In this document: positions 1-64,000 of the stretch, one piece after another
Layout: each line of letters begins with the position of its first letter
How positions within the stretch are numbered: the first letter of the stretch is position 1
Assembly: GCA_005843825.1 (NCBI GenBank)
Contig: SZXX01000012.1
Location: forward strand, 1 to 64,000
Source of the DNA: Chlorobium sp.
GTDB lineage: Bacteria > Bacteroidota > Chlorobiia > Chlorobiales > Chlorobiaceae
Reading direction: 5' to 3'
DNA length: 64,000 nt
Translations under genes and position numbers: made by a program
The notes under the pieces: generated by a model
What the model saw: only the letters and a program-made list of their open reading frames with translations
Told to the model about the DNA's origin: nothing
Database searches by the model: none

Positions 1-1733
1 TAATCCGACAGGCTGCTAGGCACGATTGTTCCATGCACTGATACCGGAAGCTTTTCATGCGAACTTTTCTGCTTTTCAAGCATAATATCAAAGCTGAAAA
101 CAGAGCCCTTTCCCGGTTGGCTTTCCACTGAGATGCTGCCACCCATTTTGTTGACAAGGTAGTGTGAAATCGACAAACCGAGACCTGTTCCTCCGTATTT
201 TCTTGCCGTTGAGCCGTCCGCCTGAATAAATGGCATAAATATAGAGCTTATAGCCTCAGCTTGTATGCCGATACCCGTATCCCGGATAGAGCATCTGATC
301 AACACATCTGTTGCTGTTTCCTTTACAGGTATGACACTTACGACTATATCGCCATGATGAGTAAATTTTACAGCATTACTGATAAGGTTAACAAAAACCT
401 GTCTGATTCTTACCGGATCACCGATCAATGCAAAAGGAAAATCTTTGCCGGTTACAATCGTTAGTTCGAGTCCTTTACTCTGTGCTGCAAAGCCAAGCAT
501 TCCACAGACATTTTCAAGGAGTTCGAGGAGATCAAAATCAACGATATCCAGTTCAAGGCAGTTTGCTTCAATCTTGGAAAAATCAAGAATGTCGTTAATG
601 ATTTCCAGCAGATTCTGGCCGCTGTTGATAATGGTTTCAACATACTTCTGCTGTTCAGAATCAAGTATTGTATCAATAAGCATTTCTGACATTCCGATAA
701 TGCCGCCCATAGGTGTCCGTATTTCATGGCTCATATTGGCCAGAAACTGGCTTTTTGCTGCATTGGCTTCACTTGCTTCCCTGACTTTGTCTTCAAGCTT
801 ACTGTTGATTTCCTGGAGCTCTTTTCTTGCAAGGTTAGCGTCTTCAATAAGGTTCAGAAGTACAGACCTTTGCTGTTCCCGATAGAGTTTATTATCCGTC
901 TCATCATCAGTTACTTCGGTCGGTTCTTGTTCTGAAAAAAAATCATCATCAATACTTGAATTCAGCAGCAAATCATCTTTTTCAGGAGAGAGGCCGTCTG
1001 AAACAATGCCGGTATATTTTATGAGTTCCTGTCTCAGCTCTTCAACAACAGTTTTCAGTCCGTTTATGCGCAGTTCTCTGCCTATCATAACACGGTTAAA
1101 GCGCTCAAGATCGTTCACCATTCTTTTCAACTCTATTTCCATTCTCTTACGCTCGGAAATATCTGAAACAAGAACAGTAACTGAGGCTACCTTGCCATTG
1201 ATCAGAGAAGGCCCAAGACGTGATTCAATGTCAAGGGTTTCTCCGTCGGGAAGAGAGAGTTGAGACTCGATTATTGCCGGCTGTCCGGTACTGAAAGCCC
1301 GTTCTATTGCCTTATGATAGCGGCTATCGTTATGTGGTTCAATTATATAGTCACAAAGGTGCTCACCGGGCTGCAGCAAATTTGTATATCCGGGCAGGGA
1401 TCGGTTGCTGTAGGTTATGCGGTGGTTGTTGTCAACAGCAATAATGGTATCGGTACTGTTGGTAAGAATCAGATTGAGGGTATTCTGGCTTAAACGTAAA
1501 GAGTTCAATGCCTCTTCAAGTTTTGACTGCGACGATTCGAGTTCAAAGTTTTTATCTTCGATCTGCCGTTTAACATCCGACAGTTCAATTGATTTCTTGA
1601 TCAGTTTGATATTCTGATCAAGAAGAGCTTCCTGCTTCTGCCTAAGCTCCTGTTCAATACGGTTGCTTTGCAGTGAAGCTTTTTCAAGCTCTATTATCCT
1701 CTGCTGAAGTTGACTGTAATCCACGTTTATCAT
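1..1733 (-). CDS. PAS-domain sensor histidine kinase (3' end beyond window)
   Basis: Minus-strand reading frame open from an ATG at 1733 to the window edge, so the C-terminus is missing (about 577 codons are visible). Residues 1-75 are Gln/Glu/Leu-rich and look like a coiled coil. A PAS-like sensor segment follows (with [10 protein letters not shown]), then a second acidic coiled-coil linker. The HisKA phosphoacceptor box SHEIRTP has its histidine at residue 336. The ATPase part shows the N box ([10 protein letters not shown]), G1 (DTGIGI), F box (FMPF) and G2 (GGTGLGLS). No transmembrane segment is visible, so it is probably a cytoplasmic sensor kinase. The gene starts 44 bp after the FIST gene on the same strand, suggesting cotranscription. 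Because the kinase core ends just before the edge, a receiver or Hpt domain may follow outside the window. Confidence 0.9.
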
Positions 1734-1777
1734 GACCTGTTTTGGGGAAAAAAGGTTATGGCAATGACTGGTGCTTA

Positions 1778-2984
1778 TTATTCTTTTCCAAGTACCCAGA
1801 GAACAACGGTCTCGTTATGAAATTTTACCGATGAAAGTTCTTTTTTTGTTTTATCAATAGGGCCGATTTCTCCATAGGTATAAAAGCCTATCAGCGGGAC
1901 ATCCAGCCCGATAATCTCACGTACGGCATCCACCTCCTCCTGGATTCGCCTACCGAGAACAAGCTTTCTTCCAACGCAGCTGAACATTACAATTGCCTGA
2001 GGAGTTGCTCCTGCAAGAGACTTTTTTGCCTGGTCAGCAGGCCTCCCTGGCTCCGTTGATGATATCTCCCCTTGAGGCGGTTGTAAGTGTCACTTCACTG
2101 CCTTCAGGAATAGATGCCGCCAGTGAAATTGTTCCTTTTTCATGATCGACGGATAAACCGCAGCGCAATTGAAAAATATTTTGACCGCTGTTGGATGGAT
2201 TATTGTCAATAATGCCAAAGGGATATTCCAGGCAAACGGCAGGAAGCCTTTCAGCTCTTTCTTCACCCAGAAAATCTTTATAAAGATCAAGAGCATTGGT
2301 GTGCTCAAACTCTTTAACAACATTTCCTTCCGATGATGTACAGGTAAAGCTGTTTCCTATTGATGAGAAACCGCTCCGGACACCGATACCTGTTCTGTAA
2401 CCCTTCTTTTTAATCACCATCAGACCTGCGATGGAATCTTTATATACTATCCCGTTATAATACTGAAAGGTATTCTCGAACCTTTCGTCATCGCCAAGGT
2501 AGCCGCCGGTAATCTCAAACTCTTTACCGAGAACCGATTGCAGTCCCTCAAGCACTTTAAGGCCATCACCACCCATTCCGTTAGGAAAAACCAGAAGGGA
2601 TGCATCGGGATCAAATGCAGCTTTGCTGAGAATATCGTTTGCCATTGATCTACTGCACCCTGCTTCATCACTGCTCATATTATGTCCTACGCCCGTAACA
2701 AACTCAAGCTCCTCATTACTGAGTGACATGACAACTACTGATCCTGTCGAAAAACCTGCCGAAGAAATCTCTCCGGCAGTTGTTCCGCCAACCATGGGGA
2801 TATCTTTGGCTACGGATGAAATTCCAGCCAGCAGTTCACGATGATCAAACCGCATGGCACCAAAAACAATCAGTACCTTGGAAGCTCCGCTATGCTTTCC
2901 AATAGCGCTCTGCGCAGCTTCTTTCCCTGCAGAAAATGAATCAGCGAGGTTACTGAACCCCACTCCAATAGTATTGTTTGACAT
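1778..2984 (-). pseudogene. FIST-domain sensory protein, split by a frameshift
   Basis: The 5' part (2984 to 2034) encodes 316 aa with a FIST N domain (GFSNLADSF..., GTTAGE) and the start of a FIST C domain. It ends prematurely just after INGAREAC. The next 69 codons of the family, containing MFSCVGRKLVLG and GFYTYGEIGP, continue in another frame down to the stop at 1778. The two frames differ by one base: reading through with one base removed near 2034-2046 gives a continuous protein of about 400 aa ending WVLGKE. FIST proteins are cytoplasmic small-ligand sensors usually encoded next to signalling enzymes, which fits the kinase immediately downstream. The break could be a real recent mutation or a sequencing error; the intact flanks on both sides suggest it is recent. 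Confidence 0.85.
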
Positions 2985-3466
2985 AGCGAACGTTCCACAA
3001 AGATCGACAGATTAACGAAATACTAAGATACATATATAATTCTTGCATCCCTTCTGGACAATAAGACGCTGGACTACACAAGTGAAAAGGTTACTTGCAC
3101 ACTCCATCCTGAAGGTTAAAATCAATAATGGGGGAGGTTCACGAATAATATACAATCAATGTCAGTATTTTTCAGTGAAATTTCTGAAAAAAAGTCCTCT
3201 GGGTTACATGACAATAATCAACATGGACTTTTTAAGGAAGAGAGAGCTTTACAGAAGCAAACCATGAGTCCTGGATTTGCCGGCTTGTTGGGTCAGAGAA
3301 TCTATTCGTGGTTTTAATGCCGGAAAACAGATTTTTCTATGCTGTTGGGGGTTGCTATTTCAGCGTATGCTCAAGTGATGCAGTAAGGAGAGAAGAAGTG
3401 CAGACAAACCTCCGGCTTCAGGTGAAGCCGAAGGTAGTTGCTGGTAACACGCAACAGTGCTGATGG
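2985..3466. other. intergenic gap between the FIST gene and the HTH gene
   Basis: 482 bp with no convincing gene. The right end (relative to the FIST gene start) should hold the FIST promoter, as it is AT-rich around 3020-3050. The only structured element I see is the hairpin at 3410-3433. A short plus-strand frame at 3043-3267 has no family resemblance and no ribosome-binding site. Confidence 0.6.
3410..3433 (-). terminator. hairpin downstream of the LuxR-type gene
   Basis: On the minus strand this reads as a 10-bp stem (one G-T wobble) closing a 4-base ACCT loop, 33 bp past the stop of the HTH gene. It lacks a real U-tract (GTTTGTCTG follows), so it may be a weak terminator or an mRNA 3' stabiliser. 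Confidence 0.45.
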
Positions 3467-3994
3467 TTAAAAGGACATAGAGAGCTCAGAAAGGTAGGTC
3501 TTGATTGACTGGTGTTTTCCAAGCCCCAGCTTCTTATGCATCCTGTATCGTATGCTTTCCATGCCTCTTGTCGATATCCCGACAGAACGGGCAATCTCAA
3601 TAGTGTCGTAATTCAATTTTACAAGCAGGCTTATTCTCAGTTCACGCTGATTGAGGTTGGGATGCTTTTTCTGAAGTCTTGACAGAAAAATAGAGTCAGT
3701 TTCAGTTAGCTCAATGTTGAGCCGCTTTTCGATTGTTTCGGTTTCAATCAGACTCAGGCATGAATCCGTCATAAGTCTTTTAACGCCGGCATCAATTTCC
3801 AGCGCATGTATCTGGTCGAGAAGATTCCGCAACGCATTGGTTTTTTCTGCGATTGCAGTAGAAACTCTTGTCAGTTCCATATCCTGTGTTGCAACTCTTG
3901 TTTTAAGAGTAGCTATCTCTTTTTCGAAATCATGAGTTGACTTCTGGTGTTGTATCGCTTCTGTTTTCATTGTGTTATCATGTGGGTTATTCAA
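3467..3994 (-). CDS. LuxR-type HTH protein with N-terminal coiled coil
   Basis: 175 aa. Residues about 15-75 form a likely coiled coil (heptad Leu/Ile/Val with many Glu/Lys). The C-terminal third is a GerE/LuxR-like helix-turn-helix: LNQRELRISLLVKLN, then EIARSVGISTRGMESIR and a basic end. This arrangement is common in Bacteroidetes/Chlorobi as the DNA-binding tail of larger sensor proteins; here it stands alone with no receiver domain. It lies upstream of, and in the same direction as, the FIST and kinase genes, separated by 482 bp, so a functional link is possible but not shown. Target genes are unknown. Confidence 0.75.
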   Translation of the reverse strand: MNNPHDNTMKTEAIQHQKSTHDFEKEIATLKTRVATQDMELTRVSTAIAEKTNALRNLLDQIHALEIDAGVKRLMTDSCLSLIETETIEKRLNIELTETDSIFLSRLQKKHPNLNQRELRISLLVKLNYDTIEIARSVGISTRGMESIRYRMHKKLGLGKHQSIKTYLSELSMSF

Positions 3995-4314
3995 TGTTCG
4001 AAGTAATGTATACGGCAGAAAAGCTTATGAATTCCTCCGCATGCTGCCAATTATCCGAATAAAAGTAATCATCACTTCCTCGACGTATTCTAAGCTGTAA
4101 TATGGATTTTTTTTATAAAATACCAATGAAATTCGTTTTTTCTGCATAATAACACTTTTTTTATGGCTTAAGTACGCCGATCGAGGCGAATCCGTTGGTT
4201 TTCAATACTGCCGTATTTTCTTTTCCGATAAGCCATTACACACTTTATTAGTGCAAACTTCATTTTTCCGCGGTTCTCTGCTATTTTGTTTATTAAAACC
4301 TAAATGAGCAGCTT
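3995..4314. promoter_or_regulatory. divergent upstream region
   Basis: 320 bp between the divergent HTH gene and the phosphatase gene, AT-rich around 4080-4150. It must contain both promoters, but no -35/-10 pair stands out clearly. No tRNA or small RNA was recognised. Confidence 0.4.
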
Positions 4315-4818
4315 ATGCCGATCAGCGTTATTTTTATCTGTTATGAAAATATCTGTCGTTCTCCCATGGCAGAAGGAATATTTTCCTCTCTGCTTGCGGG
4401 GTATAATCTTCAGCACCTGTTTTCGGTCAGTTCCGCAGGTACCGTCAACTATCAGCAAGGCTCAACTCCTGATGAAAGGGCTATAGATGCACTTTGCTCT
4501 GTTGGCATTGATATCTCTTCAGTTCGTGCACGTTGTATTGACGATCTGGATCTCCATGCCTGCGACTGGATATTTGTTATGGATAATGAAAATTATGAAA
4601 AAATATGCAGCTCTTTCATTTCTACCGAAAGGCCAAGAGTGCATATGGTTATGGATTTTGTTGACGGCCGTTCCGGCGAAGAAATTTCCGACCCTTATTA
4701 CGGTACAGCTAAAGAATTTGAACGGGTAAAGAGCGATCTTTTCATTGCATCTGAACAGATTCTTTACCGGATTTTCGAAGAATACCCTGATGTTGCACTA
4801 CAGGTATCCAGGGAATAA
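4315..4818 (+). CDS. low-molecular-weight protein tyrosine phosphatase
   Basis: 167 aa. The N-terminal P-loop has the CX5R signature: nucleophile Cys9 and Arg15 in ICYENICRSP. The general acid is Asp126 in the DPYYG motif. Length and order match the LMW-PTP/arsenate-reductase-like family, which dephosphorylates phosphotyrosine in the cytoplasm. In many bacteria it counterbalances BY-kinases of capsule export, but no such kinase is in this window. It is followed after 32 bp by the lipid kinase gene in the same direction, so the two are probably cotranscribed. Confidence 0.9.
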   Translation: MPISVIFICYENICRSPMAEGIFSSLLAGYNLQHLFSVSSAGTVNYQQGSTPDERAIDALCSVGIDISSVRARCIDDLDLHACDWIFVMDNENYEKICSSFISTERPRVHMVMDFVDGRSGEEISDPYYGTAKEFERVKSDLFIASEQILYRIFEEYPDVALQVSRE

Positions 4819-4850
4819 CATAACAGTCTTCTTTTTTTCTCTATTCACTT

Positions 4851-5777
4851 ATGAAGAAGTGCTCCCGCTACCTTTTTATCGTTAATCCTGCAGCTAATAA
4901 AGGCCGTGCAGCCAGCAAGGTTTCATGGCTTCATGCACTCCTTTCCAGTCATGAAGAGTCCTCCATGGTTACCACGACCCATGCCGGACATGCAGAAGCT
5001 ATTGCCCGTTCCACTATTCCGGAACAAAAATGCCTGATTTCATGTGGTGGAGACGGGACTCTTCATGAAGTAGTTAATGGTGTGGCGGAAAAAGAGATAA
5101 CGGTTGGAATCCTGCCTATTGGGTCAGCTAATGATTTCATTAAAACTCTGAATCCTCCTGACACCTCACATCCAGGTATCAGCCATTTTTTCAATGCACT
5201 GAGTAAAAAAGTTGATCTGGGCAGTGTCTCATTCGGCAGAGCTGATCACCGGTATTTTATCAACTCCCTGGGCCTCGGTTTTACCGGCAGGGTAGCCAAA
5301 GCCGTTAAAGGTGCTCCATGGTTGAAGGGCGAGCTGTCATACCTTTATGCGCTTTTAAGTGTGCTTTCCGGGTATGCCTCAGTCAACATGCATATTAAAA
5401 TTACTCTGGAAGACTCCTTTATTGAGCTTCATGAGCCTGTTTTTGCTTTTTCCGTGTTAAATGGAAAAATCGAAGGGGGCAAATTCAAGATTTCGCCTCA
5501 TTCCGAACTGTCCGATGGGTTGCTTGATGTGTGCATTCTCAAGGCAGTATCAAAACTTGAATTTTTCCTCTATGTGCTCAAGTACATTAACGGTACCCAT
5601 ATCGACGATCCAAAGGTGATTTATTGCAAGGCGAAAGCTGTAGAACTGACAATGTCGACTACAGATGTGATGCATCTGGACGGGGAGGTTTATGACAACA
5701 TTCAAGGAAAAATCAACATTTCGGTTGTTCCGGAGGGACTCTCCATGCTGTACGACCAACCTCTATCAGAGAGATAA
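4851..5777 (+). CDS. diacylglycerol kinase / YegS-family lipid kinase
   Basis: 308 aa with the DAGK catalytic fold. The nucleotide-binding GGDGT is at residues 66-70, preceded by the N-terminal VNPAANKG motif. SANDF at about residue 101 and the C-terminal HLDGE segment belong to the second lobe. Family members phosphorylate diacylglycerol or related lipids (YegS: phosphatidylglycerol) at the cytoplasmic membrane face. The substrate cannot be told from sequence. No transmembrane helix, as expected for the soluble family and unlike integral DgkA. Confidence 0.88.
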   Translation: MKKCSRYLFIVNPAANKGRAASKVSWLHALLSSHEESSMVTTTHAGHAEAIARSTIPEQKCLISCGGDGTLHEVVNGVAEKEITVGILPIGSANDFIKTLNPPDTSHPGISHFFNALSKKVDLGSVSFGRADHRYFINSLGLGFTGRVAKAVKGAPWLKGELSYLYALLSVLSGYASVNMHIKITLEDSFIELHEPVFAFSVLNGKIEGGKFKISPHSELSDGLLDVCILKAVSKLEFFLYVLKYINGTHIDDPKVIYCKAKAVELTMSTTDVMHLDGEVYDNIQGKINISVVPEGLSMLYDQPLSER

Positions 5778-5860
5778 AGAGCGATTCGGGTAGATCACTA
5801 TCTCAGCTCATTACTCGAGGTGACAGAGGGCTCTTAACTTGTGATATGGATTGATTAAAG

Positions 5861-5885
5861 GTCGCGAGCTACGCTGACTTTTTTT
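5861..5885 (+). terminator. probable intrinsic terminator after the lipid kinase
   Basis: GTCGCG / CGC(T)GAC stem with one bulged T and an AGCTA loop, followed directly by seven T and then AT-rich sequence. It lies about 84 bp past the lipid-kinase stop and before the outer-membrane gene. Confidence 0.5.
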
Positions 5886-5998
5886 ATATTTATTCTGCAA
5901 GCAAGTGAATAAATGCTCAAAATTGCTCAATTTCAGGAATAAACAAAGTCGGATAGTACGCCAATACCTGCGGCTGATAAACAAAATTTAAATTCCTT

Positions 5999-6580
5999 AT
6001 GAAAAAACATCTCTCCATTCTTTGTGTCTTTCTTTTCATGGGGATGATCACTCTCCCGGCACATGCTGTTGTTAATACTCCCTATTACGCAAGCGGAAAT
6101 ATAGGGGCATCTTTGTTCAGTAACATTACACTCACCAGCCCAACGACTCAAGCTCAAAAAGGAACAGTGCAGACAAGTGCCAGTTACGCGGTTGAGGGTG
6201 CTTTGGGAAGAGACTTTGATGGTTTCCGGGTAGAGGTGGAAGGTGGCCTTCAGCAAAACAAATCCAGCCAGATCGGGGCGATTAACGTGGTCTCTGTTTT
6301 GCTCAATGGGTACTATGATTTCAGTGATCCGGATGAGATCAGTCCATATGTTACTTTAGGAGCTGGATATGCCGGTGTCACTGCTACCAATTATGTAAGC
6401 AGTTCAGTCCTCGGTTATCAGGTTGGTTTTGGGGTTATCATTCCGATAACTGAGATAGTGGGGATTGATGCCAGGTACCGCTATTTTGGAACCGGTACCT
6501 GCAGGTATATCAATAATAGCAGCGAGTTCAAACTGGCAGGCAGCAGCTTTCTGATCGGGTTGAAATTCAAGATGAGATAG
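5999..6580 (+). CDS. outer-membrane beta-barrel protein (OmpA/OprF barrel-like)
   Basis: 193 aa. Signal peptide: MKK start, hydrophobic core, LPAHA cleavage site after residue 23. The mature part alternates polar and apolar residues as amphipathic strands (for example VEGALGRDFDGFRVEVEGGLQ, split over two strands, and YVTLGAGYAGVTA). Length and the glycine/aromatic pattern match small 8-strand porin-like barrels. The last strand ends in LKFKMR, not the usual terminal Phe, so a standard BAM signal is not obvious. Function (adhesion, porin, structural) cannot be told. It lies after a likely terminator and probably has its own promoter in 5886-5998. Confidence 0.75.
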   Translation: MKKHLSILCVFLFMGMITLPAHAVVNTPYYASGNIGASLFSNITLTSPTTQAQKGTVQTSASYAVEGALGRDFDGFRVEVEGGLQQNKSSQIGAINVVSVLLNGYYDFSDPDEISPYVTLGAGYAGVTATNYVSSSVLGYQVGFGVIIPITEIVGIDARYRYFGTGTCRYINNSSEFKLAGSSFLIGLKFKMR

Positions 6581-6655
6581 CAACGTATTGCAATGTAGAG
6601 AGATACGGCACTATTCAGCAACACCCGGTAAACAGTAACATACGTCACTTACGAC

Positions 6656-7906
6656 ATGCAGGTAATTGTTTTTGAAGATACCAGGGTTCCCCGGCTCAAG
6701 CCGCTTGTGAACCTGAAGCCGGTGTATGGACTCTATACCGGCTTTCGTTCCCTTCAGGAAAAACTCGAGCATGCGATCAAGGGGCGTGTAAAGCTCACCT
6801 GGCATCTGCGCCGCTATCTTGCTCCATATTATCGAGAACAGCATCCCGAAGTAGTGCTCAACAAGGTTGAAGAGGATGATGTGCTTCTGGTTAACGGCCG
6901 ACTGGTTGCTAGTGAGGCAGCCGCTGCAATGATAACTGAGAGTGCCATCGAACCCGGCAAGGCGTATATGCAGGGAGATGATCTTCTGTTTGCCAGGGTT
7001 CATCGTCGTTTACTGGAAAATGACCGAGGCGTTATGCCTGATCTGATTGATGCACCCCGTCTGGCCGGAGAGCTTGATTGTGAAACGGTTACAGGCTTCC
7101 GGATTATAAGGAATATATGGGATGTTATAGCGTTCCATCCTGACGAAATGCTGCTCGATGCCGGGACACTCGAACTGGGCCGTATAGCAGGTAATGTGCA
7201 CCCCTCGGCTTCCCTGGTCAACCCGTCAAACATCTATGTGGCTCCCGGAGCCGTCGTGCGTGCCGGCGCAGTGCTTGATGCCGATGAGGGGTTTGTGGCA
7301 GTCGGAGAGGGAGCGATTGTTGATCCTCAGGCGGTGCTGATGCAGAATGTCTGGCTTGCTCCACGTTCGAGGGTGAAAACCGGAGCTAATATTTATAGTA
7401 ATGTCACCGTAGGAATGGCATCTAAAATTGGCGGAGAAGTCGAAGATTCCATTATTGAGCCGTTTGCCAACAAACAGCATGATGGTTTTCTCGGTCACTC
7501 CTACATCTCTTCGTGGTGTAATCTTGGAGCAGGGACTAATACGAGCGATCTTAAAAACAACTACAGCCCGATAAAGCTTATACTCAATGGTCGGGAGGAG
7601 ATGACAGGCCTCCAGTTTCTGGGGCTTTTGATGGGTGATCACGGAAAAAGTTCAATCAATTCGATGTTCAATACCGGAACTGTGGTAGGTACAGCAGCCA
7701 ATGTGTTCAACGCGGGGTTTCCTCCAAAAGAGGTTTTTTCTTTTTCATGGGGAGGAAGCGCTGGTTTTCAACCCTATGAGATTGAAAAAGCCGTTGAAAC
7801 AGCAAAGATGGTCATGGCACGCCGCAATATCGTGATGAGCAGCGCGTATGAGTCCATGTTGCATTTCATTGCCGCAGCGGAGAGCAGAGATCCCTTATTT
7901 GTATAA
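6656..7906 (+). CDS. alternative GlmU-type sugar-phosphate nucleotidyl/acetyltransferase
   Basis: 416 aa. The N-terminal half (residues 1-180) is the divergent nucleotidyltransferase-like domain of the Bacteroidetes/Chlorobi GlmU-like family (as I recall, TIGR03991). The C-terminal half is a left-handed beta-helix of hexapeptide repeats (APGAVVRAGAVLD, GEGAIVDPQAVL, KTGANIYSNVTVG) ending with a GAGTNTSDLKNNY segment. The family is thought to supply UDP-GlcNAc in lineages lacking ordinary GlmU. It is followed 19 bp later by trpG. The predicted reaction is inferred from the family only. Confidence 0.8.
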   Translation: MQVIVFEDTRVPRLKPLVNLKPVYGLYTGFRSLQEKLEHAIKGRVKLTWHLRRYLAPYYREQHPEVVLNKVEEDDVLLVNGRLVASEAAAAMITESAIEPGKAYMQGDDLLFARVHRRLLENDRGVMPDLIDAPRLAGELDCETVTGFRIIRNIWDVIAFHPDEMLLDAGTLELGRIAGNVHPSASLVNPSNIYVAPGAVVRAGAVLDADEGFVAVGEGAIVDPQAVLMQNVWLAPRSRVKTGANIYSNVTVGMASKIGGEVEDSIIEPFANKQHDGFLGHSYISSWCNLGAGTNTSDLKNNYSPIKLILNGREEMTGLQFLGLLMGDHGKSSINSMFNTGTVVGTAANVFNAGFPPKEVFSFSWGGSAGFQPYEIEKAVETAKMVMARRNIVMSSAYESMLHFIAAAESRDPLFV

Positions 7907-7925
7907 CTTCTAAGTATGAGTATGC

Positions 7926-8489
7926 ATGATTCTTGTCGTCGATAATTATGATTCTTTCACCTACAACCTGGTGCAATATATTGGTGAGTCCGGGGAAACT
8001 GTTGAGGTATATCGCAACGATGAACTTTCTGTTGCCGAAATTATAGAACGTAATCCTGCAAAGATTGTTATTTCTCCCGGTCCCGGCACTCCTGATGATG
8101 CCGGTGTATCTGTGCCGTTGATCCATGCTGTAAAAGGCACGATTCCTCTGTTGGGGGTCTGTCTGGGGCATCAGTCTATCGGTGCCGCTCTTGGTGGAAA
8201 AGTGGTACGTGCAGCAAATATCATGCATGGCAAAACCTCACTGGTCTACCATGACAACCATGGGATATTCAGTGGAGTTGAAAATCCATTTACAGCTACC
8301 CGATATCACTCCCTCATTGTCGAAAAGGAAACACTTCCGGATACCCTCTCTATTCGCGCATGGACTGAAGACGGAGTGATCATGGGAATGGATTCGGAGC
8401 AGCTATTGCTCTACGGTGTTCAGTTTCATCCCGAATCCATCATGACCAGTGAAGGCAAAAAAATCATCAGGAATTTCCTTGAACTGTAA
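7926..8489 (+). CDS. trpG: anthranilate/aminodeoxychorismate synthase glutamine amidotransferase
   Basis: 187 aa class I glutamine amidotransferase. Nucleophile Cys79 lies in LLGVCLGHQ, and the His168/Glu170 pair in FHPES completes the triad. The N-terminal DNYDSFTYN and the PGPGTP loop are typical of TrpG/PabA. It releases ammonia from glutamine for chorismate amination to anthranilate (tryptophan) and possibly aminodeoxychorismate (folate). No TrpE or PabB is present in the window, so which synthase it serves is undecided; many bacteria use one subunit for both. It sits 19 bp after the GlmU-like gene and ends at a strong hairpin. Confidence 0.92.
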   Translation: MILVVDNYDSFTYNLVQYIGESGETVEVYRNDELSVAEIIERNPAKIVISPGPGTPDDAGVSVPLIHAVKGTIPLLGVCLGHQSIGAALGGKVVRAANIMHGKTSLVYHDNHGIFSGVENPFTATRYHSLIVEKETLPDTLSIRAWTEDGVIMGMDSEQLLLYGVQFHPESIMTSEGKKIIRNFLEL

Positions 8490-8500
8490 TCGTTGATTTT

Positions 8501-8534
8501 GTCAGGATAAAAAGTCAAAGGGTTTTATCCTGAC
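8501..8534. terminator. bidirectional intrinsic terminator
   Basis: Perfect 12-bp inverted repeat GTCAGGATAAAA / TTTTATCCTGAC with a 10-base loop. The stem itself carries A/T runs, so it can act in both directions between convergent trpG and the haem-binding gene, whose stop codon lies inside the loop. Confidence 0.8.
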
Positions 8535-9006
8535 GGTTACTGCCTGAATTTTTAATATGAGGCGATTGTTCATGTGATTGCTCACTGAACCACTTCGTCA
8601 TAATCTTTCTCTCTTGCAGTTCTAACTGTTTTTCAGGGTTAAAGATATAATAAAACCGCTGGTGAAGAGGGCCTTCCCCGATAACTCTGATGATTTCAGC
8701 CTGTTTGAGTTCTCTTTTTTCATTGTTCCATGTTGAAAAATTTACAACATTGCGACCTGTAGAGACTGTTGATGATACCAGCCACGATATTGGAGCTAAA
8801 TAGGCAATGCCGGGCCACCCGGTTTCATTGGAGTGGCAGTCGTAGCACGCCTTTTTTAGAGAGTTCTTTATGGAGTATGGAGTTTGAACATCTGAAACGA
8901 CTGGAGGATTGATGCGGTTCAATGGTATGAACTGCATTATCATGAGAGAAAGAACAGACCAGCTGCCAATGGATTTTAAAGATAGAGTCATTGTTTCGGG
9001 GAACAT
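8515..9006 (-). CDS. membrane-anchored haem-binding (cytochrome c-like) protein
   Basis: 163 aa from the first ATG; a start at Met6 (MTLSL) is equally possible. A hydrophobic segment at residues 14-28 is a signal anchor. One c-type haem site, CYDCH (Cys54, Cys57, His58), is followed by SNET and WPGIAYLAPISW. This matches the Haem_bd family of small mono-haem proteins with proposed periplasmic redox roles. The C-terminus has a distal WSEQ segment and then a charged, probably disordered tail. It is divergent from the Cys-rich HTH gene across only 49 bp, so shared control is plausible. Confidence 0.8.
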   Translation of the reverse strand: MFPETMTLSLKSIGSWSVLSLMIMQFIPLNRINPPVVSDVQTPYSIKNSLKKACYDCHSNETGWPGIAYLAPISWLVSSTVSTGRNVVNFSTWNNEKRELKQAEIIRVIGEGPLHQRFYYIFNPEKQLELQERKIMTKWFSEQSHEQSPHIKNSGSNRQDKTL

Positions 9007-9055
9007 GCTGAATGTAAGTTCTCTACTATTCCTTTAATCTCAAGATAGTGTTATC

Positions 9056-9400
9056 GTGATATTTCCCTGTGAAAAAGCCGTATGGTATTATCTTCCCCAA
9101 ATCAGGGCCGATCTTGCTATTGAGCTTGTGAAAACGGGAATGACCCAGTCACAGGCTTCAAAAAAACTTGGTGTTACTCCTGCTGCGGTATCACAATACA
9201 TCAATAAAAAACGAGGAATGCAGACGCCAAAGAGCCGGATATACCGTCAGGAAATAAAAACAGCGGTTAAAAAAATCTGTGATGACGCCTCACCTGATGA
9301 CCTTCGCCTTATTGTGTGCAACTGTTGTCATTTGTTGCAGGAAGACGACAAAGAAAAGTCAGCTGAAACTCCGTCATGTGGTATGCATCACGCATCATGA
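9056..9400 (+). CDS. Cys-rich helix-turn-helix transcriptional regulator
   Basis: 114 aa from a GTG start at 9056. Residues 28-53 are a clear XRE-like HTH (MTQSQASKKLGVTPAAVSQY). The overall form resembles the small predicted regulators of COG2522, widespread in archaea. Six cysteines (5, 75, 88, 90, 91, 108), including a CNCC cluster and a terminal CGMHH, could bind a metal or an Fe-S cluster; this is inference. It lies head-to-head with the haem-binding gene, which is its likeliest target besides itself. The GTG start is the only one giving the full N-terminal part; the ribosome-binding site is weak. Confidence 0.75.
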   Translation: MIFPCEKAVWYYLPQIRADLAIELVKTGMTQSQASKKLGVTPAAVSQYINKKRGMQTPKSRIYRQEIKTAVKKICDDASPDDLRLIVCNCCHLLQEDDKEKSAETPSCGMHHAS

Positions 9401-9424
9401 GAAGCGTGATGTATACCTTCCCCT

Positions 9425-11116
9425 CTATAGTTCGACAATGATATGCGATTCGGTTGAATGACCGTTGAGCAGGGTTTTCAAGGTGTCGATGAGCTCCATT
9501 CCGTATTTGTTGAGAAAATAAAAAATATTGATCATCCTTTCCTGAGGCATGCCTTCCGGAAAAAGCGCGGTTTCCGCCTTAATGATCTGCTCCAGCAGCT
9601 CTTCATGTTTGCGCCGGCTTGCTTTCCATGCTTTCTGTTCGATACCTTCCACAATTTTTGTCGATTGTACGGATGAAGCTGCTAAGAGTGGTTCAAGCGT
9701 CGGGTCGATTTTCGAAAGTGCAGGCCCCAGTGTTGCAAAAGATCGAAGAATCTCCTCCTTTACCTGCGCAAACAGTGCGTCAAGCTGCGGATTTTCTGAA
9801 ATACCTACCGCATTTTTTTTCACCTGCTGAAGGTCACCGAATACTGCATGGTAAATCTGTTTGCGCGAAAATCCAGGTTTCCCGATCACCTTGAGCAGCT
9901 TGTCCATGATTTTGCTGATTTTCGGCTCAACCAGCGAAAAGCTTCCCCTGGGAATAATAAATGGCATGGAGATCCCGAAATGTTCATAATTTTTCCGGTA
10001 CTGTGCCAGATAGCTTATTTCACCAGGTCCGGCGATACAGGCAAAAGTCGGCAGTACGTAATCCTGAACAATAGGCCTGAGAACAACGTTGGGGCTGAAC
10101 CGTTCAGGGTGATCCTGACACAGTTCAAGTATCTGGTTTTTTGAAAAGTGTTGTTTGTCCGGAACAATGGAAAAAGAGTCATCCGAAGTGTGCTCTATTT
10201 TTTGCCGCTGTCCATGTTGATTGATATAAAAAAGATTGACAGTTCTTGGTTTTGTCTGTGCAGTATACCCGAGGCTTTCCAGGCGAGAACTCTGCGCAAT
10301 GACATTATAAGAGGATGCAGGCGAGGATGAGAGTTCCTTCAGAAAAATGCTGGCAGAAAGTTTTTTGAACTCCGGGTCCAGGCTCGAAAGCAGTATCAGC
10401 GGCTGTTCCCTGAACAGCTGCATCATGGTTGCAGCAAAACTTGATTCGAAGGTTCTCCCTGGACAATAGCAATCAGTCAGTATGGCTGAAATACTCTCTT
10501 TATAAATTGAATCCGGCAGGAGCTTGATAAAATCCTCGACGGTACGGCTGATCTCTTCGCCGAAGCTGGTGTTGGCTACCATCTGGTCAGGAAGACGTTT
10601 ATGGGCCTCCTCATTGAAGTGAACAATCTGGTTTTCAGAAAAAATTGCCGTGTGGGCTGATTCAGCATAGTCATGATCTTCACCTTCAAGCCAGAATATG
10701 GGCACAAAATCATATTCCGGAAAAAGTGCTTTCTGGCGTTCTGCAAAAATAATGGCCGTAAGAGCCTTATAGATAGTGTAGAGAGGTCCGGTAAAGAGTC
10801 CTAATTGCTGCCCGGTGACCACAGCCATACATCGTGGAGAGTGGAGTTTTTCTATCTCACGGAGGTGAAGTTCTGTACATCCGTATCGAGTGTTCTGCCT
10901 TGCAAGAATCCGGGTAATGGTTTCCCGATCAAATTTTCTTGATCCGAGCATTCCGAGCTGCCGGTAGTAATCAGCCTCTTTCTGGTAATCAAGGTGAAAA
11001 CACTCCGCAATCAATTCTGAACGTTCAGGACCATCTGAAGTATAGTCCCGAAACAGCTTGGAAAATCCCTTTTTTGGCGTCAGAATCTGTTTGTAATCAA
11101 GAAGAAAGGTATTCAC
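9425..11116 (-). CDS. bshC: bacillithiol biosynthesis cysteine-adding enzyme
   Basis: 563 aa from a GTG at 11116 ([11 protein letters not shown]...), 4 bp after the surE stop. An ATG at 11164 would add 16 residues and overlap surE by 44 bp, without a better ribosome-binding site. BshC hallmarks: [44 protein letters not shown] and the C-terminal coiled coil. BshC is the proposed ligase joining cysteine to GlcN-malate in the last step of bacillithiol synthesis. Green sulfur bacteria are known to make N-methyl-bacillithiol, so the gene fits the organism. It is last in the operon patatin-surE-bshC; bshA and bshB are not in the window. Confidence 0.9.
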
Positions 11117-11120
11117 TCTA

Positions 11121-11897
11121 TTATTTTTGCAGGTTCCATTGTTTAAGCGCGCCGAGAAATCCATGTGCTGTCAGATCACACGAAAGCGGGGTAATCGCTA
11201 CATAATTCTGTCGCACGGCAAATTCATCCTTACTGATATCTTTATCGAGCAGCTTCAGCGTACCGCTCATCCAGTAGTAAGGGTTGTTGAACATATCATG
11301 TCGTTCAATGGCATCCTCTTCCCAGCGTGAACGTCCCTGTTCCGTAATCACAATCCCGCTGATCTCGGATTCCGGCACATTGGGGATATTGACTGAAAGA
11401 ATTGTATCCGCCGGAAGACCTTCGAGAAGCACTTTTCTCGCAAGTTTTCGAGCAAACTTTGCGGCATAGGTAAAGTCGGCATGTTCATAGGTTGTCAGAG
11501 AAAACGCCAGCGAATTGATTCCCTGAATAGACCCCTCAAGAGCCGCAGCAACAGTGCCCGAGTATAACGTATTTGTCGCCGTGTTGCTGCCATAGTTGAT
11601 GCCTGACACAATAAGATCAGGTTTAGAGGGCAGAATATGGCTAAGCGCCACCTTGATGCAGTCTACAGGGGTTCCTGAAACGGTATAGCCGAAAAAATGA
11701 TTGTTTTTTATAAACTTTTTAATTCTCAGCGGCTCGCCCAGTGTCATGGCATGGCTCATTCCGCTGTGCGGCTCTGCAGGTGCGACGACAGTAACCCGGC
11801 CTAATTTCTTCATTGCAGCCGCAAGAGCATGAATACCTTCGCCTTCAATGCCGTCATCATTACAGACCAGTATGTGAGGTTTCTGCACGGTATTCAT
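11121..11897 (-). CDS. surE: 5'/3'-nucleotidase SurE
   Basis: 258 aa from the ATG at 11897, preceded by AGGGA; the frame stays open upstream to 12026 but overlaps the previous gene and lacks the family's start. Metal-binding Asp14-Asp15 lie in [10 protein letters not shown], followed by [11 protein letters not shown] and [20 protein letters not shown]. SurE dephosphorylates nucleoside monophosphates and short polyphosphates and is a stationary-phase survival enzyme. The length matches the family. It is cotranscribed with the patatin gene (79-bp gap) and nearly touches bshC. Confidence 0.93.
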
Positions 11898-11976
11898 ACG
11901 TATTGCTGTTCCCTGATCAAGAGGATGGTTCTGTTTCAATGTTTTCAAGGTGCGTAATAATACAAAAAAGTTCTGC

Positions 11977-14763
11977 TCAAAAGTTATGGCCGAGGCTGAA
12001 ATAAAAGATGGTATCTGAAAATCCAAGTGATGAGGAATTTGGATTTGTTGCGTTTTTAAGAAAAGCGAAAGCTTTTGAAACGGTGAACCTTGCCGGACCG
12101 AGAGGTGTTTGCCATATCAGACTGGTGCCGGCACCGTGAATAAGTTGGCCGAAAGAGATTTCATCCCTGTCATCCCAGGCATTCCCGACATTGTAGTGGA
12201 GTACAATCGACGTTGGAAACAGCAGTTCGAACGAAGGCTTATAGCGAAGATGTACTCCAACTGCAGCAATCTCGTTGCCAGGAAGGTCATTTTCTTTAAG
12301 CCCGATGAATTGCTGACTGTAACTGGTTCCTGGTCCTCCTAAGAAAAATTTTTCCGAGAGCGGCACGCTGATGTTGCTGATGCCGAATAGTCCGGATAGC
12401 TGCAAGTTTGTTTTGGTCCCAAGGGGAATATTTTCTTCGTGCCTGCCTGACAGCTGCCAGAACACATCCTGAACCTTCAACGATTCCGAAGAACTTGAAT
12501 ATCTGAAGTTCGTATAGCTGCCGTAAGTCGGAATCAGTGGATCATCTCTCGAATCAAGAGTAAACTGTGAGCCTATGGAAAGCATAGTAATATTTGCTGT
12601 CGACAGTGCTCCTCCATTCACATGCTCGGCATAGGAGAGAGAATTCTGGTAGGTCATATCAACAATAAACTGGCCGTTTTTATTGATCCTTGTTCCAAAC
12701 CCTGAGTTTATTCCATATCTCTGTATTCCGTAGGTGTAAGATCCACTGGAATGCGAAGAGAAAAGTGCTCTGGAAAAGTTTATATCGCGGTTATCAAAGA
12801 GATGCTCGTCATAAAAAATTCTTGATGACATGGTAAGGTGCGATGAGCTTATACGCGGGATGTTAAACTCAAAGTTCACCGAGCTGTTTCTTTTTCCTTC
12901 AATTACCCAACCGCCGATTGAGCTTGTTGTGCCTCCGAGATTTTCGTTTCTGAAGTCAAGGAGAAACTGGGCATTGTTTGTTTCATCATAACGCAGTCCA
13001 AGCCTGAGTACAGAGGGCGGCTTTTCTTCAAGAGAAAACTTGAGCAGGGTATTGCGGCTGGTATCAGATACCGCCGAGAGTGAAACGCCGTTAAATGACC
13101 CGGTATCGTAAAGGTTATCGACCGACTCTTCAGCTTTCCTTGAACTCAGCGCCTTTGTCGTGTCAACTTTTATTTCCCGTTTTATGGATGTGATTCCGGT
13201 GATGTTCTTGTTCTGATGAATTTCAATACCATCCGGTTTTCCTGAAGAGACCTTTACCTCCAGTATGCCTCCGCTGAATGAAGAGCTTTCTATGGTGACA
13301 AGACTGAACCCTTTGCTCCTGTATTTGTTTATCAGTGCTTCCAAAGCCTTTGTACCTGATGCGTTGGTATAGAGTACGCCCTTTACCTGCTTGAAACATG
13401 ATTCTATCTCTTCCGTGGTAAGCGCATCGGCGGGCCCTCCCGTGAGGGTTATTCTGTTAATTCTGGGAAGCGGGTCAAGGTGAAACGTAACTCTCCTGTT
13501 GCGGTTGTCCAGTTCAGCATACACCCTTGTAAAGAGATCTGTTGCTAAAAGGTTGTGCAGGGTTTTTACCGGCTCGGCGGCATTTCTGACCATTCCCGAA
13601 ACAATCAGGTAGTGCTCCTTGAATTCAGTGCTCTCACTGGAAAACTGAATTGTTTTTGAATACCGGCGTATATCGGCGCTGCGGGGAGGCTCATTTTCAA
13701 GACTCTGTTTTATGGTTTCAGCAAGAACTTTCCCTTTTGTATAACCACTCTCAATGAGAGTGGTTATATCAGAAAAATCGGTAGCCTTATGGTCATTGAG
13801 ATCAGGAGTAATGATCATATCTGCTTTGGCAAGCTGGGCAGGATATTGAATTTTTGTCAGAATGGTCATGGTCTGATCAGCAGTTTTCCAGGGCAGATCA
13901 AGTTCTCCACCGGTTTTATACATGCTGCCATGGGTATCGACCGCAATTTTATAGTGTGCGTTGAACCTCTCAAGTTCATCGAGAGGCAGATTCGCAACAA
14001 GCCCCCCATCAACAAGTTCATACCCGTCACGTATGACCGGTTCAAAAAGAATCGGCAGGGTACTGCTTGCCCGCATTGCCTCAGACAGGGAGCCTGAACT
14101 GAGAGTGATCCGCTTGCCGGATACCAGATCAGTCGCTACCGCCCTGAAATTGATTGGCAGAGAGGAGAAATCGCCTGTATTCTTGTAAATACTGTTCAGA
14201 GTCAGAAAATCGAGAGTTTTGGTTATTTTTTGAGCCGAATTAAGCGATTTCGGCATAAGCAGTTTCAGCTTTTCGAATCTGAGCGCAATGGTTGCCCGGT
14301 CGCGGACTCGCTGCTGTTCCAGAAAAATATTTGATCGGGAATAATCATCAGTAAAAGAAGTAATTGATTGCCAGGGAAGGGAGTGGGCAATTTCTTCAAG
14401 GTTCTGAGGGCTGTATCCGCAACTGTAAAGCCCTCCGATAATGGCGCCTATGCTTGTGCCTGCAATAAAATCAACAGGAACGCCTTTTTCATCAAGAGCC
14501 TTGATGACGCCTATCTGTGAAAGACCGTTTGCACCTCCGCCGGAGAGGGCAAGACCAACGCTCTTTCTTGCCGGCCTCATATAGGGGCGCAGGGCGAAAC
14601 GATGCTGTGGAAGTTCAAGTGTGTCGGGATAGACGATTGTCGAGGCAGCGGCAACTGGAGGAGCTGTCATATTCTGCAGAAAAGCGGCAAAGAGTGCAAC
14701 TATATAAAAAAGTATTCTTACGTTCAACAATGGTTTCGCTCCTGGTTCAAAATCATGTGACAA
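11977..14763 (-). CDS. patatin-like phospholipase fused to POTRA and BamA-type barrel
   Basis: 928 aa. A signal anchor or signal peptide lies at about residues 13-40. The patatin domain at 66-350 has oxyanion loop GGGANG (75-80), nucleophile Ser104 in GTSIG and catalytic Asp252 in DGG. POTRA-like repeats follow at about 430-590. The C-terminal 300 residues are a surface-antigen/BamA barrel ending in FYFSLGHNF, with the terminal Phe expected for BAM-assembled barrels. The order matches type Vd autotransporters (PlpD-like): an outer-membrane protein exposing or releasing a lipase. It is first in the operon with surE and bshC. Confidence 0.9.
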
Positions 14764-14848
14764 GAGGCCTGTACAGGCTGTTTTTGAGTTCTCATGCGGA
14801 CTTTATATCTTGAACTTTAATGTATAACCTTTACTTCTAATTGTGAAA

Positions 14849-15688
14849 ATGGCTTGGTTTAAACGGGTAAACCCCTCAATACGTCCGACAGACAAGCGTG
14901 ATATGCCGGAAGGGTTGTGGTGGAAATGTGACGAGTGCGGAGCGATGCTTCATAAAAAACAGCTTGAAGATAATTTTTTTACCTGTTCGAAGTGCGATCA
15001 CCATTTCAGGATATCTCCCTATAAATATTTTTCGCTTCTCTTTGATGACGAGAAGTATTCCGAGTTTGATGACCAATTGCGGGCAGCAGACCCCCTTGGT
15101 TTTACTGATACCAAAAAATATCCTGACAGGGTTTATGATACTATAGAAAAAAGCGGTAAAACTGAAGCCTGCCGCAATGCTCATGGAGAGAGTGGCGGGC
15201 AGCCCCTTGTCATTTCAGCAATGGATTTCGGCTTTATCGGCGGTTCCATGGGATCGGTCGTTGGCGAAAAAATTGCCCGTGCAGTCGACAAGTCGCTTGA
15301 GCTTAATGCTCCACTCCTGGTAATTTCCCAGTCCGGAGGAGCCCGAATGATGGAAGGCGCATTCAGTCTCATGCAGATGGCTAAAACGGCAGCCCGTCTT
15401 ACCCGTCTCAGTGAAAGAAAACTGCCATATATATCTCTTCTGACCGACCCTACCATGGGAGGCATCAGCGCATCTTTTGCCATGCTTGGTGATCTCAATA
15501 TCAGCGAACCTAAAGCTCTTATTGGTTTTGCCGGTCCCCGGGTGATCAGGGACACCATCAAAAGGGATCTGCCCGAAGGTTTTCAGCGCGCCGAATTCCT
15601 GTTCGATCATGGCTTTCTTGATCGTATCATTCATCGCAGGGATCTTAAAACCGAGCTGGTCAGTCTCCTCGGTATGCTGAAAGTCTAG
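14849..15688 (+). CDS. accD: acetyl-CoA carboxylase carboxyltransferase subunit beta
   Basis: 279 aa from ATG 14849 (MAWFKRV); a GTG two codons earlier is possible. An N-terminal zinc ribbon with Cys27, Cys30, Cys46 and Cys49 precedes the crotonase-fold carboxyltransferase domain with [11 protein letters not shown] and [12 protein letters not shown]. It pairs with AccA to transfer carboxyl from biotin to acetyl-CoA, giving malonyl-CoA for fatty acid synthesis in the cytoplasm. AccA is not in the window. It is divergent from the patatin operon across 85 bp, and its 3' end overlaps thyX by 4 bp tail to tail. Confidence 0.95.
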
Positions 15689-16335
15689 AGCCAGCCGAGT
15701 GCTGCGGCAGTAACAGGGAACTGTGCCATGAATATCTTTTTGATTTCGATGGCAATTTCCCTGTGTTCCTGTTGTGTGCTCTTGTCAGTCCGTACCTCCA
15801 GATAGTGTATCCAGCTTCTTACAGACCCCTTCATATAGAGTTTTGTCCGGGTACCCAGGGGCAGCAGTGCTCTAGCGCACTCCTTGGCAATTCCCTTTTC
15901 AAGAGCGCTGTTGTATTGTTCAAGCGCAAGCCCGGCAACACGCTCCTGTGCTTCGTCAAACCATTTTTTTGTCGATTCGTCAAGATCGTCCAGAGAGTTC
16001 TGCCTGTTTTTGCTGTCCTGTCGTCTTGGCTGGTATCGTTCAATTTCCTGCACTTCAGCGTACCGTTGAGAAAACTCCTGGAACTGAAAGCTTCTATGCC
16101 TGAGAATCTGTGGAGAGATAGCTCGTGACGTCACAATTTCAACGCTCATATCCACCATTTCAAACACGCTCCAGTGTTTATGCTTTATACAATAAGCGAG
16201 CAGCTTCTCATAATCAGGAGTTTCCTGGTGAGGGCTCGATACTCTGGCGCAGTAGGCGATAAGTCCTTCAGGACTGAGTGGCTGGTTTTCAACCTGGATA
16301 AGCGGAGCTGTGACGGCAATGAGGCGAACCTGCAT
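15685..16335 (-). CDS. thyX: flavin-dependent thymidylate synthase
   Basis: 216 aa from ATG 16335, chosen for the AGAGGA ribosome-binding site 5 nt upstream; a longer frame to 16401 lacks one. The ThyX signature RHRX7S is complete: Arg79-His80-Arg81 and Ser89. The enzyme makes dTMP from dUMP using FAD, NADPH and methylene-tetrahydrofolate, without the ThyA-type oxidation of folate. The C-terminal WIHYLEVR and TQQEHREIA segments also match. It converges with accD with overlapping stop codons. Confidence 0.95.
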
Positions 16336-16562
16336 GTTCCTCTGTATTTTATCATTGATTTTACAAAGAGTGAAATTTAATTCCATTTTGGTCAAAACCA
16401 TCCTTTTTTGCTAATTGGAACCGGATTTCTTGATTTGTTGTTATCACTACGTATTTTAACTCTTTCTATCCGGAAATTTGCAAGTCGGCTATAAGAGTAA
16501 GGGTAATTCCGTTCCGGTCTGATTTTCATAAAGGTTTTCAAACTTCAAACGAAAGGGCAGTT

Positions 16563-17240
16563 ATGGCAAATATTAATTTTGGTTTTGAGCATCATGCCAA
16601 AAAAATGTATTCGGGAGCTATAGAAGAGAGTATTACCAACTCCCTTGTTCCCATGGTTATAGAGACATCAGGACGTGGAGAGAGAGCCTTTGATATTTTT
16701 TCAAGGCTGTTGCGTGAACGTATTATTTTTCTAGGCAGCGGCATTGACGAACATGTCGCAGGACTGATTATGGCCCAGCTTATTTTTCTCGAATCAGAGG
16801 ATCCTGAACGCGATATCTATATCTATGTGAACTCACCAGGTGGAAGCGTATCGGCAGGCCTTGGGATTTACGATACCATTCAGTATATCCGTCCCGATGT
16901 TTCAACAGTCTGTGTCGGCATGGCAGCAAGCATGGGCGCATTTCTCCTTGCAAGCGGAGCAAAAGGCAAGAGAGCGTCGCTTCCGCACTCGAGGATTATG
17001 ATTCACCAGCCATCAGGCGGTGCGCATGGACAGGAAACCGATATCATTATTCAGGCGCGTGAAATTGAAAAAATCCGCCACCTGCTTGATGAGCTGCTTG
17101 CCCGCCATACCGGTAAGGACGTAACGCAGATCAGGGAGGATTCAGAAAGGGATCGCTGGATGAATGCACAGGAAGCACTCGATTATGGTCTTATTGACTC
17201 AATTTTCGAGAAACGTCCAATGCCGGAAAAGAAAGACTGA
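16563..17240 (+). CDS. clpP: ATP-dependent Clp protease proteolytic subunit
   Basis: 225 aa serine protease. The catalytic triad is visible as Ser123 (GMAASMGAF), His148 (MIHQPSGG) and Asp197 (ERDRWM). It forms a 14-mer chamber that works with ClpX or ClpA/C unfoldases. The length is slightly above the usual 195-210 because of a longer N-terminus that may be processed. No clpX lies beside it; valS follows after 57 bp. The 227-bp gap to divergent thyX holds both promoters. Confidence 0.95.
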
Positions 17241-17297
17241 TCCGGCCTATCCGTTTATTCACATTTTTACTTATCAGCAGTAACCGATTTTTTTATC

Positions 17298-20009
<2,712 letters not shown>

Positions 20010-20181
20010 GGATGGGTTGGATTTGTAAACTATTTTTATATTGCTCTTCGTATTGAGAGAGAATAAAAAAATCGTTTTTTTAGATTTAGTCACCCTGAAA
20101 TGATATTTTGTGGTTTTTTCAGTATCACGTCAGCCATCAGGACAGGTTTAAATCGCTGAAGTTCGCAAGGGAGAAGAGAGT

Positions 20182-21081
20182 ATGAGGCAGCTTAAAATAA
20201 GCAAACAGATAACAAATCGCGAGAGCCTTTCTCTCGATCGTTACCTGCAGGAAATAGGAAAATATGATTTATTGACAGCCGAAGATGAGGTCAAATTGAC
20301 CAAGGCAATCAAAGAGGGCTTTGATATGCCGGTTGATACGACCGAATACAAAAGGGCTAAGCGTGCGCTTGATAAATTGATTAAAGGAAATTTACGTTTT
20401 GTTGTTTCTGTTGCCAAGCAGTATCAGAACCAGGGGCTTACCCTTGGCGATCTGATCAACGAAGGCAATCTTGGTCTGATCAAGGCGGCAAAGCGTTTTG
20501 ATGAAACGAGGGGATTCAAGTTCATATCCTATGCGGTATGGTGGATTCGCCAGTCGATTCTTCAAGCGTTGGCTGAGCAGTCGAGAATCGTAAGGCTTCC
20601 CCTCAACAGGGTGGGTACTCTTAATAAGATCAGCAAGGCATACAGCCAGCTTGAGCAGGAATTTGAACGTGATCCCAACACACGGGAACTTGCGACCCTT
20701 CTCGAGATGGATTCACAGGATGTCGCCGATACTCTTAAAATTGCAGGAAGGCATGTTTCGGTTGATGCGCCATTTGCCCAGGGTGACGATAACCGTCTGC
20801 TCGATGTTCTGCAGAATGATGGCCATTTACCAGATTATGGCCTCAACCGCGACTCTTTAACGCTTGAAGTTGAGCGCTCTCTTTCTGTTCTTGCCCCGAG
20901 AGAGGCTGACGTTATCAAGTCCTACTTCGGCATCGGCATGGACAACCCGCTGACTCTTGAGGAGATTGGAGAGAAATTCAAGCTGACCAGAGAGCGTGTC
21001 CGGCAGATAAAGGAAAAAGCAATACGCCGCTTAAGGCAGTCCGCCTATAGCAAAATTCTCAAGGAGTACATCGGAGGCTGA
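20182..21081 (+). CDS. primary-type RNA polymerase sigma factor
   Basis: 299 aa. It has sigma regions 1.2 ([16 protein letters not shown]), 2.1-2.4 ([39 protein letters not shown]), 3 and 4.2 ([26 protein letters not shown]). It lacks region 1.1 and the large non-conserved insert, as in the short primary sigma factors of Bacteroidetes and Chlorobi. It is therefore most likely the housekeeping RpoD/SigA, although a group 2 factor cannot be fully excluded. It follows valS by 172 bp and is closed by a strong terminator. Confidence 0.92.
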
Positions 21082-21125
21082 TTGATTCAGTCACTATATC
21101 CGGTTTCGAGGGTATTCAGAGTGGG

Positions 21126-21159
21126 GGAGTTCAGGCTGAATCGATCTAGCCTGAACTCC
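21126..21159. terminator. intrinsic terminator after the sigma gene
   Basis: Perfect 12-bp inverted repeat GGAGTTCAGGCT / AGCCTGAACTCC with a 10-base loop, followed by TTTCCTTGTTTT. It lies between the convergent sigma and SAM hydroxide adenosyltransferase genes and may serve both. Confidence 0.85.
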
Positions 21160-21183
21160 TTTCCTTGTTTTATGCCTGCCTGA

Positions 21184-21990
21184 TCAGGATTGTATTGAAA
21201 GTTTTACCGGATATCCCTCTTTCAGCCCTAGCTTCTCTGCTGCACTGCCGTTTCTCACAGCAATCTCTATCATGCCGCTGCTCCCCGTATAGGCAAGCAT
21301 TTGTTGATCCGGCACATCACTATAGGTAGTGACAACCGGAATCCGGTTACCGTTGTCCAACCCTACCATCCAGTGCTTTTCGGTATCAAACAGTGTTGAG
21401 TCAAGAGAGGTAACCAGATTGCCGAAATGATCGGTATAAATGACGCTTCCATCCCATGACTCCCCCTGATCACAGCTGTTGCACTGCGGCATTGTAATTG
21501 TTATGCAATCTCTCAGGTCAATGGCGTTGCCAAGCTCTTGCAGTGAACCGCCGTTTGCAAGATGCGCAGCTGCGGGCGAAAAAACATCCCGGCCATGAAA
21601 GGTTGAACTTTGGCAAGGGAGCATGTATTGCTGCTCTGTGATGGATACACAGCGCGTTATATTCCGGGTTTGAAAAACAGCAGTGAGCAGCCCGTTATCC
21701 GGAGCAAGAAAGGTTTGTTTGTCGGTTTCCACAGCGATTGCCTGGCGTGTCGATCCTACTCCCGGATCGACAACAGAGAGAATAATTGATCTTTCCGGCA
21801 AAAAAGGCACCGACTTGCCAAGAAAGAAAGCGCCTTGTACAATGTTCTGAGGTGAGATGGAGTGAGTAAGGTCAATAATCTGAACAAAAGGCGCACGTGA
21901 AAGGATGACTCCTTTCATCTGGCCGACGTAGGTGTCATGCACTCCGAAATCAGTCATCAAAACAATAGTCCGCGGGGATTCTCTATGCAT
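21184..21990 (-). CDS. SAM hydroxide adenosyltransferase (DUF62 / chlorinase-fold)
   Basis: 268 aa. The family's N-terminal LMTDFGVHDTYVGQMKG and VDPGVGS are followed by APDNGLLT, with a small C-terminal barrel containing YTDHFGNLVTSL. These enzymes cleave S-adenosylmethionine with a hydroxide to give adenosine and methionine; they are homologues of the fluorinase/chlorinase. The physiological role is poorly known. It starts 8 bp after the LptF/G-type permease stop, so it is the last gene of that envelope operon. Confidence 0.9.
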   Translation of the reverse strand: MHRESPRTIVLMTDFGVHDTYVGQMKGVILSRAPFVQIIDLTHSISPQNIVQGAFFLGKSVPFLPERSIILSVVDPGVGSTRQAIAVETDKQTFLAPDNGLLTAVFQTRNITRCVSITEQQYMLPCQSSTFHGRDVFSPAAAHLANGGSLQELGNAIDLRDCITITMPQCNSCDQGESWDGSVIYTDHFGNLVTSLDSTLFDTEKHWMVGLDNGNRIPVVTTYSDVPDQQMLAYTGSSGMIEIAVRNGSAAEKLGLKEGYPVKLSIQS

Positions 21991-21998
21991 CTACTCTC

Positions 21999-23075
21999 TT
22001 AATCTATTGCGGTTTTATAAATCGTATACCCGATACCAAGAAAGAGAATATTCGGCAGCCATGCGGCCAGCATAGGGTTTATAATTCCCTGATATCCTGC
22101 GATCGCAATGGTTTTCTGCAGCGCGAGAAAGAGAAACCCTATGAACAGAGTGATACTTATTTCAGAGGCAAGCCCTCCACGCTTCTTTTTAGCCGACAAC
22201 GGAACACCGATCAGAATAATAATGATAGAGGCGAATGGTAAGGCGATCTTTGAATGCAGCTTGACCATGGATCGTTCCAGCCCTGAAAATCCTGCCTTTT
22301 CTTTGTCTACAAGATAGTTGTAATGCCGGACGATGTTCATTTCATCCGGTTGCAGATTAAGTTCATCAAGCGATTGCGGTGTCAGGCTGAGCTTTATCGG
22401 TTCCTGGGCTGCTTTTTTCAGCTGTTCACTGTTTCCGGTAAAAAAACGCGTTGAAGTATTCTGCATGATCCACTCTCCGCTTGAGGCATCATAGTGCATT
22501 GACTCAGCATCTGTTCGCATTCTGAGTTGAGAGCCGTTGAATTCCTCTACGGAAACCTCACTGGCGTTTAACCGGGCAGCATCAAAATCTTTTATCGACA
22601 CGATACGGTTGCCAGATTCAAGAATATGCAGAGTCTCTTTTTTCTGGGGAAGGTCAGAATTCTTCTGTAAATGTTCCTCAAAGGTATTAATGCTAGTAAA
22701 TGCTTCAGGCGCCAACCAGCAGGCATTAAAAAGATTCAGGCAGCAGATAATAACTCCTCCTGTCACAAAAGGTATCAGCAGCTGGCGCATACTGACCCCT
22801 GCAGATCGAATGGCAGGAAGTTCGCTTGAAGCAGAGAGTTTTCCCGCCACAAGTATGGATGAGAGCAGCACACCTACAGGAGATGTTACCAGCAGGGTGG
22901 AAGGAATTGAAAGAAGGTAATATCGGGCAATCTCCATAAAGCCGAGATTCCTGTCCATGAACTTATCAAGTTTCTCAACCATATTGATAAGCATGAACAG
23001 GACGACAAAAGCTGCGCATGTAAAGAGAAATGTCTTTGCAAACTGCCTGAATATGTAACGATTGAGAATCTTCAT
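21999..23075 (-). CDS. LptF/LptG-family permease (YjgP/YjgQ)
   Basis: 358 aa. It has the family's N-terminal ILNRYIFRQFAKTFLFT, two or three transmembrane helices in the first 110 residues, a periplasmic jellyroll domain (about 115-260) and C-terminal helices after GVPLSAKKKRGG. It is an inner-membrane subunit of the LptBFGC transporter that lifts lipopolysaccharide to the outer membrane. Whether it plays the LptF or LptG role cannot be decided; its partner is not in the window. LptE is encoded separately at 50956. Confidence 0.9.
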   Translation of the reverse strand: MKILNRYIFRQFAKTFLFTCAAFVVLFMLINMVEKLDKFMDRNLGFMEIARYYLLSIPSTLLVTSPVGVLLSSILVAGKLSASSELPAIRSAGVSMRQLLIPFVTGGVIICCLNLFNACWLAPEAFTSINTFEEHLQKNSDLPQKKETLHILESGNRIVSIKDFDAARLNASEVSVEEFNGSQLRMRTDAESMHYDASSGEWIMQNTSTRFFTGNSEQLKKAAQEPIKLSLTPQSLDELNLQPDEMNIVRHYNYLVDKEKAGFSGLERSMVKLHSKIALPFASIIIILIGVPLSAKKKRGGLASEISITLFIGFLFLALQKTIAIAGYQGIINPMLAAWLPNILFLGIGYTIYKTAID

Positions 23076-23136
23076 GGAATTCTATCAGTAATAACCCTCA
23101 TTCCTGCAAACTTCAGGCACGTTTCGATCCGCTAAT

Positions 23137-26040
23137 TTAATAACCGAAAATTTCGTTAAGCGACAGCTCCTTTATAGTTCCGTATTTTCGGAGAGTCTCC
23201 ATATCAAGATTCTCTTTTTTCCCAAGCACCAGCATGACATGTTTTTTGTTGTTGAAATGCGCCGTGTGGAATTTTTCGATATCGCCGAGGCTCATGGTTG
23301 CAACGTCACGATAGATATCCTTTCTGATATCATAGCTGTGTCCCAGCCTTACAGCCTCTTCATAATTAAAAAGAACCTCGGTTCTGGTCAGCCGTTCAGT
23401 GGATATCTTCTGCAGAATGCCGGTTTGTGCCGAAGCAAACAATTCAGGCGACTTCGGCAGTTCATTCATCAGTGTGTTGATGCCATCAAGCGCTTCGGGC
23501 AGCTTGTCTGCCTGAGTGCCGATATAACTGACAATATAGTTGAACTCTTTTTGCTGTTTAGGCGCTTTAAAGACAGAAAACACAGAATAAGCAAGCGCTT
23601 TTGCCTCTCGGAGCTCCTGGAAAACCACTGACGACATTCCTCCGCCGTAATATTCGTTGAAGAGGGTCACCAGAGGTACCATTGCAGGATCGTATTGATC
23701 GTCCTTTGTCAACAGAAGCACTTCAGCCTGGGTCATGTCGTAATCAGCCACATAGACAAGATTCTCGTCCTGTTCAAGATCTTTGTAGGGGTCGGACGAT
23801 GGTACCGTCTTGAATGATTCAGGGTAGTGCCTGACCGAGCGCAGTTCACTAAGCACCATACTGGAAGTGGCAGGTCCGTAGTAGAGTACCCGATGGCTGT
23901 AATGAAGCAGCTTCTGAATTTCTTCCAGCAACTCCTTCGAGCTTATCTTTTCGAGCTCCTCATTGCTGAGGACGTTGGTGAAAGGTGAAACGGGGCCATA
24001 CTTGCCGTAATTGGCCATCGCTTCAAAGAGTATCTTCTTTTTGGAAAGTTTGTCATCGTCCCGCTCTTTCAGTATTCCTGCTTTCAGATTTTCAAGCGCT
24101 GTCTCATCAGGTCGGGTGTCAACAAGAAGATTTTCAAGCAATCGAATGGCGGTTGCAGCGTTTTTCTCAAGTCCTGACAGCTTGAGGTAAACATAATGAT
24201 CGGAAGTAAAGGCAGAAAAGCTTGCACCGATTTTATAGAGTTCTCCGTTGAATTCCGGAGGCGTGAGGGCAGAGGTTCCAAGATAGGAGAGATAGTCAAG
24301 TGCCAGCTCTATGTTTTTGCTGTTATTTTTTCCGATATCAAACACATAGTAGAGAGAGAAAAGCTCGTTTTCGCGGTTTTGCAGATAGTGCAGTCTGATA
24401 CTCGCATTGATATCAAAAAACTCGATATCCTTGGTATAGTCAAGAAAGCAAGGCTCGGTCTTTTCTGATTTCTGGGCCAGAAGTTTTTCGGCAAACGGTG
24501 ACGAGGTATTCCGGTTCACCGTGAGAGGAGTGATCAGTGGCTTCTGGATTTTCGTTTCACTCACAGGTACGCCGTGTTCCTTGTAGACGCCCACATAATT
24601 TGCGTTGTAGTGCTTCCGGGCAAACGTTACAAGATCATCTTTTGTGATCTTCTGCAGACGTTCCAGCTGACTGACATGTTCCGGCCAGGCCATACCCCAG
24701 ATAAACGAATCAACATAGGCCTCTACACGCCCCTTGTTGTTTTCATAGAGTTTAAGCTGTTCAATTTTAAGATCATTGATTGCAGCTTCAAGCAGCCAAT
24801 CGGTAAATTTGCCCTCTTTTAGCAGTTCAAGCTGGTTGAGCAGCAGCTCTTTCACCTGGTCAAGCGTTTGACCCTCTCTTGGCTTTCCGCTCAGCATATG
24901 CGCGGAGTAATCTTTCATCATCACCAGCATCGAGCCGCCATCAAGGACTTTCTGCTGCTGGTTGAGGTTAAGATCAATAAGTCCTGCAGTCTGGTTATAT
25001 AAAATCTTGTCAACAAGCGTAAGGTAATCAGCATCCAGGCTGTTGACTCCATTGAACCGGAACCCGATGACCACCTCTTCTGATTCAGGTCCTGCAACCT
25101 TGATGATAGTTGGTTCCGTGATTGCATCCTCTATAGCAGGTGTAAAGAGGGGAATCTCTTTTGGCTGCAGTACCGAAAACTTATCGTCGATGAGTTGTAT
25201 CGTTGCATCAGGATCAAAATCTCCGGCAATGCAGAGTGCCATGTTGTTCGGCACATAGTAGGTGTGGTAGTAGTTGAGAACATTCCTGATTGAAGGATTT
25301 TTCAAATGTTCTGCCTTGCCGATCGTGGTCTGGGTACCGTAGGTGTGTTTTTTAAAGAGGTCAGCAAACATACTTTCCCATATTTTCCTGCTGTCGCTGT
25401 CCATTGTCATGTTTTTCTCTTCATACACGGTTTCAAGTTCGGTGTGAAAAAGTCTCATGACCGGATTACGGAATCGCTCCGCTTCAATGGTGAGCCACTG
25501 GTCCAGTTTGTTCGATGGAATATCGTTGAGATAGACGGTTTGTTCAACCCAGGTATAGGCATTGGTGCCATGAGCACCGATGGAGTTCAGAAGTTTGTCA
25601 TATTCGTTTGGTACGGTATAGCTGGCGGCAATATTGGAAATGCTGTCAATATCCTTGTATATCGCAGCTCTTTTATCCGCATCAGCGGTTGAACGGTATT
25701 GTTCATAGAGTTCCGAAATCTTTTCAAGCTCGGTATGTTCTTTTGCATAGTCAAGAGCGCCGATTGAATCTGTTCCTTTAAAGAGCATATGCTCAAGGTA
25801 GTGAGCAAGGCCGGTGGTCTCTGCCGGATCATTTTTACTGCCTGCCCTGACGGCGATTGATGTATATATTCTTGGCTCATCGCGGAGTGAACTCATGTAA
25901 ACGGTCAGGCCGTTATCGAGTGTATAGATTCTTGTATTGAGAGGGTCTCCCGAAACTGTCTTGTATGAATAGTTCTTAACGTCGTTGAGCATGGGCCTGC
26001 ATGATATTAAATGTAAAAAGAGTATCCCGATGGCAAACAT
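23137..26040 (-). CDS. M16-family zinc metallopeptidase, predicted lipoprotein
   Basis: 967 aa, the double-length pitrilysin type. The N-terminus [14 protein letters not shown] gives a lipobox LISC with Cys14, suggesting a lipoprotein. The inverted zinc motif HYLEH (His80, Glu83, His84) is complete, with the distal glutamate in ETVYEEKN. The C-terminal half is an inactive M16 domain with [23 protein letters not shown]. It probably degrades peptides in the periplasm or aids outer-membrane maintenance. It is first in the operon with the LptF/G-type permease and the SAM hydroxide adenosyltransferase. Confidence 0.9.
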
Positions 26041-26349
26041 CGGGATACGATGGATTCTGAACTTTCGAAAATTGCCCCGTATTTAAAAAAAACTATAATA
26101 ATCGGATATAAAGCGCATAATTGCAACCTTCATTACTGACCTTTTTGCATTAATATACAGTCTGGAAGCCGAAGGAGCAGTGCTCATGTTACAACGTAAC
26201 GCAAGTCGCTCTGTATTTAGCTCTCACACCGGCAGAGTTGGAAGGTAATAACCCGTGGATGTTGCGTAAGAACTAACAAATAGCTTTAATAGTTCTTTTA
26301 GGCGCAGGAGAGAAGAACATGAAATACTATCAAGAGAGGAGAGTTGTTG
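26041..26349. promoter_or_regulatory. divergent promoter region of the M16 gene and uvrB
   Basis: 309 bp. It is AT-rich near 26080-26160, expected for promoters in both directions. A purine-rich ribosome-binding site (GAGAGGAGA) lies just before uvrB. No LexA-like palindrome (CTGT-N8-ACAG) was seen, so SOS control of uvrB is not supported here. Confidence 0.4.
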
Positions 26350-28404
26350 ATGCAGGGGAACGGGAACGGAATATTCAAACTTGTAAGTCCTTACAGTCCG
26401 GCGGGAGACCAGCCGAAAGCCATTGAATCACTCACCGAAGGAGTACTTTCAGGCAATCCATACCAGACACTGCTTGGTGTTACCGGTTCCGGTAAAACAT
26501 TCACCATTTCAAACGTCATTGCCCAGGTCAATAAGCCTGTGCTGGTGATGAGCCATAACAAGACCCTTGCCGCACAGCTCTACGGCGAGCTCAAGCAGTT
26601 TTTTCCCGATAATGCTGTTGAGTATTTTATCAGCTACTACGACTTTTATCAGCCTGAAGCCTACCTTCCAGCGCTTGACAAGTATATAGCCAAAGACCTT
26701 CGCATAAACGACGAGATAGAACGCCTGCGTCTCAAAACCACCAGTGCATTGCTCAGTGGCAGGAAGGATGTTATTGTTGTCAGTTCTGTCAGTTGCATTT
26801 ATGGTCTTGGCTCACCTGAAGACTGGAAAGCCCAGATTATTGAACTGCGTTCCGGAATGGAAAAAGATCGGGATGCTTTTCTGAAAGAGCTGATAGCCCT
26901 TCACTATATCCGTGACGATGTCCAGCCCACTTCGGGAAAGTTCAGGGTGAGGGGTGATATTATTGATCTTGTTCCTGCTCATGAGGAGCTTGCTCTTCGA
27001 ATCGAGTTTTTCGGAAACACTATAGAGAGTCTTCAGACCTTTGAAATTAACACCGGGGAAGTGCTTGGGGTCGAAGACTATGCGTTTATCTATCCGGCCC
27101 GGCAGTTTGTCGCTGATGAGGAGAAGCTCGGTGACGCCATGCTGGCAATTGAAAACGAGCTCGCAGGCCGGTTGAATTTTTATCGCGATGAAAACCGCTT
27201 TCTTGAGGCCCGCAGGATTGAGGAGCGGACCCGTTATGATCTTGAAATGATCAAGGAGCTCGGCTACTGTTCCGGGATTGAAAATTATTCAAGGCATCTT
27301 TCCGGACGCAAAGAAGGGGAGCGGCCTTACTGCCTCCTTGATTATTTCCCTTCGGATTATCTTGTTGTCATTGATGAATCCCATGTAACGCTGCCTCAGA
27401 TACGCGGCATGTACGGTGGCGACCGCTCCCGGAAAACCATTCTTGTTGAGCACGGGTTCAGGCTTCCTTCAGCGCTCGATAATCGTCCGCTTCGTTTTGA
27501 GGAGTTTGAGGAGATGGTATCGCAGGTTATCTGCGTCAGTGCCACTCCCGCCGAGCATGAACTGATGCGTTCAGGTGGAGTGGTGGTTGAACAGCTTGTC
27601 CGTCCTACAGGTCTGCTTGACCCTCCGGTGGAAGTTCGTCCAGTCGCGGGACAGATTGATAATCTGCTTGCAGAAATCCGTAAACATACAGCCAGAGGCC
27701 ATAAGGCTCTGGTCATGACTTTGACGAAAAGAATGGCTGAGGATCTGCACGACTTTTTCAGGAAGACGGGCATACGCTCGCGCTACCTGCATTCGGAGAT
27801 CAAGAGTCTGGAGCGTATACAGATTCTCAGAGAGCTGAGGGTTGGAGATATCGATGTGCTTGTGGGGGTTAACCTCCTTCGTGAAGGGCTTGATCTTCCT
27901 GAAGTATCGCTAGTGGCTATTCTTGATGCCGATAAGGAGGGCTTTTTGCGCAACACCCGTTCGCTTATGCAGATTGCCGGCAGGGCGGCCCGTAATGTTG
28001 AGGGCTTTGTTGTGCTCTATGCCGATGTTCTGACGCGCTCCATACGTGAAGTGCTTGATGAAACTGCAAGGCGTCGTGCGATTCAGCATCGCTATAACGA
28101 AGACCATGGCATTACTCCGCAGTCAATTATAAAATCGATTGATCAGGTTCTTGATACCACGAGTGTAGCTGATGCCGAGGAGCGCTATCGCAGAAAGCGG
28201 TTTGGGCTTGTGGCAAAGCCTGAAAGGCTGCTGTCGGGTCTCATTGAGACGCTGACGCCTCAGGAAACTTATGCCATGGCGGCCGAACTCCGGATTGAAA
28301 TGCAGGAAGCTGCTGTGCAGATGGAGTACGAAAAAGCTGCTTATCTCCGAGACGAGATTTCAAAGCTTGAACAGGTTATAAAACGCATGCCGACTGAGGG
28401 ATAG
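26350..28404 (+). CDS. uvrB: excinuclease ABC subunit B
   Basis: 684 aa from ATG 26350, preceded by GAGGAG; an upstream TTG is less likely. Walker A GVTGSGKT is at residues 43-50, the beta-hairpin [12 protein letters not shown] inserts into damaged DNA, and the helicase motifs (IDESH, GRAARN) are present. The C-terminal UVR motif ([12 protein letters not shown]) binds UvrC. It verifies damage in nucleotide excision repair with UvrA and UvrC. The length is normal. The restriction-modification pair follows 163 bp downstream. Confidence 0.97.
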
Positions 28405-28567
28405 CCTCCATTAAGGTTTATGCCGGCGAAGAAATAACATAATGGCAATACAGGTAGGGCCGTATTCTGGTTGTGGTTGTATCTAACTTTGGAGAAAGTT
28501 TGTAAATTGACTGACGTATATTATCCTCAGTGTTGCGGAACATCTCTCTGAAATTAATTTTGTTTTC

Positions 28568-29158
28568 ATGGCTATCAGTGCGTTACCTGAGTCCCTTCAG
28601 TCCGGCTATGAAATTCATGAGTGGAGGCATGCTTCTGCCATTCTTGCTCTTGATTTTCCTGATGAATTAGCAGACATCTGTGATGTGTTGGGTCACTTTC
28701 GTCTTTGTAAGACTTTTTTAACAAGTCCAGGTGGGCGTAAATCTCAGGTTTCTCAGGGGATTGACTCTGCATTTTATACCAAAGGATGGGTGGAGAAAAA
28801 GTTTGACACAGCTTTTGTCGTTGATAATACCTCTATCGCAAGCCCTACTCATGCGGTTGACTGTTATAAGAACAAAGTGGCGTTGGAAATTGAATGGAAT
28901 AATAAAGACCCGTTTTTTGATCGGGATTTAAACAACTTCAGATTACTGTTTGAACTTCGAGTAATTTCTGTTGGAGTTATTGTGACGAGGTGTGATTCAT
29001 TGCAAGATATTTTTGATCGACTGGACAGGGGAAGCTCTTTTGGTGCATCAACTACGCACATGAGCAAGCTTCTGCCAAAGGTCGAGGGAGGCGGTGGTGG
29101 CGGATGCCCTGTACTTGTTTTTGGAATTAAAGATACCCTTTATGACGAGAATTGTTAA
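28568..29158 (+). CDS. BglII-like type II restriction endonuclease
   Basis: 196 aa. It matches the Endonuc-BglII family, with a PD-(D/E)XK-type core at Asp98 and Glu107-Ile-Glu109 in VALEIEWNNKD, followed by FDRDLNNFRLLFE. In BglII itself the third catalytic residue is Gln, in an E-x-Q arrangement; here it is Glu, and Lys113 lies nearby. By inference it cuts a GATC-centred palindrome such as AGATCT or RGATCY; specificity is not proven. The glycine-rich C-terminal stretch (VEGGGGGGCP) is unusual. The 3' end overlaps the methyltransferase start by 17 bp. Parts of the gene are AT-richer than uvrB (one 60-base line near 28861 has 20 G/C), consistent with transfer. Confidence 0.8.
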   Translation: MAISALPESLQSGYEIHEWRHASAILALDFPDELADICDVLGHFRLCKTFLTSPGGRKSQVSQGIDSAFYTKGWVEKKFDTAFVVDNTSIASPTHAVDCYKNKVALEIEWNNKDPFFDRDLNNFRLLFELRVISVGVIVTRCDSLQDIFDRLDRGSSFGASTTHMSKLLPKVEGGGGGGCPVLVFGIKDTLYDENC

Positions 29159-29819
29159 TGTAACTGAGCCTACTCCCGCAGAGGACTTGCTGTTAAAGAC
29201 GAGAGATCGGTACTCTACTATTCTTGCTGATCCTCCCTGGCAGTTCCAAAACCGTACGGGGAAGATGGCACCAGAGCATAAGAGGCTGTTGCGTTATCCA
29301 ACTATGGAGATCAAAGAGATTATGGAGATGCCTGTTCCAAAGCTTGCGGCAGCTAAATCTCACTTGTATCTGTGGGTTCCTAATGCACTTTTAAAGGAAG
29401 GTTTGCAGGTCATGGAGGCATGGGGTTTCACATATAAGACTAACTTGGTTTGGCATAAAATCCGTAAGGATGGTGGTTCTGATGGTCGGGGAGTTGGGTT
29501 CTATTTCAGAAATGTCACTGAACTGATTTTATTCGGCGTCCGCGGTAGTATGAGGACGTTACAGCCAGGCAGAACAAAAGTTAATCTGTTCGGGACAAGG
29601 AAAAGAGAGCATTCCCGTAAACCAGACGAGGTCTATGATTTGATCGAGGAATGTTCACCTGGGCCTTACATTGAGCTTTTCGCAAGATTTAAACGGCAAG
29701 GTTGGGACCAGTGGGGTAATGAGGATGTAGAAACAAACTCATTTAATGATGTTGCATTCAGAAACGGTCATGCTGATGTTAGTGAAAACCAGCTGAGCTT
29801 TATGGAAACAGCAGGATAG
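29142..29819 (+). CDS. MT-A70-family DNA adenine N6-methyltransferase
   Basis: 225 aa from ATG 29142; an in-frame GTG at 29094 would lengthen the overlap without a better signal. The catalytic DPPW motif is at residues 30-33. It is followed by SHLYLWVPNALL, the AWGFTYKTNLVWHKI strand and a C-terminal FARFKRQGWDQWGNE segment that closes the SAM pocket, as in MT-A70/M.MunI relatives. It transfers a methyl group to adenine. Its overlap with the endonuclease gene says it is the protective partner. The known BglII methylase modifies cytosine, so this pairing is of a different type. It could also protect a site other than the BglII one. Confidence 0.85.
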   Translation: MTRIVNVTEPTPAEDLLLKTRDRYSTILADPPWQFQNRTGKMAPEHKRLLRYPTMEIKEIMEMPVPKLAAAKSHLYLWVPNALLKEGLQVMEAWGFTYKTNLVWHKIRKDGGSDGRGVGFYFRNVTELILFGVRGSMRTLQPGRTKVNLFGTRKREHSRKPDEVYDLIEECSPGPYIELFARFKRQGWDQWGNEDVETNSFNDVAFRNGHADVSENQLSFMETAG

Positions 29820-29997
29820 AAAGGCCTGCCCGTATTCGAGGAAAACGCTCTGTGCTCTGTTTGAATTCAATTAGTTATAAGGCAAGTCGAGAGCGTCGGA
29901 AGGAATGTACTGTCTTTGCATCTATAGCCGACTTTGTCATAAAAGCGCAATTTCGTGTACTGATTTGAACACATGGTCAGACTGATCAAGCCCTAAC

Positions 29998-30023
29998 AGC
30001 CGGAGTAATTTCCGGCTTTTTTA
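29998..30023 (+). terminator. intrinsic terminator closing the R-M operon
   Basis: AGCCGGA / TCCGGCT 7-bp stem with a GTAATT loop, followed by TTTTTTATT. It lies 179 bp after the methyltransferase stop and upstream of the rel promoter region. Confidence 0.85.
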
Positions 30024-30131
30024 TTGCCTGAAGCGGTCTGTTTTGTATGTTACTTAATGGTGCTTTTTTGTTGATTTGAGACTTTTTTGTAATGAAAAGT
30101 CCATAAGCTGTGTTTATATATAAAGGACTGA

Positions 30132-30163
30132 TACTGTGTACATTATAGAATAAGTACACAGTA
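30132..30163. promoter_or_regulatory. 10-bp inverted repeat, likely rel operator
   Basis: TACTGTGTAC, a 12-base spacer (ATTATAGAATAA), then GTACACAGTA: a perfect 10-bp inverted repeat. The spacer contains a -10-like TATAGAAT, so a dimeric regulator bound here would cover the rel promoter, 47 bp upstream of the ATG. The bound factor is unknown. As RNA it could also form a 10-bp hairpin, but it has no U-tract and AT-rich DNA surrounds it. Confidence 0.6.
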
Positions 30164-30210
30164 CTGCCCCCCTTATCTTTTAACTGGTTTTTTTCGGGAG
30201 TTTGTTTGCG

Positions 30211-32412
30211 ATGTTAGCCCAGATTGAGAAGGATCATTACGATAAACTCCACGAGATACTTGCGCTTTCCCGCCGGAATCTTAAAAACTTTGATGAATCA
30301 CTGATTCAGCGGGCGTTTTTTATGTGCTATCGGGCACATGAGGGAGAAAAAAGGGCTTCTGGAGAGCCGTTTTTTTATCATCCTGTCGAAGTGGCCACCA
30401 TTCTTCTCAATGAACTTCCTCTTGACGGCGTATCCGTTGCGGCTGCACTCTTGCATGATGTTATTGAGGATAGCGGCTATACCTTTGAAGATATTGTAGC
30501 TGAACTTGGTGTTGAAGTCGCTGAAATTGTTGAAGGGCTTACCAAGATTTCCGGCATCATGATCAACCGGGAGACGACCCAGGCTGAAGGCTTTCGCAAG
30601 ATGCTGCTTTCTATGGTGAAGGATATTCGGGTTATTCTCATAAAATTCTGCGATCGGCTGCATAACATGAGAACGCTTGAATCTCTTCCGGAGCACCGTC
30701 GTCTGAAGATCGCTCTTGAAACAAGGGATATCTATGCTCCTCTGGCGCACCGGTTCGGTCTTGGAAAGATGAAGGTTGAGTTTGAAAACCTTGCTCTCAA
30801 ATTTATTGATCCTGAGATGTATGACTTTCTGATGAAGAAGGTCCGCACGAGCAGGGGAGAGCGGGTTAACTATCTTAGTAAAATGATAACTCCGATCAAG
30901 GCTGATCTTGAAAAACAGGGCTTCAAGGTGGCTGTGGATGGTCGGGCCAAGCATCTTTTTTCGATATACAACAAGATGCGCAGCAAGAACAAGACCTTTG
31001 AGGATATCCACGATCTTTATGGTATCCGGGTTATTGTCGATACGGAGCGTATTGCCGACTGCTTTGCGGTCTATGGCTTTATTACACAGAAATATCCGCC
31101 TATTCCGCAGCATTTCAAGGACTATATCTCCATACCGAAACATAATGGATACCAGTCTCTCCATTCAGCTATCATAGGCCCTAGGGGTCACATGGTTGAG
31201 CTGCAGATCCGTACAAAGCGTATGCATGAATTTGCTGAGCTTGGAGTTGCAGCCCATTGGCGATATAAGGAAAAAATTTCTCGGGATGATGCCAACGTTG
31301 ATTCTTTCCTGCGCTGGGCCAGAGAGCTGATCAAGGATGCTGATTCGGCGGCTGAATTTATGGAGGGATTCAAGCTCAATCTCTACCATGATGAGATCTA
31401 CGTGTTTACTCCGAAAGGGGATATGAAAACCATGCCTGCCGGCGCGACCCCGATTGATTTTGCCTATGCGATTCATACCGAGGTTGGAAACGGCTGTATC
31501 GGCTCCAAGGTTAACGGCAAGATTGTTCGTCTGAATGCGGTGCTGAAATCCGGTGACAGGGTGGAGATCATCACTTCAAAAAACCAGAAGCCGAAATCCG
31601 ACTGGCTGAAAATAGTTGTCACCCAGCGCGCAAAGCTTAAAATTCGATCTGCCATCAATGAGGAACGGCGGATTCAGATTGAAAAGGGCCGGGGCATGTG
31701 GGAAAAAATGCTTACCGGCACCAAAAAGCTTCTTACTGATAATGATATCATCCGGCAGGTTAAGCGATACGGCATTAAGACCCCTGCAGATTTTTTCAGT
31801 GCTCTTGCCAGTCAGCAGATCAACGGTGAAGAGGTCATAGAGCGTGTAACAAGCGCCCGAAAGGAAGAGCCTGCTGCAAAATCTGCCACTGACGAAGCCC
31901 GTGAAGTTGAGGATTATCTCCAGAAAGCCCGGCAGGAGCAGGAACAGGAAGGTGTGGCCTCCAAAAAGGATGAGGTTGTTATTGCCGGCATGAGCAATAT
32001 TGCCTATTCCTATGCTAAATGCTGTCAGCCGGTTCCGGGTGATGATGTGATTGGATTTGTGACAACAGAGGGTGTTGTTAAAATTCACCGCAAAAACTGT
32101 GTCAATGTCAGCAATGAAAATCTTCAGAAAAGTGAGAGGGTTGTCTCTGTTTCATGGAACAGGAAGGTTGAGACCGATTTCCTTGCCGGTATAAAGATTG
32201 TCGGTGAAGATCGTATTGGCATTATCAACCAGATTACAACGGTCATCTCTAAATTTGATACCAATATCCGCAGTATTTCGCTTCACGCCCGCGATGGTAT
32301 GTTTGTCGGTACGCTCATGATCTATGTCCGTAATGCCGACAAGCTGAGTTCTCTTATGGACAAGGTGAAAAAAGTTCAGGGAGTCTTTACCGTTGAGCGT
32401 CTTATAAGCTGA
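30211..32412 (+). CDS. bifunctional (p)ppGpp synthetase/hydrolase (Rel/SpoT)
   Basis: 733 aa from ATG 30211 with GGGAG about 10 nt upstream; a TTG three codons earlier is less likely. The HD hydrolase domain is intact (His57, His82-Asp83, Glu86-Asp87 in LLHDVIED). The synthetase domain follows with HNGYQSLH and VELQIRT. Then come TGS (EIYVFTPKGDMKTMPAGATPIDFAY), a zinc-finger-like CCQPVPGD and a C-terminal ACT domain. An intact HD site implies both synthesis and degradation of the alarmone. It is the only Rel-type gene seen here, and Chlorobi usually carry one long RSH. It stands behind the palindrome at 30132-30163. Confidence 0.95.
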   Translation: MLAQIEKDHYDKLHEILALSRRNLKNFDESLIQRAFFMCYRAHEGEKRASGEPFFYHPVEVATILLNELPLDGVSVAAALLHDVIEDSGYTFEDIVAELGVEVAEIVEGLTKISGIMINRETTQAEGFRKMLLSMVKDIRVILIKFCDRLHNMRTLESLPEHRRLKIALETRDIYAPLAHRFGLGKMKVEFENLALKFIDPEMYDFLMKKVRTSRGERVNYLSKMITPIKADLEKQGFKVAVDGRAKHLFSIYNKMRSKNKTFEDIHDLYGIRVIVDTERIADCFAVYGFITQKYPPIPQHFKDYISIPKHNGYQSLHSAIIGPRGHMVELQIRTKRMHEFAELGVAAHWRYKEKISRDDANVDSFLRWARELIKDADSAAEFMEGFKLNLYHDEIYVFTPKGDMKTMPAGATPIDFAYAIHTEVGNGCIGSKVNGKIVRLNAVLKSGDRVEIITSKNQKPKSDWLKIVVTQRAKLKIRSAINEERRIQIEKGRGMWEKMLTGTKKLLTDNDIIRQVKRYGIKTPADFFSALASQQINGEEVIERVTSARKEEPAAKSATDEAREVEDYLQKARQEQEQEGVASKKDEVVIAGMSNIAYSYAKCCQPVPGDDVIGFVTTEGVVKIHRKNCVNVSNENLQKSERVVSVSWNRKVETDFLAGIKIVGEDRIGIINQITTVISKFDTNIRSISLHARDGMFVGTLMIYVRNADKLSSLMDKVKKVQGVFTVERLIS

Positions 32413-32643
32413 GCGCGTTTCGTTGCGAAACACCACCCCCTGGTTGCCAGGTTTAAAAATATTATAGCACCACTGTTCTGTAAGAAATCCGTATTCGTAT
32501 ATTGGTTTTTATCAACAAACCGGTCGTGTATGGCTGATCAGTAAAATATCAGGGTATAGAAGAAAAAAGCTTTGATTATCCTGTTTAAATGTTTTTTTAC
32601 AGTCAGTTGTACCGCCTCTCAATCAATTTAGTATAGAGTAGTT

Positions 32644-33741
32644 ATGAAAAAAACAGCATTATACTCCTGGCATGAACAGGCTGGAGCGAAAATTATTGAC
32701 TTTGGCGGTTATCTGATGCCGGTACAGTATTCCGGAATTATTGCCGAGCATAAGGCTGTTAGAAATGCTGCCGGGTTGTTTGATGTTTCTCATATGGGAA
32801 ACTTTTACATTAAAGGCAGTCGGGCCAAGGAGTTTCTCCAGTCCGTCACGACCAACGACCTTGAAAAACTCGAAGCAGGTTTTGCGCAATACAACCTGCT
32901 GCTCTATCCTCATGGAGGTATTGTTGATGATCTGATTATCTATCGTATTGATAGCGATACCTATTTTCTTATTGTCAACGCAAGCAATGCCCCAAAAGAC
33001 TTCGCCTGGCTGCAGCAGCATATCACTGCTTTTGAAGGAGTTACCCTCGAAGATCATACCGACAGGCTTTCATTGATTGCTCTTCAGGGGCCTGTTGCTC
33101 TCGATATTCTCAAGATCGTTTTCCCCTCTCTGGCAATAGACTCGCTTGGCTCATTTCAGTTCTGTAACGCCTCATTTCAGGGTTCCGATCTCATAATTGC
33201 CAGAACCGGCTATACTGGTGAAAAGGGTGTGGAAATCTGTCTGCCGAATGAGATTGCGCTGCCCTTATGGCAGGCCCTTGTTGATGCGGGCCAGAAGTCT
33301 GGTATTCAGCCCATAGGGCTTGGAGCGCGTGATACTCTCCGTCTTGAGATGGGCTACTCTCTCTATGGTCATGAGATTGATCAGGACACAAACCCGCTTG
33401 AGGCAAGGCTGAAATGGGTTGTGAAAATGAAGAAAGGACATTTTATCGGTAAAGAGGCATGCCAGCAGGTTGAGGAAAATCTGACGCGTGGAGTTGCCGG
33501 CTTCAGCCTTGATGGCAGGGTTCTTCCCCGCCAGGGTTTCAAGGTGTATAATACCGACCGGCAGGAAATTGGCTGGGTGTGCAGTGGTACGCTTTCACCA
33601 ACGCTTCAGGAACCGATCGGTACCTGCAATATCGTGCACGAATATATAACTCCTGGAACAGCCATTCTGGTTGAGGTACGAGGGACTTTGCATACCGGAG
33701 TGATCAGGGCTCTTCCTTTTGTTACAACATCCCTAAGCTGA
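32644..33741 (+). CDS. gcvT: glycine cleavage system T protein (aminomethyltransferase)
   Basis: 365 aa. GcvT features: GLFDVSHMGNFYIKG near residue 45, AQYNLLLYPHGGIVDDLIIYR and the folate-binding domain with ARTGYTGEKGVEI and GLGARDTLRLEMGY. The C-terminal domain ends at about 365, normal length. It transfers the aminomethyl carbon to tetrahydrofolate, releasing ammonia. The partners gcvH and gcvP are not in the window. It follows rel by 231 bp, in which I see only two small GC hairpins (about 32417-32431 and 32439-32451), and precedes ftsK by 32 bp. Confidence 0.95.
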   Translation: MKKTALYSWHEQAGAKIIDFGGYLMPVQYSGIIAEHKAVRNAAGLFDVSHMGNFYIKGSRAKEFLQSVTTNDLEKLEAGFAQYNLLLYPHGGIVDDLIIYRIDSDTYFLIVNASNAPKDFAWLQQHITAFEGVTLEDHTDRLSLIALQGPVALDILKIVFPSLAIDSLGSFQFCNASFQGSDLIIARTGYTGEKGVEICLPNEIALPLWQALVDAGQKSGIQPIGLGARDTLRLEMGYSLYGHEIDQDTNPLEARLKWVVKMKKGHFIGKEACQQVEENLTRGVAGFSLDGRVLPRQGFKVYNTDRQEIGWVCSGTLSPTLQEPIGTCNIVHEYITPGTAILVEVRGTLHTGVIRALPFVTTSLS

Positions 33742-33773
33742 CGGTAAAAAGGTATCAAGGAGCGATTGCACAG

Positions 33774-36146
33774 GTGAAAATGAAAAAAGAGAATAAAGGG
33801 GCACGAGGAAAAACTCATGACAGGGAGTCATTGAAGAGAGAGTTAACCGGCATTGTATTCATGCTGGTTTCTTTTTTGCTGATCTGCTTTCTTTTGAGTT
33901 TTCATGCTGAAGATGATGCCGGTTTTACGACTATTGCCTGGCGCGATATCTTCAGCAAGGCTGCCAGAGATGCTGCGGAGAGCATTCATAATCCTTTCGG
34001 TCCTTTAGGGGTTAAGCTCTCCTCCTTCTTTATCCGTACCTACGGCTATCCGGTTATTCTTCCCTTGACAGCCATATTCTTCTGGGGGTGGTCCCTTTTC
34101 CGGGCAAAAAGTCTTAAGCCTGCGCTGTTGTTTTTTCTCTATAGCGTGACGGTTTCAGTCGATCTTTCTTCAATGTTCGGCCTCACCTCGACTCCATTCA
34201 GTGATATTATGGCCGGCTCGATCGGCAGAATGCTGGCCGAAAAAATGAAGGTTATCGGAGAAGCCGGTGCATGGGTTATGCTCAGTGTTCTTGCTGTTGT
34301 CCTGACCATTTATATGGGACGGGGTCTTTTTCCGGATTTTCATCAGGCATTCATGGCAATAACTGATATCGTCATGAAGCCGGTCTCCTTTTTGAAGGGA
34401 TGGCTTGAGAAGAGAAGTAAAAAAAAAGATGAAAACCGGAAGCTGAGAGAGGAGAAAAAACAACTATTTGCGGAAGCACATAAAGAGGTGAAGCTGGAAA
34501 AGCCTTCACCGGAATTTGCCAAGCCGGTTTTTCAGGAACCCGATCCTATTGATCTCTCCATACCGAAACAGAGCTCCACGATTCCTGGCGAGCCTGAAAT
34601 GATTATTCAGGAAGCCGTTCACGAAGTCGAGGCAGATCTTGACGAACGCAGCCTTAAAGTTCGTACCAAAGACCGCGAGGCATACCGCTTTCCCTCGATC
34701 GACCTCCTTGAAAAAGTACCTGAAGATGATGGAGAGATCGATGAGCACCATCTTTCCGAAAGCAAGCGCAAACTGCTTGAAAAACTCAAGATATTCGGCA
34801 TTGATGTTGAGCGGATTGCCACCACTGTAGGTCCGCGCGTGACGCTGTTTGAATTCGGGCTTGCACCTGATGTCAAGGTCAGCCGGGTCAAATCTCTCGA
34901 AAATGATCTTGCCATGGCGCTGTCGGCAAGAGGAATCCGCATTATTGCTCCTATTCCGGGCAAAAACGCAGTGGGTGTTGAAATTCCGAATGGAAAGCCG
35001 AAAACGGTGTGGCTGCGTTCAGTCCTGCAGGTCGAGAAATTCAAAAACAGCACGATGACGCTGCCGATTGTTCTCGGTAAAACCATAGCGAACGAAGTCT
35101 ATATTGCCGATCTGGCTGCCATGCCGCATCTTCTCATTGCCGGTGCTACAGGAGCAGGAAAGTCTGTCTGTATCAATGTTATCATATCCAGCCTGCTCTA
35201 TGCCTGCGACCCTGACAAGGTGAAGTTCGTCATGATCGATCCTAAAAGGGTTGAGCTTTTTCAGTACCAGCATCTTAAAAATCATTTTCTTGTTCGTTTT
35301 CCCGGTATTGAAGAGCAGATTATAACCGATCCCCAGAAAGCGGTCTATGCGCTGAAGTGTGTGGTAAAAGAGATGGAGTTCCGGTATGAAACTCTTGAAA
35401 AGGCGGGTGTCCGCAATATCAAGGATCTCAACCGTCGTCTCCCTGACGAGGCGCTTCCTTACATCGTCGTTGTTATTGATGAACTTGCGGATCTTATGAT
35501 TACCGCCAGAAGGGAAGTTGAAGAGCCTATCACCCGGATAGCCCAGCTTGCCAGAGCGGTCGGCATTCATCTGATTGTGGCCACGCAGCGCCCTTCGGTT
35601 AATGTCATCACGGGTATTATCAAGGCTAACTTTCCTGCTCGAATTGCTTTCCAGGTGGCAAGCGGTGTCGACTCTCGCACCATTCTTGACGGTTATGGAG
35701 CCGAACAGCTGCTCGGAAGCGGCGATATGCTCTATCAGCCTTCCGATCAGCCGAAGGCGATGCGTATTCAGGGCCCTTATGTCTCTTCCGGTGAGGTTGA
35801 AGAGATCACCTCCTTTATCGGTTCACAGCAGGCGCTGAAAACCATGTATGTACTGCCGGTTCCTGATTCACTGAAAGGCAACGGCTCTCAGTCATCTGGA
35901 AGTCAGGACAATGATGACAGGGATGAAATGTTTAATGATGCAGCCCGCCTTGTTGTGCTCCATCAGCAGGCAAGTGTTTCAATGCTGCAGAGACGTTTGC
36001 GTCTGGGATTCAGCCGTGCAGGAAGGGTTATGGACCAGCTTGAATTCAACGGGATTGTCGGGGAGGCTGACGGGAGCAGACCCAGGGAAGTCCTCATTCA
36101 GGATGAAGACTCCCTGGAGCTGTTATTGAGGAACCTTGACGGATGA
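33774..36146 (+). CDS. ftsK: DNA translocase FtsK/SpoIIIE
   Basis: 790 aa from GTG 33774, with an ATG two codons later as the alternative. The N-terminal 200 residues have about four hydrophobic membrane segments. A charged linker (Lys/Glu-rich, 205-330) follows. The motor carries alpha/beta parts with Walker A GATGAGKS (Lys463) and VVVIDELADL. The C-terminal gamma winged helix (SMLQRRLRLGFSRAGRVMDQLE) reads KOPS-like sites. It pumps chromosome ends across the division septum and aids dimer resolution. The linker is shorter than in E. coli FtsK, as usual in this phylum. It converges with nfu, leaving 5 bp. Confidence 0.95.
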   Translation: MKMKKENKGARGKTHDRESLKRELTGIVFMLVSFLLICFLLSFHAEDDAGFTTIAWRDIFSKAARDAAESIHNPFGPLGVKLSSFFIRTYGYPVILPLTAIFFWGWSLFRAKSLKPALLFFLYSVTVSVDLSSMFGLTSTPFSDIMAGSIGRMLAEKMKVIGEAGAWVMLSVLAVVLTIYMGRGLFPDFHQAFMAITDIVMKPVSFLKGWLEKRSKKKDENRKLREEKKQLFAEAHKEVKLEKPSPEFAKPVFQEPDPIDLSIPKQSSTIPGEPEMIIQEAVHEVEADLDERSLKVRTKDREAYRFPSIDLLEKVPEDDGEIDEHHLSESKRKLLEKLKIFGIDVERIATTVGPRVTLFEFGLAPDVKVSRVKSLENDLAMALSARGIRIIAPIPGKNAVGVEIPNGKPKTVWLRSVLQVEKFKNSTMTLPIVLGKTIANEVYIADLAAMPHLLIAGATGAGKSVCINVIISSLLYACDPDKVKFVMIDPKRVELFQYQHLKNHFLVRFPGIEEQIITDPQKAVYALKCVVKEMEFRYETLEKAGVRNIKDLNRRLPDEALPYIVVVIDELADLMITARREVEEPITRIAQLARAVGIHLIVATQRPSVNVITGIIKANFPARIAFQVASGVDSRTILDGYGAEQLLGSGDMLYQPSDQPKAMRIQGPYVSSGEVEEITSFIGSQQALKTMYVLPVPDSLKGNGSQSSGSQDNDDRDEMFNDAARLVVLHQQASVSMLQRRLRLGFSRAGRVMDQLEFNGIVGEADGSRPREVLIQDEDSLELLLRNLDG

Positions 36147-36151
36147 GTGGA

Positions 36152-36412
36152 TTAGACCGACTCAACGCGTACAATTTCCGGATTTGCCTTTTTAATAGCC
36201 TGTTCTACTCCTGCACGCAGCGTAAGGGTGCTCATCGGGCATGATCCGCATGCACCAAGCAACTTCACATCAACAACGAAATCCTTTGAAATCCCCACCA
36301 GTTGGCAGTCTCCTCCGTCAACCTGAAGGTATGGTCGTACGGTTTCAAGTGCGGCAATAACCCTGTCATAAATCGCATCGCTTTTTGGCAGATAATCCTT
36401 ACTGGTACTCAT
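36152..36412 (-). CDS. NifU-like Fe-S scaffold (Nfu)
   Basis: 86 aa, a single NifU C-terminal domain. The cluster-binding CxxC is Cys55-Gly-Ser-Cys58 in LLGACGSCPMST, preceded by LQVDGGDCQLVGI. It carries or transfers [4Fe-4S] clusters. It lies 93 bp downstream of the Mrp-type carrier in the same direction, a natural pair. In a green sulfur bacterium the main clients would be the Fe-S-rich reaction centre and ferredoxins; this is inference. Confidence 0.93.
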   Translation of the reverse strand: MSTSKDYLPKSDAIYDRVIAALETVRPYLQVDGGDCQLVGISKDFVVDVKLLGACGSCPMSTLTLRAGVEQAIKKANPEIVRVESV

Positions 36413-36505
36413 GGTATAATTGGTTTACAATGATTGAAAATGATGTTTGGTACACTGCTTGGAGACCTAATATTAAACCTCTCGGGCAAAAAAACAATAT
36501 CAAAG

Positions 36506-37588
36506 TTATGATAGTTCCTCAGCCGTTGCAGCATTTGTTATGGAAATCATACGCGCAATCTCCTTTGATGCCCTGTTGATTGCGTTCGATGCAGCAGAAT
36601 CAGGATTGCCGAGCACATAAGGCTTTCCGTTATCGCCACCCTCTCTTACAGTTCTGTCAATCGGGATTGCTCCCAGGAATTGAAGTCCATGGGTTTTGGC
36701 AAATATTTCGCCTCCATGGTGCCCGAAAATATAGTCTTTTGTTCCATCCGGAAGTTCATAATAACTCATGTTTTCCAGCAGCCCGAGTATAGGTACGTTA
36801 ACTTTGCGGAACATGCTGATGGCTTTTGAAACATCAGCCAGGGCGACATCCTGTGGTGTTGTAACGATAACTGCACCGGTCAACGGAATGGTCTGGGAAA
36901 TGGTGATCTGAATATCGCCGGTACCCGGAGGAAAGTCGAAAATCAGGTAATCAAGTTCTTTCCACTCAACCTCAGTGATAAACTGCTTGATGGCGGTCGA
37001 AGCCATTGGACCACGCCAGATCAGAGCGGTATCAGGTTCAACGAGGAATCCGATCGACATGAGTTTCACGCCATACTTTTCAAGCGGAACAATATTTTTC
37101 CCCGACATTTCAGGTTGTTTATTCTGAATGCCGAACATGGTTGGAATGCTTGGCCCGTAAAGGTCGGCATCAACCAGGCCGACTGACGCGCCGGTTTTGG
37201 CAAGACTCACAGCAAGGTTTACCGCAAAAGTCGATTTTCCAACTCCTCCTTTTCCTGATGCAACGGCAATAATATTCTTCACCTCTTTCAACGGACGCTC
37301 ATGATTGCAGTGGTGGTGTCCGCATGATGAGGTTACTTTTGAACTCATGGTAACCTCTATGCCGGCAGCATCAGGCACATCTCTTCTGATTGCGTCAATA
37401 CAGGACTTTTTGATCTGCTCTTTCATCGGACATGCAGGCGTGGTAAGCACGACGGTAAACGATACATTATTGCTGCTGTCAATACCGATATCCTCTATCA
37501 TTGCCAAAGTGACAAGATCTTTTTTCAGGTCAGGCTCCTGAACGGAGCTAAGCGCTTCTATGATTTGCGCTTCCGTTACTGTCGACAT
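36506..37588 (-). CDS. Mrp/ApbC-type Fe-S cluster carrier ATPase
   Basis: 360 aa. Residues 1-90 are a DUF59/MIP18-like domain (EPDLKKDLVTLAMI, TTPACPMKEQI). The deviant Walker A is GKGGVGKST, followed by DADLYGPSIP and the CxxC-bearing P-loop ATPase fold. A GCG/HCN-type stretch SCGHHHCNHE links the domains and could bind metal. It is proposed to deliver Fe-S clusters to apo-proteins. It is encoded between der and nfu on the same strand. Confidence 0.93.
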   Translation of the reverse strand: MSTVTEAQIIEALSSVQEPDLKKDLVTLAMIEDIGIDSSNNVSFTVVLTTPACPMKEQIKKSCIDAIRRDVPDAAGIEVTMSSKVTSSCGHHHCNHERPLKEVKNIIAVASGKGGVGKSTFAVNLAVSLAKTGASVGLVDADLYGPSIPTMFGIQNKQPEMSGKNIVPLEKYGVKLMSIGFLVEPDTALIWRGPMASTAIKQFITEVEWKELDYLIFDFPPGTGDIQITISQTIPLTGAVIVTTPQDVALADVSKAISMFRKVNVPILGLLENMSYYELPDGTKDYIFGHHGGEIFAKTHGLQFLGAIPIDRTVREGGDNGKPYVLGNPDSAASNAINRASKEIARMISITNAATAEELS

Positions 37589-37646
37589 ACTATTTATTGA
37601 TTTTGTTGTTGCTATAAAAAAGACGCTCTTGTTTCAATCTCGTGCC

Positions 37647-38960
37647 CTATTTCTGCATAAAACGCATCGAAATCGGCACACCCTCCAGACTGAAATGTTC
37701 ACGCAGTTTATTTTCAAGAAACTTTCTGAAGTTGTTCTGTACAAGCAGAGGGTCATTGCAGAAAAAAGCAAATACCGGCCATGCCGCATTGATTTGTGTC
37801 ATGTACTTGATTTTCAGCTCTTTACCCGATTTTGTAGAGACATGCGTTTGTGACAGTGCCTCCTCAAGGAATTTGTTGAGAACGCTGGTGGCGATTTTGC
37901 GTGACCTGTTCTGGCTGATCTCTTTGGCGGTGTCAATTGCCCGGTACAGATTCTTTTTGGTCAGTGCAGAAATAAAGAGGACCGGAACATAAGAGAGGTT
38001 TCCCATGTTCAGTCGCAGGTTCTCCTCATAAATCTTGCTTGTTTTAGAATCTTTTTCGATCAGATCCCATTTGTTGATAAGAAGAAGCGCTCCTTTTTTC
38101 CGCTCGACTGCCATATTGATAATTTTCATATCCTGTTTTTCAATACCCGGTGCAGCATCCAGCATCACGAGTGCGACTTCACATCGTTCAATGGCTTTTT
38201 CAGTTCTCAGTGAACTGTAATACTCTATACCGGCATCAATTTTAGTTCGTTTTCTCAACCCGGCTGTGTCAATCAAAACGAAATCCTGCTGCTTCCGGCC
38301 AAAGCGGCTGTCGATAGCGTCACGCGTTGTGCCGGGGATATTCGACACAATAAGGCGGTTTGAACCAAGAAGGGCATTGACAAAACTTGATTTCCCGACA
38401 TTTGGTCTTCCAACAACAGCAAGTTTGATTGCCGTGTCTTCTTCACCGGCTTTTTTTTCAAGCAAAGGCAGTGCCTCAAGAATGTCATCAAGCATATCGG
38501 CAACACCGCTGCCGTCTTTTGCGGATATAAAATAAGGCTTCGTGAACCCTGTGCTGATAAATGACTCGGCATCCAGGGTAAGTTGCGGGGTTTCAACCTT
38601 GTTGACCGCAAAAAAAAGCTGTTTGTGATTGAACGTGCGCTGCAGGAGCCTTGCAAGTTCAAGATCTTCATAAGAGAGGCCTGCGCGGGCATCGGTCAGA
38701 AATATGACAATATCAGCTTCGCGGATGGCCATCATCGTCTGCTCAAGCATCGCCATACTGATGATGTCTGCATCGGCATTGTAGCCGCCTGTATCCATCA
38801 GCTGGAACTCTTTGCCCCCCCACTCGCCTTCCGATATATGCCGGTCTCGTGTTACACCCGGTGTGCTGTCGACTATGGCGCTTTTCTGGCGCAGGATTCT
38901 GTTGAATAAGGTTGACTTGCCGACGTTCGGGCGGCCAACCAGAGCAATTAAAGGCTTCAT
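37647..38960 (-). CDS. der: ribosome-assembly GTPase Der (EngA)
   Basis: 437 aa with the duplicated GTPase architecture: the first G1 GRPNVGKST is at residues 8-16 and the second GRPNVGKSS at about 188. [11 protein letters not shown] and NKWDLIEKD complete the second domain. The C-terminal KH-like domain ends [10 protein letters not shown]. It is needed for 50S subunit maturation. It is transcribed away from rplM, with a shared 153-bp promoter region, and precedes mrp-nfu in the same direction. Confidence 0.96.
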
Positions 38961-39005
38961 AAGAACAAATTACAGTCTTGGTAATAAAAGTTGATCAGGA
39001 CCCTC

Positions 39006-39036
39006 TTGGAATTCCTGACTAGATATAAGGTATAAT
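39006..39036 (+). promoter_or_regulatory. candidate promoter for rplM
   Basis: A consensus-like -10 TATAAT lies at 39031-39036. TTGGAA at 39006-39011 is a possible -35, with a long 19-bp spacing. It is 77 bp before the rplM start. Only the -10 is convincing. Confidence 0.45.
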
Positions 39037-39113
39037 TTGTAGAATTAAGTGGAATAATTTACATTGATGAACTTTATTTTTCGGAAAAGTCCAGTTAATC
39101 CTATAGTAACAGC

Positions 39114-39563
39114 ATGAGCAAGACGATAAGTTTCAAAACATATTCGGCAAAGCCAGCAGAAGTTGATCGTAAGTGGTATGTCATTGATGCCGATGGTCAG
39201 GTGTTGGGCAGAATGGCTTCAGAGATTGCCAAAGTCCTGAGAGGCAAGCATAAACCGCAGTTTACCCCGCATATCGATACCGGTGATTTTATTGTGGTAA
39301 CCAATGCAGCAAAGGTCGCATTGACCGGTAAAAAAGAAGATCAGAAAAGCTATTTCTCTCACTCTCAGTACCCTGGTGGCGTCAAGATTGATCATGTCAA
39401 GGACCTTCGGAAGAAAAGACCGGAACAGGTTGTCGAAAGTGCTGTATGGGGAATGTTGCCGCACAACAATCTCGGTCGCCAGCTTTTCAGAAAGCTCAAG
39501 GTATACGCAGGTTCAGAGCATCCTCATGCTTCGCAGTCTCCTGCTGAATTGAAAGTTAACTAA
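39114..39563 (+). CDS. rplM: 50S ribosomal protein L13
   Basis: 149 aa, normal length. L13 segments: [24 protein letters not shown] (split in the protein over two strands) and [21 protein letters not shown]. It binds 23S rRNA early in 50S assembly. It forms the usual pair with rpsI, 17 bp downstream, and is probably autoregulated through its leader as in other bacteria; I could not define a binding structure. Confidence 0.97.
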
Positions 39564-39580
39564 ACAATAAAGAATTGGGA

Positions 39581-39970
39581 ATGAAAGAGGTTATCGATAC
39601 AGTTGGTCGCCGTAAAACCTCGGTGGCTCGAGCTTTTTTGACTCCGGGAAAAGGCCGGATTATTGTCAACAAGTTGCCGGTTGAAGAGTACTTTAAGGAT
39701 GAATTCAAGCGTCAGCAGGCTTTAAGGCCGCTCGTGCTTACTGAAAAAGCAGAAGAGTTCGATATCAAGATCAATGTTCAGGGTGGCGGCGTCAGCGGTC
39801 AGTCCGGAGCAGTCAGTCTTGCAATTGCCCGTGCCCTTACAGAGTTTGACGAAGCGGCTCGTGCAGTCCTGAAAACTGAGAAGCTTCTCACCAGAGATCC
39901 CCGTATGGTTGAACGGAAAAAATTCGGTCGCAAAAAGGCCCGCAAACGTTTCCAGTTCTCAAAACGTTAA
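39581..39970 (+). CDS. rpsI: 30S ribosomal protein S9
   Basis: 129 aa from ATG 39581; a TTG two codons upstream is unnecessary. [18 protein letters not shown] opens the protein and the basic tail ends [12 protein letters not shown], whose final Lys-Arg reaches the P site. Second gene of the rplM-rpsI pair; 162 bp separate it from rpsB. Confidence 0.97.
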
Positions 39971-40050
39971 TCCGTTTTGTCTCGTTTTATTGTATTTCTG
40001 AACACTACTTCGCATACCATGTCATTCTGATCACTGTTCAGATGAAGCTT

Positions 40051-40086
40051 TCCGGAAGTGTCCGGCCTTTTAGGCCGGATACCGGA
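40051..40086 (+). promoter_or_regulatory. structured leader hairpin before rpsB
   Basis: Two-tier stem: inner TCCGGCCT / AGGCCGGA (8 bp, TTT loop, 40061-40079) and outer TCCGG / CCGGA (40051-40055 with 40082-40086). No U-tract follows, so it is unlikely to be a plain terminator of rpsI. It lies 46 bp before the rpsB start and could be an S2 autoregulatory leader, as known for rpsB in other phyla. This is inference. Confidence 0.5.
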
Positions 40087-40132
40087 CAGTAGATACATGG
40101 TAGAGGAATAACTAAACAACAACAATACCGCT

Positions 40133-40888
40133 ATGTCGAATTTTCAGTTAGAAGATCTGCTCCGCGCAGGAGTACACTTCGGTCACCTTGCACGCCGCTG
40201 GTGTCCGAAAATGAAGCCGTACATTTTCATGGAAAAGAACGGTGTTCATATTATCGATCTCCAGAAAACAGTAGTTCTCGCCGATGAGGCACTCAAGGCA
40301 CTTGAGGCAATCGCTCAGACCGGCAGGGAAATCATGTTTGTCGGTACAAAAAAACAGGCGAAACATATTATTGCCGAAGAAGCAGAACGCGCAGGCATGC
40401 CTTACGTTTGTGAGCGCTGGCTCGGAGGAATGCTTACCAATTTCCAGACCATTCGCCAGAGCATCAGGCGCATGAACTCCATCGACAGGATGGCTACCGA
40501 TGGTACGTTTGATATGATTACCAAAAAAGAGCGTCTCATGCTTGCCCGTGAAAAGGAAAAGCTCATGAGAATTCTCGGTGGTATTGCTACAATGACAAGA
40601 CTTCCAGCAGCACTCTTTATCGTTGATATCAAGAAAGAGCACATCGCTATCGCGGAAGCCCGTTCACTTGGTATCCCGATTTTCGCAATGGTCGATACCA
40701 ACTGCGATCCTGAGCTTGTTGATTATGTCATTCCTGCCAACGACGATGCTATCCGTTCTATCAAGCTTATGGTTACAGCCGTTGCAGATACCGTCATTAA
40801 TGCACGTGCATTGAAGGTTGAACAGGAAGTGCTGGCCGAAATTGATGAAGCAGAAGAGGATGGCGGTGCAGAAGAGATCAGCGAATAA
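40133..40888 (+). CDS. rpsB: 30S ribosomal protein S2
   Basis: 251 aa. S2 segments: [24 protein letters not shown] (start region), [10 protein letters not shown]-like [28 protein letters not shown] and [23 protein letters not shown]. The acidic C-terminal tail is ([11 protein letters not shown]). First gene of rpsB-tsf-pyrH, the order found across bacteria. Confidence 0.97.
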
Positions 40889-40922
40889 GCAGAGTTTATA
40901 ATCTAATAAGAGTGAAATTTCA

Positions 40923-41789
40923 ATGAGCCAGATTTCAGCAAAAGACGTTAAAAGTCTTCGTGATATTACAGGTGTAGGTATGATGGACTGTAAAAAAGCC
41001 CTTGATGAAACAGGTGGCGATATACAGAAAGCTATAGAGTATCTTCGCAAGAAAGGTGCAGCTCTTGCCGCAAAAAGGGCAGACAAAGAGGCAAGAGAAG
41101 GCATGATCGGCATTAAAATATCTGCTGACCATAAAACCGGCGTTATTCTTGAACTCAACTGCGAGACTGATTTCGTTGGTCGCGGTGATGTATTTACAGG
41201 GTTTACCGGTGCGCTTGGCGACCTTGCTCTCGCAAATCGCGTAACCTCACCTGAAGAGCTTTTGAAGCTTACTCTTGGTGAGGCGTATGATGGTGAAACT
41301 GTCGACAATGCAATCAAGACCATGACAGGAAAGCTCGGCGAAAAGATTAATCTCAAGCGCCTTGTTTTTTGTGATGCTCATGACGGACTTGTTGATGCCT
41401 ATACACATCCCGGTGCCCAGCTTGGAGCAATAGTTCACATTGCTACAGACAAACCGGAAGTTGTCAGGGAGCTTGCCAAAGATCTTGCGATGCAGGTTGC
41501 AGCTGCAGCGCCGATAGTTGCCGACCGCTCAGCTGTACCGGCTGATTACATTGCATCAGAGTCTGAAATTTACAAACAGCAGGCATTGAGTCAGGGTAAG
41601 AAGGAAGAGTTTGTCGACAAGATTGTTCAGGGCAGACTTGAGAAGTATTTCCAGGAGGTAGTGCTTACCGAGCAGTCGTTTATCAAGGACAACAATATCA
41701 AGGTATCTGAAGTGCTCAATGAATTCCGAAAGAAGCATCAGGCCAAGGTTGATGTGATAGGATTTGTTCGCTATCAGTTAGGAGAGTAA
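40923..41789 (+). CDS. tsf: elongation factor Ts
   Basis: 288 aa. The N-terminal UBA-like domain has [19 protein letters not shown]. The core follows with [15 protein letters not shown], containing the TDFV that displaces nucleotide from EF-Tu, and the C-terminal half has MQVAAAAP. It recycles EF-Tu-GDP. It starts 34 bp after rpsB and ends at a strong terminator, so pyrH probably needs readthrough or its own promoter. Confidence 0.97.
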
Positions 41790-41796
41790 AAAAAAA

Positions 41797-41822
41797 GCCT
41801 CGTTGTACGAGGCTTTTTTTTT
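41797..41822 (+). terminator. intrinsic terminator after tsf
   Basis: 7-bp stem GCCTCGT / ACGAGGC with a TGT loop, preceded by an A-run and followed by nine T. It is a textbook rho-independent terminator, 7 bp after the tsf stop. Confidence 0.93.
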
Positions 41823-41876
41823 AGTAAAATTTAGGTGTGATGATTTTTATAATCCATTATTTCGGAGAATAAGGAT

Positions 41877-42587
41877 ATGCTGCAGTATAAGCGCATCTTG
41901 CTGAAATTAAGCGGTGAAGCACTTGCCGGTCCGGATGGTTACGGTATCAATATCGAAATGCTCGAACGGTATGCCGAGGAAATCAGGGAAGCTCGTGGAT
42001 TAGGTGCCGAAATTGCCCTTGTGATTGGCGGAGGTAATATATTTCGCGGAGTGTCAGAGGCTGCAGCAAAGATGGACCGGGTACAGGCTGACTATATGGG
42101 TATGCTTGCAACGGTCATAAACGCCATAGCTTTTCAGGATGTCCTTGAACGCAAAGGTGTCTTTACCCGGCTTCAGACAGCTATAAAAATGGAGCAGATG
42201 GCAGAACCCTTTATCAGACGCAGAGCTATCCGCCATCTTGAGAAGGGGAGAGTTGTTATTTTCGGTGCAGGCACAGGAAATCCCTATTTCACTACAGATA
42301 CAGCAGCAGCTCTGAGGGCTATCGAGATTGAGGCTGATGTTATTGTAAAAGGTACCAGAGTCGATGGCGTCTATGATTCTGACCCTGAAAAAAATCCTGA
42401 TGCCGAGTTCTTTTCAAACATCTCCTACCTGGATGTTCTCCGGAAAAATCTCAGGGTTATGGATATGACTGCAATTACCCTCTGTCGCGAAAATGCCTTG
42501 CCCATAGTGGTCATGAACATGAATGAAAAAGGGAACTTTACAAAGCTGTTGCGCGGAGAGAAGGTTGGCTCGATAGTTAGAGAGTGA
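41877..42587 (+). CDS. pyrH: UMP kinase
   Basis: 236 aa amino-acid-kinase fold: [11 protein letters not shown] at the start, [25 protein letters not shown] and [12 protein letters not shown]-like [14 protein letters not shown]. It phosphorylates UMP to UDP in pyrimidine synthesis. Its usual neighbour frr is absent: recX follows tail to tail with a 6-bp gap. Confidence 0.96.
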
Positions 42588-42593
42588 TACTCC

Positions 42594-43058
42594 TTAATCA
42601 ATATCCTCAAAATTTCTGACGGTCGAAAAAAAACGGGTTACAACGGTTTGAATATCATGCCATTCAAATCCCCGGTTATGAAGAAATACCTCTAGTTTCT
42701 TTTTTCTGACCTCATCCGTAGCTCCTCGAAGAAAACCGATCTTTTTTTCTGCAGCCCGATAGCAAAGCTCAGCACTGTCATACTCTTTCAGCAGGTCACC
42801 GATAATTGATTCCGGCACCCCTTTCTTTCTGAGCTCCATACGTATTTTCAGTTTTCCCGATGGTTTCCGTCGTGAACGGCTTTTGATCAATTCAATACCG
42901 AACATACGGTCATCCAGCACGCCCTGACTGCTCAGTTTCTCTACAGCCTGTTCAATACTCTCACTACTGTATCCCTTTTTCAAAAGCTTCTGCTCAAGCT
43001 CCTTACGGCTGTGACTGCGCAGCCCAAGCAGTTTAAGCGCAAAACCCATCACGCTCAT
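42594..43058 (-). CDS. recX: RecX regulatory protein
   Basis: 154 aa from ATG 43058, which has AAGGA 8 nt upstream; a GTG at 43085 would add 9 residues. It is made of the three-helix RecX repeats: ALKLLGLRSHSRKELEQKLLKKG, SSQGVLDDRMFGIELIKSR and a basic KLKIRMELRKKGVPE segment (each written in short pieces of a continuous chain). RecX caps and limits RecA filaments. recA is not adjacent, though it often is in other bacteria. Confidence 0.88.
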   Translation of the reverse strand: MSVMGFALKLLGLRSHSRKELEQKLLKKGYSSESIEQAVEKLSSQGVLDDRMFGIELIKSRSRRKPSGKLKIRMELRKKGVPESIIGDLLKEYDSAELCYRAAEKKIGFLRGATDEVRKKKLEVFLHNRGFEWHDIQTVVTRFFSTVRNFEDID

Positions 43059-43115
43059 CGAATTATCCTTCAGCAAAGCTGCCACAAATATTCCCGTTTG
43101 TTTCAGGTCATTTTA

Positions 43116-43152
43116 TAAGTCCTATAGGCCCTATAGGTCCCATAAGTCCTAT
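43116..43152. repeat. four-copy 9-bp tandem repeat
   Basis: Units TAAGTCCTA, TAGGCCCTA, TAGGTCCCA, TAAGTCCTA (consensus TARGYCCYA), plus a trailing T. They fill the gap between recX and the stop of the 60-aa gene. The first and last units are identical. Similar CCTATAGG-type strings occur scattered in many genomes; whether this is a family here needs a genome search. Confidence 0.85.
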
Positions 43153-43155
43153 TCT

Positions 43156-43338
43156 TCACTTCTTAATATACGCATTCAACCCAATCGTCACCGGCTTCCC
43201 ATCCACCATCACAGTAGTGACAGTATTACCGCGCGTACTTGCCACAACAAGCGTCTTCCCTGAAGAAGAAGGCGTCGGCTTTTCCAGGTCAATCTCGATA
43301 CAGAGCTTTCCGTTTTTTATCTCAACATTCATTGCCAT
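43156..43338 (-). CDS. small hypothetical protein (60 aa)
   Basis: 60 aa from ATG 43338, with an excellent ribosome-binding site (AAGGAG, 7 nt upstream). The sequence reads as short beta strands: KNGKLCIEIDLE, a PTPSSSGK turn, LVVASTRGN and MVDGKPVTIGLNAY. No signal peptide or membrane segment. I recall near-identical small proteins in unrelated bacteria, often as stand-alone genes of unknown function, but cannot name a family with confidence. It abuts the 9-bp tandem repeat at its 3' end and is divergent from the glycerol dehydrogenase gene. Confidence 0.7.
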   Translation of the reverse strand: MAMNVEIKNGKLCIEIDLEKPTPSSSGKTLVVASTRGNTVTTVMVDGKPVTIGLNAYIKK

Positions 43339-43496
43339 GGGTCAGCTCCTTTTATTGTTATGGGTTTTCATTGTCTGATGAATATAGTTCAAAGCTCTTC
43401 CTGATGCAGATTTTTGCAGCCGCTTTTTCTTTTATACCTTTGGTAACGCAATTGCTGGTTATCTTTTGTCGCTTCACACTGCAATGCATTGTTTAG

Positions 43497-44609
43497 ATGA
43501 AACATACCATGTTGAAAAAAGCCTTTTTCCCGGGAAAATATATTCAAGGTGCCGGTGCTCTCAATGAGTTGCCGTCCCTCATCAAGCTGTTTGGCAGCCG
43601 TGGATTGATCCTCGTGTCGCCTACAGTGCAAAAAACAATTCTGCCGGAGTGCGGCATCGATTTTAGCGCACACTCTCTTTCTGTCGAACACTTTAATGGA
43701 GAGTGTTGTGAAAAAGAACTCTCCCGGCTCGCTGCAACAATCAGTGACCAGCACGTTGATGTTCTTGTCGGCATGGGCGGAGGAAAAACAATCGATACAG
43801 CGAAAATTGCCTCCGACCGCGCCGGTATTCCGGTCATTATTGTTCCTACTATCGCATCGACTGATGCTCCCTGCAGCGGATGCGCGGTATTGTATTCCGA
43901 ACAGGGTATGTTTGAGTCAGTCTATTATCAGAAATCCAATCCGGCAGCCGTTCTTGTTGATACGGAAATTATCGTCAGGGCTCCCGTCCGTTTTCTCGTA
44001 TCAGGCATGGGTGATGCCTTGGCGACCTGGTTCGAAGCAAAGTCCTGTTCTCTCACACACTCTAAAAACTCGTGCGATGGTCTCAGCACCCTGACAGGAC
44101 TTTCCCTCGCCAGGCTCTGTTATGATACATTGCTGCAATATGGCAGTGTTGCCAGAATTGCAGCCGGGCGAGGTATCATCACACCAGCTTTTGAGCATAT
44201 TGTGGAGGCGAATATTCTTTTGAGCGGGCTTGGCTTTGAAAGCGGAGGTCTGGCAAGCGCCCATTCCATTCACAACGGATTCACAGTGCTGGAAGACACA
44301 CATGCATTCTATCATGGTGAAAAAGTAGCGTTTGGCCTTTTAGCAGGACTGCAACTCACTGACGCTTCTCCCGAAGAATCGAATACCGTATTCTCTTTCT
44401 GCGAACAGGTAGGTCTTCCTACAACCCTTGCGGATATTGGTCTCCGAAATTTTGATCGCAGCAAACTTCTGCCCGTCGCAGAAAAAGCATGTGCACTGGG
44501 TGAATGCATTCATAACGAACCGGGGCAGATAACGCCTGAAAAAGTCCTTCAGGCTATACTGGCGGCTGACGCTATCGGAGAATACCGGAAAACACAGCTG
44601 AGTGTTTAG
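43497..44609 (+). CDS. glycerol dehydrogenase (iron/zinc alcohol dehydrogenase family)
   Basis: 370 aa. The NAD-binding GGGKTID is at residues 94-100. Metal ligands are Asp173 (GMGDALATWFE), His256 (SAHSIHNG) and His273 (FYHGEKVAFG), as in GldA. The reaction is glycerol plus NAD to dihydroxyacetone. In a phototroph the direction may be reversed, or the substrate may be another small hydroxyketone. It precedes the bchF/V-RLP gene set in the same direction, 199 bp upstream, but no operon link is shown. Confidence 0.85.
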   Translation: MKHTMLKKAFFPGKYIQGAGALNELPSLIKLFGSRGLILVSPTVQKTILPECGIDFSAHSLSVEHFNGECCEKELSRLAATISDQHVDVLVGMGGGKTIDTAKIASDRAGIPVIIVPTIASTDAPCSGCAVLYSEQGMFESVYYQKSNPAAVLVDTEIIVRAPVRFLVSGMGDALATWFEAKSCSLTHSKNSCDGLSTLTGLSLARLCYDTLLQYGSVARIAAGRGIITPAFEHIVEANILLSGLGFESGGLASAHSIHNGFTVLEDTHAFYHGEKVAFGLLAGLQLTDASPEESNTVFSFCEQVGLPTTLADIGLRNFDRSKLLPVAEKACALGECIHNEPGQITPEKVLQAILAADAIGEYRKTQLSV

Positions 44610-44756
44610 CCTGTTGTTTTTCAGGGTATCCTGTGCATTCCTGCCTTTTCCACAGATAGATTTCTACCGGCAGCCTCATCCTTCATTGCTAAGCATCGAT
44701 CTTTTTCTCTTCAATTTTGCTATATTCCAAGCTTTAATCGTGACAGTGCCGGATTG

Positions 44757-44770
44757 GTGACGTCAGTCAC
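44757..44770. promoter_or_regulatory. palindrome upstream of bchF/bchV
   Basis: GTGAC-gtca-GTCAC, 38 bp before the start codon, overlapping a second perfect palindrome TGACGTCA. Its placement fits an operator for a dimeric regulator. It does not match the TGT-N12-ACA box of purple-bacterial PpsR. Confidence 0.45.
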
Positions 44771-44808
44771 TTGTGCCATATTTTACTAGCAGTTAAGCGT
44801 AAAAGTAG

Positions 44809-45282
44809 ATGCCTCGCTATACACCCGAACAGCTGAATAAACGAAACGCCTCCATCTGGACTGATATTCAGATTATTCTTGCTCCGATACAGTTTTTGCT
44901 TTTTGTTGCCGGTGTAACAACAACTGCTCTTTACGCCAATGGCCTGTTTGTTACGAATTTTTACTGGGTCAGCATAGCCATTCTATTCAAGACCCTCTTT
45001 TTTGCTCTTCTTTTCATAACAGGCATGTTTTTTGAAAAGGAGATTTTCGATAAATGGGTATACTCAAAAGAGTTTGTATGGGAAGATATCGGAAGTACTG
45101 TGGCGTCCGTATTCCATCTTCTCTACTTTATTATGGCCTTCCTCGGCTATTCTGAACATGTGCTTGTATGGGAAGCTTTTCTGGCCTATTTCACCTATGT
45201 GATCAATGCACTGCAATATCTGACCAGGATCATTCTTGAAAAACTCAACGAGCGTAACCTTCGCATGGATGGTCAAATCTGA
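44809..45282 (+). CDS. bacteriochlorophyllide C3-vinyl hydratase (BchF/BchV family)
   Basis: 157 aa with about four transmembrane helices. The family's opening [15 protein letters not shown] and [10 protein letters not shown], the central [11 protein letters not shown] and FVWEDIGS, and the closing YVINALQYL match BchF. It adds water to the 3-vinyl group of (bacterio)chlorophyllide. In green sulfur bacteria BchF and its paralogue BchV share this step in making chlorosome bacteriochlorophyll c/d/e. From memory, bchV lies near the RLP gene in Chlorobium, so BchV is more likely than BchF; sequence alone does not decide. It is followed 14 bp later by a tiny membrane protein. Confidence 0.85.
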
Positions 45283-45296
45283 ACGTATCCTATGCT

Positions 45297-45518
45297 ATGA
45301 AATACAGTTTTAAAAGACTTTGGAATACGACTTTTCTCTTTGTAGGGCCTGCCTGGTATGTCCTTGTCTGGATGATCTGGTCTTCAGGTCAGCTCCAGAC
45401 AATCACTGACAAAATGACGTTTCTCGGGGCTATTATCCCGGGGTTTCTCATTATTTACAGTGCAGGTTTTTTTATTGAAGGTTGGCATGAAAAGAAGCAA
45501 AAGAAAAACCAGCGATGA
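45297..45518 (+). CDS. small membrane protein in the bchF/V-RLP gene set
   Basis: 73 aa, not recognised. Two predicted transmembrane helices (about residues 12-30 and 40-60) with a short loop between (SSGQLQTITDK) and a strongly basic C-terminus (EKKQKKNQR). The N-terminus is basic too, giving an N-in/C-in hairpin by the positive-inside rule. The 14-bp gap to bchF/V argues for cotranslation and a possible role as a partner or stabiliser of that hydratase; this is inference from position only. Confidence 0.75.
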   Translation: MKYSFKRLWNTTFLFVGPAWYVLVWMIWSSGQLQTITDKMTFLGAIIPGFLIIYSAGFFIEGWHEKKQKKNQR

Positions 45519-45597
45519 ACCGGGGTTTATTTTTTACGCTTGTCTTTATTTTTCAACAATACACGCCGCCGATCCGGTGTGAGAAGTAAGATTTCTT

Positions 45598-47715
45598 ATG
45601 CAGAACCTCTGGAATGACACTGATCTTCAACGCTCAGTCAAAGAGCAGCAAAGTTCGCCCGAGATCCCGTCTGAATTGGCCGAACTGGTTTATGCTTCCC
45701 GCCTGCTTGGAAGTGAAAGTTCGCTTGTAATGCATGGAGGAGGGAACACCTCTGTTAAATGCGAACTGGCCGACATGGTTGGTAACCACTCTGAAGTGCT
45801 CCTGATTAAAGCCAGTGGCATTGACCTGAGTCGGGTTACCTGCCTTGATTACACACCACTCCGGCTTGGTCCGCTTCAGAAACTCGGTGAGCTCTTCAGC
45901 CGGAACGACAAGGCAAGCGAAGACGCGCTTAAGCGATTTTCTACAAAAGAGTTTAAATATCTTCTGCTCCTGAACATGTTCAGTCTGACCGATCATATGA
46001 CCGAGCAGAGACTTACTCCTTCGATTGAGACGCTTCTTCACTCATTTCTTCCACACCGGTTTATTCTGCATACCCACTCGTTCGCTCTGCTCACCCTCAG
46101 TAATCAGCCGGATGGCGAGAAGCTTTGTCGCGATACGCTTGGCGAAACTTTTGGTTCTGTTCCCTATATAAAGCCGGGCATCGGCCTTGCCCGGTCGGCA
46201 GCTCTTGTCTATGAGGCAAATCCTGATATTAATGGGATGGTGCTCCAGAAGCATGGTCTGGTAACGTTCGGCTCTACAGCCAAAGAGGCCTACACACGAA
46301 TGATCGATGCTGTAACGAGACTTGAAGAACGTATTGCTTCAGCCGGCAGAAAAAAAATTCCCACAGTAACGCTTCCGGAATCAATCGCTCCGGTTGAAGT
46401 CGCCGCCCCGATCATCAGGGGGGCATGCGTCGATGAAAAGTCTCCAGGTACGCGAGAGTTCAACCAGTTTATTCTCGATTTCCGCACCTCTGATGGTATT
46501 CTGGACTATGTCAATAGCAGTGATCTTGTTCGTATGAGCCAGAAAGGTTCGATGACTCCTGACTTTATCATACGGACTAAAAACAAGCCGCTTGTACTTC
46601 CTTCGCCGGATGCCGCAGACCTTGCAGGCTTCAAGAATGCTGTGCATGAGGCTGTTCAGCGCTACCGCCAGGAATACACAGAATATTTTACAGTCCAGCA
46701 GAAGGCATCCGGCATGCAGGTAACCATGCTTGATCCGTTGCCGAGAGTGGTTCTTGTTCCAGGACTTGGACTCTTCGGACTTGGCAAAACCGCCTACTCA
46801 GCTGGGGTCAATGCCGATATTGCCACATGCACAGCCTCAGGAATCCTGGATGCTGAATCGGTTGGCACCTTTGAATCTATCAGTGACCGTGAGGCCTTTG
46901 AGATAGAGTACTGGGATATGGAGCAGGCGAAGATGAACAAGGTGCATCATGATGTTTTTGCAGGAAAAGTTGTCATGGTTACCGGAGCGGCCAGCGGGAT
47001 TGGGCTTGCAACAGCAAAAGCATTCCGTCACAAAGGTGCCGAAGTTGTTATTCTTGATCTTTCTGCCGAAGCACTCGAACGGGCGGCAGCGGAAATCGGG
47101 GGCAATGTTCTTGCTCTTACATGTGACGTTACTTCCCGATCAGCTGTACGCTCTGTTTTCGATGCTGTCTGTCGCCGGTTTGGCGGACTGGATATTGTTG
47201 TTTCCAATGTGGGCGCAGCAATTCAGGGGCGCATTGGCGAAGTCTCCGATGAAGTGCTCCGCAAAAGCTTCGAGCTCAACTTCTTTTCACACCAGTCCAT
47301 TGCCCAGGAGGCCGTAAAGATTATGAAACTGCAGGGAACGGGTGGTGTATTGCTGTTTAATGTTTCCAAACAGGCCGTCAATCCCGGTCCCGACTTCGGC
47401 CCTTATGGATTGCCTAAAGCTGCGACAATGTTTCTTGTCCGTCAATATGCTCTTGATCACGGACGTGACGGCATTCGTTCCAACGGTATCAACGCAGACC
47501 GTATACGCAGCGGGCTTCTTACCGAAGAGATGATTAAAGCCCGCTCAACAGCCCGTGGCCTGAGTGAAAAGGAGTACATGGCAGGCAATCTGCTTCAGTT
47601 GGAGGTTACCGCTGAAGACGTTGCAGAGGCCTTCGTGCATCTGGCGCTCGAAACAAGAACAACAGGTTCAATTACAACGGTTGATGGCGGCAATATTGCA
47701 GCCGCACTCCGATAA
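45598..47715 (+). CDS. class II aldolase / short-chain dehydrogenase fusion
   Basis: 705 aa. Residues 20-430 are a class II aldolase/adducin domain: metal-binding HTH (His158, His160) and His219 in QKHGLVTFG, with GGGNTSVK as the phosphate loop. Residues 455-705 are a short-chain dehydrogenase: TGAASGIG (462-469) and catalytic Tyr603-x3-Lys607. The fusion resembles rhamnulose-1-phosphate aldolase/lactaldehyde dehydrogenase. By family it would split a ketose-1-phosphate to dihydroxyacetone phosphate and an aldehyde and then oxidise or reduce the aldehyde. The true substrate is unknown; no rhamnose catabolic genes accompany it. lsrF-like and RLP genes follow. Confidence 0.9.
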   Translation: MQNLWNDTDLQRSVKEQQSSPEIPSELAELVYASRLLGSESSLVMHGGGNTSVKCELADMVGNHSEVLLIKASGIDLSRVTCLDYTPLRLGPLQKLGELFSRNDKASEDALKRFSTKEFKYLLLLNMFSLTDHMTEQRLTPSIETLLHSFLPHRFILHTHSFALLTLSNQPDGEKLCRDTLGETFGSVPYIKPGIGLARSAALVYEANPDINGMVLQKHGLVTFGSTAKEAYTRMIDAVTRLEERIASAGRKKIPTVTLPESIAPVEVAAPIIRGACVDEKSPGTREFNQFILDFRTSDGILDYVNSSDLVRMSQKGSMTPDFIIRTKNKPLVLPSPDAADLAGFKNAVHEAVQRYRQEYTEYFTVQQKASGMQVTMLDPLPRVVLVPGLGLFGLGKTAYSAGVNADIATCTASGILDAESVGTFESISDREAFEIEYWDMEQAKMNKVHHDVFAGKVVMVTGAASGIGLATAKAFRHKGAEVVILDLSAEALERAAAEIGGNVLALTCDVTSRSAVRSVFDAVCRRFGGLDIVVSNVGAAIQGRIGEVSDEVLRKSFELNFFSHQSIAQEAVKIMKLQGTGGVLLFNVSKQAVNPGPDFGPYGLPKAATMFLVRQYALDHGRDGIRSNGINADRIRSGLLTEEMIKARSTARGLSEKEYMAGNLLQLEVTAEDVAEAFVHLALETRTTGSITTVDGGNIAAALR

Positions 47716-47769
47716 CATAAAGAAATCTCACACATAACAATCATAACCGAAAAGAGGAGATGCATCATC

Positions 47770-48651
47770 ATGGCGGAATACGATAAAGACAAGCAGGCTA
47801 AAGAGTATCATCTTGATACTCCGGTTAACAACTATGGATTTTTCCTGAAAGGAGCTCACTCTCTCGACTGGGGAATGAAAAACCGCCTGTCAAGAATATT
47901 CCGGCCTGATACCGGAAAAACCGTTATGCTCGCTATTGATCACGGTTACTTCCAGGGCCCGACTACAGGTCTTGAACGTCCGGATGTCAATATTGTACCC
48001 CTGATGCCCTATGCTGACGCCATCATGCTGACCCGTGGCATTCTGCGCACCACTGTTCCGCCAAGCCTCACCAAGGCGGTCGTGATGCGTTGCAGCGGTG
48101 GGCCGAGTATTCTCAAGGAACTCTCTGATGAGGAACTTGCAGTCGATATCGAGGATGCGATCCGGATGAATGTCGCAGCAATAACCCTCCAGATATTTGT
48201 TGGCGGTGAATATGAGACCCGATCAATTCACAACATGACGCGCCTTGTCGATATGGGTCTTCGCTACGGGATTCCGACAATGGCAGTAACTGCAGTCGGC
48301 AAGGATATGGTGAGGGATGCCAAATACTTCAGGCTTGCCTGCAGGATGGCTGCAGAGCTTGGTGCACAGATCGTTAAAACCTACTATGTTCCTGAAGATT
48401 TTGAAACCATTACAGCTTCATGTCCGGTACCGATTGTCATGGCCGGAGGGAAAAAAATCTCTGAACTCGAAGCGTTGACTATGTCCTGGAGTGCAATCCA
48501 GGGTGGAGCTTCAGGTGTTGATATGGGGCGCAATATATTCCAGAGCGACAGCCCTCTTGCGATGATGAAAGCCGTTAACAAGGTTGTTCATGAGCAGTTT
48601 AGTCCTGAAGATGCTTTCGATTATTTCAATACCATAAAAGCTGAAGGATAA
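47770..48651 (+). CDS. LsrF-like class I aldolase/thiolase
   Basis: 293 aa from ATG 47770, with GAGGAG upstream. The closest family I know is LsrF (3-hydroxy-5-phosphonooxypentane-2,4-dione thiolase), which finishes degradation of autoinducer-2 phosphate. Shared blocks are [27 protein letters not shown] and [14 protein letters not shown]. The Schiff-base lysine is Lys203 in IVKTYYV, the same number I recall for E. coli LsrF. No lsrK, lsrB or transporter genes are present, so AI-2 breakdown is doubtful. Handling of a phosphorylated C5 dione or ketose together with the RLP is a better guess. Confidence 0.85.
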
Positions 48652-48784
48652 CCCCCGGCAGGTTCCAGATCTCCATGGCATGCGTCATTGCCTGCCTCGG
48701 CATTATTGTTCAGGTTGATTTTTTTTTCATGGGGACCCTTGTGAAGCACAGGTATAGCGAGAACAAAGGGTATAACATTTGCTT

Positions 48785-50101
48785 ATGAATACTGAGGATA
48801 TTAAAGGTTTTTTTGCCTCAAAGGAGCAGCTTGACATGGCTGACTACCTGACGCTTGATTACTACCTTGAATGTGTGGGTGATATTGAGACGGCTCTTGC
48901 ACATTTCTGCAGCGAGCAATCCACAGCACAGTGGAAGCGCGTTGATTATGATGAAGACTTTCGCCCGCAATTTGGTGCAAAAGTTATCAGCCTGACGGTA
49001 GAGGGCGAGCTGCCGGAGCTCAGCTATCCGGTCCGGCATTCAGAATCGGGAGCTATTCATGCCTGCCGGGTCACTATTGCTCATCCTCATCGCAATTTCG
49101 GCCCTAAATTGCCGAATCTGCTCTCCGCAGTATGTGGCGAAGGCGTATTCTTTACTCCCGGCGTTCCGGTGGTCAAACTGCTTGATATCAGGTTTCCGGA
49201 GTCTTATCTTCTTGCCTTTGATGGTCCTAAATTCGGCATTGAAGGTATTCGCGATCTGCTTCAGGCCTATGACAGACCAATATTTTTCGGTGTAGTAAAG
49301 CCTAATATCGGTCTCAGTCCTGCTCATTTTGCTGAAATTGCCTACCAGAGCTGGCTGGGTGGTCTCGATATTGCTAAAGACGATGAGATGCTTGCCGATG
49401 TCGATTGGTCAACTCTTATTGAACGATCCCATGCTCTTGGAGATGCGAGATTAAAGGCGGAACGTGAGACCGGTGTGCCTAAAGTCTATCTGGCCAATAT
49501 CACCGACGAGGTTGACCGCCTCATCGAGCAGCATGATATTGCAGTCAGCAACGGGGCCAATGCCCTGCTTGTCAATGCCCTGCCAGTCGGGCTGAGTGCT
49601 GTCCGGATGCTGGCAAAACATACCACAGTTCCTCTTATCGGCCATTTCCCGTTTATCGCTGCCTTCAGCAGAATGGAAAAATACGGAATTCATTCCAGAG
49701 TGATGACCAAGCTTCAACGGCTTGCCGGTCTTGACTCTATTATCATGCCCGGATTTGGCGGGAGAATGATGACGCCTGAAGAAGAAGTAAAGGAGAATAT
49801 TCAGGAATGTCTCCAGGATTTCGGCCATATCAAACGCTCACTGCCCGTCCCGGGAGGCAGCGATTCGGCGCTGACGCTTGAAACCGTTTATCGCCATGTC
49901 GGCAGTGTTGATTTCGGCTTTGTTCCCGGACGTGGAATCTTTGGCCATCCAATGGGTCCCAAAGCCGGTGCAGTGTCTATACGTCAGGCCTGGGAGGCCA
50001 TTGAACAGGGGATCCCTCTTGAAACCTATGCAGCCGGCCGACCTGAACTGCAGGCAATGGTTGACGGGGCCAGGGGAAAAACGAAACAGCAGGAAAAGTA
50101 A
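48785..50101 (+). CDS. RuBisCO-like protein, form IV (Chlorobium RLP)
   Basis: 438 aa from ATG 48785; a TTG two codons earlier is less likely. The RuBisCO large-subunit fold is clear. The carbamate and metal motif is kept as Lys198-Asp-Asp-Glu201 in [10 protein letters not shown]. The catalytic KPK motif is altered to Lys172-Pro-Asn174, and the loop 6 region ([13 protein letters not shown]) lacks the usual lysine, so CO2 fixation is not expected. Known RLPs enolise or isomerise phosphorylated ketoses. The Chlorobium tepidum RLP mutant is reported to be affected in thiosulfate oxidation, pigment content and stress response. It lies between the LsrF-like gene and a dehydrogenase. Confidence 0.95.
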
Positions 50102-50116
50102 ACACAACGGCTGAGT

Positions 50117-50941
50117 ATGGGTATACTCGATGATAAAGTTGCCATCATTACCGGTTCCACCAAAGGGATCGGTAAAGCAATAGCCCATGAGTTTGTCCGG
50201 GAAGGAGCCCGTGTGGTCATAACCTCTTCTTCGAATGCCAATGTTCAGGCGGCACTCCTGGAATTCCCCCCCGACTCAGTATACGGCTGTGTTTGTAATG
50301 TTGTCTCCTCTCTTGATATGGAACAACTGATTGTGGACACGGTCAAAAGGTTCGGCCGAGTAGATGTATTTATCAACAATGCAGGAATATCAGATACCTT
50401 CAGCAATATTACTGAAAGCGATCCTGATGAATGGGGAAGAGTAATCGATACCAACCTTAAAGGCACATACAACGGGTGCCGGGCCGCTATCAACTACTTT
50501 CTCAAAGAAAAGCGAAACGGAAAAATCATTAATATGGCCGGTTCCGGCACGGACAGGGGATCAAATACTCCCTGGATCAGTGCTTATGGTTCAACAAAAG
50601 CAGCCATTGCCCGGTTTACCTATGCTGTTGCTGCAGAGTATCGACATACAGGGTTATCTGTCATGCTCCTGCATCCCGGCCTGGTTCGCACCGGTATGGT
50701 AAGTGCTGACAGTCCCACTCCTGAACTTTCCCGTCAACTGGCGACGTTCAATACCATTCTGGATATTTTTGCACAGTCGCCTCTCGTTGCAGCGCAGTTG
50801 GCGGTAAAGCTGGCTTCCGGCTGGAGTGACTCGAAAACAGGCCTCTATCTCTCCGCCTTGAATGGCCGAAGAAAAAAAATGTTGCTCCTGACCTATCCCT
50901 TCCGTAAAATACTGAACAGAATTGACCGTCGAACCTATTAA
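50117..50941 (+). CDS. short-chain dehydrogenase/reductase
   Basis: 274 aa. The Rossmann motif TGSTKGIGKA is at residues 12-21, followed by NNAGIS (about 90) and catalytic Ser/Tyr/Lys: MAGSGTD, then SAYGSTKAA. The basic C-terminus (RRKKMLLLTYPFRKILNRIDRR) may touch the membrane. The substrate is unknown. It lies 15 bp after the RLP gene and 14 bp before the lptE-like gene, so it is part of this transcription unit and may reduce or oxidise a product of the aldolase/RLP enzymes. Confidence 0.88.
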   Translation: MGILDDKVAIITGSTKGIGKAIAHEFVREGARVVITSSSNANVQAALLEFPPDSVYGCVCNVVSSLDMEQLIVDTVKRFGRVDVFINNAGISDTFSNITESDPDEWGRVIDTNLKGTYNGCRAAINYFLKEKRNGKIINMAGSGTDRGSNTPWISAYGSTKAAIARFTYAVAAEYRHTGLSVMLLHPGLVRTGMVSADSPTPELSRQLATFNTILDIFAQSPLVAAQLAVKLASGWSDSKTGLYLSALNGRRKKMLLLTYPFRKILNRIDRRTY

Positions 50942-50955
50942 TCCAAAGGACAGTC

Positions 50956-51465
50956 ATGCTGAAGACCGGAGCCGCCAGAGTCTTGCTTTTTCTTCTTGTT
51001 GCTGTATCCCTTCATGGCTGTTACAGCTTCAAAGGGGGATCGATACCCGCGCACCTGAAAACCATTGCAATACCTGTTTTCGATGACCGTTCCGGTGCAG
51101 GCATTGCCCAGTTGAGATCAGAATGTACAAAAGCTCTGGTCGACAAAATAGAGTCACAAAGTCCACTTCGCTTTACCCCGTCCATGGCCAGTGCCGATGC
51201 TCTTCTGGAAGGGACGATCATCTCCTTTTCCGATGTACCGGGTCAGCTTTCAGGCAAAACAGAGCGGGCCATTACCAACCGGATTACACTTGTTGTGCAG
51301 GTTACGATGACGGATCGTGTAAAAAAAACTCCGGTATTTACACAATCGTTTGTCGGATTTGCTGATTATTATGCAGGTAATTATGTTGCACAACAGCAGG
51401 CAATAAATGTTTCCCTTGGCCAGATTAATGATGAAATTTTTGATCGGATTGTATCAGGGTGGTAA
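50956..51465 (+). CDS. LptE-family outer-membrane lipoprotein
   Basis: 169 aa from ATG 50956, with AAAGGA 8 nt upstream. Lipoprotein signal: basic start, hydrophobic core, LHGC with Cys22. The family's early IPVFDDRSG and ATTEL-like order match the LptE/LPS-assembly lipoprotein family of Bacteroidetes/Chlorobi. With LptD it forms the outer-membrane gate for lipopolysaccharide. It is the last gene of the run from bchF/V. The inner-membrane LptF/G relative is at 21999. Confidence 0.82.
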   Translation: MLKTGAARVLLFLLVAVSLHGCYSFKGGSIPAHLKTIAIPVFDDRSGAGIAQLRSECTKALVDKIESQSPLRFTPSMASADALLEGTIISFSDVPGQLSGKTERAITNRITLVVQVTMTDRVKKTPVFTQSFVGFADYYAGNYVAQQQAINVSLGQINDEIFDRIVSGW

Positions 51466-51564
51466 TAGTCAGGTCGATCAGCTTGAAATAGTGTGTCATT
51501 TATCAGATGGTTATCATCAAATGTCAGGCCTGCTGGATGCAGGTATGTTTAAAGGAGGGTTGTC

Positions 51565-51993
51565 ATGGGATTGAAAAAAAATGTCGAATACAGGTTCGAG
51601 CTTGCACGTGGGTTTCTGAATGAAGCCGAGCAGGATTATTCTCTCAAGCGATGGCGTGCATGTGTTGCTGCCTCTATAATGGGTATAGAAAATACCGGTC
51701 TTATCGTACTGATGCTGTTCGGCGTTTCTTCTTTTGCTCATCAGCCGGGTGTTCATCTGTCACAGCTGATTTCTGAAGGAACTATTGCAGAAGATATTGC
51801 CCTGTTAGTTAAAGAGCTTCTTCCTGATCTTGAAAAATATGATTCATACCAGAAAATGCTGGCTAAATATGGTGATGAATCCTCATACAGGCTTCCCTGG
51901 GAGATTTTCAATGAGCATGAGGGGCTTTTGGCTATCGAGTCTGCCCGCAAATGTATCAGGGTAAGCTCCGAAATCGCGGAACTGGTGAAGTAA
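51565..51993 (+). CDS. HEPN-like helical protein
   Basis: 142 aa with a near-perfect ribosome-binding site (AAAGGAGGG, 5 nt before ATG 51565). It is all-helical. [28 protein letters not shown] resembles the first two helices of HEPN proteins (given here as the character of the region, residues 10-37). The catalytic R-x4-6-H of RNase-type HEPN toxins is not seen, nor is a MNT nucleotidyltransferase partner. It may be a non-toxic structural HEPN. It precedes rfbA by 17 bp, so it is cotranscribed with the rhamnose genes, though no role there is evident. Confidence 0.6.
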
Positions 51994-52010
51994 TTCAACA
52001 AAAAACTCTT

Positions 52011-52889
52011 ATGAAAGGCATTATTCTTGCGGGAGGCTCTGGTACCCGGCTCTACCCTGTTACCAGGGGGATATCAAAACAGCTCCTGCCGGTCTATGAC
52101 AAGCCTATGATTTATTACCCCCTGACAACGCTTATGCTTGCAGGGATCAGGGATATTCTCATTATAACGACACCTGAAGACCAGCCGATGTTCCAAAAGC
52201 TGCTCGGAGACGGCAGCGACTGGGGCATTTCTCTCTCTTACACCGTTCAGCCTTCTCCTGACGGGCTTGCCCAGGCATTCATTCTTGGTGAAGCATTTAT
52301 CGGAAGCGATGACGTCACGCTTATTCTTGGCGACAACATTTTTTTCGGTTATGCGTTTACTCAAATGCTTGAGGCTTCGGTTCAAACGGTGCAGAAAGAG
52401 CGCAAAGCCAATATATTCGGTTACTATGTCAGTGATCCTGAGCGTTATGGTGTAGCAGAGTTTGATTCTGAAGGCACTGTGCTTTCAATTGTTGAAAAGC
52501 CGTTGCATCCCAAATCAAATTACGCCGTGGTCGGGCTTTATTTTTATCCGAACAGTGTCATTGAAATAGCAAAAAAAATCAAGCCTTCTCCGCGCGGCGA
52601 GCTTGAAATTACAGCAGTTAACGAGGAGTATCTCCTGCGGGGCGAGTTGAAGTGCTCTATCCTTGGTCGGGGTTTTGCCTGGCTTGATACCGGAACCCAT
52701 GAGTCTTTCCAGGAAGCAGGAAGTTTTATACAAACGGTCGAAAAAAGGCAGGGGCTTAAAATTGCCTGTCCCGAAGAAATTGCATGGCGAAACGGCTGGA
52801 TCACGGATGAAGATCTTTTACGGTTATCGAAACCAATGATAAAAAACCAGTACGGTCAGTATCTTGCAAGACTGCATGAACAGAGGTAA
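52011..52889 (+). CDS. rfbA: glucose-1-phosphate thymidylyltransferase
   Basis: 292 aa from ATG 52011. Nucleotidyltransferase signature [33 protein letters not shown] (residues 6-38), then [26 protein letters not shown] and [14 protein letters not shown]. First step of dTDP-L-rhamnose synthesis: glucose-1-phosphate plus dTTP. Length is normal. An upstream in-frame start at 51951 is inside the HEPN-like gene and is rejected. Confidence 0.95.
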
Positions 52890-52922
52890 GTTTTTATTAA
52901 CAACAGTTATTATGCCGTTTTT

Positions 52923-53513
52923 ATGCAAGTGATTACTACATCTATTCCAGATGTTCTGGTTTTTGAACCGAAAGTGTTCGGTGATGATCGAGGCTATTTT
53001 TTTGAATCGTTTCGGCAGGATCTCATCGAGCGGCATGTCGGTACTGTATCCTTTTTACAGGATAACGAGTCGAAGTCCGGGTACGGCGTGCTTCGAGGTC
53101 TTCATTTTCAGAAGCCGCCCTTTACGCAGTCCAAGCTGGTGCGTGTGGTATATGGAAGTGTTCTTGATGTAGCTGTTGATATACGTCTCGGTTCACCATG
53201 GTACGGGCACCATGTCACCTGTGTGCTCGATGCTGAACGGAAGAATATGCTGTGGATTCCCAAAGGGTTTGCGCACGGGTTTCTTGTTCTATCCAAAGAG
53301 GCTGTTTTTGCCTACAAGTGCGATAATTACTATATGCCCTCCCACGATGCAGGTCTGTTATGGAATGATCCGGCGCTGGCTATTGAATGGCAGGTTCCCC
53401 GGGAGGATATCCGGGTTTCCGGTAAAGATGCCGTTCAACCCTCTTTCGGGCCCATAGAGATATTTCCCTATGACGACTACCGGCAGGAAAAGCTCTATCC
53501 CCGGATTTCTTAA
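52923..53513 (+). CDS. rfbC: dTDP-4-dehydrorhamnose 3,5-epimerase
   Basis: 196 aa cupin-type epimerase. Motifs: FGDDRGYFFESFRQD near the start, GVLRGLHFQKPPFTQ with the catalytic His, DVAVDIRLGSPWYGHHV and WIPKGFAHGFLVLS. Third step of dTDP-L-rhamnose synthesis. It follows rfbA by 33 bp. Confidence 0.95.
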   Translation: MQVITTSIPDVLVFEPKVFGDDRGYFFESFRQDLIERHVGTVSFLQDNESKSGYGVLRGLHFQKPPFTQSKLVRVVYGSVLDVAVDIRLGSPWYGHHVTCVLDAERKNMLWIPKGFAHGFLVLSKEAVFAYKCDNYYMPSHDAGLLWNDPALAIEWQVPREDIRVSGKDAVQPSFGPIEIFPYDDYRQEKLYPRIS

Positions 53514-53579
53514 GGTTGTAACCTATAGATGCTCTTGAACCCGTTTTTGTTTGTCACCTCATAATTTTCTTTTGTTCTC

Positions 53580-54455
53580 ATGAATATTCTTGTTACCGGC
53601 AGTAAAGGCCAACTGGGGTCCGAGCTGCAGGAATTGTCGGCCAAAGGAGGCAGACTGCAGTTTTATTTCTACGATCTCCCGGAGCTTGATATAACCAGTC
53701 ATGATCTCGTCGATCGTCTGTGCCAGGAACACGGGATAAACGTTATCGTCAATTGTGCGGCATATACCGCAGTAGACAAGGCTGAAACCGACGCTGATAC
53801 GGCATACCATGTTAACAGGGATGGTTCGGCTGTGCTGGCAGCGTGCGCTAAAGAGCGCAATGCCCTTCTGGTCCATATTTCCACCGACTACGTGTTTAAT
53901 GGAGAGTCATGGACCCCATATCGCGAAAACGATCCAGCCTCTCCACGAGGCGTTTACGGGAAGTCAAAATGGGAGGGTGAGGAGAGGATTCGTCAGATTG
54001 ACCCCTCCAGTCTGATTATCAGAACATCATGGCTCTACTCAGCCTACGGTGTCAACTTTGTTAAAACAATGCTCAGGCTTGGTGCTGAACGTGAAATGCT
54101 GAGCGTTGTAGTCGACCAGATCGGCACACCGACCTATGCTGCCGATCTTGCTGCAGCCATTGTTGCCATTCTTCATACCTGTGATCCCGCCAGGCACTAT
54201 AGAGAGACCTATCACTACTCCAATGAAGGGGTCGCATCGTGGTATGATTTCGCTGCAGCGATTATGGAAATTTCCGGGCTCCCCTGCAAGGTACTCCCGA
54301 TTGAAAGCGCCGACTACCCTCAGGTTGCTCCACGCCCTCAATTCAGCGTTCTTAACAAGTCAGCCATCAAGCACGACTGGGGAGTTGAAATTCCCAACTG
54401 GCGCCATTCACTTGCCGGTTTGCTTAATAAAATCAACCCGCCTGCTGTAGAATAA
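53580..54455 (+). CDS. rfbD: dTDP-4-dehydrorhamnose reductase
   Basis: 291 aa SDR. The Rossmann loop TGSKGQLGSEL is at residues 6-16, followed by NCAAYTAVDKAE, STDYVFNGE and the YGKSKWEGE active site (Tyr/Lys). C-terminal domain RPQFSVLNKSAIK. It reduces the 4-keto sugar with NAD(P)H to complete dTDP-L-rhamnose. It lies 66 bp after rfbC. Confidence 0.95.
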   Translation: MNILVTGSKGQLGSELQELSAKGGRLQFYFYDLPELDITSHDLVDRLCQEHGINVIVNCAAYTAVDKAETDADTAYHVNRDGSAVLAACAKERNALLVHISTDYVFNGESWTPYRENDPASPRGVYGKSKWEGEERIRQIDPSSLIIRTSWLYSAYGVNFVKTMLRLGAEREMLSVVVDQIGTPTYAADLAAAIVAILHTCDPARHYRETYHYSNEGVASWYDFAAAIMEISGLPCKVLPIESADYPQVAPRPQFSVLNKSAIKHDWGVEIPNWRHSLAGLLNKINPPAVE

Positions 54456-54508
54456 CACCCGGTTGCAGGGTAGAAGCGAGACCAAAAAAATAATTAATCG
54501 TAACACTA

Positions 54509-55558
54509 ATGCATATTCTGATCACTGGAGGAGCCGGTTTTATAGGGTCGCATGTCGTCAGGCATTTTTTAAAGAGCTACCCGTCATACACGATAACCAA
54601 TCTCGACAGCCTCACCTATGCAGGTAACCTTGCAAATCTCAAGGATGTCGACACACTGCCCAACTACCGGTTTGTAAAAGGCGATATAACCGATGTGGAT
54701 TTTATTCACCGTCTGTTTCAGGACTCCCGCTTTGATGGAGTAATTCACCTCGCTGCCGAGTCGCATGTTGACCGTTCAATTGCAAACCCGATGGAGTTTG
54801 TCATAACCAATGTCATTGGAACCGTTAATCTGCTCAATGCAGCAAAAGCCAGCTGGAAGTCAGAGGTTGAAGGAAAGCGGTTTTACCATATTTCAACTGA
54901 TGAGGTCTACGGAACGCTTGGCAGTGCCGGGCTCTTTACCGAACAGACAGCATACGATCCGCATAGCCCCTATTCCGCTTCAAAGGCCTCTTCCGATCAT
55001 TTTGTCCGTGCTTATCACGATACCTTTAGTCTTCCGGTGGTAATCAGCAACTGCTCCAACAATTACGGCTCTTTCCAGTTCCCTGAAAAGCTTATTCCTC
55101 TTTTTATCAACAATATTGTGCAAAGCAAACCTCTTCCTGTATATGGAAAGGGCGAGAATATTCGTGACTGGCTCTGGGTTGTTGATCACGCCCAGGCGAT
55201 CGACGTGATTTTCCATAAGGGCCGCAATGGTGAAACCTATAATATTGGCGGTCACAATGAATGGAGCAACATCGATCTCATAAGGCTTCTTTGCCGGATT
55301 ATGGATACAAAGCTCGGTCGTGCAGCCGGAGAGTCTGAAAAACTGGTCACCTATGTTACCGACAGGGCCGGGCACGACCTTCGCTATGCCATCGATTCAT
55401 CGAAACTGCAGCGGGAACTCGGTTGGGTACCTTCAATATCGTTTGAAAGAGGTCTTGAACTGACAGTCGACTGGTATCTTTCAAACACAGTGTGGCTTCA
55501 GAATGTTACCTCAGGTGACTATCAGCACTATTACGAAGAGCTGTATGGCAAAAGGTGA
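54509..55558 (+). CDS. rfbB: dTDP-glucose 4,6-dehydratase
   Basis: 349 aa extended SDR. GGAGFIGSH is at residues 6-14, HLAAESHVDRSI near 82-93, the TDEVYG motif near 131, and the YSASKASSDH active site. It converts dTDP-glucose to the 4-keto-6-deoxy sugar, the second step of the pathway. The four rfb genes lie in the order A-C-D-B, all plus strand, within 3.6 kb. Confidence 0.96.
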   Translation: MHILITGGAGFIGSHVVRHFLKSYPSYTITNLDSLTYAGNLANLKDVDTLPNYRFVKGDITDVDFIHRLFQDSRFDGVIHLAAESHVDRSIANPMEFVITNVIGTVNLLNAAKASWKSEVEGKRFYHISTDEVYGTLGSAGLFTEQTAYDPHSPYSASKASSDHFVRAYHDTFSLPVVISNCSNNYGSFQFPEKLIPLFINNIVQSKPLPVYGKGENIRDWLWVVDHAQAIDVIFHKGRNGETYNIGGHNEWSNIDLIRLLCRIMDTKLGRAAGESEKLVTYVTDRAGHDLRYAIDSSKLQRELGWVPSISFERGLELTVDWYLSNTVWLQNVTSGDYQHYYEELYGKR

Positions 55559-55602
55559 ATCGTCCTTGAACTACAAACATTGAACTGAAAGGAACTCCTA
55601 TA

Positions 55603-56580
55603 ATGCGAATTCTTGTAATTGGTGGAGCCGGCTATATCGGCAGTCATGTTGCAAGAGCTTTTCTTGATCGCGGCTACGCGGTGACGGTGTTTGATAATTT
55701 TCAAACCGGCTTGAGAGAAAACCTCTTTACTGATGCAGCGTTTGTGCATGGCGATATCATGCGTCCCGAACAGCTGAGAGCAGCTATGGCCGGCGGGTTT
55801 GATGGATGTGTTCATCTTGCAGCACTGAAAGCTGCCGGTCAGTCAATGCTGAAGCCCGAACTCTATTCTGAATCGAATATTGCCGGTACCATCAACATTC
55901 TCAGCCAGGCATCTGCAGCAGGAATATCACGGGTTATTTTTTCCTCCTCGGCTGCTGTTTACGGCAGTCCTCAATACCTTCCGATGGATGAGGATCATCC
56001 GAAGGAGCCCGAAAATTTTTACGGGTTCACCAAGCTTGAAATCGAGCGCCTGCTGGAGTGGTATGATCGGCTGAAAGGGATGCGGTATGCTTCAATCCGC
56101 TATTTTAATGCCGCGGGATATGATGTCAGCGGGCGAATCAAAGGCCTTGAACTGAATCCGGAGAATCTTCTTCCGATTGTTATGGAAGTTGCCGCAGGCA
56201 TTCGTCCAAAACTCGCCATATTTGGCGACGATTATCCGACACGCGATGGAAGCTGCATCCGCGATTATGTCCATGTCAGCGATCTAGCCGAAGCTCATGT
56301 CACAGCCTTTGAATACATTCTGCAGAATGACAGAAGCATGACGGTAAATCTTGGCAGCGAGACAGGCGTAAGTGTTTTTGAAATGGTTGAACGTGCCCGC
56401 TCTATCACTGGCACGTCAGTTCCTGCTGAGGTTTCAGGAAGGCGTGCGGGAGATCCTGCCGAACTTGTGGCATCATCTGCCAAGGCGAGGGAGCTTCTTG
56501 GATGGGTGCCGAAATTCAGCGATGTTGACACCCTTATTTCTTCGACCTGGAAGATGTACGAGAAATTTGCAACCAGTTAA
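55603..56580 (+). CDS. galE: UDP-glucose 4-epimerase
   Basis: 325 aa. GGAGYIGSH at residues 6-14, HLAALKAAGQSM, SSSAAVYGSP and the YGFTKLEIER active site. The RDGSCIRDYVHVSDLAEAH stretch is typical of GalE. It interconverts UDP-glucose and UDP-galactose for surface polysaccharide. It starts 44 bp after rfbB and is followed 16 bp later by manC. Confidence 0.93.
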   Translation: MRILVIGGAGYIGSHVARAFLDRGYAVTVFDNFQTGLRENLFTDAAFVHGDIMRPEQLRAAMAGGFDGCVHLAALKAAGQSMLKPELYSESNIAGTINILSQASAAGISRVIFSSSAAVYGSPQYLPMDEDHPKEPENFYGFTKLEIERLLEWYDRLKGMRYASIRYFNAAGYDVSGRIKGLELNPENLLPIVMEVAAGIRPKLAIFGDDYPTRDGSCIRDYVHVSDLAEAHVTAFEYILQNDRSMTVNLGSETGVSVFEMVERARSITGTSVPAEVSGRRAGDPAELVASSAKARELLGWVPKFSDVDTLISSTWKMYEKFATS

Positions 56581-56596
56581 CAAACCCTTTTTGTTC

Positions 56597-58012
56597 ATGA
56601 TTATTCCTGTGATTCTCAGTGGCGGTTCGGGAACCCGACTTTGGCCTCTCTCCCGCGCCTTATACCCCAAACAGCTGCTGTCGCTGATCGGCGAAAAAAC
56701 CATGTTGCAGGATACTGTTCTTCGCCTTATCTCTACCGGTGATACAGGACCGGTCTACTGTGTCTGCAATGAGAGCCATCGGTTTCTTGTTGCCGAGCAG
56801 CTGCACGAAATCAACACCGATATCGGGGAGATTATTCTCGAGCCGTTGGGCCGCAATACAGCGCCAGCTGCAGCTATAGCGGCAATGCTTATTGCTGAAA
56901 GGCATCCTGGAGCCCTTATGCTGATACTGCCGGCGGATCATGTTATTCTTGATCCGGCAGCCTTTGGTTCTGCTGTAGCGGCAGGAACATCTGCCGCTGA
57001 AAAGGGTGATCTGGTCACATTCGGAATTGTTCCGGCCTCTCCCGAAACCGGATACGGCTATATCAGGGCTTCAGTTAAGAGTGAAGATAAAAATGTGGCC
57101 TGGCCTGTGCTTGAATTTGTAGAGAAGCCCGACAAGGTAACGGCGGAACTCTATCTTGCCTCAGGAGACTATTTCTGGAACAGCGGCATCTTTCTGTTCA
57201 AGGCCGAAGCCTATCTTCATGAGCTTGAAGCACATGCTCCTGCGATAGTTGCAGCTTGCCGCCGCGCTTTGCAGACAGCTCATAAAGACCTTGATTTTTT
57301 AAGACTTGATATTGAGGCTTTTTCGGCATCACCCTCCGACTCCATTGATTATGCCGTGATGGAAAAAACTTCAAAAGCAGCTCTTGTTCCTCTTGATGCC
57401 GGCTGGAATGATGTAGGTGCATGGTCAGCCCTCTGGGATGTTCATGCGCGGGATGAAGCGGGCAATGTAAAAAAAGGTGACGTGCTGGTGCAGGATGTCA
57501 AGAACTGCTACATTCACGCAACAAGTCGACTGGTAACGGCTGTCGGCCTTGATAGTCTTATTGTCGTTGAAACAGCCGACGCAGTGCTTGTTGCTTCGCG
57601 CTCCTCCGTTCAGGACGTCAAGATGCTTGTCGAAGAGCTGAAAAGAAAAGAACGCGATGAAGCGGAAATTCATCGCCGGGTCTACAGGCCCTGGGGTTCC
57701 TATGAAACTGTTGATTTTTCAGAACGCTTCAAGGTCAAGCGTATTACAGTAAAGCCGGGAGCAGCCCTCTCGTTGCAAAAGCATCAGCACAGGGCCGAAC
57801 ACTGGGTCGTAGTAAAAGGAACTGCCCTTGTAAGAGTCGAAGAGAGGGAAATCACCTTATGTGAAGATCAGTCAACCTACATTCCGGTTGGAGCACTGCA
57901 TCGTCTTGAGAATATCGGAGAAACTCCGCTGGAATTGATTGAGGTGCAGTCGGGCAGTTATCTGGGAGAGGACGATATAGTTCGTCTTGAAGACCGCTAT
58001 GGGCGGCAGTAA
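56597..58012 (+). CDS. manC: mannose-1-phosphate guanylyltransferase / mannose-6-phosphate isomerase
   Basis: 471 aa from ATG 56597; the frame is open further upstream within galE but does not encode family sequence. The GMP pyrophosphorylase motif LSGGSGTRLWPLSRALYPKQ is near residue 8-27, with LPADHVI and EKPDKVTAE following. The C-terminal cupin (about 350-470) has SLQKHQHRAEHWVVVKGTALV, the type II phosphomannose isomerase part. It makes GDP-mannose for O-antigen or capsule. Last of the sugar-nucleotide set. Confidence 0.93.
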   Translation: MIIPVILSGGSGTRLWPLSRALYPKQLLSLIGEKTMLQDTVLRLISTGDTGPVYCVCNESHRFLVAEQLHEINTDIGEIILEPLGRNTAPAAAIAAMLIAERHPGALMLILPADHVILDPAAFGSAVAAGTSAAEKGDLVTFGIVPASPETGYGYIRASVKSEDKNVAWPVLEFVEKPDKVTAELYLASGDYFWNSGIFLFKAEAYLHELEAHAPAIVAACRRALQTAHKDLDFLRLDIEAFSASPSDSIDYAVMEKTSKAALVPLDAGWNDVGAWSALWDVHARDEAGNVKKGDVLVQDVKNCYIHATSRLVTAVGLDSLIVVETADAVLVASRSSVQDVKMLVEELKRKERDEAEIHRRVYRPWGSYETVDFSERFKVKRITVKPGAALSLQKHQHRAEHWVVVKGTALVRVEEREITLCEDQSTYIPVGALHRLENIGETPLELIEVQSGSYLGEDDIVRLEDRYGRQ

Positions 58013-58128
58013 AAATGAGTAAAGGATTTCTGGGCCGCCCCTATTGATTTGCTTTGATTATTTGATTCCTTATATTAATAGCTAAGAGTATTGTTCCGCT
58101 TAGCGATTAACCTAAATCTCAGTATCAT

Positions 58129-58344
58129 ATGGCTGAAGAAATTAAAAGTTCCGGTCAGGAAAGGCAAACCCAGGGTGATGTTGTAAAAGGGGATTTTTCA
58201 ACTATCCTGATTGGTGTAGGCACTCTTATTGACAGTACCGTAGGTCCTTTAAGCAAAATAGTTTCCCAGGCGCTTGATTCTCTGACGGTAGTCGCAAAAC
58301 AAATCCTTGAAGGCGTCAACTCCTCTCTCGGCAATAAGAACTAA
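58129..58344 (+). CDS. small protein, possibly chlorosome-envelope CsmB/CsmF-like
   Basis: 71 aa. A polar N-terminal 20 residues are followed by an amphipathic/hydrophobic stretch (STILIGVGTLIDSTVGPL, KIVSQALDSLTVVAKQIL) that could lie flat in a monolayer. Size and this pattern recall the small CsmB/CsmF proteins of the chlorosome envelope, but I cannot align it with confidence. No signal peptide or standard transmembrane helix, which also fits chlorosome proteins. Single-gene unit with a strong hairpin 45 bp after the stop, a sign of high expression. Alternative: an unrelated small lineage-specific protein. Confidence 0.6.
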   Translation: MAEEIKSSGQERQTQGDVVKGDFSTILIGVGTLIDSTVGPLSKIVSQALDSLTVVAKQILEGVNSSLGNKN

Positions 58345-58389
58345 GCGCCTTTCAGAGGCATCTGCAGCCGTAGTTGTTATACAAGGTTT

Positions 58390-58424
58390 CAGGCAAGCTT
58401 TTCAGATATTGAAAGGCTTGCCTG
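58390..58424 (+). terminator. long-stem terminator after the 71-aa gene
   Basis: 14-bp stem (CAGGCAAGCTTTTC paired with GAAAGGCTTGCCTG, with one G-T pair) and an AGATATT loop, followed by TACTGTTTTAAT. The T-tract is interrupted, but the stem is unusually stable. Confidence 0.75.
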
Positions 58425-58513
58425 TACTGTTTTAATGCATGGCTGGTGTATATTATTTTTTTTATAATCACAGGCTCGGCCCGCCTGTTTTATTGAATGA
58501 TTGAAGAAGAACA

Positions 58514-61500
58514 ATGGACGATAAATTTGTTGAGTATCCATCGAATGTACCCTACAGTACTGTAGAATCAGAAGTGTTGACCTACTGGAATGAACACGCG
58601 ATTTTCCAGAAAAGCCTTGAGCAGAAACCCGCAGACAGGGTATACTCTTTTTATGAAGGCCCTCCTACCGTCAATGGAAAACCGGGTGTTCACCATGTCT
58701 TCAGCCGTACTATAAAAGATGTTGTGTGTCGTTATAAAACCATGCAGGGCTATAGGGTGCCTCGCAAGGCCGGATGGGATACCCATGGTCTGCCCGTAGA
58801 AATTTCCGTTGAAAAAAAGCTTGGCCTTAAGAACAAGGCCCAGGTTGTTGCATATGGCGATGGTGAGTTCAACGCCGAGGCAAGGGCGCTTGTCTATCAT
58901 CATATTGATGATAATCGCGAAGGATGGGGGAAGCTGACCGAGCGGATGGGATACTGGGTTGATATGGATCATCCATACATAACCTGCACCAATGACTACA
59001 TCGAGTCGGTCTGGTGGGCTCTGAAAACTATTTTTGACAAAGGTCTGATCTACAAGGACTATAAAATTGTACCGCAGGATCCGAAATCCGAGACAGTGCT
59101 GAGTTCGCATGAACTTGCATTGGGCTACAAAGAGGTTAAAGATCCGAGTATTTACGTAAAGTTCCATATCAGGGGATCCAAAGAGTCTTTTCTCGTATGG
59201 ACGACTACCCCTTGGACATTGATTTCAAATGTTGCCCTCTGTGTTGGTTCAGATATTGACTACGTCAAGGTTGCACATGCCGAAAGCGGCGAAGTGATGA
59301 TTCTTGCCAAGTCGCGCCTGCAGGTGCTTCTTGAGAAAAACGATGAGGGCGAATCACTGTGGAAGGTTATTGCCGAACTTAAAGGAAGCGACCTTGAAGG
59401 TCTTGAGTATGAGCCGCTTTTCACCTATTTGCACCCCGAAAAAAAGTGCTGGTACGTTACGTCGGGGTCATTTGTTTCAACGGAGGACGGAACCGGTATA
59501 GTGCATATTGCTCCGGCATTCGGTGCCGATGACTATGAGATCGCAAAAAAATATGATTTGCCGATGCTCCAGCCGGTGGCACGCAACGGCTGTTTTACTG
59601 CCGAGGTCAACGATTATGACGGTATGTTTTTCAAGGATACCGATCCGCTGATCATCCGGCAGCTCAAGGACGCAGGGAATTTGTACCGCAAAGAGACCAT
59701 TACCCATACCTACCCGTTTTCATGGCGTTATGATGTGCCGGTGATCTATTATGCAAGGGAATCCTGGTATATCAGGACTACTGCAATAGCTGACCGTATG
59801 GTGGAGCTCAATAAAACCATTAACTGGTGCCCTCCCGAAATCGGTACAGGGCGTTTTGGTAACTGGCTCGAAGATAACAAGGACTGGGCGCTTTCACGTG
59901 AACGCTTCTGGGGTTCTCCGCTTCCTTTATGGGTATCTGAGAATTTTGCTATTGGAGACGATGCGGCATCCGGAAAAATGTTCGCCATTGGATCCATTGC
60001 TGAATTGCGAGAGGGGTTCATTGATATTGATGGCGTCAGGCTTATCCTCGGAGATGCACTCGACCGGGAGCTGGTGACACTTGACCTTCATAAGCCGTTC
60101 GTAGACAGGATTTACTTCATCCGTGACGGGGTTCGCTTCAGCCGCACTCCCGAGCTTGTTGATGTCTGGTTCGACAGTGGCTCAATGCCGTTTGCCCAGC
60201 TTCACTACCCGTTTGAAAATCGTGAACTGTTTGACCAGACCTTTCCAGCCGACTTTATTGCTGAAGGAGTTGATCAGACCAGAGGCTGGTTCTATACCAT
60301 GCATGCCATTGCAACACTGATATTCGATAAACCGGCATACAAAAACCTGATTGTAAACGGCCATATTCTAGATAAAAACGGCCACAAAATGTCGAAGTCA
60401 AAAGGCAATGTGGTTGATCCTTTTGAGACAATGGAACGTTATGGTGCCGATGCGCTTCGCTGGTATCTGATGGTGACAAGTCCTCCATGGAGGCCGAAAT
60501 CGTTCAACGTTGAAGAGATTGAGGAAGAACAGCGCAAATTTTTCCGTGCTTTTATCAATAGCTATAATTTCTTTGTACTCTATGCCAATGTTGATGGTTT
60601 CAAGTTTTCAGATCCGTCAGTCCCTTTTCAGGAGCGTTCAGAACTTGACCGCTGGGTATTATCATGTCTGAACACGCTTGTTGGAGGCGTCCACATGCGG
60701 ATGGAGCATTATGACCTTACCGGTGCTGTCAGGCTGATAAACGATTTTACCGTCGACGATCTTTCAAACTGGTATATCCGTCGCTCACGAAAACGGTTCT
60801 GGAAAAGCGACATGGGGCCCGACAAGATTGCCGCCTACCAGACTCTGTACAGCTGTATCGAGACGCTTGCAAAACTTCTCGCCCCGTTTACACCGTTTCT
60901 TGCTGAGCGTATATATTTGAATCTTAACGGAGTCAGCGGGCTCGAATCCTTTGAATCAGTTCACCTGGCTGATTTCCCTGTTCTTGATATGTCAGCTATT
61001 GACCGGCCGCTTGAGCAACGCATGAAAAAGGCTCAGATTATTACCTCGCTTGTGCGAACCATGCGCGAAAAGGCTTCACTCAAGGTTCGTCAGCCGCTCA
61101 AGCGAATCCTGCTTGCTGTAAGCGATGCAACTGCCAGGGAAGAGTATGAACTAGTTGGCGATATCATTCTCGAAGAGATCAATGTCCAGAAAATTGAATA
61201 CATAGAGGAGGATGGCTCAGTAATCAGCAAGAAGGTGAAGCCGAATTTCAAAACCCTCGGCCCGCGTTTCGGCAAGGATATGAAAACACTTGCTGAAGCC
61301 ATAAGGATGATGAGCCATAAGCAGATTGCACTTCTGGAACATCAGGGTCATCTCTCCCTTGAGCTTGATGGTAAAGTGTTCGATATACAGCGTGATGATG
61401 TGGATGTCATGCATGAGGATATTGAGGGCTGGCTTGTAGCATCCGATGAGCAGAATGGCATCATGGTCGCACTTGATACAGAGATGAATGAAGAACTTGA

Positions 61501-61771
61501 AATGCTCGGACTTTCCCGTGAACTGGTAAGTCGCATCCAGTCGCTTCGCAAGGAAAGCGGCTTCGATATTACCGACCGGATTTCTCTTTCTATCCAGGGC
61601 TCCGAAAAACTTCTGGATGCTGTGAAGAAAAATGATGCGTATATTAAATCTGAAACACTAGCCACATCCCTTATCGCAACTCTATTTGATCCTTCATCTG
61701 CAATACAGGGAAGGGAGGATTCAGTTAACGGTGAAAGTTGCTGGTTATCACTTGAAAAATATGCAAGTTAA
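58514..61771 (+). CDS. ileS: isoleucyl-tRNA synthetase, type 2 (altered HIGH motif)
   Basis: 1085 aa, the long eukaryote-like IleRS2 type rather than the about 930-aa bacterial type. The position of the HIGH motif reads Gly58-Val-His-His61 in [12 protein letters not shown], where E. coli IleRS has HIGH. KMSKS is intact at 625-629. An editing domain with [12 protein letters not shown] lies between them. The C-terminal extension replaces the usual zinc finger. Type 2 enzymes are generally mupirocin-resistant, and the GXHH variant has been linked to very high resistance. It charges tRNA-Ile. Probably a single-gene transcript between two terminators, with the DksA-like gene downstream. Confidence 0.96.
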
Positions 61772-61831
61772 TAGTATTATTAACTCTGTAATTTTACAGC
61801 CTTCTTTGTGATTAAGAAAATGTGATCGATT

Positions 61832-62266
61832 ATGGCCAAAAAGAATAGCAGTGCTTCCAAGAAGGAAAATGAGGTTATTGAGGAACTGGTCCTCACTAAA
61901 ACGTATTTAACCGACGAAGAACTCGAGCATTTCAAGCAGTTGCTGCTTAAACGCCGTGAAGAGGTACTTCGAGATCTGGATATTCTCCGTTCCTCAATTT
62001 CCGATGAGAATTCGGAAGATTCCATCAACTCGAATTACTCCATGCATATGGCTGACCACGGTACCGATACCATGGATCGAGAACAGCGATTCATGTTTAT
62101 CGCCCGCGACGAAAAATATATCACCTACATTGATCAGGCTCTTGATAGAATAAGAAACAAGGTCTATGGTATCTGTATCAAGTCCGGAAAACCTATTCCG
62201 AAAAAGAGGCTTGAGGCTGTGCCGCATACCTCAGTGAGAATTGAATTCAAACAGACGAAAAAGTAG
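61832..62266 (+). CDS. DksA/TraR-family regulator without zinc cysteines
   Basis: 144 aa. A long N-terminal coiled coil (residues 25-60) leads to an acidic tip DHGTDTMDRE, the part that enters the RNA polymerase secondary channel. The C-terminal zinc-finger region is degenerate: only Cys115 remains in YGICIKSGKPIP, Ser118 replaces the second cysteine, and the last pair is absent (PHTSVRIEFKQ). This is the usual state in Bacteroidetes/Chlorobi homologues. It probably tunes transcription with ppGpp made by the Rel enzyme at 30211; in the cytoplasm. It follows ileS by 60 bp. Confidence 0.85.
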   Translation: MAKKNSSASKKENEVIEELVLTKTYLTDEELEHFKQLLLKRREEVLRDLDILRSSISDENSEDSINSNYSMHMADHGTDTMDREQRFMFIARDEKYITYIDQALDRIRNKVYGICIKSGKPIPKKRLEAVPHTSVRIEFKQTKK

Positions 62267-62301
62267 CGGCTGACAGATTGCAAAGTTTAATGGCAGAAAA
62301 A

Positions 62302-62330
62302 GGCGTACTGTATGTACGCCTTTTTTTTTG
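62302..62330. terminator. bidirectional terminator between the DksA-like gene and purF
   Basis: GGCGTAC / GTACGCC 7-bp stem with a TGTAT loop, A-run on the left and nine T on the right. It ends just before the purF stop and can serve both convergent genes. Confidence 0.92.
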
Positions 62331-62331
62331 A

Positions 62332-63825
62332 TCAGTCGTTTTCTTCCTTGTCGGTTGTAACATCGCTGACCTCGATTGGGTAGTCGCCGCTGAAGCACGC
62401 CGTACAGTAGCTGCCCTCTTCATTTTCAAACGTAGGAACGCTGTTCATCAACCCCTGCATGGAGAGGTATTTCAATGACTCCACACCAATATATTCCCTT
62501 ATTCTTTCGATTTCCTCCACATCACTATCCATGTTGTCAAACATGTGTGTAAGCAACTGGCGTTTGTTAGGGAAATCCATGCCGTAAAAACAGGGATTGG
62601 TAATAGGTGGAGAGCTGATGTGCAGGTTGATCGACTTGGGATCTGCCTCACGGATCAGTTTAATCAGCATCTTGGCCGTTGTACCGCGGACAATGGAGTC
62701 GTCCACGAGAATGATAGGTCGGCCCTGAAGGACACCGCGAACAATGTTGTATTTGGAGCGTACCTTGATATCGCGACTATGAATACCCGGCTGGATGAAG
62801 GTTCTTCCCACATAATGGTTGCGGATAAGACCGTGTTCAAATCTTGCTGACCGGTTCATTTTCATGCTTTCACGAACAAATCCAAGTGCAGCGGTATTTG
62901 ACGAATCGGGCACGCTCACAACGGTCAGCTCTTTCTCACCGGGCTGATGCTCGATTGTCGACTCTCTGGCAAGGTTCTTGCCAAGATTTCTCCTGATCTT
63001 GTCAACAGAGTGCTGGAAAATAAAACTGTCCGGGCGGGCGAAATAGACATATTCAAATATACAGCGTGCCTTGCGTTTAGAAGGCGGAAGAAAGAGTGAT
63101 GTTGGCTTTTCGTTTGTGACCGCAAGATGATCGATAAGGAGAATTTCACCGGGCTCTATATCACGAATGTACTCTGCCTGTATAATATCAAAGGCACAGG
63201 TTTCACTCGCGACCACATAGGTAAGTTCTCCTGTAAGCGGATCAACTTTCTTTCCTAAGGCAAGCGGCCTGAACCCATAAGGATCTCTGGCTGCAATCAA
63301 CTGGTTGTTGGCCAGAATAACGATTGAGTATGCACCCTGCACCTGCATCAACGCTTCGTATATCTGGTGTAAAGGCTCTTTTTCACGGCTTCGCGCTGCC
63401 AGGTGCGGGATGATTTCAGTATCCGAAGATGCCTGAAAGATGACACCGAGTTCTGTCAGCTCGCGTCGTAATGCACGTGAGTTGGTAAGGTTTCCGTTAT
63501 GAGCTATCGCCAGACTGCCTGAGCGGTAGGTCAGGGAAAACGGTTGAATATTGCTGATGGATTTTGAAGAGCCTGTAGTCGAATACCGGTTATGTCCGAT
63601 TGCGGCATAACCGCCAAGGGTTTCAAAAATGGCTTCATCTCTGAATACTTCCGAAACCAGCCCCATTCCCTTGTGCTGCTTGAAAAGAGTTTTCTTTTTA
63701 ACTTTGTTGTAATCAGCTACAACGATGCCTGCGGCTTCTTGTCCTCTGTGCTGAAGGGAGTAAAGTCCATAGAAGGTATCTTCCGCGGGAGTTTTTGAAT
63801 TAAAAACACCGAAAACTCCACACAT
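62332..63825 (-). CDS. purF: amidophosphoribosyltransferase
   Basis: 497 aa from ATG 63825, chosen because it places the nucleophile as Cys2 (MCGVFGVF), exposed after Met removal; a TTG two codons upstream would bury it. The glutaminase domain shows LQHRGQEAAGI and GHNRYSTTG. The PRTase domain has ILVDDSIVRGTTAKML. Cysteines in IFEYVYF-flanking RKARC, NPCFYG and the C-terminal YCTACFSG match the Fe-S-containing B. subtilis type. First committed step of purine synthesis. The remaining 175 bp to the window edge hold its upstream region and no recognisable gene. Confidence 0.95.
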   Translation of the reverse strand: MCGVFGVFNSKTPAEDTFYGLYSLQHRGQEAAGIVVADYNKVKKKTLFKQHKGMGLVSEVFRDEAIFETLGGYAAIGHNRYSTTGSSKSISNIQPFSLTYRSGSLAIAHNGNLTNSRALRRELTELGVIFQASSDTEIIPHLAARSREKEPLHQIYEALMQVQGAYSIVILANNQLIAARDPYGFRPLALGKKVDPLTGELTYVVASETCAFDIIQAEYIRDIEPGEILLIDHLAVTNEKPTSLFLPPSKRKARCIFEYVYFARPDSFIFQHSVDKIRRNLGKNLARESTIEHQPGEKELTVVSVPDSSNTAALGFVRESMKMNRSARFEHGLIRNHYVGRTFIQPGIHSRDIKVRSKYNIVRGVLQGRPIILVDDSIVRGTTAKMLIKLIREADPKSINLHISSPPITNPCFYGMDFPNKRQLLTHMFDNMDSDVEEIERIREYIGVESLKYLSMQGLMNSVPTFENEEGSYCTACFSGDYPIEVSDVTTDKEEND

Positions 63826-64000
63826 GGGCAATAATATGTTAAAGTTACTTAACCTGTCATTAACGCTTAGTAATCAGACGAATGAACATAACCATTCAAA
63901 CGGTAAATTGAAAATAATCGTTGCATCACTTATTCTTGACTGTTTTCAAACAACTCTCTTTTCGTGAGCTCTTTTTTTTAATGATAAAAGGAATTGAGAG

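What the first reader, a model, noticed from the sequence alone, without database searches (positions are those of the whole stretch)
28568..29819. Unusual restriction-modification pair: BglII-like nuclease with an MT-A70 adenine methylase, between uvrB and rel
Known BglII uses a cytosine methylase, whereas here an m6A enzyme of the MT-A70 type overlaps the nuclease gene by 17 bp and a terminator closes the unit. The nuclease has E-I-E at the catalytic site where BglII has E-x-Q. AGATCT occurs repeatedly in this window (for example in rpsB at about 40152), so if that is the target it must be methylated.
Basis: partly seen in the sequence, partly recalled or inferred. Interest (0 to 1): 0.6.

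Follow-up and report, generated by a model that had tools for sequence, protein, structure and literature searches.

The report
Ordinary RGATCY-type restriction-modification gene pair
The two genes are a common DNA-cutting and DNA-protecting pair (a type II restriction-modification system) of a sort already shown in the laboratory to cut RGATCY and to protect it by adenine methylation; it was inserted between two housekeeping genes in this green sulfur bacterium and is not unusual.

Summary
A 196-aa BglII-family nuclease gene (28568-29158) overlaps by 17 bp a 225-aa MT-A70 methyltransferase gene (29142-29819), between uvrB and rel, with E-I-E at the catalytic site. The claim that this is unusual is not. 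Both proteins are orthologues (65% and 70% identical) of R.Nph3I and M.Nph3I from Nitratiruptor phage NrS-3, which were shown in vitro to cut RGATCY and to make RG(m6A)TCY; m6A blocks that nuclease. Of the 80 best, 79 have the MT-A70 gene directly downstream (one frameshifted), the last contig ends too early to tell, and all 80 have E-I-E. A predicted structure matches BstYI (RGATCY) best, then BamHI. The likely target is therefore RGATCY, of which AGATCT is one form. The pair is accessory: 2 of 65 genus genomes carry it in the uvrB-rel gap, 21 sampled relatives have about 100-235 bp there, and G060 has a type I R-M region instead. AGATCT is not specially avoided in this genome. Verdict: a new member of a known, characterised kind; low interest.

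The parts
28568..29158 (+). BglII/BstYI-family type II restriction endonuclease, 196 aa, orthologue of R.Nph3I; catalytic D98...E107-I-E109
   Evidence: Pfam PF09195 147.5 bits; 64.6% identity over 195 aa to R.Nph3I; AlphaFold model (pLDDT 84.7) matches BstYI best in the PDB
29142..29819 (+). MT-A70 family DNA adenine-N6 methyltransferase, 225 aa, DPPW motif, orthologue of M.Nph3I
   Evidence: Pfam PF05063 99.9 bits; PADLOC type II MTase 302 bits; 69.6% identity over 184 aa to M.Nph3I
29142..29158 (+). 17-bp overlap of the two genes
29998..30017 (+). terminator-like hairpin followed by T run, downstream of the pair
   Evidence: pattern scan only
28405..30142 (.). approximate inserted segment: 1738 bp here against 41 bp in the sister genome G036
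   Evidence: blastn of the uvrB and rel flanks

Best explanation
This is a horizontally acquired type IIP restriction-modification system of the Nph3I/BstYI kind. The nuclease is inferred to act as a homodimer, like BstYI, and to cut unmethylated RGATCY in incoming DNA. The MT-A70 methyltransferase, probably co-translated from the overlapping downstream gene, converts host sites to RG(m6A)TCY, which blocks the nuclease. Shown here: gene content, coupling, orthology to a characterised pair, fold match and accessory distribution. Inferred: the target RGATCY, activity in this organism and a defence role.
For: Orthology to the characterised pair R.Nph3I/M.Nph3I: 64.6% and 69.6% identity, with M.Nph3I itself scoring as MT-A70 at 111.7 bits. 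The published assays show RGATCY cleavage, RG(6mA)TCY methylation and inhibition of R.Nph3I by 6mA (PMC10734518). PacBio data show RGATCY 100% methylated in the host and phage genomes (PMC9723563). The MT-A70 gene follows the nuclease gene in 79 of the 80 best homologues in diverse phyla; the other contig ends 41 bases after the nuclease. E-I-E is present in 80 of 80 and in R.Nph3I. Foldseek best hits are BstYI 1sdo/2p0j/1vrr (E about 4e-8 to 2e-7), then BamHI 1bhm. Patchy occurrence at different loci, and an empty uvrB-rel gap in relatives. Both reading frames are intact.
Against: No methylome or assay exists for this organism. Specificity can drift at 65% identity: AGATCT-only, GGATCC-only or GATC cannot be excluded. 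AGATCT density in this genome (460 per 2.55 Mb, about 180 per Mb) is like that of relatives lacking the pair, so genome composition gives no independent support for the target.
Confidence: 0.9

Rival explanations
1. An R-M pair with narrower or different GATC-centred specificity (AGATCT only, as in BglII, or GGATCC only, as in BamHI).
For: Fold neighbours include BamHI. The BglII family contains enzymes of differing specificity, and the published assay shows BglII cutting AGATCT only.
Against: The closest characterised homologue, at 65% identity, cuts all four RGATCY probes. The best structural match is BstYI (RGATCY), not BamHI.
Confidence: 0.06
2. A decayed or non-defensive remnant: the pair is no longer active as a restriction system and only the methylase matters.
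For: Nuclease fragments without a methylase hit occur in two genus relatives (G084; G082 with a stop).
Against: Both frames here are complete with all clade-invariant residues. In the related species G071 the nuclease is 98% identical at protein level, although the surrounding DNA is 89-91% identical, which suggests purifying selection.
Confidence: 0.04

Closest known systems
R.Nph3I / M.Nph3I (Nitratiruptor phage NrS-3; PMC10734518)
   Same: Same two families, same gene order, 65% and 70% protein identity, same E-I-E and DPPW motifs
   Different: Carried by a temperate phage with a 12-bp gap between the genes; here chromosomal with a 17-bp overlap
A. baumannii A118 R-M cluster H0N27_10820-30 (PMC10287943)
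   Same: BglII/BstYI-superfamily nuclease with m6A at RGATCY; Dam methylation protects against it
   Different: A regulator gene lies between the two genes. In a similarly organised Acinetobacter plasmid cluster (pTR3_1, nuclease 51% identical) the MTase is D12 class, not MT-A70; the A118 MTase itself was not examined here
BstYI (RGATCY)
   Same: Best structural match in the PDB (TM about 0.68)
   Different: About 15% sequence identity; not sensitive to 6mA; third catalytic residue Q rather than E (from memory, not tested)
BglII (AGATCT)
   Same: Same Pfam family PF09195
   Different: Cuts AGATCT only; cytosine methylase partner and E-x-Q site (from memory); not among the PDB matches listed for the model

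Membership tests
Type IIP R-M system, Nph3I-like (BglII/BstYI-family nuclease plus MT-A70 m6A MTase) | Nuclease of PF09195 | tested here: met
   147.5 bits against a cut-off of 26
Type IIP R-M system, Nph3I-like (BglII/BstYI-family nuclease plus MT-A70 m6A MTase) | Adjacent MT-A70 MTase orthologous to M.Nph3I | tested here: met
   99.9 bits; 69.6% identity to M.Nph3I
Type IIP R-M system, Nph3I-like (BglII/BstYI-family nuclease plus MT-A70 m6A MTase) | Nuclease orthologous to R.Nph3I with conserved catalytic residues | tested here: met
   64.6% identity over 195 aa; D98, E107, E109 invariant in 23 aligned homologues; EIE in 80 of 80
Type IIP R-M system, Nph3I-like (BglII/BstYI-family nuclease plus MT-A70 m6A MTase) | Cleaves RGATCY and is blocked by RG(m6A)TCY | not testable with these tools
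   Needs an enzyme assay or a methylome
BglII proper | AGATCT-only specificity | not testable with these tools
   Orthology to R.Nph3I predicts RGATCY instead
BglII proper | Cytosine methyltransferase partner | tested here: not met
   The partner is MT-A70

The most novel reading that the evidence does not exclude
The uvrB-rel gap is a preferred insertion spot for defence cassettes in this genus, and the GATC-centred nuclease clade freely exchanges between unrelated adenine methylase families (MT-A70 and D12), so that nuclease and methylase evolve as separable modules.
Probability: 0.3. Interest if true: 0.25.

Novelty: new member of a known kind. Interest (0 to 1): 0.12.

Why it matters
It matters little beyond annotation. 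It predicts that this strain's DNA carries m6A at RGATCY, and that transforming DNA prepared from a Dam+ E. coli should be protected, as shown for A. baumannii A118 (PMC10287943). It also corrects the idea that a BglII-like nuclease must come with a cytosine methylase.

Tried and rejected
NCBIfam gave no hit for either protein. Single-sequence and profile searches of PDB sequences found no nuclease relative, so the family link to BstYI rests on Pfam and the predicted fold. AGATCT avoidance as evidence of target: the window shows 11 against 22 expected, but the genome density (about 180 per Mb) is in the range of relatives without the pair, so this was rejected as a signal. Absence of RGATCY inside the two genes (0 sites in 1252 bp) was considered, but fewer than one is expected by chance. 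No boundary repeat that would explain the insertion was found within 28300-30300.

Full report
Observation. The nuclease ORF is 28568-29158 (196 aa) and the methylase ORF 29142-29819 (225 aa), overlapping by 17 bp, between uvrB (26344-28404) and rel (30202-32412). The nuclease matches Endonuc-BglII over the whole profile (147.5 bits) and the methylase matches MT-A70 over the whole profile (99.9 bits). PADLOC calls the latter a type II methyltransferase (302 bits). A terminator-like hairpin lies at 29998-30017, about 180 bp past the methylase stop. AGATCT occurs 11 times in the window, half the dinucleotide expectation.

What it is. Searching annotated phages with the nuclease returned Nitratiruptor phages NrS-2 and NrS-3 at 64.6% identity over 99% of the protein. 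In NrS-3 the next gene, NrS3_07, is an MT-A70 methylase (111.7 bits), 69.6% identical to the window's over 184 aa. These are R.Nph3I and M.Nph3I. Cell-free assays showed cleavage of all four RGATCY probes, complete inhibition by 6mA, and methylation to RG(6mA)TCY, whereas BglII cut AGATCT only (PMC10734518). PacBio data found RGATCY 100% methylated in the host and phage (PMC9723563). A BglII/BstYI-superfamily nuclease with m6A at RGATCY was also shown genetically in Acinetobacter baumannii A118 (PMC10287943).

How common it is. Of these 80, 79 have the MT-A70 gene directly downstream on the same strand (one, L061, has both genes frameshifted; a script with a strict distance limit counted 78), and the remaining contig ends 41 bases after the nuclease. 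The distance from the nuclease stop to the DPPW motif is most often 71 nt, exactly the window's value. The E-I-E motif is present in 80 of 80 (this replaces the '79/80' of my notebook entry) and in R.Nph3I, so it is the clade norm. The BglII E-x-Q comparison is from memory.

Structure. An AlphaFold model from 23 homologues (mean pLDDT 84.7, pTM 0.84) matches BstYI (1sdo, 2p0j, 1vrr; TM about 0.68, E about 4e-8 to 2e-7) and then BamHI. No other PDB entry has E below 0.001. BstYI recognises RGATCY, consistent with the orthology argument. The catalytic block D98...E107-I-E109 is invariant in the alignment.

Locus history. Of 65 genomes in the genus, only this one and G071 were found with the pair in the uvrB-rel gap. 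Three further genus genomes with 83-84% identical pairs (G079, G062, G035), and one genome of a second genus in the family (G019, 83%), carry them elsewhere; no uvrB or rel is found in the flanks held (up to 5 kb each side). Twenty-one sampled relatives have about 100-235 bp between uvrB and rel. Relative to G036, 41 bp is replaced by 1738 bp in the window (28405-30142). The uvrB-rel gap of G060 holds a RelE toxin and antitoxin-like pair, an ORF6N gene, a DUF6602 gene and an HsdM/HsdS-like type I protein, with rel recovered further downstream; G075 has the same genes next to uvrB.

Module exchange. Closely related MT-A70 methylases also pair with a longer, divergent PF09195 nuclease: L009 in the same genus, with nuclease 35% and methylase 79% identical, and Xanthomonas plasmid pXfc37, where the two genes converge. 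Conversely, nucleases about 51% identical to the window's pair with a D12-class methylase in Acinetobacter pTR3_1 and a Dyadobacter plasmid.

Target test by genome composition. AGATCT density in the genome (460 in 2.55 Mb) is similar to that of relatives without the pair, for example 476 in about 3.0 Mb and 533 in about 2.8 Mb. There is no carrier-specific avoidance, so the predicted target rests on orthology and fold only.

Verdict. An intact, horizontally acquired type II restriction-modification system of the Nph3I kind, predicted target RGATCY. New locus, known kind, low interest.

Noticed in passing
uvrB-rel gap, window 28405-30142; L125 (G060), L126 (G075): The gap is variable in this genus: about 100-235 bp in sampled relatives, the type II pair here and in G071, and a type I R-M region with a RelE-type toxin and antitoxin-like pair in G060 (same genes next to uvrB in G075).
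   Followed up: partly
L009 (G031), L092 (Xanthomonas pXfc37): The same MT-A70 clade pairs with a longer, divergent BglII-family nuclease (35-40% identical), in pXfc37 with the two genes converging.
   Followed up: partly
L090 (Dyadobacter plasmid), L091 (Acinetobacter pTR3_1): Nucleases about 51% identical to the window's pair with a D12-class adenine methylase and a helix-turn-helix regulator instead of MT-A70.
   Followed up: partly
L008 (G084) and G082:C29:1638-1799: Truncated nuclease remnants with no MT-A70 methylase hit in the same genomes.
   Followed up: no
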